A DNA stretch of 47,972 nucleotides from Prochlorococcus sp. AG-315-C08 (GTDB lineage Bacteria; Cyanobacteriota; Cyanobacteriia; PCC-6307; Cyanobiaceae): the NCBI GenBank assembly GCA_003284185.1, contig QBWB01000004.1, positions 1-47,972 on the forward strand. Direction: 5' to 3'. Of the stretch, positions 1-47,972 are shown piece after piece; the stretch's first letter is position 1; every line of letters begins with the position of its first letter. Both the position numbers and the translations under genes were made by a program. A model generated the notes under the pieces. It did no database searches and was not told the DNA's origin. It saw only the letters and a list, made by a program, of their open reading frames with translations.

Positions 1-81
1 AAGGGGTACTTCGGAAACTTGAGTGGAAGGAGAATCAGCAAACAATTTAAAATCTAAACCTTTTAATTTAAATTATAAAAT

Positions 82-798
82 TCAAGCAGGAGAATAAGCT
101 TCTTTATCCGTCAAAACAATAATTTCAGTATTAGGCTCAACAAGTTTTGCCGGTGTCCTCTCCCATGATTCATTCTGATCAAGTAACCGTTTAAGAGCTA
201 TCTTTTTCGAGGCTCCACTGACTAAAAAAACAACTTTTTCAGCAGAGCTGAGTAATGTACTCGTGAAAGTAATTCTTTTATGACCTTTCCCTTCGCCAAC
301 GGCTATCAAATTATCTCTCTCAAGTAATGCTTCTGAGCCTGGGAACAAAGAAGCTGTATGTCCATCATCGCCTAAACCTAATAAAATCAAATCAAACTTC
401 GGTGGAGTACCAGAGACGTTCTCTATTAAAACTTTTTCATATTCTTTTGCACTAACTTCAGGACTTAATAATTCAATCGTAGAAACGCCATAGAAAGAAG
501 CCTTTAAAGATGGATTACCTTTTTGAAATAAAGAATTATTCAGTAAATGACAATTACTATCTTTCGACTCATGACTTACCCATCTTTCGTCGCCAAGAAA
601 TAAATCGACGCGACTCCAATCAATATTTTTTTTCCCTAATAATAAATATGCAGCTTTAGGTGTGGATCCGCCGCATAACGCGACTTTAACTCTATCTTTT
701 TGGTTTAAAGAACTTTGAATTTTTTGAGTAATCAGATCAGAAGCTTCAATAGCTAGGAAGTTTTTATCTTTAGAAACTTGAATATTGTATTGAGTCAT
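82..798 (-). CDS. pgl: 6-phosphogluconolactonase
   Basis: Hydrolyses 6-phosphogluconolactone to 6-phosphogluconate in the oxidative pentose phosphate pathway; cytosolic. The sequence has the sugar-isomerase-like core of the Pgl/DevB lactonase family: an early ALCGGSTPKAAY phosphate loop, LGDERWV, and the diagnostic GLGDDGHTASLFPG stretch. The length of about 238 residues is normal. I start at the ATG at 798, five bases after the gnd stop. A TTG at 807 that overlaps the gnd TGA would add three residues. It is the second gene of a gnd-pgl pair, so two consecutive enzymes of one pathway are made together. The family call is secure; only the start is uncertain. Confidence 0.95.
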   Translation of the reverse strand: MTQYNIQVSKDKNFLAIEASDLITQKIQSSLNQKDRVKVALCGGSTPKAAYLLLGKKNIDWSRVDLFLGDERWVSHESKDSNCHLLNNSLFQKGNPSLKASFYGVSTIELLSPEVSAKEYEKVLIENVSGTPPKFDLILLGLGDDGHTASLFPGSEALLERDNLIAVGEGKGHKRITFTSTLLSSAEKVVFLVSGASKKIALKRLLDQNESWERTPAKLVEPNTEIIVLTDKEAYSPA

Positions 799-803
799 GT
801 TTG

Positions 804-2222
804 TCAATCAATCCAATCAGTATGAAAAGACCCTTCCTTGTCAACTCGTTCATAGGTATGAGAGCCAAAGCAATCTCTCATTGCTTGAACTAAGTTTTGA
901 GGCAATCTAGCAGTTCTAAAACTATTGAGATAATCAAGTGTACTGCTGAGACATGGCACCGGTATGCCAGCATCTGAGGCAGATGAAACTACTTTTGTCA
1001 GGCCAGCTAAGCGACTATTTACTTGGTCAGTAAACCAACTATTCAGTATTAAATTGCTCAATTTAGGATCTTTCTTAAAGGCATCCTGAATACGACTCAA
1101 AAGAGTAGACCTTATAATACAACCACCTTTCCAAATTTGAGCTATGGAAGGCATATCTAGGTCGTAACTATATTCATCTGAAGCAAGCTTCAATATATCC
1201 ATACCTTGTGCATAACTAGCAATTGTAGCTAAAACAACTGCATCCATCAATAAAGGCATTCCTTTAGACGGACTCCCAAAATCAACAAAAGATGGTTTAT
1301 TTCCTTTGAGTAAAGTTTCTGCATGAATTCGTTGATCTTTCATTGAACTCATAACTCTGCCATTTAAGGACGCATAAATAGTAGGTACAGAAGCCCCTAA
1401 TTCAAGAGCACTTACTACTGTCCACAAGCCAGTGCCTTTTTGTCCGGCTTTGTCCATTATTTTCTCGACAAGGTCGCTTCTGTCATCGGGATCTTTAACA
1501 CGCAAACATGCTTCTGTAATTTCTACGAGATAAGAAGAAAGCTCTTCAGTCTTGTTCCAATAAGACATTACTGAAGCCATCTCATCACCATTCATACCAC
1601 AAACTCTTTTCATCAAGTCATATGCTTCAGCAAGAATTTGCTCAATCCCATATTCAATTCCATTGTGGACGGTCTTAACAAAATGTCCCGAACCACCTGG
1701 TCCGATATAAGTAACGCAGGGTCCATCTTCTACTTGTGCCGCCATTTTGCATAACAAATTTTCTATTGCTGCATATGATGATTTTGTCCCGCCTGGCATC
1801 ATGCTAGGACCCTCTAGAGCACCCTTCGCTCCACCTGAGACTCCCATTCCTATATATCCAAAACTTTTACTCTCAAGTTCATTAACTCTTCTTTCTGTGT
1901 CCCTGAACTGAGCATTTCCACCGTCAATAAGCAAATCTCCTTCTTCAAGATATGGAGAAATTTGCTTAATAACAGCATCAGTTGCTGCGCCAGCTTTAAC
2001 CATCATTAAGACTCTTCTTGGACGCTCAAGCTTTAATACAAACTCTTGAAGATCCTTTGCTCCTTGAATTGATTTACCTGATCCCCTTCCTGTAAGAAAA
2101 TCCTGAGTCTTTTGATAGGTGCGGTTATAAACCACACTGGAGAAGCCATTACGTTCAGCATTAAGAACTAGGTTTTCTCCCATTACTCCAAGACCGACTA
2201 ATCCAAAATGTGCCTTGGTCAT
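804..2222 (-). CDS. gnd: 6-phosphogluconate dehydrogenase, decarboxylating
   Basis: Oxidises 6-phosphogluconate to ribulose 5-phosphate, CO2 and NADPH. The N-terminal Rossmann motif GLVGLGVMGENL is followed by GGNAQFRDTERR, the GMGVSGGAKGALEGPSMMPGG substrate loop and the HFVKTVHNGIEYG catalytic segment (Lys, His, Asn). The C-terminal tail ends with the expected FGSHTYERVD and FHTDW. The 472 residues match full-length family members. The start is an ATG at 2222, preceded by a 163-bp spacer from glgC that could hold its promoter. It is directly followed by pgl. No unusual features. Confidence 0.97.
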   Translation of the reverse strand: MTKAHFGLVGLGVMGENLVLNAERNGFSSVVYNRTYQKTQDFLTGRGSGKSIQGAKDLQEFVLKLERPRRVLMMVKAGAATDAVIKQISPYLEEGDLLIDGGNAQFRDTERRVNELESKSFGYIGMGVSGGAKGALEGPSMMPGGTKSSYAAIENLLCKMAAQVEDGPCVTYIGPGGSGHFVKTVHNGIEYGIEQILAEAYDLMKRVCGMNGDEMASVMSYWNKTEELSSYLVEITEACLRVKDPDDRSDLVEKIMDKAGQKGTGLWTVVSALELGASVPTIYASLNGRVMSSMKDQRIHAETLLKGNKPSFVDFGSPSKGMPLLMDAVVLATIASYAQGMDILKLASDEYSYDLDMPSIAQIWKGGCIIRSTLLSRIQDAFKKDPKLSNLILNSWFTDQVNSRLAGLTKVVSSASDAGIPVPCLSSTLDYLNSFRTARLPQNLVQAMRDCFGSHTYERVDKEGSFHTDWID

Positions 2223-2385
2223 TAAGTTAATAAACTTCTACAAAAGCTAGTGTGACGACTATGTCGAGATTTCGCTGCTGATCAACGGTAAATGTCAGGA
2301 TTGAAGGATTCTTTTTAAATTAATTGCTAATTAAAATTTAAAAAAACGATAAGAGTTTATAATCTATTTCTTATGCAAATAGAAA

Positions 2386-3684
2386 TTAAATAAGCGTGCC
2401 ATCAGGGATCGATGAATTTTTAACTATGACAACGATGCCATTACGAATATAAAAGCCCTGTTCGGCTCTATCAGCTTCTTCTACATGGTCTTTATTTATT
2501 ATCGTCACGTTATCGCCTATTCGGGCATTTTTATCAAGAATCGCTCTTTTTACAGTTGTACCTTGACCAACACCTAACGGAATACCTCCCCCGTTCCGAA
2601 GAGCAATTCTTTCTTCGGATGACTCATAAAAATCAGAACCCATAACTAACGTTTCATTTAGAACCACATCACTTTCAATTCGACTTCTAACACCAAGTAC
2701 ACAATGGTGAATACTACAAGACTTAAGAATAGAGCCCTCAGATACTATTGAATCAGTAATTTGAGTATCGACAATTTTAGAAGGAGGCAAATATCTTGGT
2801 CTGGTGTAAATAGGAAATTTCTCATCATAAAAACTAAAAGGAGGTGCGGGCTGCTGAGTTAAGGCTAGGTTTGAATCAAAGAATGCGCCAATAGTTCCAA
2901 TATCCTCCCAATAATCGTTAAAAACATAACTCTTTAACTTATCTCCTCTCCCTAAAGCCTCAGGTATAATTTCCTTACCAAAATCCGTATACGAGGGATA
3001 TTTATTCAGCAAATCAAACAATGTTGCTCGACTGAAAACATATATGCCCATTGAGGCTAAGTAAGGTTTTTCAGCAGCCTCATCAGAATTCAATCCAAAT
3101 CTAGATGTATCTACCGCCATCTCTTTTAATGAATTTCCACTTGGCTTCTCACGAAATTCTTTAATATTTCCCTCTTCATCAGTACGCATGAGTCCAAAAG
3201 CTTCTGCTTGTGCAGAGTCAACAGGCAAAGCTGCCACTGTAAGATCTGCGCCAGTCTTTCGGTGATGTTCAACAAACCGGCTGTAATCCATTCGATATAA
3301 CTGATCCCCTGAAAGAATTAAATATTCATCTACATCCCATTCTTGAAAAAGCCATTGATACTTTCTCACTGCATCAGCCGTACCTTCAAACCATGAAGGT
3401 GTTTCAGGGGTTTGCTGCGCAGCTAATACCTCAACAAATCCTTGTCCAAAAGGTGCCCCACTAAGATTGTAAGTCTGAGCAATATGTCTATTAAGAGATG
3501 CGCTATTGAATTGAGTAAGCACATACATTTTATTGATATCAGAATTTATACAATTACTGATTGGGATATCAATTAGACGATATTTTCCTGCAAGAGGTAC
3601 AGCAGGTTTAGCCCTCATTTTAGTTAAAGGGTAAAGGCGTGATCCTTTGCCGCCCCCAAGGATGATCGCAAGTACTCTCTTCAT
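2386..3684 (-). CDS. glgC: Glucose-1-phosphate adenylyltransferase (ADP-glucose pyrophosphorylase)
   Basis: Makes ADP-glucose from glucose 1-phosphate and ATP, the committed step of glycogen synthesis. The N-terminus carries the nucleotidyltransferase signature [16 protein letters not shown] followed by [32 protein letters not shown] and a C-terminal left-handed beta-helix region with [10 protein letters not shown] and ARIGDNVTI follow. The 432 residues fit the cyanobacterial and plant small-subunit type, which is activated by 3-phosphoglycerate. Start ATG at 3684. It lies downstream of hemA on the same strand with a 109-bp gap, so it may have its own promoter. Storage (glgC) and mobilisation (gnd, pgl) genes sit side by side here. 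Confidence 0.96.
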
Positions 3685-3793
3685 TAAGCCTCTAAAAACC
3701 GGCTTTGCTGAGTAAATTTACTGGATAGAGTGCACAAAAAACCATAAAATAAGATATATCTAGTGAGAATTCCTAGTCTCATCGTAAGACAGA

Positions 3794-5116
3794 CTATTTA
3801 GTTTGTTCTTTTTGTGAACTTGAAACTTCAAGATTGAAAAGTTTTTCAATGACATCAAGAGAATCTCTACGCTCATTTCTAGATTGGGGTGCCCTTAATT
3901 TTGTTACTGGAGTATGAAGTATTTTATTGATAATTCCTTTACTAAGCGCTTCTACAACTTTTCTTTCTCTTGCCGAAAAATCAGGTCCCATTCTACTCAA
4001 AGCTTTCTGAAGTTCTTCTTTCCTAATTGACTCCAATCCTGATCTTAAACAATTGATTGTAGGAACAGCCGCTAAGCTATCCCACCATTCAAGGAAGAGT
4101 CGACATTCCTCTTCAATTAATCCTTCTGCTTCTAAAGCAAGTTTCTGACGCGCCTCTTGATTTCTAGCAACAACCTCTTGAAGATCATCTACATCATGAG
4201 ATTCAACACCATTAATGGACTTAGTATCAGAAGAAATATTTCTTGGAACGCCTATATCAATAAGTCTTAGCAATGGCTTTCTATCAATATTAATCAACCT
4301 TTCAGCATCAATAATAGGCTCATTAGATGCTGTACTTGTAAAAACAAGTGTGCTTAGAGAAAGGCACTCATCAAGTTCATTAATTAATCGACATTCAATT
4401 TTAAGAGAAGGGAAATCAGTGGCAAGTTCTTCCGCTCTTTTTCTAGTTCTATTGATCAAAATAAGGGAACTACATCCTTTAGATTGAAGGTGCTGAAGCA
4501 ATAAACGGCTCATTCGACCAGCACCTACAACGGTAACTTTTTCTATTTCTAAGCTCATCAACTGATCTGTGCCCTGAGTTTGACCAAGTTTTAATTGTGC
4601 AAGCTCAACAGCAGCAGAACTAATAGAAACCGCACCAGATCCAAGATTTGTCTCACTTCTTACACGTTTACCAGTACTAACTGCTTGAGTTAATAATCGA
4701 TTAAGAATCGGACCCATACTTTGATGATCTTGCCCAAGACGAACCATCTTCTTAACCTGGGAAAGAATCTGTCCTTCTCCTATAACCAAACTATCAAGTC
4801 CAGCAGCTACCCGCATCACATGAGAAACCGCTTTTTCCTGAACAAAATTAAATAAATGAGGGAATAAACTTTCTTCATCAAGATTGGAATATTCAAGTAA
4901 AAATCCCTTGATAGCATCTATTCCAATTTGAGGTTCTTTTACGAGGCAATAAATTTCTAATCGATTACAAGTACTAAGTACTGATACTTCTAATATTTGA
5001 TCAATTTTTTTTAAATCATAAAAAGATTTCTCAATAAGTTCTTCTGGAATACTCAGCTTTTCACGGACTTCTACAGGGGCCGTGCGATGGCTAAGACCGA
5101 CGACAGCAATATGCAT
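3794..5116 (-). CDS. hemA: Glutamyl-tRNA reductase
   Basis: Reduces glutamyl-tRNA(Glu) to glutamate-1-semialdehyde with NADPH, the first committed step of tetrapyrrole (chlorophyll, haem, bilin) synthesis. The catalytic cysteine is at residue 50 within STCNRLEIYC, the same number as in E. coli. GEGQILSQV follows, then a Rossmann VVGAGRMSRLLL near residue 197, and a C-terminal dimerisation helix region. The 440 residues are usual. Start ATG at 5116, 34 bp after the glpX stop, so it is probably read through from glpX. Other tetrapyrrole genes in the window (chlP, GUN4, pcyA) are not adjacent. Confidence 0.96.
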   Translation of the reverse strand: MHIAVVGLSHRTAPVEVREKLSIPEELIEKSFYDLKKIDQILEVSVLSTCNRLEIYCLVKEPQIGIDAIKGFLLEYSNLDEESLFPHLFNFVQEKAVSHVMRVAAGLDSLVIGEGQILSQVKKMVRLGQDHQSMGPILNRLLTQAVSTGKRVRSETNLGSGAVSISSAAVELAQLKLGQTQGTDQLMSLEIEKVTVVGAGRMSRLLLQHLQSKGCSSLILINRTRKRAEELATDFPSLKIECRLINELDECLSLSTLVFTSTASNEPIIDAERLINIDRKPLLRLIDIGVPRNISSDTKSINGVESHDVDDLQEVVARNQEARQKLALEAEGLIEEECRLFLEWWDSLAAVPTINCLRSGLESIRKEELQKALSRMGPDFSARERKVVEALSKGIINKILHTPVTKLRAPQSRNERRDSLDVIEKLFNLEVSSSQKEQTK

Positions 5117-5150
5117 AAATAATAAGCCCTAGCATTATTTACTTATTAGC

Positions 5151-6155
5151 TCACTTCAAAGAGATGCTTTTAGCACCATCTTTGATGTGGACTGTATTTG
5201 TAAAGCGAGCTGATTTATCAAGTGTACTAATTATAAGACTGCTTGTTCTTGTACAATCCTTTTCAAATTTAACTCCATCAAAAAGCAAACCATCAGTAAT
5301 ACCACTACCAGCAAATACAACATTCTCACCAGAAGCAAGTTCATTAGCCTCGTAAATCTTATCAATATCAGTTATCCCCATTTCATTCAATCTTTTAATA
5401 TTTCCTTCTTTTGTATAGTCTGCCCACTCAGATGTTTGTGCAATTGCAGGATCGTAGACAAGTTGTCCTTGAAAATGGCCACCAAGAGCTCTCATGGCTG
5501 CAGCAGAGATAACTCCTTCTGGAGCTGCACCAATTCCCATCAAACAATGTGTTCCAGTCCCAGCAAAACCACATGCTATGGCGGCTTGAACATCACCATC
5601 TGAGATAGGTTGAACTCTTGCACCAGTCGATCTGATCTCAGAAATCAAATCTTTGTGCCTAGCCCTATCCATCACAACAATAGTCAAGTCAGGAATTGCT
5701 ATACCAAGACAATCACTGAGGATTCTGATATTTTTAGTTGCTGATTTCCTAATATCAACCTTTCCTTTAGCGGCTGGAGGAGCAGCTAATTTTTTCATAT
5801 AAAAGTCTGGAGCATTAAACAAACCGCCTCTATCTGATGCAGCTAAAACAGCCATAGAGCCTCGTTGGCTGTTTGCACAGAGATTTGTTCCTTCACAAGG
5901 ATCAACCGCAAAGTCAACTCCAGGGCCAGAACCTGATCCAACTTCCTCACCTATATAAAGCATTGGGGCCTCATCTCTCTCCCCTTCCCCAATAACTATC
6001 TTTCCTTGCATCTGAATATCTCCCATTCGCTTACGCATTGCTTCTACAGCCGCTGCATCAGCCTCGTCTTTTTGACCCAAACCAGTCAGGTGAGCTGATG
6101 CAATTGCAGCTTGTTCAACTACTTCGAGAATTTCTTGGATGAGAGTGCGATCCAC
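5151..6155 (-). CDS. glpX: Class II fructose-1,6-bisphosphatase / sedoheptulose-1,7-bisphosphatase
   Basis: The single Calvin-cycle bisphosphatase of most cyanobacteria, acting on both FBP and SBP. The sequence shows the GlpX metal and substrate motifs: [12 protein letters not shown] near residue 55, [12 protein letters not shown] near 80, and later [18 protein letters not shown] and GITDG. The 334 residues are typical. The start is a GTG at 6155 (no nearer ATG fits). It diverges from rpe over a 200-bp intergenic region, so two Calvin-cycle genes flank one promoter region; hemA follows on the same strand. The 'glpX' name is historical and does not imply glycerol use. Confidence 0.95.
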
Positions 6156-6355
6156 TTTGGCAGCTAGGTAAAAAAATTAAGCCATTAAGGCAGACACTAT
6201 TGTAAGGAATTAGAAGCCATTCAAAAAATGTCTTAAAAAAGGTCTTACAAATATATTTTTGTCTGTCAGATAGCGAACATAACTGTATCAGTGTAAGGAC
6301 ACAGTAGAACTTATGGCCATCAATTTATAGAATCTCTGCCATAACACAAAAATCA

Positions 6356-7108
6356 ATGATCAAATCTATTTCTTCCTCAATTTTCTCTGAACATCGTCCA
6401 ATTCAAATAATTCCGTCAGTGCTACCTGCGGACTGGGCAAATATGGGCCAATGTGTAAAAGATCTTGAGGATGCAGGCGTTGACAGAATTCAATTTGACG
6501 TAATGGATGGGAATTTTGTACCTAATCTCACCTTTGGACCTGAAATGATTTCTGCATGCAGGAAGTATTGCAAAGTTCCATTTGAAACTCAGTTAATGGT
6601 GAGTCAATACAACTGTGAAACAATGCTTGAAGGCTATGTAAATGCAAGTAAGGGTGCAAAGGGAGAACCAGGAGTGGTGATAGCTCATGCTGAAGCTAAT
6701 ATTCATCTTCATCGCATTCTTGGAAAGATTAGACAACTAGGAGGATCTCCATCAGTTGCACTAAATCCTCATACTCCTATGGAGATGATAAAAGATGTAC
6801 TAAATATGGTTGATCATGTATTGGTTATGACTGTTAATCCTGGATTTGGAGGACAAGCTTATATCCCTACAATGTTAAACAAAATTACTGAATTAAGAAA
6901 AGTAATCATAGAAAAAGGTTACGACATTGACATTGAAGTTGATGGAGGAATTAAAGCAGATTGGTCTCTTTCTCAGTGCTGTGCCGCAGGGGCAAATTGT
7001 TTTATAGCAGGAAGTGGAATGTTTGCTTATCCAACACTGAAAGAAGGTTGCGAGGCTTTAAGAGAAGTAGCAAAAGATGCACAAGAAGGGAAAATCATAC
7101 AAAAATAA
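6356..7108 (+). CDS. rpe: Ribulose-phosphate 3-epimerase
   Basis: Interconverts ribulose 5-phosphate and xylulose 5-phosphate in the Calvin and pentose phosphate cycles. TIM-barrel motifs are in order: IIPSVLPADW, IQFDVMDGNFVPNLTFGP (metal-binding Asp), VIAHAEA, MTVNPGFGGQ and IEVDGGI. The 250 residues include a short N-terminal extension of about 20 residues compared with the E. coli enzyme. The ATG at 6356 is preceded by a plausible -10 box (TATAGAAT, 6326-6333). It is divergent from glpX and tail-to-tail with ccsA, with only six bases between the stops. Confidence 0.96.
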   Translation: MIKSISSSIFSEHRPIQIIPSVLPADWANMGQCVKDLEDAGVDRIQFDVMDGNFVPNLTFGPEMISACRKYCKVPFETQLMVSQYNCETMLEGYVNASKGAKGEPGVVIAHAEANIHLHRILGKIRQLGGSPSVALNPHTPMEMIKDVLNMVDHVLVMTVNPGFGGQAYIPTMLNKITELRKVIIEKGYDIDIEVDGGIKADWSLSQCCAAGANCFIAGSGMFAYPTLKEGCEALREVAKDAQEGKIIQK

Positions 7109-7114
7109 TTAATA

Positions 7115-8056
7115 TCAAGAATCAAAAAACCAACCATAACTATGCAAACCAATACCTAATAAATTAACACCAATATAACAAACTATAATTACAAAAAAGC
7201 CTGCTATTGCAACCATGGCAGGCTTTTTCCCTTGCCATCCCTTTGTCAATCTAGTGTGTAAGTAAGCCGCATAAACCAACCAACAAATCAGGGCCCAGGT
7301 TTCCTTTGGATCCCAACTCCACCAACTACCCCAAGCCTCATTGGCCCATACAGCACCGCTTATTAAACCAACTGTCAACAACAAAAAACCTGCTGTTATT
7401 GATCGATAACTTAATGAATCAAGTTGTTCTGCACTTGTCATGTTAATTGGTTCAATTATATTTAATTTTTGATTATTTAAAAATATATCTGACGATTGTC
7501 TAAATCCACCAGACCCAATTGAACTATTACGAATATTAATTTCCTTATTAAAATCAACAATAACAACACCAAAAGATAATATCGAACCAATCAACAAAGC
7601 TGCGTAACTACACATAATCACACTCACGTGCATAATTAACCAACTAGACCTAAGAGCGGGCACTAAAGGAGAAGATGATTGCAAGTTTTCAGGCAAAGCA
7701 AAACTTGCGAAACCAATACATAACAATGAAACAGGAGTAGCAACTGCTGAAACTATTGGAGATCTCCAAGCACGTTCAGCAAAGAGTTGCATCAAAGTGC
7801 ACCCCCAGGTCAAAAAGCATAGAGATTCATAAAGATTACTAATAGGGAAATGGCCTGATTGCCACCATCTCAATATCAATTGACTAGTGAGGAAAAGATT
7901 TGCAGCCGCAATCAAAAGCCTTGAAGCCGAAGAGTTCCTATTACCAGCAACTGACCAAAAAGATATGGGAAGTGCAATTAATAAGAGCAAAAAAGCAATA
8001 AATCCAAGAAAGACAACTGGATCAACAGTAAAAATATTGAAGTTTGAATAAATCAT
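7115..8056 (-). CDS. ccsA: Cytochrome c biogenesis protein CcsA (System II)
   Basis: Integral membrane haem-handling subunit of the CcsA/CcsB (Ccs1) cytochrome c synthase, which ligates haem to apocytochromes on the lumenal side. The sequence has about eight hydrophobic spans. Its defining tryptophan-rich WWD motif reads [18 protein letters not shown] near residue 245, followed by a conserved His in YLHTR. A conserved His in [12 protein letters not shown] also fits the haem-ligand pattern. The 313 residues match cyanobacterial and plastid CcsA. Start ATG at 8056, 40 bp from the permease gene stop upstream. The partner ccsB is not in the window. Confidence 0.94.
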
Positions 8057-8096
8057 TGAACGAAAACAAATTAAAATACCTCAGGAAAATCGAGCT

Positions 8097-9284
8097 TCAA
8101 TTAGATGATTGCCTCAATAAAAGCCCCCCTCCTAACATAGATATAAAAACAGGAGTCCAAGCAGCAAAGACGGGATTTATTGTTCCTTTAACCCCTAGAG
8201 AACTAAAAGCAAAACTCATTATGTAATAAATAAGAATTAAAATTATACTCAAACCAAAACTCTGACTTCTACTTCCTCTATTATTTTTCATTGTGCCAAA
8301 GCTACAACCAATCAAAGCAAAAACTATACAAGCAATTGGTAAAGTAAATTTTTCCTGAATTCTAACTTTAATTCTTCTAGCTTCCTTAATATTTCCACTT
8401 TCTTTATATAAATTACTAGCAATTTTTGCTTCAGCAAGGGTCATATCATTGGCATCTTTTGGTAATTGAGCAATACTTGATAATTCAGTCCCTAAAGGGT
8501 ATAGAAAACTTGAAAATCTAGTTCTAGTATTACTGCCATCAGGACTCAAAGTCAAAAGATCGCCATCAAAGAACTCCCATTTTTTTTCACCAATATTCCA
8601 CAACCCTTCTTTAGCCTTTAACATTTGTGTAAATCCTTTTTTGGAAAAATCAATTACAGTTACATCTATCATCTTCCCATTGATAAATTTATAAGCATAA
8701 AAAAGATGTGTAACCCCTCTTTTCTTAAAATTAGAGTTAGGATCACTTATCTCACCTTTCTTTGAAAATATAATATCTTCTCCCTGCTCATTTGAAAAAG
8801 ACTTACCTAAAGAACTTGATAATATTATTTCTGCATTCCTATTAGTAGTAGGAACAATATTATTATTAAAAATAAAAGTCATTATTGACATAAATATTGC
8901 CAAAACCAAGCCAGGAAATATCATACGATAAGTAGATATCCCAATACTTTTCAATGCCTTAATCTCACTATTTTCATTAAGGCTTCCATAGGTGAGCAAT
9001 GTTGTTAATAACATTGCCATTGGGAATGAAATAACAATAAAACTAGGAAGCTTAAGTAAAAGAATTTGCAAAGCAAATGAGATAGGAAGGCCAAACTCCA
9101 CAATTTGCCTAACTAAATCAAAAAATACTCCAACTGAAAGAGAAACAACTGTAAATGAAGCAATAGAAAAAACTAAAGGTGGTAATAATTCAAGGAATAA
9201 CCATCTATCTATTAATGGAATAAAAAACCACTGATTTAATACTATTTTATTTAGCCTAGATATAAAATAAAAAATACTTGACAT
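8097..9284 (-). CDS. LptF/LptG-family permease (YjgP/YjgQ)
   Basis: Predicted transmembrane subunit of a lipopolysaccharide-transport ABC exporter. The 395 residues show the family pattern: an N-terminal group of hydrophobic spans (about residues 30-125) starting with RWLFLELLPP, a large soluble periplasmic domain (about 130-300), and a C-terminal group of spans containing IACIVFALIGCSFG. Start ATG at 9284, three bases from the lptB stop, so it is co-transcribed with that ATPase. Cyanobacteria generally encode one such permease where proteobacteria have separate LptF and LptG, so I do not pick a symbol. No lptA- or lptC-like gene is adjacent. Confidence 0.9.
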   Translation of the reverse strand: MSSIFYFISRLNKIVLNQWFFIPLIDRWLFLELLPPLVFSIASFTVVSLSVGVFFDLVRQIVEFGLPISFALQILLLKLPSFIVISFPMAMLLTTLLTYGSLNENSEIKALKSIGISTYRMIFPGLVLAIFMSIMTFIFNNNIVPTTNRNAEIILSSSLGKSFSNEQGEDIIFSKKGEISDPNSNFKKRGVTHLFYAYKFINGKMIDVTVIDFSKKGFTQMLKAKEGLWNIGEKKWEFFDGDLLTLSPDGSNTRTRFSSFLYPLGTELSSIAQLPKDANDMTLAEAKIASNLYKESGNIKEARRIKVRIQEKFTLPIACIVFALIGCSFGTMKNNRGSRSQSFGLSIILILIYYIMSFAFSSLGVKGTINPVFAAWTPVFISMLGGGLLLRQSSN

Positions 9285-9287
9285 CAG

Positions 9288-10016
9288 TTATAAGGCAAAA
9301 GAATCTCCAAGATAATGTTGCTTTACAGCATTATCCTTAGAGACTTGATTTGATGTTCCATTTGCAATTATTTTCCCTTCACTAAGAATATATGCGCGAT
9401 CTGTTATTGCCAATGTTGCTCTTACATTATGATCTGTAATTAAAATACCTATCTTTTTTATTTTAAGTCTATTAATTAAATCTTGGATATCATTAACGGC
9501 AATAGGGTCAATGCCCGCAAAAGGTTCATCTAAAAGTAAATATTTAGGTCCAAAGCGACCAACCGCCAAAGCCCTAGCAACTTCACATCTACGTCTCTCT
9601 CCACCAGATAATTGGAATCCGAATCGATCAAGAAAAGAAGATAGATTAAATTCATCAATCAATTCCTCTCGTCTTTTTCGACATAGTGATCTGGATAAAC
9701 CAGAATGGAATAATGCAATATCCAAATTTTCTCTAACGCTAAGATTTCTGAAGATACTGGGCTCTTGAGCTAAATAACCTATGCCCATTTGTACCCGTTT
9801 TATCATCGAATAATCAATAATAGTTCTTTGGTCAAGATATATATTTCCGAAATCTGGTTTCATCAAACCAATTATCATATTAAAAGTACTAGTTTTTCCT
9901 GCTCCATTTGGACCTAAAAGGCCTACAACTTCTCCTGCCTCTACTCTTAAAGTTACATTATTGACGATAGGTCTTTTGGATAGGGTTAGTTTCACTCCCT
10001 CCATATCGAGACTCAT
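9288..10016 (-). CDS. lptB: LPS export ABC transporter ATP-binding protein LptB
   Basis: ATPase powering export of lipopolysaccharide from the inner membrane. All ABC motifs are visible: Walker A GLLGPNGAGKTS (about residues 33-44), Q-loop in LAQEPSIFRNL, signature LSGGERRRCEVARAL, Walker B LLLDEPFAGIDP and the switch histidine in ILITDHNV. The FAGIDPIAV sequence after Walker B is characteristic of LptB rather than of general importers. 242 residues, ATG at 10016. It is immediately upstream of the matching LptF/G-type permease. Confidence 0.94.
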   Translation of the reverse strand: MSLDMEGVKLTLSKRPIVNNVTLRVEAGEVVGLLGPNGAGKTSTFNMIIGLMKPDFGNIYLDQRTIIDYSMIKRVQMGIGYLAQEPSIFRNLSVRENLDIALFHSGLSRSLCRKRREELIDEFNLSSFLDRFGFQLSGGERRRCEVARALAVGRFGPKYLLLDEPFAGIDPIAVNDIQDLINRLKIKKIGILITDHNVRATLAITDRAYILSEGKIIANGTSNQVSKDNAVKQHYLGDSFAL

Positions 10017-10090
10017 ATCAAGAAAAGTCCATAAGAATTAAGCCAATCATAAATAATATCTAATATTTAATTATACATATTATGGCAGAA

Positions 10091-11647
10091 TTAATCCATT
10101 ACCCTCTCAACCCAATAAAGATAAAACTTCTCAGAATCATGAAAAGAGTTTTCAAATTTTTTATCAGCAATTAGTCTAAATTTATCAAAATCAAACGAAT
10201 CACCGGAATCTAAATTTCTAATGGATGACCCTTTACTTAAGATTACTAATAACTTTTTAACTTTAGGAAATTTATTTAAATAGATTTTAATTTCATCTAA
10301 AGTTTTACTCCTATCTAAAGTGATTCTATTTGACCATTGAGCATAACTTCCTAACCCCTTTAACTCAGGTAAATAAAAATCCTTATCAAGGTAACCAGCG
10401 ACAGTAGCTACCTCTACATCTCTAGTAGCGAATATTGGATAATCCTGCCAATTACTATTCTCAATGTATCTAGCTGTTTCTTTTCCACTAGAATAAGGTA
10501 TAAGAAAATCATTACTAACCATATGAATACCTGCAGCCAAATGAATTGAGAGACAAAAAAAGAGTATCCGAGGAAAATAAAATAACCTACCTGGTGAATA
10601 CAAATTACTCGTACAAGAAGACTCAAGTTCATCATTATTATTAGATATAGATATCCATGCAGAAGAGATAATCAATAAGAAATAATATCCATAATGTCTA
10701 GATCCATCACCTATAAATAAAAAGTAATTAAATAAAAATAGAAAAATGGTTCCACTAGAAAAGAATACAAGGGACTGACTATAAGACCTAATAAAATAAA
10801 TTGTACTAGCTAATAAAATAATAGTAATTAACGCACATAAAATCAGGTCAAAGAATCTGCTCGAATTAGGAATAATAAGAACATAACCACCAAAGATTTG
10901 ACCTAAAACTCTTAAGAAGTGCCTTATATCGAAAAGAGAAGTTACTAATTTAACTGAATCTTTAACTTGTAAAAGACTAAAAGCACCAAAAACAAGTAGA
11001 GAAAATGAAATAGCAATACTAGAAATCAAGTCATAAACCCAGTATTTACTAGCCGTATAAATTTGTCTTTGCCTTGGATTACTTAGCCAATCCCAAAGGA
11101 GGGTAACCCCTATTGCAAAAGCAAGCGACCAAGCCAATGCTTGAGTATTAGCAAGAAGTCCAATACAAAGAGCGAAAGGAATATAGGTTTTTTTCCTTAA
11201 TGGATAAATGGCACAAAAAATAAAAATAATTAATTCAGAAATTACGTAATGCCTACAAACAAAGAAATATTCCCAGAAAGGAAAATATCCAAAGGTAAAA
11301 AGGGTTTTTATTCTTAAAGTAAAGGGACTATATCTCCAGAAAATAGAGATAGCAAGACTACCTAATAGCCAATGCATCAACTGCATACTGAAAGGTGTTC
11401 CAGTAATATTTTTCGTCAAATAGATCAATACTGACAACAAGACAGGATGACCTGAAGGTGCATTATTTTCCCAAAGATCAACCCAACTATTACTATTCCA
11501 AGCAACGAGCCATCCTTGCATCTCATCTCGCCAAAGAGAATGATTAAACGCTCCTAACAATCCAATTCCAATAAATAAAGCTGGAATAACTATTTCAAGG
11601 AAACGACGATCTTGAAATATTATTAGATATTTTCTTTCAATTTGCAT
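10091..11647 (-). CDS. Multi-spanning membrane protein, GT-C glycosyltransferase-like
   Basis: Unrecognised 518-residue membrane protein. It has an N-terminal transmembrane helix (about 18-33) followed by a short loop with an acidic pair in LWRDEMQGW (Asp41-Glu42), then about ten further hydrophobic spans and a soluble C-terminal domain (about 385-518). This order, with an acidic pair in the first outer loop, is the pattern of GT-C enzymes that use lipid-linked sugars (PMT/ArnT type). The GT-C assignment is inference from topology and that motif. Start ATG at 11647, with 182 bp of AT-rich DNA upstream. Lying next to lptB and the permease, it could act on cell-surface glycans. Confidence 0.6.
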   Translation of the reverse strand: MQIERKYLIIFQDRRFLEIVIPALFIGIGLLGAFNHSLWRDEMQGWLVAWNSNSWVDLWENNAPSGHPVLLSVLIYLTKNITGTPFSMQLMHWLLGSLAISIFWRYSPFTLRIKTLFTFGYFPFWEYFFVCRHYVISELIIFIFCAIYPLRKKTYIPFALCIGLLANTQALAWSLAFAIGVTLLWDWLSNPRQRQIYTASKYWVYDLISSIAISFSLLVFGAFSLLQVKDSVKLVTSLFDIRHFLRVLGQIFGGYVLIIPNSSRFFDLILCALITIILLASTIYFIRSYSQSLVFFSSGTIFLFLFNYFLFIGDGSRHYGYYFLLIISSAWISISNNNDELESSCTSNLYSPGRLFYFPRILFFCLSIHLAAGIHMVSNDFLIPYSSGKETARYIENSNWQDYPIFATRDVEVATVAGYLDKDFYLPELKGLGSYAQWSNRITLDRSKTLDEIKIYLNKFPKVKKLLVILSKGSSIRNLDSGDSFDFDKFRLIADKKFENSFHDSEKFYLYWVERVMD

Positions 11648-11829
11648 TTAGATCTATATCTATAATCAATTTCTTTACTATAGATTAAACAAGTAAAGAT
11701 CTACTTTTAATTTAAAAAATATCATAAACATAAAATCATAAGAATAGTAAATTCAATAAAAATCTGAAATCACAATATCTACCAAAACTAGAAAAATAAA
11801 ACCCACGTAAGTAAGTAGAGTTATTTTTA

Positions 11830-12213
11830 TTAATGAGCAAAATCTAAAAATGGAGTAGTACAAGAAGATAAATCTTTCCCATTCTGCAGGTAATGCAATC
11901 TAGTTTCTGCTATTTTACAAAGTTTAGAAATATCAAGGCCTAAAGAGTCTATTCTTGATTTATTCAATCTACCGAGAGCCTCACCATAAAGGATTGTTGC
12001 TCCATTAGTATTACCATTTTCCAAATGGACCTGTGCAACAGCGATTTGCAAAATACCTTGTAAAGTTTGTCTCTCCGCTCCTATAGTTTCATGCCATATT
12101 TCTTCAAAAATATCATGAGCTCTATACCAATTACATGAATTAAATAATTTCATTCCCAAAATATAACGAGGTTCATTAATAAATAAGTTATCAATATTCT
12201 GATCTATTGTCAT
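11830..12213 (-). CDS. DUF309 domain protein
   Basis: Small helical protein of 127 residues with the DUF309 hallmark HDIFEEIWHE at residues 33-42 (His33, Glu37, Trp40, His41), followed by LQGILQIAVAQVHLENGN, the second conserved helix. The family has no assigned biochemical function; the conserved His and Glu residues suggest a metal site, but that is inference. Start ATG at 12213, two bases after the typA stop, so it is almost certainly co-transcribed with typA. Confidence 0.82.
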   Translation of the reverse strand: MTIDQNIDNLFINEPRYILGMKLFNSCNWYRAHDIFEEIWHETIGAERQTLQGILQIAVAQVHLENGNTNGATILYGEALGRLNKSRIDSLGLDISKLCKIAETRLHYLQNGKDLSSCTTPFLDFAH

Positions 12214-12215
12214 TA

Positions 12216-14015
12216 TTACTTTGAGAATTTCCTTGTTTTAAGTTTTCGTAGTCTTATTGATTCGGGAGTAACTTCTAACATTTCATCAGGTCCAATATAT
12301 TCAAGAGCTCTTTCAAGATTCATATCAATTGGTGATTGTAATGCATCTAGTTCATCAGCTCCAGCTGAACGCATATTAGTAAGTTGCTTGGCCTTACAAA
12401 TATTTAATTCAAGATCCTGGGTTCTTGTATTCTCTCCAATAATCATACCTTTATAAACCTTTGTTCCAGGAGTAATAAAAAATTGACCTCGATCTTCAGC
12501 ATTCTTTAAAGAATAAAATGTAGCAACACCTTCCTCAAATGAGATAAGAACCCCATTCCTTCGTTGTTCCAAATCTCCAATAGAAGGTCTATATTCAAAG
12601 AAAGAATGGCTCATAATTCCTTCTCCTCTCGTTGCACGAATAAATTCACCCCTAAACCCAATTAAACCTCTAGAGGGGATAATAAATTCAAGCTGAGTTC
12701 TTCGATCAGTACCTGTTTCCATATTCTGCATTTCGCCTTTCCTAACTCCTAGATTCTCAATACATGATCCGACTGCAGATTCAGGTACATCAAGAACAAG
12801 AGTCTCAACTGGCTCACATTTAATGTCATCAATTGTCCGAAAAATAACCTGAGGTTGAGAGACTTGAAACTCATACCCCTCTCTACGCATAGTCTCAATA
12901 AGTATTCCTAAATGTAGTTCTCCCCTTCCACTAACAGAAAAGCGATCAGGCGAATCTGTATCTTCTACTCTCAATGCAACATTAGTAAGAAGTTCTTTAT
13001 TTAAACGATCTCTTAACTGACGACTAGTTACAAACTTACCCTCTCTTCCTGCAAAAGGAGAATCATTTACGACAAACGTCATCTGTAATGTTGGCTCATC
13101 AACCTTGATTAACGGCAATGGCTTTGGCTCATCAGGACAAGCTACAGTTTCTCCAATAGAAACATCGTCAAATCCAGCTAAAGCAACAATATCCCCTGCA
13201 TTTGCTTCATCAATTTCTATTCTTTTTAAACCTTTGAATCCAAGCAATTTATTAATCCTTGCTTTTTTTACAGTTCCATTTTCTTTAATCAAACTTGCTC
13301 TCTGACCATTTTTTATTATTCCGTTATGAATTCTTCCAATAATAATAGTTCCGAGAAAATCTGAATAATCGAGTGTAGTTACTTGTAGTTGTAATGGCTT
13401 AGTCTGATCGCCAACTGGCGGGGGGACTTGCCTGATAATTGCATCAAATAACGGTTTCATATTATTGCTTTCATTTTTCATTTCTGTCTTTGCAAAACCA
13501 CCCAATCCACTTCCAAACAGATAAGGGAAATCACATTGATCATCATCGGCACCAAGTTCTAAGAATAGATCTAAAACTTTATCTACAGCAGTTTCAGGAT
13601 CAACCCTTGCTCGATCAATTTTATTAACAAAGACAATAGGTCGTAGGCCTTGCTCTAAAGCTTTTTTAAGAACAAACCGAGTTTGAGGCATTGGTCCCTC
13701 ATTGGCATCAACGACAAGAAGGCAACCATCAACCATACCTAAAACCCTCTCAACTTCTCCTCCAAAGTCTGCATGTCCAGGAGTATCAACAATATTAATT
13801 CGAGTATCATTATAAGTAACTGCTGTATTTTTGGAAAGAATGGTTATACCCCTCTCGCGTTCCAAATCATTTGAATCCATTACACAAGTTGGAACTTCTT
13901 CATTATCTCGGAAAGTACCAGATTGACTCAAAAGAGCATCTACCAATGTGGTTTTCCCATGATCAACATGTGCAATGATTGCGATATTCCTTATGGCCTG
14001 TATATCAAAACTCAT
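12216..14015 (-). CDS. typA: Ribosome-associated GTPase TypA/BipA
   Basis: Translational GTPase that binds the ribosome and supports growth under stress and 50S assembly. The sequence shows G1 AHVDHGKTT (residues 15-23), G2 region RERGITIL, G3 [10 protein letters not shown] (77-86), G4 NKID (131-134), an EF-G-like domain V and the TypA-specific C-terminal domain with [14 protein letters not shown] and [10 protein letters not shown]. The 599 residues are full length. Start ATG at 14015. The upstream 135-bp gap to the vanY-like gene probably holds its promoter. DUF309 follows directly. Confidence 0.96.
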
Positions 14016-14150
14016 GATTTAGAAAATAAAATTTAGATAGAAGTTGGTGTAGAAAATTGAAAACTATCTCAGAGATACCTATTCTGTAACTTGAATGTAC
14101 AAAAAAGTAAATTAATTAAGCAAGTAGAATCTAACGTTTAAAGGGTAAGT

Positions 14151-14870
14151 TTATTTTAAACCTAGAGTTTTATTTGCAGGCTCAAACTTTCTCAAGGCTT
14201 CAACTGTACCTTCAAATCGCCAATGCCACGGTTCATAGCTAATGCCTTGCTTATTATTTTTAGGAAAAGATAGAACAAAGTGATACTTGGGTGCATACTT
14301 CTTCATCCACTTAAAGGCAGGGGTTTGTTCGAATTCCAATTCAAAATGAGTATTAGGATAACTTCCGTCACCAACATCTATTGCATATCCAGTGCTGTGT
14401 TCAGAATAACCAGGAGGAGCAGAAACTCTTGCTCTTTCAATTGCTGTTTGATTTCTGATCGATTTGTTTTCGTAAAAAATATCTCTTTGCAAATTAATTG
14501 AGCGAAAACCACTCAACAATTGAAGGGAGATGCCACTTTTAGAAGCTTTGGACTGCATCTCTGTGAATTTATCAAAAATATCCTTGTGAACAAAAATTCC
14601 AGGGGAAAAAAGAACTAAGTCTTCTCTAGAAACATCAGAATATGGGAAATGTCCAAGTAAAGTATCTGTTTGAATTGATTCTGAAAAAATTTTAGAATTA
14701 TTAGAAAAAAGATCTTTATTCGAAATTCTATTCGCAATAAAGATTATAAAAGAGACGCCAAGCCCCAAAATCAATACAATCAGAGCAAAAAAAGAATTAC
14801 GACTAATTTTCTTGGGGTAATTAATCCTTTTAGCTAAAGGGATGTCATCTATAGAGTTCATTGGCCTCAT
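14151..14870 (-). CDS. VanY-family D-alanyl-D-alanine carboxypeptidase, membrane anchored
   Basis: Zinc peptidase expected to trim the terminal D-Ala of peptidoglycan stem peptides. One transmembrane helix at about residues 27-46 places the catalytic domain outside the cytoplasmic membrane. The metal site is intact: His158 and Asp165 in SEHSTGYAIDVGD and His216 in YEPWHWRF, with Glu213 as the catalytic base. 239 residues, ATG at 14870. It stands alone between typA and the divergent chlP. There are no vanH or vanA genes nearby, so a housekeeping wall role is more likely than glycopeptide resistance. Confidence 0.88.
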   Translation of the reverse strand: MRPMNSIDDIPLAKRINYPKKISRNSFFALIVLILGLGVSFIIFIANRISNKDLFSNNSKIFSESIQTDTLLGHFPYSDVSREDLVLFSPGIFVHKDIFDKFTEMQSKASKSGISLQLLSGFRSINLQRDIFYENKSIRNQTAIERARVSAPPGYSEHSTGYAIDVGDGSYPNTHFELEFEQTPAFKWMKKYAPKYHFVLSFPKNNKQGISYEPWHWRFEGTVEALRKFEPANKTLGLK

Positions 14871-14998
14871 ATGAGCTCAAATCGCTATTGATTCTTAAAA
14901 TGATGTTTCGATAGTAACGACCTTCTAAAAATCTTCATACTTTATATGAGAGAAGGATGTAAGTTTTATATATAAATACTTAAGTCTGTCTTTCAAAG

Positions 14999-16333
14999 AT
15001 GTTGAGAGTTGCTGTTATTGGTGGCGGTCCAAGTGGATCTTGCACTGCAGAAATTTTAGCTAAGGCTGGCATTAAAACATGGCTTTTCGAAAGAAAACTA
15101 GATAATGCAAAGCCATGTGGAGGAGCCATTCCATTGTGCATGGTCTCTGAATTTGATCTTCCTGAATCAATTATTGACAGAAAAGTCAGGAACATGAAAA
15201 TGATATCTCCGTCAAATAGAGAAGTAGATATTATTTTGGATAAAATCTATCCAGGAAGCGATAAGGAATACATAGGTATGTTAAGGCGTGAAGTTATGGA
15301 TTCTTTTATGAGAAATCGCGCCGCTGAACTAGGCGCAACATTAGTAAACGGATTGGTATCAAAAATAGAAACAGGTACAAACAAACAAGGTCCATATACA
15401 CTCCATTATACTGAGGTGATTAATGAACAATCAGAAGAAAAAGGTAAGCAAATTGAAGTAGATTTAATTGTTGGAGCTGATGGAGCGACAAGCAGAGTTG
15501 CCAAAGCTATGGATGCTGGTGATTACAACTATGCAGTAGCAATTCAAGAAAGAATAAAGCTGCCTAAAGAAGAGATGAAGTATTACGAAGATAGGGCCGA
15601 AATGTATGTAGGTAATGATGTCTCACCAGATTTTTACGGCTGGGTCTTTCCTAAGTACGACCACGTTGCAGCTGGAACTGGAACAATGAAAGAAAATGGT
15701 GGTTTGATTAAAAGCCTCCAAATGGGTGTTAGGGAAAGAGCAAAAAAAAGACTTGTAAATGGAGAAGTGATAAAAGTTGAAGCTCATCCAATTCCTGAAC
15801 ATCCAAGACCAAGAAGAGTTGTGGGAAGAATGGCTTTAGTGGGAGATGCCGCTGGATATGTCACAAAAAGCTCAGGGGAAGGCATTTATTTTGCCGCTAA
15901 AAGTGGAAGAATGTGTGGTGAGCAGATTGTCGAATCAAGTCAAAATGGGAAAATAATCCCGACAGAAAGTGATCTCAAAAAATATTTACAAAAATGGGAT
16001 AAAAAGTATGGAACAACATATACAGTTTTAGATATTCTTCAAAGAATTTTCTACACAAGTGATGGAGCTAGAGAGGCTTTTGTAGAGATGTGTAGTGACA
16101 TGGATGTTCAGAGACTAACATTTGATAGCTATCTATATAAAACAGTAGTTGCTATGAAGCCGCTACAACAATTAAAACTCACACTATTAACAATGGGGTC
16201 TGTTTTAAGAGGTTGGGCATTAGCACCTGGAACATACAAACCAGTACCTAGTGCAGTTAGAGATGAAAAGGAAGTTAATAAAATGTTAGCAGTAAGTACA
16301 ATTAAGGGTGGTATAAAAGCTAGCAAAAAGTAA
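14999..16333 (+). CDS. chlP: Geranylgeranyl reductase
   Basis: Reduces the geranylgeranyl chain (of geranylgeranyl-chlorophyll and/or geranylgeranyl diphosphate) to phytyl, needed for chlorophyll and tocopherol. A dinucleotide fold with GGGPSG at residues 8-13 opens the protein; KPCGGAIP, VGADGATSRVAK and the FAD-binding GDAAGYVTKSSGEGIYFA follow. The 444 residues are usual. Start ATG at 14999 with the AT-rich sequence TTTATATATAAAT just upstream. It is divergent from the VanY-like gene and tail-to-tail with glyS, with a 21-bp gap. Confidence 0.95.
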   Translation: MLRVAVIGGGPSGSCTAEILAKAGIKTWLFERKLDNAKPCGGAIPLCMVSEFDLPESIIDRKVRNMKMISPSNREVDIILDKIYPGSDKEYIGMLRREVMDSFMRNRAAELGATLVNGLVSKIETGTNKQGPYTLHYTEVINEQSEEKGKQIEVDLIVGADGATSRVAKAMDAGDYNYAVAIQERIKLPKEEMKYYEDRAEMYVGNDVSPDFYGWVFPKYDHVAAGTGTMKENGGLIKSLQMGVRERAKKRLVNGEVIKVEAHPIPEHPRPRRVVGRMALVGDAAGYVTKSSGEGIYFAAKSGRMCGEQIVESSQNGKIIPTESDLKKYLQKWDKKYGTTYTVLDILQRIFYTSDGAREAFVEMCSDMDVQRLTFDSYLYKTVVAMKPLQQLKLTLLTMGSVLRGWALAPGTYKPVPSAVRDEKEVNKMLAVSTIKGGIKASKK

Positions 16334-16354
16334 TAATAATCTAAATAGACTTAG

Positions 16355-18517
16355 TTAACGAAGTTTACTAAAATCAGCAATAATTAAGGATTGATTCCTA
16401 AGGATTGATAAAAGATTAATTCTGTTGTTTCTTAGATTAATATCATCTGTCATTACCATAACACTTTCTTCTCCATCAAAGAAATTGGATAAGATATCAG
16501 CACTAGAGGCAAGGCCATCAGCCAACAACTTATATTTAATACGGTCAATATTTATTGCTAAAGGCTTTAATTGCTCTAGAACATTAAACATTTGAATTTC
16601 ACAATCCTTCTCAAATAGAGACTTATCAACAAAATTCAAAGGATCTATCTGATCGTTTGAGATAGAGCTTTTAGATGCCAACTTAGAGGCCCGAGTCACA
16701 ACAGCTTGCAACAATTTAAGTGTATTATTTGTCCTCATATCCATTAATAATGACGCACGGAAATCAACATCTGTTGGATCATCTAATATTTTTGATGTTG
16801 AGGTTGTATCTCCTGCAATTGCCTGAATAATATCAAACTCAACCTCTTTATCTTCTAATAAGCTAATAATTCTTTGACGAAAGAATTCCGTTAACTCACA
16901 AGTAAGAACACTGATGTCAATAGACATTGAAGGGAATAATTTATTCCAATAGATTAGTGAATCTTTGATTACTTGATTGATATTTAATTTCCAATCTTTT
17001 TTCCACAAAATCAATAATATTCCATTAGCAGCCCTTCTTAAGGCATAAGGATCAGATGAACCGGTAGGCCTTTCACCTTTAGCAAAAATGCTAAAAAGCA
17101 ACTCAAAACGTTCAGCTAATGAAACAGCATTGCCAAGATTATTTGAGGGGAGAGAGTCTGCCACACCTTTAGGCTTGTAGTGTTCCAATACTCCAAGGCA
17201 AATATCTATTGGTTCGCCTTCATGAAGCAAGTATTTAGATCCAATAATTCCTTGTAACTCTGGAAATTCATCAACCATATTACTAACTAAATCATGTTTA
17301 GAAAAATGAGCAACTTTAACAGATTTATCAATATCCTCTTGAGTAAATTTAAATTTGGTTGACAGTAATTCTGTAAGCCACTTAATACGATTTACACGAT
17401 CATATAAAGATCCTAATCCTTCAGCAAAAGTAACATCCTGGAGAGTCTCAATACGTGAAGAGCTACTAATTAATAAATCTGACTTTATAAAAAATGAAGC
17501 ATCTGAGAACCTTGCCTTTAAAACTTTTTCATTTCCTAAAATAATACTTTGTTTGGCTGAAGATAATCCATTACTAATGCACAAAAAACTCGGAAACAAG
17601 ATATTTCTTGAGTCAAGTGATAATGGATCAAAATCAACATTTACTTTATATAAAGGGATGTACCTTTGATGAACCTTCATTACAGTAGACAAAACCTCAG
17701 GAGGTAAGTCGAGAAAAGATTCATCAAAACTTCCATGTATAAGTAAAGGAGACTCAACTAAATCTGTCAGCTCATTTAAAAGTTGATCAGACAAATCTGG
17801 AAAAAACTTATTATTTATTTCTTGATTAGCAACTAAATCATTGATAAACAAAAGGCGTCTCTGCCTGTCAACAATAACTCCAGCACCCTGCAATTGATCT
17901 TCATAAGTTTTTGCATTGTTTATATGAAATACTGATCCATGCAACCTATGCGGTCTCGAAATATTACCAATTTCAATTTCGGGGTCGCATCCCGAAATTG
18001 TAAAAGGTAAAATTTCAGAATCAAGCAAAGAAACAATCCAACGGATAGGTCTCGAAAAGCGAAATTCACCTTTCCCCCATCTCATGAACCTTCGACCTTT
18101 AATTTGACTGATCCAGTTAGGTAAATATTCAGACAACAAAGATACGACTGGCCTTCCTTTCTCTATTAATTTAGCGAAAACAAATGAACCCTTTGGCGTT
18201 TCTCGAATCTCTAATACATCAGGGAGAAGATCAAATCTTTTAGCAAAACCGATTGCTGCCTTTGTAGGCTTTCCTTCATGAAAAGCTTGAGAAACAGGAG
18301 GTCCTTTTCGTTCTTCAATTTTATCTTCTGAGAAAGGCGCAATCCCTTCAATCAATAATGAAATTCTCCTGGGGGTAGTCGTAACCCTGATTTCACTATA
18401 TTTTATTTGAGCAGAGTTCAAATCATTATTTACATTTAACTCTAGTTGGGAAATAACAGACTTAGCTAAATCTGCTGGAAGCTCCTCAGTACCAATTTCT
18501 AAAAGATAAGTAGACAA
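16355..18517 (-). CDS. glyS: Glycyl-tRNA synthetase beta subunit
   Basis: Beta chain of the alpha2-beta2 glycyl-tRNA synthetase, contributing tRNA recognition and binding. It begins YLLEIGTEELPAD, the family's N-terminal signature, then TTPRRISLLI, KGPPVSQAF and RPIRWIVSLLD. The central HD-like region contains HFSKHDLVSNMVDEFPELQG and GERPTGSSDPYALRRAANG; the C-terminal part is the anticodon-binding-like DALR region. The 720 residues are slightly longer than in E. coli. The start is a TTG at 18517 with an AGGA Shine-Dalgarno eight bases upstream. The alpha subunit glyQ is not in the window. It is divergent from the sulfite reductase gene. Confidence 0.95.
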   Translation of the reverse strand: MSTYLLEIGTEELPADLAKSVISQLELNVNNDLNSAQIKYSEIRVTTTPRRISLLIEGIAPFSEDKIEERKGPPVSQAFHEGKPTKAAIGFAKRFDLLPDVLEIRETPKGSFVFAKLIEKGRPVVSLLSEYLPNWISQIKGRRFMRWGKGEFRFSRPIRWIVSLLDSEILPFTISGCDPEIEIGNISRPHRLHGSVFHINNAKTYEDQLQGAGVIVDRQRRLLFINDLVANQEINNKFFPDLSDQLLNELTDLVESPLLIHGSFDESFLDLPPEVLSTVMKVHQRYIPLYKVNVDFDPLSLDSRNILFPSFLCISNGLSSAKQSIILGNEKVLKARFSDASFFIKSDLLISSSSRIETLQDVTFAEGLGSLYDRVNRIKWLTELLSTKFKFTQEDIDKSVKVAHFSKHDLVSNMVDEFPELQGIIGSKYLLHEGEPIDICLGVLEHYKPKGVADSLPSNNLGNAVSLAERFELLFSIFAKGERPTGSSDPYALRRAANGILLILWKKDWKLNINQVIKDSLIYWNKLFPSMSIDISVLTCELTEFFRQRIISLLEDKEVEFDIIQAIAGDTTSTSKILDDPTDVDFRASLLMDMRTNNTLKLLQAVVTRASKLASKSSISNDQIDPLNFVDKSLFEKDCEIQMFNVLEQLKPLAINIDRIKYKLLADGLASSADILSNFFDGEESVMVMTDDINLRNNRINLLSILRNQSLIIADFSKLR

Positions 18518-18659
18518 AAAATTTTCCTTATGTTCTAAGCAAGATTAGATCTAAATTTGATTAACTTCTACATTCTGTGTCCTAGAAAAAATTTAACACT
18601 CTATTAATCCAAACTTGGTCAAGTATTTTTGATTTGAACAAATAGGCACTAGTTAACAC

Positions 18660-18702
18660 GCAAAATGATACAGTGTAGGTACCGGTGTAGGTACCATTTT
18701 GC
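18660..18702. repeat. Inverted repeat enclosing two direct repeats at the sulfite reductase start
   Basis: GCAAAATGATAC (18660-18671) and GTACCATTTTGC (18691-18702) are inverted copies matching at 11 of 12 positions, separated by 19 bp. Inside and overlapping the right arm are two perfect 11-bp direct copies of GTGTAGGTACC (18673-18683 and 18685-18695). The TTG start codon of the reductase lies in the right arm. This could be a protein-binding site or an mRNA hairpin hiding the start; which of these is unknown. Confidence 0.75.
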
Positions 18703-20843
18703 CTAAAATCATAACGATACCAGGAAGATCAGGTTTTTACATCAGGGTTGCGGTACCAAGAGGGACATTAAGAGATGCTTTGGGTACATGTGATGTAGTA
18801 AAAAAAATTGGTAATACAAAAAAAGAAGCTGAACAAAACATAAATTCGGCAGAAATCGCAATAAAACAAAAATTCGACGAGAAGCTACGAGAAGAAGAAG
18901 TAAAAAAAATCAATAGCTCTTTACCTAGGGGAATCAAGGTTGAAGCAATTGATAATCACAATTCAAAAGAATCCCCAAAAAACATAGAAAAAGATTTAAA
19001 AAATGCTGGATTTAGTAATGCAGCTATCGAAGCACTACTAAATTTCGAAAATAAAGAAAACTCAATTGAAGGAGAAATCGAAGAAAAAGTCCCTTCTCCT
19101 TGCATAGCAATTAACGCTCCTCGAACTAAATTTGAACAATTTAAAGCCGATAGTAATTATTTAAATGAGCCCCTACAAAGTGAATTATTAAATGAAGGTG
19201 ATCATTTTACAAATGACGCTGTTCAACTTCTGAAATTTCATGGTAGCTACCAACAAGATGATAGAGAACATAGAAAAAAAGGTGGAAAAGGTAAAGATTG
19301 GCAAATGATGTTGAGACTTAGAAATCCAGCTGGGTTTGTCCCGGGGCCACTGTTTATTTCATTAGATGATCTCTCTGACCAACTTGGAAATCAAACTCTT
19401 AGGGCAACAACTCGTCAATGCTTCCAAATGCATGGAATAAAAAAAGAGAATATTAAGGAAGTAATAGGAACAATCGTAAGATCAATGGGATCAACTCTTG
19501 CAGCATGTGGAGACGTTAATAGAAATGTAATGGCTCCAGCAGCACCTTACCAAAAAGGAGCTTATCCTGCGGCAAGAAAGTTAGCACTTGACATTGCAGA
19601 TGTTTTATCCCCGAAAGAAGCGGAAAGAACATATCTAGATTTGTGGGTTGATGGCGAAATCAAATATGCAATCAAACCCTCTTCTGAAGTCAAAAAATAT
19701 AGAACAAAACAATTAAATCGAGGAGTATTCAGTGGAGATAAGAAAGAACCTTTATATGGTTCGACATATTTACCAAGAAAATTCAAATGCGCAACTACTG
19801 TCCCAGGAGATAATTCGGTCGACATTCTTACTCATGATATAGGCTTAATGACGTTCACGAATAAGAAAGGAGACTTAGAAGGTTGCAATGTCTATGTCGG
19901 AGGAGGCATGGGTAGAACACATAACTTAGATACTACATTTGCAAGAATAGCAGACCCTATTGGTTTTGTAGAAGGCAAGGATATATTAGAACTGGTTCAA
20001 TCTATCCTCGCTCTTCAAAGAGATTATGGAGATAGGAAAACAAGAAGACATTCCAGGCTTAAATATGTTTTACATGATATGGGTGTTAATTGGTTCAAGA
20101 AACAATTGACAACAAACTATTTTACTAGAAAGATATATAAGTTAAGGCATGAAGTGAAGACAAAACTTGAAGATTATTTAGGTTGGCACAAACAATCTGA
20201 AAGGCTATGGTTTGTTGGCTTACCACTTTTATCAGGTAGGATTAAAGGAGAAGTAAAGAAGGGACTCAGAAATATTGTTGAGAAATATGCATTAGATGTG
20301 CGTTTAACTCCCAACCAAGACTTATTATTATGCAATATAGGAAATTATCAAAAGAATAGTGTAAAGAATGATCTAATTAAAATAGGTTTTATAGATCCAG
20401 GAAACCCGCATCCACTTTTTAGACATGCAATAGCTTGTCCAGCTCTTCCATTATGTGGACTTGCAATGACAGAAGCAGAGCGATTTTTACCAGAACTTTT
20501 AGACCGAATAAACAATCAATTAAAAAGTCTCGGAATCAATAAATCAATTTTAACAAGAGTGACAGGCTGTCCAAATGGCTGTGCGCGTCCATATATGGCA
20601 GAATTAGCTCTTGTTGGTAGTGGTTTAAATCAATACCAACTATGGCTAGGTGGGAGCCGCGATTTAAAAAGGTTAGCAACTCCATACCTACAAAAAATGC
20701 CAATCAATGAGTTAGAAACAACCTTAAAACCTTTATTCCTTAGCTGGAAAAATAATGGAAAGTCAATAAGTCTAGGAGATTATGTAACTAAACTTGGCAA
20801 TGAGAATGTACTTTCCTTGCTGACTTCAAATGCAGCCCCATAA
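18699..20843 (+). CDS. sir: Ferredoxin-sulfite reductase with an integrase-like N-terminal extension
   Basis: Reduces sulfite to sulfide with six electrons from ferredoxin in assimilatory sulfate reduction. The reductase runs from about residue 143 (TKFEQFKADSNYL) to the end: LLKFHGSYQQDDR, TLRATTRQCFQMHGI, IGTIVRSMGSTLAACGDVNRNV, and siroheme/4Fe-4S cysteines 580, 586, 624 and 628 in CPALPLC and CPNGC. The full protein is 714 residues, clearly longer than usual. Residues about 10-68 (GRSGFYIRVAVPRGTLRDALG, then helices) resemble the DUF6538 N-terminal region of tyrosine recombinases; 70-142 is a charged linker. The start is a TTG at 18699. No ATG, GTG or TTG lies between codons 28 and 203, so the extension cannot be a mis-chosen start. 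The domain identity is pattern recognition; the reductase part is certain. The 3' end overlaps the VanX-like gene by 64 bp. Confidence 0.93.
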   Translation: MPKIITIPGRSGFYIRVAVPRGTLRDALGTCDVVKKIGNTKKEAEQNINSAEIAIKQKFDEKLREEEVKKINSSLPRGIKVEAIDNHNSKESPKNIEKDLKNAGFSNAAIEALLNFENKENSIEGEIEEKVPSPCIAINAPRTKFEQFKADSNYLNEPLQSELLNEGDHFTNDAVQLLKFHGSYQQDDREHRKKGGKGKDWQMMLRLRNPAGFVPGPLFISLDDLSDQLGNQTLRATTRQCFQMHGIKKENIKEVIGTIVRSMGSTLAACGDVNRNVMAPAAPYQKGAYPAARKLALDIADVLSPKEAERTYLDLWVDGEIKYAIKPSSEVKKYRTKQLNRGVFSGDKKEPLYGSTYLPRKFKCATTVPGDNSVDILTHDIGLMTFTNKKGDLEGCNVYVGGGMGRTHNLDTTFARIADPIGFVEGKDILELVQSILALQRDYGDRKTRRHSRLKYVLHDMGVNWFKKQLTTNYFTRKIYKLRHEVKTKLEDYLGWHKQSERLWFVGLPLLSGRIKGEVKKGLRNIVEKYALDVRLTPNQDLLLCNIGNYQKNSVKNDLIKIGFIDPGNPHPLFRHAIACPALPLCGLAMTEAERFLPELLDRINNQLKSLGINKSILTRVTGCPNGCARPYMAELALVGSGLNQYQLWLGGSRDLKRLATPYLQKMPINELETTLKPLFLSWKNNGKSISLGDYVTKLGNENVLSLLTSNAAP

Positions 20844-21535
20844 ATAGCATCATTCTGTCTACTTATCCAACACCATAGTTGATCTCCATAACTAAAATGC
20901 CACCACTCATTTGGATGTTGAACGAACCCCGCTTGATTCATGACTGACCGTAAAAGAGATCTTCTTTTATGGAAAACTTGATGTTTAGATTCAGTCTTAC
21001 AAAAAGAATATTTCTCATAGAAATCAGGCTTAGATATATCACCAATACAATCAATTTCCCCTCCAAGATCTAAAGTATTCCCATTCAAATCAGCAAGTGT
21101 TAAATCAATAGCAGCACCAGTACTATGCGGAGGTGGTGTAGAGGGATTCAAAGATGGTTGAGCCCAAAAACGACTAATCTCGTCAATCACTTCAGTGATG
21201 TCACTATTTACAGAATGGTTCTTAATATCAATCCCCCTAGACTTACAGGTTTCTTGAACGGTGTAATCAAACATAAATTTTTGGACAGAGATAGGTCTCC
21301 AAGCATCAAACAAAGCTAATTGCAAATGAGGATTCTTTTCTGAAAGATATTGCTGGGCTTCAATCAATCTACTTACAACACTTTCACGAAGAACCCATGG
21401 ATCTTCACCATTCAAATATGGAGCACCTAAAGAGACATAGGGATGAGGTGTTACTCGGAATATAAACTCTGGTATAGAAGTTAATGACTCATGACATTCA
21501 CTTATTCTTTTTTTATTCCAAGGTCTTAATCTCAT
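20780..21535 (-). CDS. ddpX: VanX-type D-alanyl-D-alanine dipeptidase
   Basis: Zinc dipeptidase predicted to cleave D-Ala-D-Ala. The site is complete: Arg80 in FDAWRP, His137 and Asp144 in HSTGAAIDL, catalytic Glu210 and His213 in EWWHFSYGD. The 251 residues exceed VanX (about 202) because of an N-terminal segment and a C-terminal tail after residue 220. The tail is encoded in the 64 bp that overlap the sulfite reductase gene on the other strand. There is no signal peptide, so it is probably cytoplasmic, where it would recycle wall-derived dipeptide. Start ATG at 21535. Bacterial relatives outside resistance operons (DdpX) use the dipeptide as a nutrient. Confidence 0.9.
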   Translation of the reverse strand: MRLRPWNKKRISECHESLTSIPEFIFRVTPHPYVSLGAPYLNGEDPWVLRESVVSRLIEAQQYLSEKNPHLQLALFDAWRPISVQKFMFDYTVQETCKSRGIDIKNHSVNSDITEVIDEISRFWAQPSLNPSTPPPHSTGAAIDLTLADLNGNTLDLGGEIDCIGDISKPDFYEKYSFCKTESKHQVFHKRRSLLRSVMNQAGFVQHPNEWWHFSYGDQLWCWISRQNDAIYGAAFEVSKESTFSLPSLVT

Positions 21536-21641
21536 AACTAAATGAAAATATGAAAATCAAATTCAAACTGTAAAGAATTTTATTTTAATAAATTCTATCC
21601 CTAAAATTTAAAAGTTCAATACTCTTAAACTATAAAAAAGA

Positions 21642-24218
21642 TTAATTTAATTTATTAGCAATTCTTAGTTTCTCCCATTGATCATTAATTGAATTCTTAA
21701 GAATTGAATGAGAGTTAAGCTCAGGGTCTGACTCTAATATGATTGAAGCTTCTTTTCGTGCTGACTCAAGAACACTCGCATCATCTGTTAAAGAAGCTAA
21801 TGCAAAGTCAGGCAAACCTGATTGATTAGTTCCTAACACCTGACCTGGCCCTCTAAAACGCAAGTCAATTTCTGATATTTCAAAGCCATCATTTGAACTC
21901 ACCAAAACGTCTAGTCTTTGTCGTGATAATTTACTAGTACGTTGATAACCTAATAAACAATAAGATTTAGAAGCACCTCTACCTACACGTCCTCTCAATT
22001 GATGTAATTGAGACAATCCAAAACGATCAGCATTATCTATATACATCACGCTGGCATTTGCAACATCTACACCAACTTCAATGACTGTCGTAGAAACGAG
22101 AATATCAATCTTCTTTTCCAAGAATTTTCTTATAACATCCTGTTTTTCAAGACCTTTCATCCGACCATGAAGCAACTCAACTCTGAGATCTGGAAAGATA
22201 TCATTAGATAAATCCTTATGTACGGTAACAGCTGCACTAAGCTCTAGTTTTTCTGATTCTTCTATCAAAGGAAGTACAACATAAGCTTGATGACCTTTAT
22301 TAATTTCAATTCTGATTAAGTCATATGCCGATTTCTTATCAGATGATGAAATAAGCATGGTTTCAATAGGTGTTCGACCAGGAGGTAATTCATCAATCTG
22401 GCTAACATCAAGATCACCATAGAAAGAGAGGGCTAATGTTCTTGGTATTGGTGTAGCAGTCATTGTTAATAAATGTGGCTGTAATCCTTTATTTAACAAT
22501 CGGTTCCTCTGATCAACACCAAAACGATGTTGTTCATCGACTACTACTAATCCCAGACGCTCAAAAACAACAGGGTCCTCAAATAAAGCATGAGTCCCAA
22601 CAAGGATATTTGTAGATCCATTTACTAAATCTGTAAGAATTTGATTACGACGAACTTTAGTTGTTGAACCTGTTAATAGCTCAACATTTAATTCTAGTTG
22701 AGGATTCCATTTTATAAGTGTTCGATAATGTTGTGCAGCGAGAACCTCAGTAGGTGCCATGAATGCACCTTGCCATCCTGATTGAACAGAGTGGAGAAGG
22801 GCTGCAATTGCAATCACAGTTTTACCACTACCAACATCCCCCTGTAAAAGTCGAGACATGGGCTCAGATCTTGCTAAATCAATTTCGACTTCTCTAAGTA
22901 CTCTTTTTTGAGCATTGGTTAAAGTAAAAGGAAGGATGTCAAGGAATTTAGAAACTAAACTATTACGAGTAGTTTTAATATCCAATAAAGGAGAACCTCT
23001 TTTTTTATATATGTTCCGTTTTAATAGAAGACTTAACTGCAGTAAAAGAAATTCTTCAAAGACAAGTCTTCTTCTTGCTCTTGCTAACGAATCAGAGCTG
23101 TCAGGATTATGAATATTGAATAAGGCCTCCTGCTTACAAGGTAGATCATGTTTTTCAAGAGTTTTTACAGGTATCGACTCTATAAAAAACGATGTCAGGG
23201 GAAGAACAGACTGAATAATATTTCTATATTTATCTGCAGTAATTCCATCCGTCAAAGTGTAAATAGGAAATATCTGACCTATTATTCTAGATTTTATTAA
23301 TGTGTCTGGACTTTCAATAACTTCTATTAAAGGATCATTTATTGATTTCCCAAACTGATTCTCTTTAACCAAACCACTAACAACTACAGTAGATCCGCTT
23401 GGATATAGACGTTCCTGAGTTTTTAAATATGAGAAGTTACTTCTTCGGCGGCCAGCTAAAAAGCGTGTAACTTTTAAACTTCCTGTATTGTCTTTAATAA
23501 ACAACTCAAGAATAGATAAATTTGGATTTTTAGGACTTATAAAGGAACTGCAACGCCTAACCTTTGCGACAATTGTTACAGTATCGCCTATTTTAATTTC
23601 ATCAATGGTTTTCAAGGAAGTGTAATCTACATAATCACGCGGAAAATTCAGCAAAAGATCCTTAATTATAAGAAGTCCTAAACCAGATAATCTCTCAGCA
23701 AGTCTTGAGCCTATACCTTTAACTTCGGCAATAGAACTTTCTAAACTTAAAGAATGATTTGCAGGACTAATATCAGATATATTAGAAGCAGAAATTTTTT
23801 GTATATTTAATTTTGGAGAGCTAGCTCTTCGAAGTGGAGCATAATGTTTGCTTAAGCCATGAAGATATTGTCTAGTCCTTACAACAAGTCGACGTCTCCT
23901 CTCTATAGACATAGAAGAATATTTATTATATTTTTCAGCTAAACTATTTACAACTTGATTATCACTAAATAGAAGACAAGAAGGTGAAGTCATTAAATAA
24001 TTACAAATAAAAGACGAAAACTTCTCTTTTCTTCCTTGAACATTGATAAAATCTCGATTCACTTCAACCGTTAATGCCTGCTGTAAAGTTCTAATCCATA
24101 TGTTTAATTCACTTGATTGCTTCTCAGAGATCAAAAGTGAATCTTGATTATTTATATTTTTTCTGTGTTTTTCCACCAATCTTGCTGTACCTCTTCTGCT
24201 AATGAACGACCTTCCCAA
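21642..24218 (-). CDS. recG: ATP-dependent DNA helicase RecG
   Basis: Branch-migrating helicase that regresses stalled forks and processes Holliday junctions. The wedge (OB-fold) region is around residues 170-320 (IKDLLLNFPRDYVDY). The helicase motifs are LLQGDVGSGKTVIA (motif I), DEQHRFGVDQR (II, DEQH box), TMTATPIPRT (III), STTVIEVGVDV (V) and QLRGRVGRG (VI). There is a cyanobacterial N-terminal extension of roughly 150 residues. The longest frame opens with TTG at 24218, overlapping the upstream gene by 67 bp. No ATG occurs before codon 76, and the conserved N-terminus begins near residue 36, so a GTG at 24176 or the TTG at 24134 are credible shorter starts. The product is certain; the start is not. 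Confidence 0.94.
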   Translation of the reverse strand: MGRSFISRRGTARLVEKHRKNINNQDSLLISEKQSSELNIWIRTLQQALTVEVNRDFINVQGRKEKFSSFICNYLMTSPSCLLFSDNQVVNSLAEKYNKYSSMSIERRRRLVVRTRQYLHGLSKHYAPLRRASSPKLNIQKISASNISDISPANHSLSLESSIAEVKGIGSRLAERLSGLGLLIIKDLLLNFPRDYVDYTSLKTIDEIKIGDTVTIVAKVRRCSSFISPKNPNLSILELFIKDNTGSLKVTRFLAGRRRSNFSYLKTQERLYPSGSTVVVSGLVKENQFGKSINDPLIEVIESPDTLIKSRIIGQIFPIYTLTDGITADKYRNIIQSVLPLTSFFIESIPVKTLEKHDLPCKQEALFNIHNPDSSDSLARARRRLVFEEFLLLQLSLLLKRNIYKKRGSPLLDIKTTRNSLVSKFLDILPFTLTNAQKRVLREVEIDLARSEPMSRLLQGDVGSGKTVIAIAALLHSVQSGWQGAFMAPTEVLAAQHYRTLIKWNPQLELNVELLTGSTTKVRRNQILTDLVNGSTNILVGTHALFEDPVVFERLGLVVVDEQHRFGVDQRNRLLNKGLQPHLLTMTATPIPRTLALSFYGDLDVSQIDELPPGRTPIETMLISSSDKKSAYDLIRIEINKGHQAYVVLPLIEESEKLELSAAVTVHKDLSNDIFPDLRVELLHGRMKGLEKQDVIRKFLEKKIDILVSTTVIEVGVDVANASVMYIDNADRFGLSQLHQLRGRVGRGASKSYCLLGYQRTSKLSRQRLDVLVSSNDGFEISEIDLRFRGPGQVLGTNQSGLPDFALASLTDDASVLESARKEASIILESDPELNSHSILKNSINDQWEKLRIANKLN

Positions 24219-25357
24219 TAGCGTTGCTGTTTAATCATACCTATTAGTAGATTGCGGTGATATTTTATATGAGTTCTACATTTTCTTAATCTAGGATCAT
24301 CAAATTCAAGATCAGAAGGTGTAATTAGCAAGCAATTTATATCTATTCCATCTCCTGCCAAACCATTATTCATTGGTAATTTCAATGTCAAAATATTAGA
24401 TATAGACTTATGAGTAGCAATTTGGCCAGACAATACAGAATCCAAGAGAGTTAAGGGTATAAGTGTATTTATCAAACCAGATCGAAGAAGTTCGACATTA
24501 ATTTCGTGAGAAAAATCACGTAATCTCCTAATCAAAGCTATATCTAATGAAAGCATCCACTCATACAAACCAATAGGAGAATCAGGAAGCAATCTGTTAT
24601 TATTATAAATATTTCCTAGCGAATCAGCCGTAGAAGATAATTCGTAATTACCTGAATCTAAATCATATGATTCTGTTGAGTCATCAGACAAAACCAAAAT
24701 AGACTGTAGAATATCGATCTCTTGTTCTTGTAAATTATAAGCTTCTGATTTCTCTTCATTATCAGGAATTAATTGTTCACTATTTTTAGGTATTTCCTCA
24801 AAGGTTTCAGATTTATTTGATGGATTATTTATAACAAATTGTTGATCTTCAATTGAATAAGAAGATTGAACTTCTCCATTCCATCCATCCAAAATTGATA
24901 AATCCTCTAAAGGAGGAAGAGAACTTAAATAAACTGAAGAGTTTAAAGTAGAGGAACTAATATTATTAGAAATTTGTTTTTTCTTTAGTGAGTTAACAAA
25001 ATCTCTTTTTGAACTAATTATTTTTTGTTTATTCTCTATATCAATTGACTTAGCTAATTCATTTAAATGCTCTATTGTCAAAAGTGAAATATTTTTCGAA
25101 ACTAATTTATCAATATTCAATTGAAAAGTCTTTCGAGAATTAACAGTAGATAGTCCAGGATTATTTCTTGATAGTTCAGTAATAAATGAAAATAAAGATG
25201 TTCTAATTGCTAACGGAAGGACTTCTCTTAATTGCTCAAGGTATAAAGCTTTTGTTTTATATAATTGAGTTGAAAGATCATTACATTTATTTCTTAATAG
25301 CTTCAGTTGATCTAATGGGTCAAACTTTGAATTAATTTGATTATTATTTAAAGTCAA
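24152..25357 (-). CDS. Conserved hypothetical protein upstream of recG
   Basis: I do not recognise this 401-residue protein. The N-terminal ~115 residues are basic and helical (KLLRNKCNDLSTQLYKTKALY). A low-complexity acidic, Ser/Asn/Glu-rich middle (about 120-255) looks disordered. The C-terminal ~140 residues are ordered and well formed (PIGLYEWMLSLDIALIRRL, then LTLLDSVLSGQIATHKSISN, ending KQQRYWEGRSLAEEVQQDWW). It has no transmembrane span or signal peptide. Start TTG at 25357, two bases after the tsf stop; the 3' end abuts or overlaps recG. It is therefore probably co-expressed with rpsB-tsf and recG. Function unknown. Confidence 0.75.
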   Translation of the reverse strand: MTLNNNQINSKFDPLDQLKLLRNKCNDLSTQLYKTKALYLEQLREVLPLAIRTSLFSFITELSRNNPGLSTVNSRKTFQLNIDKLVSKNISLLTIEHLNELAKSIDIENKQKIISSKRDFVNSLKKKQISNNISSSTLNSSVYLSSLPPLEDLSILDGWNGEVQSSYSIEDQQFVINNPSNKSETFEEIPKNSEQLIPDNEEKSEAYNLQEQEIDILQSILVLSDDSTESYDLDSGNYELSSTADSLGNIYNNNRLLPDSPIGLYEWMLSLDIALIRRLRDFSHEINVELLRSGLINTLIPLTLLDSVLSGQIATHKSISNILTLKLPMNNGLAGDGIDINCLLITPSDLEFDDPRLRKCRTHIKYHRNLLIGMIKQQRYWEGRSLAEEVQQDWWKNTEKI

Positions 25358-25359
25358 AA

Positions 25360-26016
25360 TTAACTAGATGTCATAGAAGCAACTTCTTCAGCAAAATCAG
25401 GTCCCTCAACTTCAATGCCTTCACCAAGAGTATATCTAGTAAATCTACGCACTTTTACATTCTCGCCAATCTTTCCAGCAACTTGTTTTACTAATTCCTC
25501 AACATTGATAGAACTATCTTTAATAAATGGTTGTTCTAATAAAGCCATTTCTTTTAACCTTTTTCCAATTCGTCCCTCAACGATTTTAGCCTTAATTTGA
25601 TCAGGCTTACCTGAAAGATCATCTCTTCCCATTTCGATTTCCTTCTCCTTATCAGAAATCGATTCAGGGATTTGATCAATACTGACATATTCAACATTTG
25701 GACAAGCTGCTACTTGCATAGACAAGTCTCTTAAAAGACCTTGAAACAAATCACCTCTAGCTACAAAGTCGGTTTCACAATTAACTTCAATAAGTACTCC
25801 AACTCTTGAGCCAGTGTGGATATAGCTTCCGACAGCACCTTCTGCCGCAACTCTTCCAGATTTCTTTTCAGCGCTAGCAATACCTTTTTGTCGCAACCAT
25901 TCAATGGACTTTTCCATATCCCCATTATTTTCAACTAGGGCTTTTTTACAATCCATCATTCCTGCTGATGTTTTATCACGCAGTTCTTTGACGAGTTTGG
26001 CGTTTATTGCCGTCAT
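25360..26016 (-). CDS. tsf: Translation elongation factor Ts
   Basis: Guanine-nucleotide exchange factor for EF-Tu. The N-terminal UBA-like domain has [19 protein letters not shown] and SIEWLRQKG, followed by the core [14 protein letters not shown] and [13 protein letters not shown]. The 218 residues match the short cyanobacterial and plastid form, which lacks part of the E. coli coiled-coil region. Start ATG at 26016. It follows rpsB after 79 bp in the classic rpsB-tsf order. Confidence 0.97.
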
Positions 26017-26095
26017 TTTTATAAGAAGAAGTTTTTAAAAGAATGAGATTTAGTTTTAGTTAGCGTAATAAGCGCTTATTTTATTTATTCAATGA

Positions 26096-26788
26096 TCATT
26101 CGTTTGAGCCATGCCTTCCTTCATTAATAGCATCAGCTAGTCTACCCAAAATAAGTTGTACTGATTTAACTGCGTCATCATTACAAGGAATAGGTACTTC
26201 ACAAAGGTCTGGATCGCAGTTAGTATCAAGCATTGACACCAAAGGAATATCAAGTTTTCTTGCCTCTAATACAGCATTTGTCTCTCGTCTTTGGTCAACT
26301 AATACAACAACATCTGGTAATCGCCTCATACCCTTTAATCCTCCTAAGTATTTTTGCAATCTCTCCAACTCACGTCGCAAAACAGCACCCTCTTTTTTAG
26401 GACGCATTGCAATTGCACCAGTTGATTCCATTCTTTCTAAATCCTTTAATCTGTCAATTCTTGCTTTCATTGTTGTCCAGTTTGTGAGCATCCCCCCTAA
26501 CCATCTTTGATTAACATAGGAAGCCCCACAGCGAACTGCCTCTTGAGCAACAACTTCTGAAGCTTGTTTCTTAGTTCCTACAAAAAGAAATCTTTTACCA
26601 CTTCTAGCTGCGCCTCTGGTCCATTTATAAGCGCTGTTCATACAAACAGCTGTCTTGACAAGATCAATAATATGAACCCCATTGCGAGCGCAATAGATGT
26701 ATCTAGACATCTTTGGATTCCAACGTCGAGTCTGATGCCCAAAGTGAGCACCAGCTTCCATCATCTCGGAGAGAGAAACTACAGCCAT
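26096..26788 (-). CDS. rpsB: 30S ribosomal protein S2
   Basis: Small-subunit ribosomal protein S2. Recognisable segments are [61 protein letters not shown] and [12 protein letters not shown]. The 230 residues fit. Start ATG at 26788. The 137-bp upstream region contains two stem-loops (listed separately) that could be an autoregulatory leader. First gene of rpsB-tsf-(401-aa protein)-recG. Confidence 0.97.
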
Positions 26789-26800
26789 GTTTTTTTTTAA

Positions 26801-26867
26801 GTTCCGGGTTCGCCTCCACCCAACAGGGATAAATTAATTAAAGGCCAGAAGCCGATATCTATTTATC
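26801..26867 (-). promoter_or_regulatory. Possible structured 5' leader of rpsB
   Basis: On the minus strand, between the GT2 gene and rpsB, two stem-loops can be drawn. One is at 26801-26824: GTTGGGT pairs with ACCC..AAC around a GGAGGCGA loop, with a two-base bulge. One is at 26828-26867: perfect GATAAAT/ATTTATC arms around a 26-nt loop. rpsB leaders are autoregulated by S2 in several bacteria; applying that here is inference from position and pairing only. Confidence 0.4.
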
Positions 26868-26925
26868 ACCCGAAACGGTCAGGTGTGCGGTTTTAAAGTA
26901 CTTAAACAATTTAACAAATGATGGC

Positions 26926-27858
26926 TCAATGAAGCTTAATTAATTTGGCTTCTCTATATATTTGTCTTACTCCAATTAAATTCAACGGAATTCTTAGCAA
27001 ATCCATAGCCAATCTAGAATGTCCTTTTTTTATTAAAAAATTCAATAGAGGTCTAAGTGTTCTTGTATTAATGAGTCCGCCAATGGTTAATAGTTCCCAA
27101 AGAAATCGATGGATAAAAGTGTACTGAATAATAAATTTAACTCTCAAAGTTGGATGCTTACGATAGAAAATCAATCCCATTTTTGCGCGCTCTTTTTCTA
27201 TACGGATTAAATCTGTTATTTGATTTATAGATAAAGGAGGGTGCCAATGATAACCGATAGCTTTTGGACATTTAATAAGCTTTACTCCCATATTTCTTAA
27301 TCTTTCGCCTAATTCCAAATCTTCCCATCCATATAAACGAAAAATAGGATCAAAGAGACCAGATTGTACCAAAACCTTCTTATCAATTGCAACATTGCCT
27401 GTTGCAAAATATGCCCAAGATAGATCTTGAAATTTAAAAGATTCTGAATTTGGTTTATTAAAGTTTGATGTATTTATGACTGAACCATAAGTAAAACATT
27501 TTCTATTTCCTAGATTTTTCCAAGCTCTAATTAATGATTGAACATGAAAAACTAGAAAATTCTCGTCAACGATAAGATCACTATCAATAAAAACTATTAA
27601 GTCTCCCCTAGATTTTTCGACACCAAGATTCCTTCCTAAAGCTGGGCCTCCATGTGTTTGCTCATAGAGACAGACATGCGGGTAATCAAAAGAATTCGAC
27701 TTGATCCATTCAGTTGTTCCGTCTGTTGATCCATCATCTACAACTACAATCTCGTAATCAATAATTTCCTTTATTAAAAACTGAGCTTCTAATGCTTCTA
27801 GGCATTTTTTTAATATCGGAAGACGGTTATAAGTTGGTATAACAACACTAACGAACAT
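26926..27858 (-). CDS. Family 2 glycosyltransferase
   Basis: Transfers a sugar from a nucleotide-sugar donor, probably onto a surface polysaccharide or lipid; the acceptor cannot be read from sequence. GT-A fold motifs are present: SVVIPTYNR (4-12), IVVVDDGSTDGT (38-49), GRNLGVEKSRGD, the metal-binding IDSDL (DxD at 92-94), and WEDLELGERL, which supplies the catalytic acidic pair. The C-terminal ~70 residues are basic and amphipathic and may contact the membrane. 310 residues, ATG at 27858. Last gene of the leftward block beginning at pcyA; 92 bp separate it from the small basic protein. Confidence 0.9.
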   Translation of the reverse strand: MFVSVVIPTYNRLPILKKCLEALEAQFLIKEIIDYEIVVVDDGSTDGTTEWIKSNSFDYPHVCLYEQTHGGPALGRNLGVEKSRGDLIVFIDSDLIVDENFLVFHVQSLIRAWKNLGNRKCFTYGSVINTSNFNKPNSESFKFQDLSWAYFATGNVAIDKKVLVQSGLFDPIFRLYGWEDLELGERLRNMGVKLIKCPKAIGYHWHPPLSINQITDLIRIEKERAKMGLIFYRKHPTLRVKFIIQYTFIHRFLWELLTIGGLINTRTLRPLLNFLIKKGHSRLAMDLLRIPLNLIGVRQIYREAKLIKLH

Positions 27859-27950
27859 ATTAAACAGTTAAAAATAAAGTTATTTTATGTGAAGACATCA
27901 AAATAAGAGATTTAAATACATTATTAATATTACATTTTATACATTGCTTA

Positions 27951-28106
27951 TTAATCAGCAGCACCGCCATTATTGGCAGTTCCTGTAACCCCATTACCTG
28001 CACCTTCTCCCCGGCCATCATTACGTAGTTTACGCTTTTTGAATTTTCTTGCATAAGCGCGGTTTCGCTCTTGTTTTTCCTTCTTGAGATTTCTTCTCTT
28101 AGACAT
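27951..28106 (-). CDS. Small basic conserved protein (51 residues)
   Basis: Short gene read from the sequence: ATG at 28106, TAA at 27951-27953. The first ~30 residues are strongly basic (MSKRRNLKKEKQERNRAYAR, then KFKKRKLRND), as in ribosome- or nucleic-acid-binding peptides. The last ~20 are rich in Gly, Ala and Asn (GRGEGAGNG, ending NNGGAAD). It lies 36 bp after devA and upstream of the GT2 gene on the same strand. The sharp basic/glycine-rich split and clean codons argue for a real gene. A 64-residue frame shifted against it (27860-28054) has no such pattern. Function unknown. Confidence 0.72.
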   Translation of the reverse strand: MSKRRNLKKEKQERNRAYARKFKKRKLRNDGRGEGAGNGVTGTANNGGAAD

Positions 28107-28142
28107 GCTTTTAACTTTTAAAAGATTTATTCATCCAACTTA

Positions 28143-28835
28143 CTAAACAGAGGGCAACAATTGTCCATCTTCCATACGTAAGAGACGATCTGCTACATCC
28201 AATATTCTTGGATCATGGGTGACCATTAATACCGAACAGGCTTGATCAAAAGCTAATTTCTTTAATAAGTCCACAATTTCTCTACCTGTAGAACTGTCTA
28301 AAGCTGAGGTTGGTTCATCTGCTAAAAGTAATTTTGGTTTAGCAGCAAGTGCTCTAGCAATAGCAACTCTTTGCTTTTGCCCTCCTGATAAATCATGAGG
28401 AAGCTTAGACATATGATCTTCCAAACCAACTGCTCTTAGCCATTCCCTCGACTGATTACGACGGGCCTTATAAGAAAATCCATTCAATAGGTCAGCACCC
28501 ATTTGCACATTTTGCTCAGCAGTAAGACATCTCAAAAGATTATGACCTTGAAAAATCATTCCAATCTTTTTTCTTAGATTTTGTCGTGTTTTTCTATTCG
28601 CTCCAAATAGCTGCTGTCCAAAGACTCTAAGATCACCGTCCTCTACCTTACGAAGAGCCCCAATCAAAGTCAAAAGAGTAGTTTTGCCGCAGCCTGAAGG
28701 TCCTGTAAGTAAAACAACTTCCCCAGGAAATATTTCCATTGAAATTGATTGAAGAACATGTCTTCGTGTCTCCCCTTCTCCAAACCAATGATTCAAAGAA
28801 TCTATTTTTAAAGTATTTTCATGAGTATCCTTCAT
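28143..28835 (-). CDS. devA: DevA-type ABC exporter ATP-binding protein
   Basis: ATPase of a DevBCA exporter (MacB/LolD-like). Walker A is LLTGPSGCGKTTLL (about residues 42-55), Q-loop MIFQGHNLL, signature LSGGQKQRVAIARAL, Walker B LLLADEPTSALDS, and H-loop VLMVTHDPRI. 230 residues, ATG at 28835. It follows devC by 37 bp in the order devB-devC-devA. In heterocyst formers the system exports glycolipids; these unicellular relatives have no heterocysts, so the substrate here is unknown. Confidence 0.92.
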   Translation of the reverse strand: MKDTHENTLKIDSLNHWFGEGETRRHVLQSISMEIFPGEVVLLTGPSGCGKTTLLTLIGALRKVEDGDLRVFGQQLFGANRKTRQNLRKKIGMIFQGHNLLRCLTAEQNVQMGADLLNGFSYKARRNQSREWLRAVGLEDHMSKLPHDLSGGQKQRVAIARALAAKPKLLLADEPTSALDSSTGREIVDLLKKLAFDQACSVLMVTHDPRILDVADRLLRMEDGQLLPSV

Positions 28836-28872
28836 TTATAAATCATTAATTTTAAGGTCATAACTCTGAAAT

Positions 28873-30045
28873 TTAAAAAATCTCAGCAGGATCAGCATCA
28901 GCTAATTTTTTCATTGCTGCAATCGCCGAACCCATACACATAAAAAGTATCAAACAAAATATAATAGAAGCTCTGGCAAAACTCATTTCGACTGGTAATT
29001 TTGTTGAAGATCTAACTAAAGAATAAAGTAATTGACCAGAAACATAAGCGGGTATATATCCCATTAAGGCAAGAAAAAACCCCTCTCTGGCCACAACACC
29101 AATTAGACTTCTTAAGTTATATCCCATTGCCATTAAAGTTGCATACTCTGGCAAATGATCACTTACATCACTATATAGAATTTGATAAACTATTACGCAT
29201 CCAACTACAAAACCCATTGCTGCACCTAGCGTAAATATAAAACCTATGGATGTACTACTTTTCCAGTAATTCTTCTCAAAATCAATAAAAGATTGAAGAG
29301 AAATAACTCGTACATCATTAGGTAAACTTGCATTTAGAGAACGAACAATACTTTCAATATTAGATCCTTTTTTTGTTCTTACCAATCCAATCTCAATACT
29401 TCCAGGAGGATTAGCAGAATACAAATCTAGATAAGTTTCTCTACTGGTGATTAAATTTCCATCTGCACCAAAAGAAGGTCCTAAACTAACCAAACCAGAA
29501 ACTCTAACTCTTTTTCCAGCAACCTCAGTTTCGACAATTCGACCAGATCTGAACCAAGAAGAAACTGGGCCAAATTCATCTCTAGAGAGTTCATCAAATA
29601 AAACCCTTCCTTTATTTTTAAGAGTGTCAGCTTTTTCTTTAAAATTAGGATCTAATAAAAGATCATTTGTAGGATCAAAACCTAAAGCAAGAATAGATCT
29701 AGTTGATAGATTTTCAGGATTTCTCCAGAGTAGAAAGTTCCAATTAACAGCTGTAGTTCCTATTACATCTTTATGCGCCATTGCTTGTATCAATCTCCTT
29801 CGAGGGAATCCACTCATACTTATTGAACTTTTGGAACGAGGACTAATTAAAACTAAATCTGCATTAAAAAGCTTATGAACAGTAACACTAGCATCAAACA
29901 AACCATCTCGGAAACCAAGTTGCATAAACATCAATATTCCTGCGAAAGAAATTCCGGCAATTGCAACTAAAATCCTCAAAGGTTGTCTAGTCAGCAATAG
30001 CCAGGCAAGAGGAATTCGTCTATTCTCAAGAAACTTTCTTATCAC
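28873..30045 (-). CDS. devC: DevC-type ABC exporter permease
   Basis: MacB/FtsX-fold permease of 390 residues. A first transmembrane helix lies at about 28-45 (LVAIAGISFAGILMFMQLGF), then a large periplasmic domain (about 50-265), and three C-terminal helices (LGAAMGFVVGCVIVYQILY and following). The sequence LATLMAMGYN-like turn (YATLMAMGYNLRSL) before the last helices is typical. The start is GTG at 30045, overlapping the devB stop by 4 bp (GTGA), indicating translational coupling. Works with devB and devA. Confidence 0.92.
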   Translation of the reverse strand: MIRKFLENRRIPLAWLLLTRQPLRILVAIAGISFAGILMFMQLGFRDGLFDASVTVHKLFNADLVLISPRSKSSISMSGFPRRRLIQAMAHKDVIGTTAVNWNFLLWRNPENLSTRSILALGFDPTNDLLLDPNFKEKADTLKNKGRVLFDELSRDEFGPVSSWFRSGRIVETEVAGKRVRVSGLVSLGPSFGADGNLITSRETYLDLYSANPPGSIEIGLVRTKKGSNIESIVRSLNASLPNDVRVISLQSFIDFEKNYWKSSTSIGFIFTLGAAMGFVVGCVIVYQILYSDVSDHLPEYATLMAMGYNLRSLIGVVAREGFFLALMGYIPAYVSGQLLYSLVRSSTKLPVEMSFARASIIFCLILFMCMGSAIAAMKKLADADPAEIF

Positions 30046-30956
30046 AATGGTTGAAAGCGAGCTATAACTTTCATACCTGTTAAATGACTAACAATTCTGG
30101 CAGAAACTTTATCTAGTTTAACTCTAACTTCAACAATTCTTGCATCTGCATCGCCAGTAGGATCAGTTGAAAGAACTCTTCTTTGTCTTACCTGTGGACT
30201 GATTAAATCCACCTCTCCTTTCAATGAACCTTTGAAGCCCCCATTCTCACTTATTAAAGTAACTGCCTGACCAATTTCCACATTATCAATATCAGATTCA
30301 TAAACTTCAATTAATGCCTCCATTAATTGATTAGAGCCAACCTCAACAACGCCTCTAGAATCAGAACGTTCTCCTTCACGAGAAACTATTTGCAGCACAA
30401 TTCCATCAATTGGGCTTATTAATTGCGTTTGAGATAGATCAAAATTGGTTGCCTTAATACTTGCCAAGAGGCTTTCTTTCTCGTCATTTAATAAAAGAAG
30501 TTTATCCTGAATCTTTTCTAAGACAATAGAAGCGATTGCGTCTCTAAGTAATAGTTTCTTATACCTATTAACTTCTCTTTTTTGAATAGCTAATTGATTA
30601 AGAACTAGATTTAATTTTGAATAATCAACTTCTAAATTAGCTTTAATCTTTGGTCGATTATCGAACACTGCTAATATTTGTCCTTTAGAAATCGTATCCC
30701 CTTCTTTTACCAATAATTTAGAGATTCTGGGAGTTCCTCCTTTCAAACCATTTGGAGCGGCAAGAATCCTAACTTCTCCAAAAGGATTTAGTTGGCCTAG
30801 TGCTGCAACGCTTTTTATTATATTAACTTCTTCTTTACTATCAAAATTCTTTTCATTATCTTTATTTCCACTTGAGCATCCAAAAAGGATACCAAAAAGC
30901 AGTGGTGATAGACCTGTAAATAATAAATAAGTAACTCGTCTAAATATAGAGGACAT
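30042..30956 (-). CDS. devB: DevB-type membrane fusion protein, possible lipoprotein
   Basis: HlyD/MacA-like periplasmic adaptor that couples the DevCA pump to an outer-membrane channel. A hydrophobic N-terminus ends in LFGILFGCSSG with a candidate lipobox cysteine at residue 27. Phe at -2 is not ideal for signal peptidase II, so lipidation is tentative. Then come LAAPNGLKGG, the first half of a lipoyl-like domain (LLVKEGDTISKGQILAVFDN), a helical hairpin (about 105-165), the second half (LISPIDGIVLQI) and the beta-barrel (VEVGSNQLMEALIEVYESDI). Start ATG at 30956, two bases after the pcyA stop; an in-frame TTG nine bases earlier is less likely. About 304 residues. Confidence 0.91.
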   Translation of the reverse strand: MSSIFRRVTYLLFTGLSPLLFGILFGCSSGNKDNEKNFDSKEEVNIIKSVAALGQLNPFGEVRILAAPNGLKGGTPRISKLLVKEGDTISKGQILAVFDNRPKIKANLEVDYSKLNLVLNQLAIQKREVNRYKKLLLRDAIASIVLEKIQDKLLLLNDEKESLLASIKATNFDLSQTQLISPIDGIVLQIVSREGERSDSRGVVEVGSNQLMEALIEVYESDIDNVEIGQAVTLISENGGFKGSLKGEVDLISPQVRQRRVLSTDPTGDADARIVEVRVKLDKVSARIVSHLTGMKVIARFQPL

Positions 30957-30958
30957 AA

Positions 30959-31699
30959 TTAACAATCAAAAAGGATATCATCTATATAACGATTAGCCCA
31001 TGAAGATCCAAAGAACTTTGTTAATACACTTCTCGTTTTATCATTTTGCTTTTGATTTAAACAATATAGTTTTTGAAAATCGAATCTTTCCTTAGTATTA
31101 AATGATTCAAAATGATCAGGTTTTATATTATTAAGGAAGGTTGATAATATTGATAAATATTCCTCAATTAGCTTAAGAAATAATATCTCTTCACTATTAT
31201 CCACAGGACAAATAAAACATACATATGGAGAGAAAATATTACCCCAAGTTGGAAGATCTCTAAATTCCTTGAATTTTGGAATAACTATTGAAGACATATT
31301 AGAATTAAAAGCTTCTGAAGTGTTTTTAGTTACGGGGGATAGATCAACAATAGCAGCAGAGATCTTGTCAGAGATAACAACTAAATCAACACCAAATATT
31401 GGTATGTCGAAACAAGGGTCAGGAAAAAAAACACTATGGAGCACTTGCAATGTATTCCCTAAACTTGCAACCTCCAAATGAAGCTTTCTAAAACCCTTTG
31501 CTTGATAAAACTCATTAATAATAAAAAGGTCCTCATTATTCAGACTTCCATATATTTGTTTTAACTGAGGGTCTAAGCTCAAAACTTTAACATCCTCAAA
31601 GGAATTAATTCTATTCTGTACCAAACTAACGACATCTAGCAAAAGAGGGTGTAATTTATTTTGGATACTAAAAGCTGATTTCAAGGTAAATAAACACAA
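30959..31699 (-). CDS. pcyA: Phycocyanobilin:ferredoxin oxidoreductase
   Basis: Reduces biliverdin IXalpha to phycocyanobilin with ferredoxin electrons. With the TTG start at 31699, Glu76, His88 and Asp105 fall at exactly the numbers of the catalytic residues of the Synechocystis enzyme (LHLEVA, VLHSVFFP, FGVDLV). The C-terminal NDKTRSVLTKFFGSSWANRY block is the PcyA signature. This agreement in number supports both the call and the non-ATG start. 246 residues. It heads a block with devBCA; the gap to devB is two bases. In a cell without normal phycobilisomes, the bilin would serve a remnant phycoerythrin or a photoreceptor. Confidence 0.93.
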   Translation of the reverse strand: MCLFTLKSAFSIQNKLHPLLLDVVSLVQNRINSFEDVKVLSLDPQLKQIYGSLNNEDLFIINEFYQAKGFRKLHLEVASLGNTLQVLHSVFFPDPCFDIPIFGVDLVVISDKISAAIVDLSPVTKNTSEAFNSNMSSIVIPKFKEFRDLPTWGNIFSPYVCFICPVDNSEEILFLKLIEEYLSILSTFLNNIKPDHFESFNTKERFDFQKLYCLNQKQNDKTRSVLTKFFGSSWANRYIDDILFDC

Positions 31700-31751
31700 A
31701 GGTCAAAGGTTAAGATATTCATCATGGAAGCTATTCAACTCTCTTTGACCT
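31700..31751. repeat. 9-bp inverted repeat just upstream of pcyA
   Basis: AGGTCAAAG at 31700-31708 and CTTTGACCT at 31743-31751 are perfect inverted copies 34 bp apart. They begin at the base next to the pcyA start codon. The spacing of about 43 bp (four helical turns) between matching points would suit a regulator binding both half-sites, but no regulator is identified. Confidence 0.4.
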
Positions 31752-32076
31752 CATAAGAGTAACTCATATAACCATTTTAGAGCAATAAAACAAAGCATGA
31801 GAGTTTTCAGATGAAAAAAGAAAAATATTTAACCAGTGACAATTCTTTTATGTTTACATTGTGTCTTAAAAAACCTGATTACTATATATATATATTTCAA
31901 TTAAATTCAAATGTAAACTAAAAATCAATAAATTTCAAAAATCAACCCCAGTTCAAGTCAATAATTCCAATTTAATAATGTAAGTTAAATTAGTAAATAT
32001 TGAATTTGATAAGAATAAAACTTATAATATGAAAATTATTATTCTCCTTTAAAGATCACATTATAAATCTCTGGGA
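31700..32076. other. Divergent intergenic region between pcyA and the M16 peptidase pair
   Basis: The longest gene-free stretch in the window (377 bp). It is very AT-rich, contains the inverted repeat next to pcyA, a TA-dinucleotide run around 31882-31896, and only open frames of about 23 codons or fewer, none with a convincing protein pattern. It should hold promoters in both directions. I see no tRNA and no clear terminator. Confidence 0.6.
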
Positions 32077-33309
32077 ATGAAAGTTAATCATTGGTCATTA
32101 TCAAATGGTGCAACATGTGTTGTAACAGAAATAGAGAATTCATCACTAACTTGTGTTGACTTATGGTGTCGCGCAGGAAGTATTTACGAAAGGGCCGAAG
32201 AGGAAGGAATGGCTCATTTCCTTGAACATATGATTTTCAAAGGAAGTAAGAATCTTTTTGAAGGTGAATTTGATTTTAAAATTGAATCATTAGGAGGGAG
32301 TAGTAATGCTGCTACTGGATTAGATGATGTTCACTATCACATATTAATTCCACCCAATAGCATAAAACAAGCAATATCTCTTTTATTAGAATTAATCTCA
32401 TCTCCTCGAATCAATAAGAATGCATTTGAGATAGAGAAAGAAGTAGTTCTTGAAGAGATAGCGCAAAGTAATGATCAACCAGAAGAAGTCATATTTTCAA
32501 CGCTCCTAGAAAATTGTTGGCCATCTCATCGTTATGGAAGACCAATACTAGGTAATAAAGAGAACTTGAATAAAATGATCCCAGCTGAAATGAAATCATT
32601 TCACAAACGCCAATATGTGGGTAAGAATTGTACTCTTTCAATTGCAGGAGTACTACCAGAAGAAATCAAATCCATAATTAACACTAGTAAGCTTAATTCT
32701 CTTGAAATAGCAGCGCAACAAAGAAACTCCAATCTTAAACCTACTTTCAGAAAAGGCTTTAAGAAACAATTAATACCAAGACTTGAGAGCGGAAGAATAT
32801 TGAAAGCTTGGGAACTATCACCGGCAAAAGAACAACTACTAATTTTAGGAGCTGATATTGCTACCACAATATTATCTGAAGGTCGAACTAGCCATATGGT
32901 TAGAAGATTAAGAGAAGAATTACAAATAGTAGAATCAATAGAAATGGATTTACATATTCTAGAGAAAGGTGGATTAGTGCTTTTAGAAGTTTGTTGTCCA
33001 ACAGAAAATATAAATAAAGTCGAGAAAGAAATTAATAAAATCCTTTTACAAGCAATAGAACACGTCACCAGCGATATAGATCTAGAACGTGCAAGGCAAT
33101 TAGTCAAAAACAATATTTATTATGGAACAGAGCTAAGCAGTCAAGTATCATCAAATTTAGGAGCTCAAGCTCTTTGGGGGCGTTATCAGCCATTATTAGA
33201 ACCAATCCAAAATATTCCATATTGGACAGCCAATCGTCTTAATAAAATTATCTTTCCCTTACTACATCCTGAAAATTGCTTTACATTAATAGCTGAACCT
33301 AAAATATAA
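32077..33309 (+). CDS. M16 family zinc metallopeptidase, catalytic member
   Basis: Pitrilysin/processing-peptidase-like protein of 410 residues. It carries the inverted zinc motif HFLEH (His47, Glu50, His51) and the distal metal ligand Glu126/127 in EKEVVLEEIAQ. The C-terminal half is the second M16 domain with LREELQIVESIEM. Start ATG at 32077 behind a GGGA. It is followed after 4 bp by a second M16 protein that lacks the zinc motif; such pairs usually form heterodimers with one active chain. Substrate unknown. No signal peptide, so probably cytoplasmic. Confidence 0.92.
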   Translation: MKVNHWSLSNGATCVVTEIENSSLTCVDLWCRAGSIYERAEEEGMAHFLEHMIFKGSKNLFEGEFDFKIESLGGSSNAATGLDDVHYHILIPPNSIKQAISLLLELISSPRINKNAFEIEKEVVLEEIAQSNDQPEEVIFSTLLENCWPSHRYGRPILGNKENLNKMIPAEMKSFHKRQYVGKNCTLSIAGVLPEEIKSIINTSKLNSLEIAAQQRNSNLKPTFRKGFKKQLIPRLESGRILKAWELSPAKEQLLILGADIATTILSEGRTSHMVRRLREELQIVESIEMDLHILEKGGLVLLEVCCPTENINKVEKEINKILLQAIEHVTSDIDLERARQLVKNNIYYGTELSSQVSSNLGAQALWGRYQPLLEPIQNIPYWTANRLNKIIFPLLHPENCFTLIAEPKI

Positions 33310-33313
33310 CTAA

Positions 33314-34576
33314 ATGAATAATTTAAAGATAACTTTAGAAGAAAGGAAAACACAAAATATAATGGTAGCAAAGTTATGGATCAATGAAGGGAGTAGGGCA
33401 GATCCTAATGGCTTAAAAGGTATTCACCAAATATTAAGTTCAGTAATGTCCAGAGGTTGTGGGCCTTATGATAATAATAAACTTGCAGAAATAGTAGAAA
33501 ATTGTGGGGCAATTTTAAGATGTGAAGCTTATGAAGATGGCCTTTTAATAAGTCTTAAGTGCATAAAAAATGATGCAAATGATCTTATCTCTTTAATTGG
33601 CTGGATGATAACAAAACCAAGTCTTGATAGAAACCAAATAGAATTAGAAAAGAACTTAACATTAAAATATCTTAGAAGACAGCGTGAGAACTCTTATCAA
33701 CAGGCTTTTGATGGATGGAGACAATTAGCCTATAAAAAGGGACCCTATGGACATGATCCGCTTGGATTAATTAATGACATAAATAATGTAACTAAAGAGA
33801 GCATAATACCAATTTCAAACTCACTAATATATAGAAAGAAAAATATAGTGATTTCGGGATCTTATCCTGCAAATATAGAAGATCATATCAGAAGTTCAAA
33901 AGCATTTGAGAAAATAATAAGGTACAACTTAAAGGATAAAATCTTTCCTTTTCAAAGTAATAGTAAAATCATTATGGAAGATTATGATGACAACATTTAC
34001 ACCAAGATAGAAGATACTAAACAGGTTGTAATATTAATAGGCAAGCCAACTGTTTCATATTCCCATGAAGCTGATTTAGCTCTTCGTTTGATCGCTTGTT
34101 ATTTAGGATATGGAATGTCTTGTTTATTATTTAAGATCCTTAGAGAGAAGTATGGAGTTGTATATGAAGTAGGTGTTTATCATCCAGTTAGGGAGAAAGA
34201 AACACCATTTATCATTCATGCATCAACCACTGAAGAGAAAGCAACTATTACAATTAAATTATTACATGAATGTTGGAATAGAATCATAGTTAATGAAATT
34301 ATAAAGGAAGAATTAAGTCTTACAAAAACAAAGTTCATAGGTCAAATAGCTCATTCGATGCAAAGCATTAGTCAGCAAGCAGAAAGAAAAGCTCATTTAC
34401 TAGGAATTGGACTAAATATAAATTATGATAAGGAGATTAGAACCAGACTAAAAATAATATCCAGTAAAGATATCCTAAGGGCAGCACAAATATATTTAAA
34501 AAATCCTTTATTAAGTGTTTGTGGTAATAAACAGGTAGTGAAAAAAATAGAGAAGGAATGGGAAAATCTATTCTGA
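33314..34576 (+). CDS. M16 family peptidase-like protein, non-catalytic partner
   Basis: 420-residue M16 fold protein. At the position of HxxEH it reads GIHQILSSVMSRG, so the zinc site is lost. A second-domain Arg/Tyr-type region, LREKYGVVYEVGVYHP, is retained, as in the non-catalytic chains of bacterial M16B heterodimers. Start ATG at 33314, four bases after the catalytic partner's stop, so the two are translated from one message. Its last 9 bp overlap the end of the opposite-strand sipA gene. Confidence 0.9.
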   Translation: MNNLKITLEERKTQNIMVAKLWINEGSRADPNGLKGIHQILSSVMSRGCGPYDNNKLAEIVENCGAILRCEAYEDGLLISLKCIKNDANDLISLIGWMITKPSLDRNQIELEKNLTLKYLRRQRENSYQQAFDGWRQLAYKKGPYGHDPLGLINDINNVTKESIIPISNSLIYRKKNIVISGSYPANIEDHIRSSKAFEKIIRYNLKDKIFPFQSNSKIIMEDYDDNIYTKIEDTKQVVILIGKPTVSYSHEADLALRLIACYLGYGMSCLLFKILREKYGVVYEVGVYHPVREKETPFIIHASTTEEKATITIKLLHECWNRIIVNEIIKEELSLTKTKFIGQIAHSMQSISQQAERKAHLLGIGLNINYDKEIRTRLKIISSKDILRAAQIYLKNPLLSVCGNKQVVKKIEKEWENLF

Positions 34577-34795
34577 ATTATTTTTTTCTATAAGATTAAT
34601 TCGATCAGACGGTATTAGAAATTTACCTCTTCTAAAACTAACTTCTAATAGTCCATTCGCCCTTATACCAAATATTTCACCAACTTCATCTAAAGATACA
34701 AGATCAGGAGGTCTTAGCATTTGAATAGCATCAACTGTTTTAAGATAAGGCATTGGCACTTCTAACGAGACCTTATCACCTATAGAAAATTCCAT
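34568..34795 (-). CDS. sipA: SipA-like small regulatory protein (DUF3148)
   Basis: A 75-residue beta-rich protein containing the family core PYLKTVDAIQMLRPPDLVSL and FGIRANGLLEVSFRRGKFLI. In Synechococcus elongatus, SipA binds the sensor kinase NblS, which controls high-light and nutrient-stress genes; homologues occur in plastids. Start ATG at 34795. It is convergent with and slightly overlaps the M16 pair, and divergent from bioY over 124 bp. The family match rests on the MLRPPDL core; the regulatory role here is transferred knowledge. Confidence 0.8.
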   Translation of the reverse strand: MEFSIGDKVSLEVPMPYLKTVDAIQMLRPPDLVSLDEVGEIFGIRANGLLEVSFRRGKFLIPSDRINLIEKNNSE

Positions 34796-34863
34796 TAATA
34801 ATGTGAAAAACTATATTTCAAAGAAAATATTTCTTATTTTATCACATTTTTTTTATTATCTCA

Positions 34864-34894
34864 TTGACATAACAACCAATGGGTAAATAATACA
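34864..34894 (+). promoter_or_regulatory. Candidate promoter of bioY
   Basis: A perfect -35 hexamer TTGACA (34864-34869) is followed after about 18 bp by TAATAC and the overlapping TACAAT, weak -10 candidates, some 30-50 bp before the bioY start. It is the best promoter-like sequence in the sipA-bioY gap. Confidence 0.35.
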
Positions 34895-34919
34895 ATACAG
34901 GATACGCATTTATGACTCC

Positions 34920-35492
34920 TTGGAAGTATTTAGCTCTGGGATAAAAGCATTGACAGGGATAATGTTAATTCTGGTAGGAGCAATGATACCGTCTGCAATA
35001 CTTATTCCCCAAAAAGACCTATCGTTTTCAGTTTATCATTTACCAAGTACTTGGCAAATAGGAGGGATTCTTTTGTGCTCCTTACTTTGTGGACCTCAGA
35101 TAGGAATTATTTCCTCCCTTTCATATCTATTAATTGGACTATTTTATCTACCTATTTTTCAAGGTGGGGGGAGTATTGGTTACATTCTTACGCCTGAATT
35201 TGGCTACCTAATAGGATTCGTTCCAGCAGCATGGACATGTGGAAATTTAGCACCAACTAAGCAAAATTATAGTTTAATAAATATAATATATAGTACTATA
35301 GGTGCCTTAATTCTAATTCACTTTTTTGGTATAAGCTATTTAATAATAGGTAACCTATTTTGGAATTGGAGAGAAAGTCTTATGGACCTTATCATAACAA
35401 ATAGTATTGCTCCTTTGCCTTCGCAAATGGCTCTATGCTTATCAATAAGTTTTACTTTTCTAATACTAAAAAAACTACTTTTCATAAAATGA
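34920..35492 (+). CDS. bioY: BioY family biotin transporter substrate-binding subunit
   Basis: Membrane S-component of a biotin ECF transporter. The 190 residues form about six hydrophobic spans. Family features include the N-terminal LVGAMIPSAI, GGILLCSLLCGPQIGIISSLSYL, and the signature GGGSIGYILTPEFGYLIGF (about residues 80-100). The start is TTG at 34920: an ATG nearby opens a different, short frame, and the next in-frame ATG would cut into the first helix. bioM and bioN are absent here; some BioY proteins use a shared energising module. lspA follows with a 4-bp ATGA overlap. Confidence 0.9.
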   Translation: MEVFSSGIKALTGIMLILVGAMIPSAILIPQKDLSFSVYHLPSTWQIGGILLCSLLCGPQIGIISSLSYLLIGLFYLPIFQGGGSIGYILTPEFGYLIGFVPAAWTCGNLAPTKQNYSLINIIYSTIGALILIHFFGISYLIIGNLFWNWRESLMDLIITNSIAPLPSQMALCLSISFTFLILKKLLFIK

Positions 35493-35953
35493 GAGAAATG
35501 AAAATAAATCGTTTACTATTAATTTCATATTCAATTCTTATAATTTTATCAGATCAAATCTCGAAATATATTGTACTGAATACAATTAGTTACCAAGAAT
35601 CATTGGTTTTAGTTCCAAATATCTTAAAGATAACTCTAGTAAAAAATACTGGCGCTGCTTTTAGCCTTTTTAGCAATTCAACATCATTACTAACTTTTAT
35701 TAGCTTAATGGTGTCAGCGGCACTAATAACTATTTTATGGAAATTCACTCCTAGATCAAAATTTAATTCTATTGCATTAGCATTTCTTCTTGGAGGTACT
35801 TTAGGTAATGGTATTGATCGACTTTTTAAAGGATTTGTTCTTGACATTTTTGAATTAATCCCCTTTAATTTTCCAATATTTAATTTTGCCGACATAGCAA
35901 TAAATGTGGCCGTATTGTTTATGATACTCGAATTAATAAAAATAAAAAAATGA
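35489..35953 (+). CDS. lspA: Lipoprotein signal peptidase (SPase II)
   Basis: Aspartyl peptidase that removes signal peptides of prelipoproteins in the cytoplasmic membrane. There are four transmembrane helices with the conserved KNTGAAFSLF, GGTLGNGIDR (first catalytic Asp) and FNFADIAIN (second catalytic Asp). I start at the ATG at 35489 that overlaps the bioY TGA (ATGA), giving 154 residues. A longer frame from 35435 would add 18 residues lying inside bioY and is not needed. Translational coupling with bioY is likely. Confidence 0.93.
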   Translation: MREMKINRLLLISYSILIILSDQISKYIVLNTISYQESLVLVPNILKITLVKNTGAAFSLFSNSTSLLTFISLMVSAALITILWKFTPRSKFNSIALAFLLGGTLGNGIDRLFKGFVLDIFELIPFNFPIFNFADIAINVAVLFMILELIKIKK

Positions 35954-35996
35954 TTCAAAATGGTAACTTATAAATAATTAATCTTATAATTTCTAA

Positions 35997-37559
35997 ATGA
36001 ATCCTCTTGATATGAAGAAAAAAAGGCTTATTTTATATATTTTATTTCTGCTTTTTTTAAGTCTAATATTTGCTGGAATAGTTGGTGCCATAATTAGATT
36101 AATAAATATACCTGCAATAATAATTACAATTTTTCTATTAGGATTTATAAGTATTCAAAAACGTTTTGAATGGTGGGAACGTTTCATAAGTTCAAATCTT
36201 AATTTTTTAACGGATAAAAAAAATACAAATTTTATTCCATCTACTAAAAAAAAGGCAGCTGGAGAATCATTAAAAAGCATTGATCAATTAATAGATTTAA
36301 TAAATGATAAAGTTACAGCTAAAGCTTTAAAAGAAGAAAAGGAGAGGGTTTCCATAGAACTAACTAGAGGAGATATTGTATTAGTAGTTTTTGGTATTGG
36401 CTCAAGCGGGAAAACTTCTCTTATTAGGGCATTGCTTAAGGAAATCGTTGGTAACGTAAGTGCTGCTATGGGATCTACTAGATCTCTTAAGAAATATAGA
36501 CTTAGGCTTAAAGGACTTAGAAGAGGTATCAGGATAGTTGATACTCCTGGAATACTAGAAGCAGGAGAATTAGGTAGAGTAAGAGAAAATAGAGCCCTTA
36601 TTCAAGCTGGAAATGCAGATTTAATTCTTGTTGTCGTAGAAGGTGATTTACGTGCAACTGAAATAAATACTATTAGGAATTTATCTAATGTTGGCAAAAG
36701 ACTTTTAATTGTACTTAATAAAATAGACTTGAGAGGAGAAAACGAAGAACGAGAATTAATTAATATACTAAGTACTAGGTGTAGTGATTTTATTAATTCT
36801 GAAGATATTATTACTACTGCCGCATCACCACAATCAATCGCAATATCTGGTAAAAATCCATATCAACCGCCACCAGAAATTAATAATTTAATCAGGAGAT
36901 TAGCATATATCCTTCATGAAGAAGGTGAAGAATTAATTGCAGATAATATTCTTCTTCAATGTAGTTCTCTCGATAGTCAAGGGAAAAGACTATTAAATAA
37001 TCAAAGAAATAAAAAAGCAAGAAAATGTGTAGATAAATATGGATGGATAAGTAGTGGGGTTTTGTTCATCACACCATTACCAATGATTGACATGCTTGCC
37101 GCTGCAGCTGTTAATGCACAAATGGTTATGGAAATTGCAAATATATATGGAGTAGATCTAACTAAAGAAAGAGCCCGGAATTTAGCTATTTCAGTAGCAA
37201 AAAGTCTTGCTGCATTAGGAATAGTTAAGGGAGGTGTTGCTTTGGTCACTACGTCACTTAATCTAACTTTACCAACATTGTTAGTTGGTAAAGTAATTCA
37301 AAGCATAAGTATCTCATGGTTAACTCGGGTAGCTGGTGCAAGTTTTATAACTTATTTCAAACAAAATCAGGACTGGGGAGATGGAGGAATTCAAGAAGTT
37401 GTTCAATATCATTATAATTTGAATAAAAGAGATGAGAACTTTAAACGATTCATCAAAAAATCATACGAGAGAATTGTAGAGCCATTAACTAAAAATAAAT
37501 TCAAAAAATTACCACCGAGATCAAGGCTTCAGAAGGAGGAGGGATCATCGGACCTCTAG
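35997..37559 (+). CDS. Membrane-anchored Era-like GTPase with DUF697 domain
   Basis: 520-residue protein with two N-terminal transmembrane helices (about 11-32 and 38-53). Next is a GTPase domain with G1 FGIGSSGKTS (132-141), G3 DTPG (182-185) and G4 NKID (241-244). A C-terminal DUF697-like region (about 330-450) contains LFITPLPMIDMLAAAAVNAQM and two further hydrophobic helices. Related proteins (YcjF/YcjX-neighbourhood and cyanobacterial GTPases) have unknown roles, perhaps in membrane stress. The ATG at 35997 comes 43 bp after lspA. Its last 59 bp overlap the small opposite-strand membrane-protein gene. Confidence 0.87.
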   Translation: MNPLDMKKKRLILYILFLLFLSLIFAGIVGAIIRLINIPAIIITIFLLGFISIQKRFEWWERFISSNLNFLTDKKNTNFIPSTKKKAAGESLKSIDQLIDLINDKVTAKALKEEKERVSIELTRGDIVLVVFGIGSSGKTSLIRALLKEIVGNVSAAMGSTRSLKKYRLRLKGLRRGIRIVDTPGILEAGELGRVRENRALIQAGNADLILVVVEGDLRATEINTIRNLSNVGKRLLIVLNKIDLRGENEERELINILSTRCSDFINSEDIITTAASPQSIAISGKNPYQPPPEINNLIRRLAYILHEEGEELIADNILLQCSSLDSQGKRLLNNQRNKKARKCVDKYGWISSGVLFITPLPMIDMLAAAAVNAQMVMEIANIYGVDLTKERARNLAISVAKSLAALGIVKGGVALVTTSLNLTLPTLLVGKVIQSISISWLTRVAGASFITYFKQNQDWGDGGIQEVVQYHYNLNKRDENFKRFIKKSYERIVEPLTKNKFKKLPPRSRLQKEEGSSDL

Positions 37560-37665
37560 CATCTAATATAAAAACCAGACCTAAATAAATCAAGCCTATT
37601 AAGATAGATATAAAAGCAGTAATTAAAGCTATAATGTTTTTCTTATTAAAATAATTATTATTCAT
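37501..37665 (-). CDS. Small single-span membrane protein (54 residues)
   Basis: Short gene read from the sequence: ATG at 37665, TGA at 37501-37503. A basic N-terminus (NNNYFNKKN) precedes one hydrophobic helix (about residues 11-34, IIALITAFISILIGLIYLGL), then a proline-rich tail with LDARGPMIPPPSEAL. The Arg-Gly-Pro-Met...Pro-Pro-Pro ending is distinctive and looks conserved rather than random. The start lies 7 bp after the PLP decarboxylase stop, so both would share a message. The 3' part is antisense to the GTPase end. Function unknown; positive-inside charge puts the N-terminus in the cytoplasm. Confidence 0.72.
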   Translation of the reverse strand: MNNNYFNKKNIIALITAFISILIGLIYLGLVFILDARGPMIPPPSEALISVVIF

Positions 37666-37672
37666 CAGTAAC

Positions 37673-39043
37673 TTATTTAATAGATTGATTGATAAAATCT
37701 GAAAGTAATTCTAAGTCATCATTTTTTGTATGGGGATTACCTAAAACAACTTTCAAATAATATCTGCCTTTATATAGAGGCCTAGATAACATAAAATTTT
37801 TCTTCAACAAATAATTTCTGGTTTGCTTAGACCATTCTGAACCTTTATTGAAACTATAGCCCTTTGGAGTAAATGCTAAAAGATGCAATGGCCCTGTAAT
37901 TATTTCAAACATAGATGTATCTATTTTTGACTCTAAGTAATATCTACGATTAACAGACCCCAAAAGAAGATCTTCAATTCCTTTTTCACCTAATTGTCTT
38001 AGCCCAATCCAAAGTTTTAGAGCTTCTGCTGATCTGGTACCTTGAATGCCCAATTCCCCTCCGTGAGTATATTCACCTAAAGGTGTTTCGGCGTAAGGTA
38101 ATCCAGTAGAAAAAGCAGAAGAAAGAACACTCTTTTCAGATACAAGTAATAAAGAAGAGGCTTTGGCAATTCCTAATAATTTCTGAGGATTAACAGTTAT
38201 TGAATTTGCTAGGGAAGTACCTTTAATAAGATAAGAGGTTAAATCTGACAACCCAAAGGCACCTCCAATCGACCCATCAACATGAAGCCATAAATTTTCT
38301 TTTTGGCAAAATTTAGCAATATCATTAATGGGATCAATTGCTCCTCTAACTGTAGTTCCAGCTGTGGCAACTACGCCAAAACATTTTCTATTTTCAGAAT
38401 GAATCCTATTAAAAGTTGAATATAAACTATTAATATCTAATTGTCCTTCTTCATTAGTTGGGATTTTTTGCAAAGAATCTTGAGTTAACCCCATAATCCG
38501 AATTGCCTTTGAGAGGGAAACATGCGAATCATCACTTGCAAAGAAAACGGCCGAAGAATCATTCTCAAGCCCAGCGTTATGTCTAGCAAGAACTAATGCC
38601 ATCAAATTACTTAAACTTCCACCACTAGCAGCAACACCGCCAGATCCTGGCTTTAAACCTAATTTCCTACAAAACCATTCGCAGAGCTGTCTTTCCAAAG
38701 AAGACAAGCTAGGTGACAATTCTTCAGCTAAAAGATTGTTATTTAAACCTGCACAAATTAATTCTCCTACGATTGAAGCTGTTAGTGGTGGTGGATCTAA
38801 ATGAGCCAATGCGCCTGGATGAGATGGTCGATAAGAACCATCCATTACTAATTGAAGATCAGCCAACAAATCGCTGTTAGAGATGCCATCTAATTGAGGA
38901 GCAACCTCTGGAAGAAGAAAAGAGTCTGGCAATGGTCCATCACTTCCAGATCGAGCGAACCATTCACAGAGATTTCCAGAAGCCTCTCCAAGCAAAAGTC
39001 GAAACTGTGGGTCTATTTTGTGAGGAGAAGCGAAAGGGTCCAA
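37673..39043 (-). CDS. PLP-dependent group II (DDC-family) decarboxylase
   Basis: 456-residue fold-type I PLP enzyme of the glutamate/diaminobutyrate/aromatic amino-acid decarboxylase family. It has AHLDPPPLTASIVGELI (80-96), GSGGVAASGGSLSNLMAL, DDSHVSLSKA (His174, cofactor stacking), a PLP-anchoring Asp256 in LHVDGSIGGAFGLS and the Schiff-base lysine, probably Lys288, in NPQKLLGI. These differ from the commoner HVDAAWGG and DxHKW forms, so the substrate cannot be named. Start TTG at 39043. Followed by the 54-residue membrane protein; divergent from tadA over 110 bp. Confidence 0.86.
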   Translation of the reverse strand: MDPFASPHKIDPQFRLLLGEASGNLCEWFARSGSDGPLPDSFLLPEVAPQLDGISNSDLLADLQLVMDGSYRPSHPGALAHLDPPPLTASIVGELICAGLNNNLLAEELSPSLSSLERQLCEWFCRKLGLKPGSGGVAASGGSLSNLMALVLARHNAGLENDSSAVFFASDDSHVSLSKAIRIMGLTQDSLQKIPTNEEGQLDINSLYSTFNRIHSENRKCFGVVATAGTTVRGAIDPINDIAKFCQKENLWLHVDGSIGGAFGLSDLTSYLIKGTSLANSITVNPQKLLGIAKASSLLLVSEKSVLSSAFSTGLPYAETPLGEYTHGGELGIQGTRSAEALKLWIGLRQLGEKGIEDLLLGSVNRRYYLESKIDTSMFEIITGPLHLLAFTPKGYSFNKGSEWSKQTRNYLLKKNFMLSRPLYKGRYYLKVVLGNPHTKNDDLELLSDFINQSIK

Positions 39044-39153
39044 AGAAAAGAAAACTCTATTTAAAGTCTGAGAGAATTGGATTGAAAACGATCAAAAATG
39101 ATTAACATTTCATAAATCATTTTATTTGATCAATCTCAAAACTCCTTAATAAA

Positions 39154-39639
39154 TTGCCAAAGCCAATCTCACTAAGCCTGCAGCAAAAAAATGACTGGAT
39201 GACAAAATTGTTGTCTAAAGCAAAAAGTATAGGAGAAAAGGGAGAAGTTCCAATCGCTGCAGTTGTCTTAAATAAAAAAGGTAATTGCATTGGTTACGGG
39301 AGCAACAAAAGAGAAACAATGAAAGATCCTTTAGGACACGCTGAGTTAATTGCTCTTAGGCAAGCTGCTTGGATTAAAGAAGATTGGAGGTTTAATGATT
39401 GTACTTTGATAGTAAACCTCGAGCCATGCCCGATGTGTGCAGGAGCATTAATACAAGCAAGGATGGGGCAAATAATTTTTGGAGCTAATGATCCTAAGCG
39501 AGGAGCCTTAGGAGGAACAATCGATCTATCAACGCATAAAAGTGCACATCACAAAATGATAGTTTCTGGTGGAGTTATGAAAGATAAATCAAGGAAATTA
39601 TTAATAGATTGGTTTAAGAAAAAAAGAAAAAGTATTTAA
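39154..39639 (+). CDS. tadA: tRNA-specific adenosine deaminase
   Basis: Converts A34 to inosine in tRNA(Arg) ACG. The zinc site is complete: His62-Ala-Glu64 in GHAELIAL and PCPMC (Cys92, Cys95), followed by AGALIQARMGQIIFGANDPKRGALGG, which is specific to TadA rather than cytidine or guanine deaminases. 161 residues from the TTG at 39154; a later in-frame ATG (codon 16) would lose the first helix. The 3' end overlaps the end of the convergent aminotransferase by 4 bp. Confidence 0.93.
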   Translation: MPKPISLSLQQKNDWMTKLLSKAKSIGEKGEVPIAAVVLNKKGNCIGYGSNKRETMKDPLGHAELIALRQAAWIKEDWRFNDCTLIVNLEPCPMCAGALIQARMGQIIFGANDPKRGALGGTIDLSTHKSAHHKMIVSGGVMKDKSRKLLIDWFKKKRKSI

Positions 39640-40799
39640 ACTCTAAATTTAGGTAATTCTGTTTTAAAAATATCAAGTATTTTATGTACATTTTTCGAAT
39701 TAGAGTTATATCCCATCAAGCCTATTCTCCATACTTTCCCAGAAAGGTCACCAAGCCCAACACCAACTTCAATCCCATAATTATCTAATAAATATTTAGT
39801 AAAAGCTTTTCCATCAACTCCTTTTGGGATCTTTACTGTTGTAAGAGTAGGTAAACGTAAGTCTTTCTTAACATGTAATTCTAATCCAATATTCTCTAAT
39901 CCATCCCAAAGTAATTGGGAATTATTCTTATGCCTAGACCATGAAGAATCTAGCCCTTCTTCTGCTAATAACCTAAGAGCTTCTCTAATACCAAAATTCA
40001 TATTAACAGGAGCAGTATGATGATACACACGATCACTTCCCCAATATTTATTTAGCAAGGACACATCTAAATACCAATTAGGTACTTTGCCTTTTCTCTT
40101 ATTCATTTTATCTTCCGCTCTTTCATTCATAGTAAAAGGGCCTAATCCAGGCGGACAGCTTAAACCTTTTTGACTACAACTATAAGCTAAATCTATCTTC
40201 CATTCATCTAAATACAGTGGTACTGCACCTAAAGAAGTTACGGTATCAACTAACAATAAACAATCATATTTCCGGCAAAGATCACCAATACCATTCATTG
40301 GTTGACAAACACCAGTAGAAGTTTCTGCATGAACAATTGCAAAAACAGCAGGTCGATATTCTTTAAGGGCCTCTTCAATTTCGTCAAGAGAGAAAGCTTG
40401 TCCCCAATCTTTTTGAATAGAGAAAACATTTGCTTTATATCGACCTGCCATATCAGCAAGTCGATGGCCAAAGTATCCCTTTATTGCGATAAGAACTTTG
40501 TCGCCTGGTTCTACAACATTGGCTAAAGTGGCCTCCATAGCAGCACTACCAGTTCCACTCATTGGAAGTGTTAATCGATTATCCGTTTGCCATACATATC
40601 GAAGTAACTCTTGTACCTCACTCATTAAATCTACATAAAAAGGATCGAGATGGCCAATGGGAGATTGAGAAAGTGCTTTCAATACAACTGGATCGGCATT
40701 CGATGGACCTGGGCCAAGTAACAACCTTTCCGGACAAGTAGTTGGACCAAAATCTTTGCGATGTCGATTATCAACAGAAGGAAGAATTTGTGTGGCCAA
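39636..40799 (-). CDS. Class V aminotransferase (alanine/serine-glyoxylate type)
   Basis: PLP enzyme of 387 residues. It starts PERLLLGPGPSNADPVVLKAL, the AGXT-family N-terminus. It has SGTGSAAMEA (81-90), AETSTGVCQPM, Asp185 in LLVDTVTSLGAVP and the cofactor lysine Lys211 in YSCSQKGLSCPPGLG. This group transaminates serine or alanine with glyoxylate in photorespiration. Old cyanobacterial annotations call such proteins 'soluble hydrogenase small subunit', which nothing in the sequence supports. Start TTG at 40799. It is divergent from glnA; the shared 245 bp hold the NtcA site. Confidence 0.9.
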   Translation of the reverse strand: MATQILPSVDNRHRKDFGPTTCPERLLLGPGPSNADPVVLKALSQSPIGHLDPFYVDLMSEVQELLRYVWQTDNRLTLPMSGTGSAAMEATLANVVEPGDKVLIAIKGYFGHRLADMAGRYKANVFSIQKDWGQAFSLDEIEEALKEYRPAVFAIVHAETSTGVCQPMNGIGDLCRKYDCLLLVDTVTSLGAVPLYLDEWKIDLAYSCSQKGLSCPPGLGPFTMNERAEDKMNKRKGKVPNWYLDVSLLNKYWGSDRVYHHTAPVNMNFGIREALRLLAEEGLDSSWSRHKNNSQLLWDGLENIGLELHVKKDLRLPTLTTVKIPKGVDGKAFTKYLLDNYGIEVGVGLGDLSGKVWRIGLMGYNSNSKNVHKILDIFKTELPKFRV

Positions 40800-40966
40800 G
40801 AAAACAAATCAACTGATATAAATCTGAGCCTAATCATCCATAGGTAATGTCGGGGAGTTTTTTATCGATTTTGCAATAGCTTCAAAAGGATTTAGCCACA
40901 ATTTTTATCATAAAACGTGAAAAAAAGTAAAAAAATATAATTTTCCCTACTCAAACCCTAAAGAAA

Positions 40967-41008
40967 GTACCCATTGATACAAAAAGAGAATCAAACGCTT
41001 ATTACGTT
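40967..41008 (+). promoter_or_regulatory. NtcA-activated promoter of glnA
   Basis: GTACCCATTGATAC at 40967-40980 matches the NtcA consensus GTAN8TAC exactly. Exactly 22 bp later, TACGTT at 41003-41008 matches the TAN3T -10 box. This GTAN8TACN22TAN3T layout is the canonical NtcA class II activated promoter. Transcription should start near 41015, shortly before the glnA ATG. Confidence 0.9.
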
Positions 41009-41044
41009 GATATATAAATAAATTCGTTGAAAAACAAATCAACC

Positions 41045-42466
41045 ATGAGTAAGACCCCCCAAGATGTCCTCCGCCAAATCAAGGACGAGGGCATTGAGCT
41101 CATAGATCTAAAATTCACTGACTTACATGGAAAGTGGCAACATCTAACTGTCACTTCAGACTTAGTAGAAGAAAGTTCATTCTCAGAGGGGCTAGCTTTT
41201 GATGGTTCTTCTATTCGTGGATGGAAAGCAATAAACGAGTCTGATATGGCAATGGTTCCAGACGCTTCAACAAGCTGGATAGACCCTTTTTACCGTCACA
41301 AAACACTTAGCCTGATTTGTTCTATTCAAGAACCAAGAAGTGGGGAACCATATGCAAGATGCCCTAGAGCATTAGCACAAAAAGCCTTGGATTATTTATC
41401 AGGTACAAGCGTTGCAGATGCTGCATTTTTTGGCCCTGAACCAGAATTCTTCATATTTGATGATGTCAGATATAACTCAGGGGAAGGTGGCAGTTTTTAT
41501 AGTGTTGACACAATTGAAGCACCCTGGAATACAGGAAGAATAGAAGAGGGAGGAAATCTGGGTTACAAAATACAACTTAAGGAGGGTTATTTCCCTGTTT
41601 CACCAAATGATACAGCTCAAGATATGAGATCAGAAATGCTCTTATTAATGGGACAATTAGGAATACCTATTGAAAAACATCACCATGAAGTTGCAGGTGC
41701 TGGACAACATGAATTAGGTATGAAATTTGCACCACTAATTAATGCAGCTGATAATGTAATGACGTATAAATATATTGTCAGAAACGTAGCTAAAAAATAT
41801 GGAAAAACCGCAACTTTCATGCCAAAACCTGTATTCAATGATAATGGAACAGGCATGCATGTTCACCAAAGTTTATGGAAAGGTGGGCAACCTCTATTCT
41901 ATGGAGAGGGTACTTATGCAAATCTTTCACAAACGGCTAAATGGTATATAGGGGGTATTCTTAAACATGCCCCATCCTTCCTTGCCTTTACAAATCCCAC
42001 AACAAATAGTTATAAGAGACTAGTACCTGGCTTTGAAGCTCCAGTAAATTTAGTTTATTCACAAGGTAATAGATCTGCAGCAGTAAGAATTCCTTTAACT
42101 GGTCCAAGCCCTAAAGCAAAGAGGCTTGAATTCCGTTCAGGAGATGCACTTGCTAACCCATATATAGCTTTCTCTGCAATGATGATGGCTGGTATTGATG
42201 GAATTAAAAATCAAATTGATCCAGGAGATGGAGTTGATGTTGATTTATTTGAATTACCATCTGATGAGTTAGCAAAAATCGATACGGTACCCTCTTCATT
42301 AAATGATGCTATAGAATCATTGAAAAACGATAATAAATACTTAACAGAAGGAGGTGTGTTTACCGATGATTTTATTAATAACTGGATTGAATTAAAATAT
42401 GAAGAGGTTCAACAACTAAGACAAAGACCTCATCCTCATGAGTTCACAATGTATTACGACGCATAA
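41045..42466 (+). CDS. glnA: Glutamine synthetase, type I
   Basis: Assimilates ammonium onto glutamate. The 473 residues show [23 protein letters not shown], the ATP/metal segments EPEFFIFD and [22 protein letters not shown], and [10 protein letters not shown] use the ATG at 41045; an upstream TTG adds six residues. The residue matching the adenylylated Tyr of enterobacterial GS (in LYDLPPEE) is Phe402 here (DLFELPSDE), so this control is absent, in line with inhibition of cyanobacterial GS by small IF proteins. Preceded by a perfect NtcA promoter and followed by a strong terminator, so it is monocistronic. Confidence 0.97.
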
Positions 42467-42494
42467 AAAATATTATAAAATTAAAAGGTAATAA

Positions 42495-42537
42495 AAATTT
42501 AAGGTCTATGAACAAATTATTCATAGACCTTAAATTT
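42495..42537 (+). terminator. Terminator after glnA
   Basis: A perfect 18-bp inverted repeat (AAATTTAAGGTCTATGAA and its exact complement) with a 7-nt loop sits 29 bp after the glnA stop and is followed by T-rich sequence. It should end glnA transcription before the methyltransferase gene. Its near symmetry with A-rich sequence on the other side means it could work in both directions. Confidence 0.85.
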
Positions 42538-42601
42538 ATTTGAGATTTTCAGTCATAAATCATTTATATCTGTTAGATAATAAAGAATTAGTAAAAGGTT
42601 C

Positions 42602-43669
42602 ATGGCAAGGCCAAGCCTCACAAAAATTGCATATCACGCTCTTCAGCAAGGTAAAACACTTGCGGGAATAGCTCATAAGGAGATCAGCACAAAATTAATG
42701 GAAGTAATGGCACCTGAAGCCACTACAAAAAAGTTTCCAATTAATAAAGAGCTTATTAAAGAAGTTAGACAATCGATGTCTAAATTAGAGAGGATTGATT
42801 GGAAAGAGGCTGAAGAGGGTATTTATCCAAAATCACAGCTTTTTGAGGCTCCTTGGCTCGAATGGGCAAAAAAATATCCATTAGTCTGGTTTGATATGCC
42901 TTTGACATGGGAAAGACGTAAAAGAAAAGAAACCAGAGAGATCCCAAAGAATATAAATCAAGAAGAATATCCAAATTATTATTTACAAAATTTTCATCAT
43001 CAAACAGACGGTTACCTTAGTGAACATTCTGCAAAAATCTATGATTTACAAGTCGAAATTCTTTTCAATGGAACAGCCGATCCTATGAGAAGAAGAATTT
43101 TAGCACCTTTAAAAAGAGGTCTAAAACAATATACAGATAAAGATAATTACAAAGTAAAAGTATTAGACATAGCCACAGGAACAGGCCGAACACTTCAACA
43201 AATCAAGAGTGCTTTACCTGAAGTAGAACTCTATGGTCTTGACCTTTCAGGTTCATATTTAAAACAAGCAAGTAAATATTTAAGTTCTAGAAGAGGAGAC
43301 GTTGTACAACTTGTAAAAGCCAATGCTGAAAATGTTCCATTTTCTTCAAACAGTTTTCAAGCAATTACATGTGTTTTTCTACTTCATGAGCTCCCCAGAA
43401 ATGCGCGTCAAAATGTTATTAACGAATGTTTTAGGTTACTAGAACCTGGTGGAATTTTTGTTCTAGCTGACTCTATCCAAATTGCAGATTCTTCAAAATT
43501 TATATCTATAATGGATAACTTTCATAAAATATTTCATGAACCTTTTTATAGCGATTACATAAAAGATGATATAGATTCACGACTTAAAAAAACTGGATTC
43601 ACTTCATTATCGGCTGAATCATATTTCATGACTAGAGTCTGGAAGGCAATTAAACCTATAAGTGATTAA
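42602..43669 (+). CDS. Class I SAM-dependent methyltransferase
   Basis: 355-residue protein. Residues 1-180 form a family-specific N-terminal part (TLAGIAHKEISTKLMEVMAP at about 19-38, LVWFDMPLTWERR, YPNYYLQNFHHQTDGYLSE). The C-terminal half is a Rossmann methyltransferase with VLDIATGTGRTLQQI (187-201), LYGLDLSGSYLKQASK, a motif-III-like VFLLHELPRNAR and LLEPGGIFVLADS. The last resembles ubiquinone/menaquinone-type methyltransferases. The substrate cannot be named. Start ATG at 42602, after the glnA terminator. Confidence 0.85.
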   Translation: MARPSLTKIAYHALQQGKTLAGIAHKEISTKLMEVMAPEATTKKFPINKELIKEVRQSMSKLERIDWKEAEEGIYPKSQLFEAPWLEWAKKYPLVWFDMPLTWERRKRKETREIPKNINQEEYPNYYLQNFHHQTDGYLSEHSAKIYDLQVEILFNGTADPMRRRILAPLKRGLKQYTDKDNYKVKVLDIATGTGRTLQQIKSALPEVELYGLDLSGSYLKQASKYLSSRRGDVVQLVKANAENVPFSSNSFQAITCVFLLHELPRNARQNVINECFRLLEPGGIFVLADSIQIADSSKFISIMDNFHKIFHEPFYSDYIKDDIDSRLKKTGFTSLSAESYFMTRVWKAIKPISD

Positions 43670-43762
43670 TTTTATTAAATAATTAAGATTCAGATCTATT
43701 TATTTAAATAACTGTAAATATCATTAAAATTAATTAAGACTGTAAAAAATTCTTATTAATTC

Positions 43763-44017
43763 ATGGCACCTAATAATACATTATGGTCTATTAAAGCCAA
43801 ACAACTTACAAAAGAGCTTCACAACGAAATCAGCCTTAATAATAATTCCTGGCACAAATTTAGGGCCAGTAAAGAAAGAAGAAGTGCAGAGCTAATAATG
43901 GCTGCTATGTCACAAATAATTAATAATGGCGAAGACATAGATGTAGAGAACCTCCTCAAACAAGCAATCCTCTGGATCAAAGAAGATGTAAAAGATCCTG
44001 GATGCAATAACCATTAA
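43763..44017 (+). CDS. Small conserved hypothetical protein (84 residues)
   Basis: Soluble, largely helical protein, MAPNNTLWSIKAKQLTKELH at the start, then KFRASKERRSAELIMAAMSQ, ending in LLKQAILWIKEDVKDPGC. The WIKEDVKDPGC ending and the ERRSAELI helix look like a picocyanobacterial/cyanobacterial conserved family, but I cannot assign a role. ATG at 43763. Its stop overlaps the end of the convergent anti-sigma-type gene by 4 bp. Confidence 0.78.
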   Translation: MAPNNTLWSIKAKQLTKELHNEISLNNNSWHKFRASKERRSAELIMAAMSQIINNGEDIDVENLLKQAILWIKEDVKDPGCNNH

Positions 44018-44415
44018 GTACTATTTCTTTTAAAAGATAATTGAAGCCTATTTCCTTTTCTACTCCATCTAACATCATCAAAGCATTTATGAATTATATA
44101 TAAACCTCTTCCATTATCTGAGTCAATTTTCAAAGGTAATGAGTTTTTTCTTTTGAAAGGAATAACCCCATTCCCTTCATCTTGAATTTGCCATACAAAC
44201 CAATTTGGAGTAAGTATTCTTCTCACACGTATAAATTTATTTGGTTGAGATAAGTTTCCATGTCTTACAGCATTTACAAGAGCTTCATGAAGACCTAGTT
44301 CAAGTCGATTTGAGGTTTCACTACAAATGACTGGCTCTAGAAGGATTTTAACAAAAGATGATAATCTTAAAGTTGAGGGATGAATAAAAACAGCCCACTT
44401 AGTTGAAGGCTCCAC
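44014..44415 (-). CDS. RsbW/SpoIIAB-like anti-sigma serine kinase
   Basis: 133-residue single-domain GHKL ATPase. The N-box is ELGLHEALVNAVRHGN (Glu44, Asn48), G1 box QDEGNGV (78-84) and G2 box GRGLYII (102-108). A stand-alone domain of this size without a receiver or dimerisation helix fits anti-sigma factor kinases, which bind a sigma factor or phosphorylate a STAS antagonist. No sigma factor, STAS protein or PP2C phosphatase is nearby, so the partner is encoded elsewhere. The start is GTG at 44415. Confidence 0.82.
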   Translation of the reverse strand: MEPSTKWAVFIHPSTLRLSSFVKILLEPVICSETSNRLELGLHEALVNAVRHGNLSQPNKFIRVRRILTPNWFVWQIQDEGNGVIPFKRKNSLPLKIDSDNGRGLYIIHKCFDDVRWSRKGNRLQLSFKRNST

Positions 44416-44548
44416 GATTAGTTAAAACTCTGTTAAGAAATTGATCCATAGATTTTTACTAATTAAGTTCATTAGAAAAAAACTTATTTGAACATAATAT
44501 CTTCATTAAAACTTTAAGTTAAAACACTTAAAGATAGATAATGAAAAT

Positions 44549-45265
44549 CTAACGTATTTCCAATAATGAAGGATGATTTAGTAAAGAATCCATAAGACGG
44601 ACACCTCTAAGCTGGTTAACTAATGGCATATGACCATCAGGAGCTTGAATGGACCAATCAAAGGCTTTGGGGTATCTTGTCCAAACACCATCTTTTTTCC
44701 ACCCAATACGAGGCCAAAGCTTTTCATATCTTCCATCAACGGAATCTAAAATTTTTGCTTGAACTGAAAAACCAAATTTACCTTGTGAGTAAACAATCCA
44801 TAATTTATCTAAAGTAACCAAGTCGATACCAGGAATTGATGCCACTTCAGAAAAATAAACGTATCCTCTACTAATTGCTTTTTCACCCGCAAGTTCTCTC
44901 AACTTTGAACTAGTAAAGCGATCGGCTTCTTCATATCGTGCAGAAAGCAAAGCTTGCTGAAGAAATGAATAATCAAAATCAACTTCCGAGGGAGAGGAGA
45001 ACCATGAAAGATCCTGGCAATTAAGATTGCTTTTTATGAAACTTTCATCACGTTTGTGAATCACCTGCAAGATAAAGCCAGCAGCCCAATCATTATCTTC
45101 AGAACTAAAAACTGACATTACAGAAGATCCAAGTCCCAGCAGTTCATCGACTCTTTGCTCCAAAATGGGCAAAAAACTACGTCGTTTTCTTTCCGAAGCT
45201 CCTTTGAAAGCTTCTAGAAGTTCAACAATGTTCTGATCTTTTGAATTAAGAGTGTCTACAGCCAT
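44549..45265 (-). CDS. gun4: GUN4-domain protein, Mg-chelatase regulator
   Basis: Binds protoporphyrin IX and Mg-protoporphyrin and stimulates Mg-chelatase in chlorophyll synthesis. The N-terminal helical domain (about 1-85) is followed by the GUN4 core: ADRFTSSKLRELAG (here EADRFTSSKLRELAGEKA), IPGIDLVTLDKLWIVYSQGKFGFS, YEKLWPRIGWKKDGVWTRYP and FDWSIQAPDGHMP. The 238 residues match cyanobacterial Gun4. Start ATG at 45265. It is divergent from mnmH with only 38 bp between the two starts. Confidence 0.93.
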   Translation of the reverse strand: MAVDTLNSKDQNIVELLEAFKGASERKRRSFLPILEQRVDELLGLGSSVMSVFSSEDNDWAAGFILQVIHKRDESFIKSNLNCQDLSWFSSPSEVDFDYSFLQQALLSARYEEADRFTSSKLRELAGEKAISRGYVYFSEVASIPGIDLVTLDKLWIVYSQGKFGFSVQAKILDSVDGRYEKLWPRIGWKKDGVWTRYPKAFDWSIQAPDGHMPLVNQLRGVRLMDSLLNHPSLLEIR

Positions 45266-45303
45266 AAATTACATCCGGTCTGGAGAACCAGGGAACTAAC
45301 ACT

Positions 45304-46356
45304 ATGTCAGAAAAAGCAACTTATCCAACTTACTGTCTAACAGATTTTCGTAATACTTCAGGACCAATAATTGATGTAAGGAGTCCAGGAGAATTTTTTC
45401 AAGGACACATACCAGGGGCAAAAAATCTACCTTTATTTTCTGATAGTGAAAGAGCACTAATAGGAAAAAGTTATAAAAAAGAGAGTAGAAAAAAAGCTAT
45501 CTACAATGGTCTGAAGATCACACTACCTAAGATCAAATATCTACAAACCTCCCTTGCGGAAAGCGCTAGCAGACAAGAAAATTCAAAAAATACTTTAAGA
45601 ATCTACTGCTGGCGAGGTGGCATGCGCTCAGGAACCTTAGGGTGGTTAGCAGCTTCAATTGGTATTAAAGTATATATACTTAAGGATGGATATAAAACCT
45701 ACAGGAAATGGGTCTTAGATCAATTCGAAAAAGATTATCCTATTCGACTCTTAGGCGGAAAAACAGGAACAGGGAAGACAGATATTTTAAAATCCATTAA
45801 TAGTAAAAAAATTTATGCTCTAGATCTTGAAGGACTAGCAAATCATAGAGGTAGTAGTTTTGGATCACTTGGGATGAATCAACAACCAACGAGTCACCAA
45901 TTTGAAAACTTAATAGCCGAACAATTAGATGTATTTATAAATAAAAACTATAAAGAAATATGGGTTGAAGCTGAAAGTCCTAATTTAGGTAAATGTCGCA
46001 TTCCTAATAGCTTCTATAAACAAATGAAAACTGCACCTCTCCTAGAAATAATAAAAAAGAAAAAGGAAAGAGTAGATAATCTGGTGAATATTTACAGTAA
46101 AAACTCACAAGCTGATCTAAAAGATGCAGTATTAAGAATTCATAAACGATTAGGTTCCAAAAGAACATCAGAAGCATTATTAGCAATAGATCAGAGAAAA
46201 TGGGCAGAAGCATGTATTGCCATGCTTTACTATTACGATAAATGCTATGATTATGAAATAAAAAAGAGTCAAAATATAAACATTATAGATATTAGTGGAT
46301 TAAGCATCAAACTATCTATAGAAAAGATTTTCAAAGAAAAACTAAATACTCTATGA
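45304..46356 (+). CDS. mnmH: tRNA 2-selenouridine/geranyl-2-thiouridine synthase
   Basis: Also known as SelU/YbbB; converts 2-thiouridine at the wobble position to 2-selenouridine with selenophosphate, through a geranylated intermediate. An N-terminal rhodanese domain (IIDVRSPGEFFQGHIPGA) has its active cysteine at Cys102 in YCWRGGMRSGTLGWL. The C-terminal domain has a P-loop GGKTGTGKTD (151-160). 350 residues, near the E. coli length. ATG at 45304. The selenophosphate synthetase selD is not in this window. Psb28 follows after 54 bp. Confidence 0.92.
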   Translation: MSEKATYPTYCLTDFRNTSGPIIDVRSPGEFFQGHIPGAKNLPLFSDSERALIGKSYKKESRKKAIYNGLKITLPKIKYLQTSLAESASRQENSKNTLRIYCWRGGMRSGTLGWLAASIGIKVYILKDGYKTYRKWVLDQFEKDYPIRLLGGKTGTGKTDILKSINSKKIYALDLEGLANHRGSSFGSLGMNQQPTSHQFENLIAEQLDVFINKNYKEIWVEAESPNLGKCRIPNSFYKQMKTAPLLEIIKKKKERVDNLVNIYSKNSQADLKDAVLRIHKRLGSKRTSEALLAIDQRKWAEACIAMLYYYDKCYDYEIKKSQNINIIDISGLSIKLSIEKIFKEKLNTL

Positions 46357-46410
46357 GATATTATTTACATACAAAAAAGAAATCTCTTCATTAAAATTCA
46401 AAAATATATC

Positions 46411-46764
46411 ATGACTAATAAAAATAAAAGAGTTACTATTCAATTTATCAAAGGAATCGATGAAACAACTCAACCTGAAATTAGACTCTCTAGAGATAGA
46501 AATAAAAAGACTGGTCAAGCAATATATAAATTCAGAAATCCAACATCTATCTCGGAGGAAAACTATAAAAATATAGAAAAAATGTACCTTATAGATAAGG
46601 AGGGAGAACTATCAACAAGAAAGGTAAATATTTATATTTTAGATAAGAATTTGAAAGAAATTGTTTCTATCTATAGCTGGAAAACAGATATAGACTTCAA
46701 TAGGTTTATGAGGTTTGCTAGAAGATATGCAGAATTTATTAGTCTTGGGAGTTTTGAAAGTTGA
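46411..46764 (+). CDS. psb28: Photosystem II assembly protein Psb28
   Basis: Small cytoplasmic-side factor that binds CP47 in PSII assembly intermediates. The family N-terminus VTIQFIKGIDE and the following PEIRLSRDRNKKTGQA, ATYKF-like AIYKFRNP, MYLIDKEGELSTR and GFMRFARRYAE-like FNRFMRFARRYAE are all there. 117 residues, ATG at 46411. The next gene overlaps its stop by 4 bp (TTGA), so the two are translated in tandem. Confidence 0.94.
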   Translation: MTNKNKRVTIQFIKGIDETTQPEIRLSRDRNKKTGQAIYKFRNPTSISEENYKNIEKMYLIDKEGELSTRKVNIYILDKNLKEIVSIYSWKTDIDFNRFMRFARRYAEFISLGSFES

Positions 46765-47843
46765 CTAAGAATTTAAACACATTTCCTTGGCTAACCACCA
46801 TAGCAATATTGATTTCATTATTTCTTTTATGGAATCTAAAAGATGTTTTAATTCAATTATTTGCCTCTATTATTATTGCCATGGCACTTTGCACTATAAT
46901 TGGGAAGCTAAAACAAATATTATCCATTCCTAGGCCAGTTGCCTTTTTTATAACTTTAATATCCTTTATTTTATTTTCAAGTATTTCAATACTAATCATT
47001 ATACCTCAATTCGCAGGTGAATTTCAAGAATTAATAAACCAGATCCCTTCAGCATATCAAGCCCTTTGGGACCTTTTTACGAATATAATTGATACTCTTA
47101 CAGAAATTATTCATAAAGACAGACTTCCTCTTTCAGAAAAAGCTTCAGAATTAAATAATCAATTAAGTTATTTCCCTGATGGAGCGAATCTTGCGAATGG
47201 AGTTACAGATAGTTTAAGAAAATTAATTGGCTTAGCTGGCAATTTAAGTATTGGCTTCTTACAACTTTTATTCATTACTACAGTAGGTCTAATGATCACT
47301 ATACAACCCAATTCATATAAAGAAGTGGCAATATTATTAGTGCCATCCTTCTATAGAAAACGTTTTAGATCAATCCTAACTGAATGTGGTAATGCGTTAA
47401 GTAGTTGGATGACAGGAGTAATTCTAAGTTCAATATGTGTAACATTACTTGCCTGTATAGGTCTTTATTTATTAGGCATAAAATTAATATTTGCAAATGC
47501 TTTAATTGCAGGTTTATTAAATATTATTCCAAATGTTGGTCCTACCATAAGTACTATTTTCCCTATGTCAGTAGCACTATTAGATACTCCATGGAAATCT
47601 TTAGCTGTGCTAGGTTTATATATTATAATTCAAAATATAGAAAGTTATTTAATAACACCATTTATTATGCATAAACAAGTCAAGTTATTACCAGGCTTAA
47701 CTATAACAGCTCAATTATTGTTTACTGTCATATTTGGTCCATTAGGATTATTGTTAGCAATCCCATTGGCAGTTGTGATAAAAACATTTGCAAAGGAAAT
47801 CCTTATTCATGACATATTAGAAAATAAGAATATATTAAATTAA
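46761..47843 (+). CDS. AI-2E family (PerM-type) membrane transporter
   Basis: 360-residue membrane protein with about eight hydrophobic spans. It has an N-terminal pair, a loop of about 80 residues (QFAGEFQELINQIPSAYQAL, then the LPLSEKASELNNQL region) and the C-terminal family signature: ALIAGLLNIIPNVGPTIS, then NIESYLITPFIMHKQVKLLP and GPLGLLLAIPLAVVIK. Substrates vary in this family (autoinducer-2, Na+/H+ exchange and others), so no specific transport is claimed. The start is TTG at 46761, inside the end of psb28. Confidence 0.88.
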   Translation: MTKNLNTFPWLTTIAILISLFLLWNLKDVLIQLFASIIIAMALCTIIGKLKQILSIPRPVAFFITLISFILFSSISILIIIPQFAGEFQELINQIPSAYQALWDLFTNIIDTLTEIIHKDRLPLSEKASELNNQLSYFPDGANLANGVTDSLRKLIGLAGNLSIGFLQLLFITTVGLMITIQPNSYKEVAILLVPSFYRKRFRSILTECGNALSSWMTGVILSSICVTLLACIGLYLLGIKLIFANALIAGLLNIIPNVGPTISTIFPMSVALLDTPWKSLAVLGLYIIIQNIESYLITPFIMHKQVKLLPGLTITAQLLFTVIFGPLGLLLAIPLAVVIKTFAKEILIHDILENKNILN

Positions 47844-47866
47844 AAGAAAAAAGAATTAACTAATGG

Positions 47867-47971
47867 TTATGTTTCCCAGGGATCAATAGCTGACAAGTTA
47901 CTTATTTCTGGTAGCTCAGTATCTTTTATTTTCTTCATATCCTTCCATTCGCACCACATGGAATTTAACAA
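47867..47971 (-). CDS. 3' end of an unidentified leftward gene
   Basis: From the right edge, a minus-strand frame runs without interruption for 35 codons to a TAA at 47867-47869, ending MWCEWKDMKKIKDTE, then LPEISNLSAIDPWET. The DPWET ending and the position (convergent with the transporter, 23 bp apart) suggest the C-terminus of a real gene beginning outside the window, but the fragment is too short to name. It could also be a short peptide from the internal ATG. Confidence 0.45.
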   Translation of the reverse strand: MLNSMWCEWKDMKKIKDTELPEISNLSAIDPWET

Positions 47972-47972
47972 C

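Follow-up and report, generated by a model that had tools for sequence, protein, structure and literature searches.

A tyrosine-recombinase-like N-terminal domain and paired upstream repeats at the sulfite reductase gene of Prochlorococcus, probably captured together from a mobile element

The ferredoxin-sulfite reductase gene (sir) of Prochlorococcus sp. AG-315-C08 encodes a sulfide-forming enzyme whose first 65 residues share ancestry, by sequence comparison, with the DUF6538-like domain found at the N-terminus of tyrosine recombinases from picocyanobacteria, and directly ahead of its start codon lie two tandem TGTAGGTACC repeats that the initial annotation of this DNA had missed. We consider it probable that sir has captured the 5' module of an integrase gene, that is its arm sites together with its arm-binding domain, and that sulfite reductase (SiR) now binds the promoter of its own gene, keeping its synthesis in check. 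The window referred to below is the whole stretch of DNA that was analysed, 47,972 nucleotides in length, and all features of sir are on its forward strand.

The sir ORF runs from 18699 to 20843 (714 codons, 714 aa, TTG start), with a TGA stop in frame upstream at 18666-18668. Models of the SiR family begin at residues 139-146, leaving about 140 extra residues at the N-terminus, which bears out the initial annotation's figure of ~142 residues ahead of the normal start, and residues 10-68 read as they had been given there. The catalytic core, residues 139-714 (19113..20840), matches Pfam NIR_SIR, scores well above the cut-off of NF010029 (739.5 bits, cut-off 457) and just below that of TIGR02042 (722.8 bits, cut-off 731.5); the four cluster cysteines are intact in the translation in a CX5C ... 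CX3C arrangement (CPALPLC, CPNGC), and downstream of the extension the protein has SiR domains only, with no SAM-like or catalytic recombinase domain. No start codon other than the TTG at 18699..18701 (GTG in one locus, L069) is shared by all of the 23 fused loci that were examined, and in the window ATG, GTG and TTG are absent between residue 28 and residue 203, the latter being inside the core. Several relatives have 1-2 extra bases between the upstream repeats and the TTG and the frame of the repeats varies among loci; this variable spacing means that the repeats are non-coding and that translation begins at the TTG, and the reading frame itself indicates that the extension is translated.

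When the genomes of the family were searched, the extension matched the sir fusions and the N-termini of proteins of 430-466 aa with Phage_integrase and SAM-like domains. In sister genera the tyrosine recombinases give matches to it with E values of 3.5e-11 to 1e-10 per genome, and the nearest in protein, the integrase of G101, is 52% identical across 62 residues (BLASTP, E 3e-13). A profile built from the sir extensions alone was compared with one built from the integrases alone, and the two aligned over residues 1-65 with a probability of 99.7% and an E value of 4.9e-26 (hhalign); judged by these alignments the resemblance of the extension to integrases is not one of chance. Several of the integrase relatives match DUF6538 (PF20172), the best with an E value of 2.8e-6, at up to 24 bits against a Pfam gathering cut-off of 27, and it is through homology to these proteins that the DUF6538-type domain proposed for SiR in the initial annotation is supported. 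In a single-sequence Pfam scan, of the kind that had been proposed there, the sir extension alone matched neither DUF6538 nor any other model, and single-sequence scans against Pfam, PHROG and NCBIfam gave chance-level matches only. A PHROG tail-fibre match to residues 31-129 (E 5e-4) was discounted, being helical and of low complexity, and weak matches to ORFs of 449-472 aa in G067, G167 and G191 were attributed to chance, these being other proteins that are RadA-like in G067 and G167. The profile of the domain had no match among PDB sequences, and no relative of the extension was found in the viral contigs and phage records searched.

An arm-binding fold comprises a three-stranded sheet and a C-terminal helix; for residues 1-65 (18699..18893), the putative arm-binding domain, AlphaFold2 (mean pLDDT 89) predicts the order beta-beta-helix-beta-long helix, that is beta-beta-helix-beta-alpha. 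The structural comparison with integrase arm domains that had been put forward gave no significant solved homologue, Foldseek finding no significant match for models of 143 and 74 residues in the PDB and viral libraries, and the tree of arm domains was unresolved. Of the extension that had been read as an integrase domain it is about residues 1-65 that stand as such, the remainder being a fast-evolving linker and a conserved helical pair. The end of the long helix and the variable linker occupy residues 66-92 (18894..18974), whilst residues 93-119 (18975..19055; KNIEKDLKNAGFSNAAIEALLNFE) are predicted to form two helices, are weakly similar to LEQRLKSVGL and LEQRLKKAGF of the integrases of G101 and G169, and are perhaps the integrase inter-domain region.

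The survey of sir N-termini that had been suggested has been carried out and the fusion is present in all 30 same-genus genomes that have an assembled sir 5' end (the 11 genomes of the genus with no match lack this end in their assemblies), together with one sister genus, AG-404-P15, which is also fused at 52% identity. AG-402-O21 and AG-402-L09, two of the records with the fusion, appear in a published list as LLI Prochlorococcus (PMC6370341). The sir genes examined in other picocyanobacteria are without exception unfused and, where the locus covers it, are found in the same neighbourhood of chlP, glyS, sir, a vanX-like gene and recG (the names of neighbours being read from translations), with an upstream region that differs from that of the fused clade. 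In a tree of the SiR core, rebuilt without two very long outgroup branches that had disturbed the first tree, all the fused genes fall on a single branch with support of 100/98; given this single branch, and unfused orthologues in the same neighbourhood, a resident gene gained the extension once. The unfused sir genes at L080, L081, L083 and L084 have a conserved motif, CACTTTATTGAA ... TTAGCTACGGT, ~80 nt before the core, which is missing in the fused clade and is possibly the ancestral sir promoter.

The domain has been kept under purifying selection, with dN/dS among 22 loci of the genus being 0.057 for residues 2-65 and 0.075 for the catalytic core, and hence the constraint on it is no weaker than that on the enzyme to which it is attached. 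The corresponding values are 0.156 for residues 66-95, 0.083 for residues 96-118 and 0.37 for residues 119-138.

The TGTAGGTACC repeats are found at 18674..18683 and, 12 bp further on, at 18686..18695, and it is with them that the feature truly begins, upstream of position 18699 from which it had initially been annotated. They are arm-type-like sites, the proposed operator, within a candidate promoter/operator block of 33 bp, AATGATACAGTGTAGGTACCGGTGTAGGTACCA (18664..18696), whose mean pairwise difference across the 22 genus loci is 0.019; for the upstream 60 nt the figure is 0.274, and for the gene's fourfold sites 0.396. The two units themselves differ by 0.9% pairwise, against 40% at fourfold sites. 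In AG-404-P15 TGTTGGTACC occurs twice in the same place, again with a period of 12 bp. No genus genome that was scanned has the 12-bp pair of TGTAGGTACC anywhere but at sir, and the genomes G056, G161 and G173 (1.9-2.0 Mb) each contain just two copies of the unit, both at sir. A putative extended -10 element (TGA-TACAGT) can be read from the sequence at 18669..18674 (18666-18674 with the TGA), is conserved in nearly all loci of the genus and would place the sir promoter here; a two-hexamer promoter scan did not find it. A terminator-like match over the repeats was rejected as its T-run is missing in most orthologous loci.

The main rival explanation at the protein level is that the fusion gave sir a promoter and a start codon, with the domain being kept only by its position before the enzyme. 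The window contains no alternative start near the core, so the extension cannot be skipped, and residues 119-138 are nearly unconstrained, both of which would be expected of a passive scar. However, the domain is more constrained than the core, and the repeats are conserved base for base while the adjoining linker drifts, and we regard this explanation as unlikely; the same dN/dS of 0.057 disfavours the suggestion, made when the fusion was first annotated, that the extension is the functionless scar of a fused element.

The combination of an N-terminal domain of this type with repeats before the start codon is shared with the integrase relatives. In 12 of 20 integrase and Rieske upstream regions the start is preceded by a direct repeat (9-10/10) whose period is 12-13 bp and which at most 5 of 300 shuffles reach, and the remaining 8 have no significant repeat. 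The sequence of the repeat varies between systems, TGGTAGGACC, TGTGGGTACC, GTTGGAACCA and TGGTCCTGCA being examples, and the G101 integrase, which is the nearest in protein, has a repeat near-identical to that of sir, TGTAGGTACA. After thinning of clusters, domain similarity and repeat similarity correlate weakly (rho 0.30, p 0.12), and a Mantel test of the two is significant only with redundant members. Upstream of int TGTCAGTCA occurs three times in L018 and GGTACTAGCAA twice in L022, with L021 having repeats of differing sequence, which suggests that repeat and domain diversify together.

The complete genome G086 has a mobile element of ~7.3 kb at the 6S RNA gene (L152, G086:C1:121000-133000) which encodes an integrase of 422 aa, and the ends of which are formed by a 67-nt direct repeat in the 6S RNA gene with copies 7271 bp apart. 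Arm-type repeats (TGGTAGGACC and variants, with a 13-bp period) are present at both ends; the unit TGGTAGGACC occurs just five times genome-wide, as a pair at the start of int and as a pair and a single copy ~7 kb away at the element's other end. A decayed element, also at the 6S RNA gene, was found in G021 (L153, G021:C2:85000-93500); what is left of its integrase amounts to ~106-111 codons, and one copy of the repeat lies close to either end. An arrangement with repeats at both ends, within the attachment cores, is that of arm-type sites, and the integrase N-terminal domain is therefore most likely the arm-binding domain, with the sir repeats most likely being former arm sites of that domain; at sir the arm-type repeats are found at the gene only and no element is present. 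The donor was probably an element of this 6S-RNA-targeting kind.

The integrase repeats also bear on the strongest rival at the level of the nucleic acid, in which control would be exerted on RNA and be translational: either the palindromic GGTACC pair would form a hairpin that covers the ribosome-binding region, or the domain would bind the 5' leader RNA. The GGTACC cores are invariant and GGTACC-N6-GGTACC folds at -10.7 to -13.8 kcal/mol, yet this fold is unexceptional in the window (z -1.3). Furthermore, the integrase repeats keep the direct-repeat period whilst being mostly non-palindromic (TGGTAGGACC, TGGTCCTGCA), and further copies lie at the opposite end of the element, where a leader hairpin would serve no purpose. 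It would seem quite improbable that the repeats act in this manner.

A second enzyme has the same domain: in G247 and G276, two other Prochlorococcus genomes that belong to a different genus, it is found ahead of a Rieske/ring-hydroxylating oxygenase. The G247 fusion (L058:1501-2823, plus strand; Rieske E 1e-12) has perfect GGTTCTACCA repeats with a 12-bp period before its start, which none of 300 shuffles reached; that of G276 (L101, minus strand) is 66% identical to the G247 protein, and the repeats before its Rieske start are degenerate and not significant. No unfused homologue of the Rieske fusion was found among 400 genomes of the family. The two cases suggest that capture of an integrase domain by enzymes has happened at least twice, and one might go further and see integrase 5' modules, with their promoter, arm-type repeats and arm-binding domain, as portable self-regulating cassettes that have been captured repeatedly by metabolic enzymes (SiR, Rieske), each enzyme becoming a repressor of its own gene, a generalisation for and against which we see equal grounds.

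For sir the proposal of capture and autoregulation would run as follows. In an ancestor shared by the low-light-I Prochlorococcus clade and the AG-404-P15 lineage, a fragment of a tyrosine recombinase gene, comprising arm-type repeats and the coding region of the arm-binding domain, would have been fused in frame to the resident sir, and the old sir promoter would have been replaced by the captured fragment. The SiR domain would still recognise the two tandem repeats, which span the proposed transcription start and ribosome-binding region and overlap the putative extended -10 and the leader, and SiR sitting on its own promoter would damp its own synthesis. The binding of DNA by DUF6538 and by SiR, the repression, and any coupling to the state of the enzyme's cofactor or substrate are steps that we infer. 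Autoregulation is favoured amongst the functions originally offered for the extension because cognate-looking repeats are found at the sir promoter and the scanned genomes have no second 12-bp pair of them. There is a precedent in the integrase IntS of KplE1, which represses its own promoter where this overlaps its arm sites, and autoregulation of this type has been proposed as common among integrase genes (PMC2951348).

Another of the functions originally offered, nucleoid association, in which the extension would give SiR general DNA binding and compaction, finds no support and is very unlikely, as the restriction of the 12-bp pair to sir points to specific rather than global binding. Plant SiR, to our knowledge, has no integrase-type domain, and compacts DNA without one. 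The idea draws on plant plastids, in which SiR binds and compacts plastid DNA (PMC4154389). It is equally hard to credit that SiR, by means of its putative arm-binding domain, contests the arm sites of incoming integrases. Related integrases and elements do occur within the genus (G086), but the repeat of the one element of the genus that has been characterised is TGGTAGGACC and not TGTAGGTACC, and an element with the sir-type repeat was not found in the genus.

If capture and autoregulation is the true explanation, then a housekeeping enzyme in a streamlined genome has gained feedback control in one step, by acquiring from a mobile element both the DNA-binding domain of a recombinase and the sites to which that domain binds, and the Rieske case suggests that this route may be general. 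It leads to a clear prediction, that SiR binds the 33-bp block before its own gene, and provides a function to test for DUF6538.

In comparison with known systems, residues 1-65 align over their full length with the N-termini of the DUF6538-matching recombinases, the pattern G-R-x-G-[FY]-Y ... P ... LR ... K-x-G-N-T-x-x-E-A is common to both, and the start codon has the same position relative to the upstream repeats. Unlike them, the sir extension alone falls below Pfam reporting and its domain is attached to a metabolic enzyme, without SAM-like or catalytic recombinase domains. The plastid SiR, DCP68, is likewise a ferredoxin-SiR with a proposed role at DNA, but it compacts plastid DNA broadly (PMC4154389), whereas sir has a specific candidate site. 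As with intS of KplE1 (PMC2951348), the sir repeats lie just before the start codon and over the proposed promoter, and the product starts with an integrase N-terminal domain. In the case of sir, however, that product is a sulfite reductase, and an attachment core, a recombination module and a catalytic integrase are all missing. The term trigger enzymes is used for enzymes with control over their own genes, examples being PutA, NadR and BirA, and SiR would resemble them as a metabolic enzyme with a putative sequence-specific DNA-binding domain and proposed control of its own gene. We know of no trigger enzyme with a domain and operator from a mobile-element recombinase; SiR would stand apart in having obtained its domain, and apparently the operator with it, from such a source.
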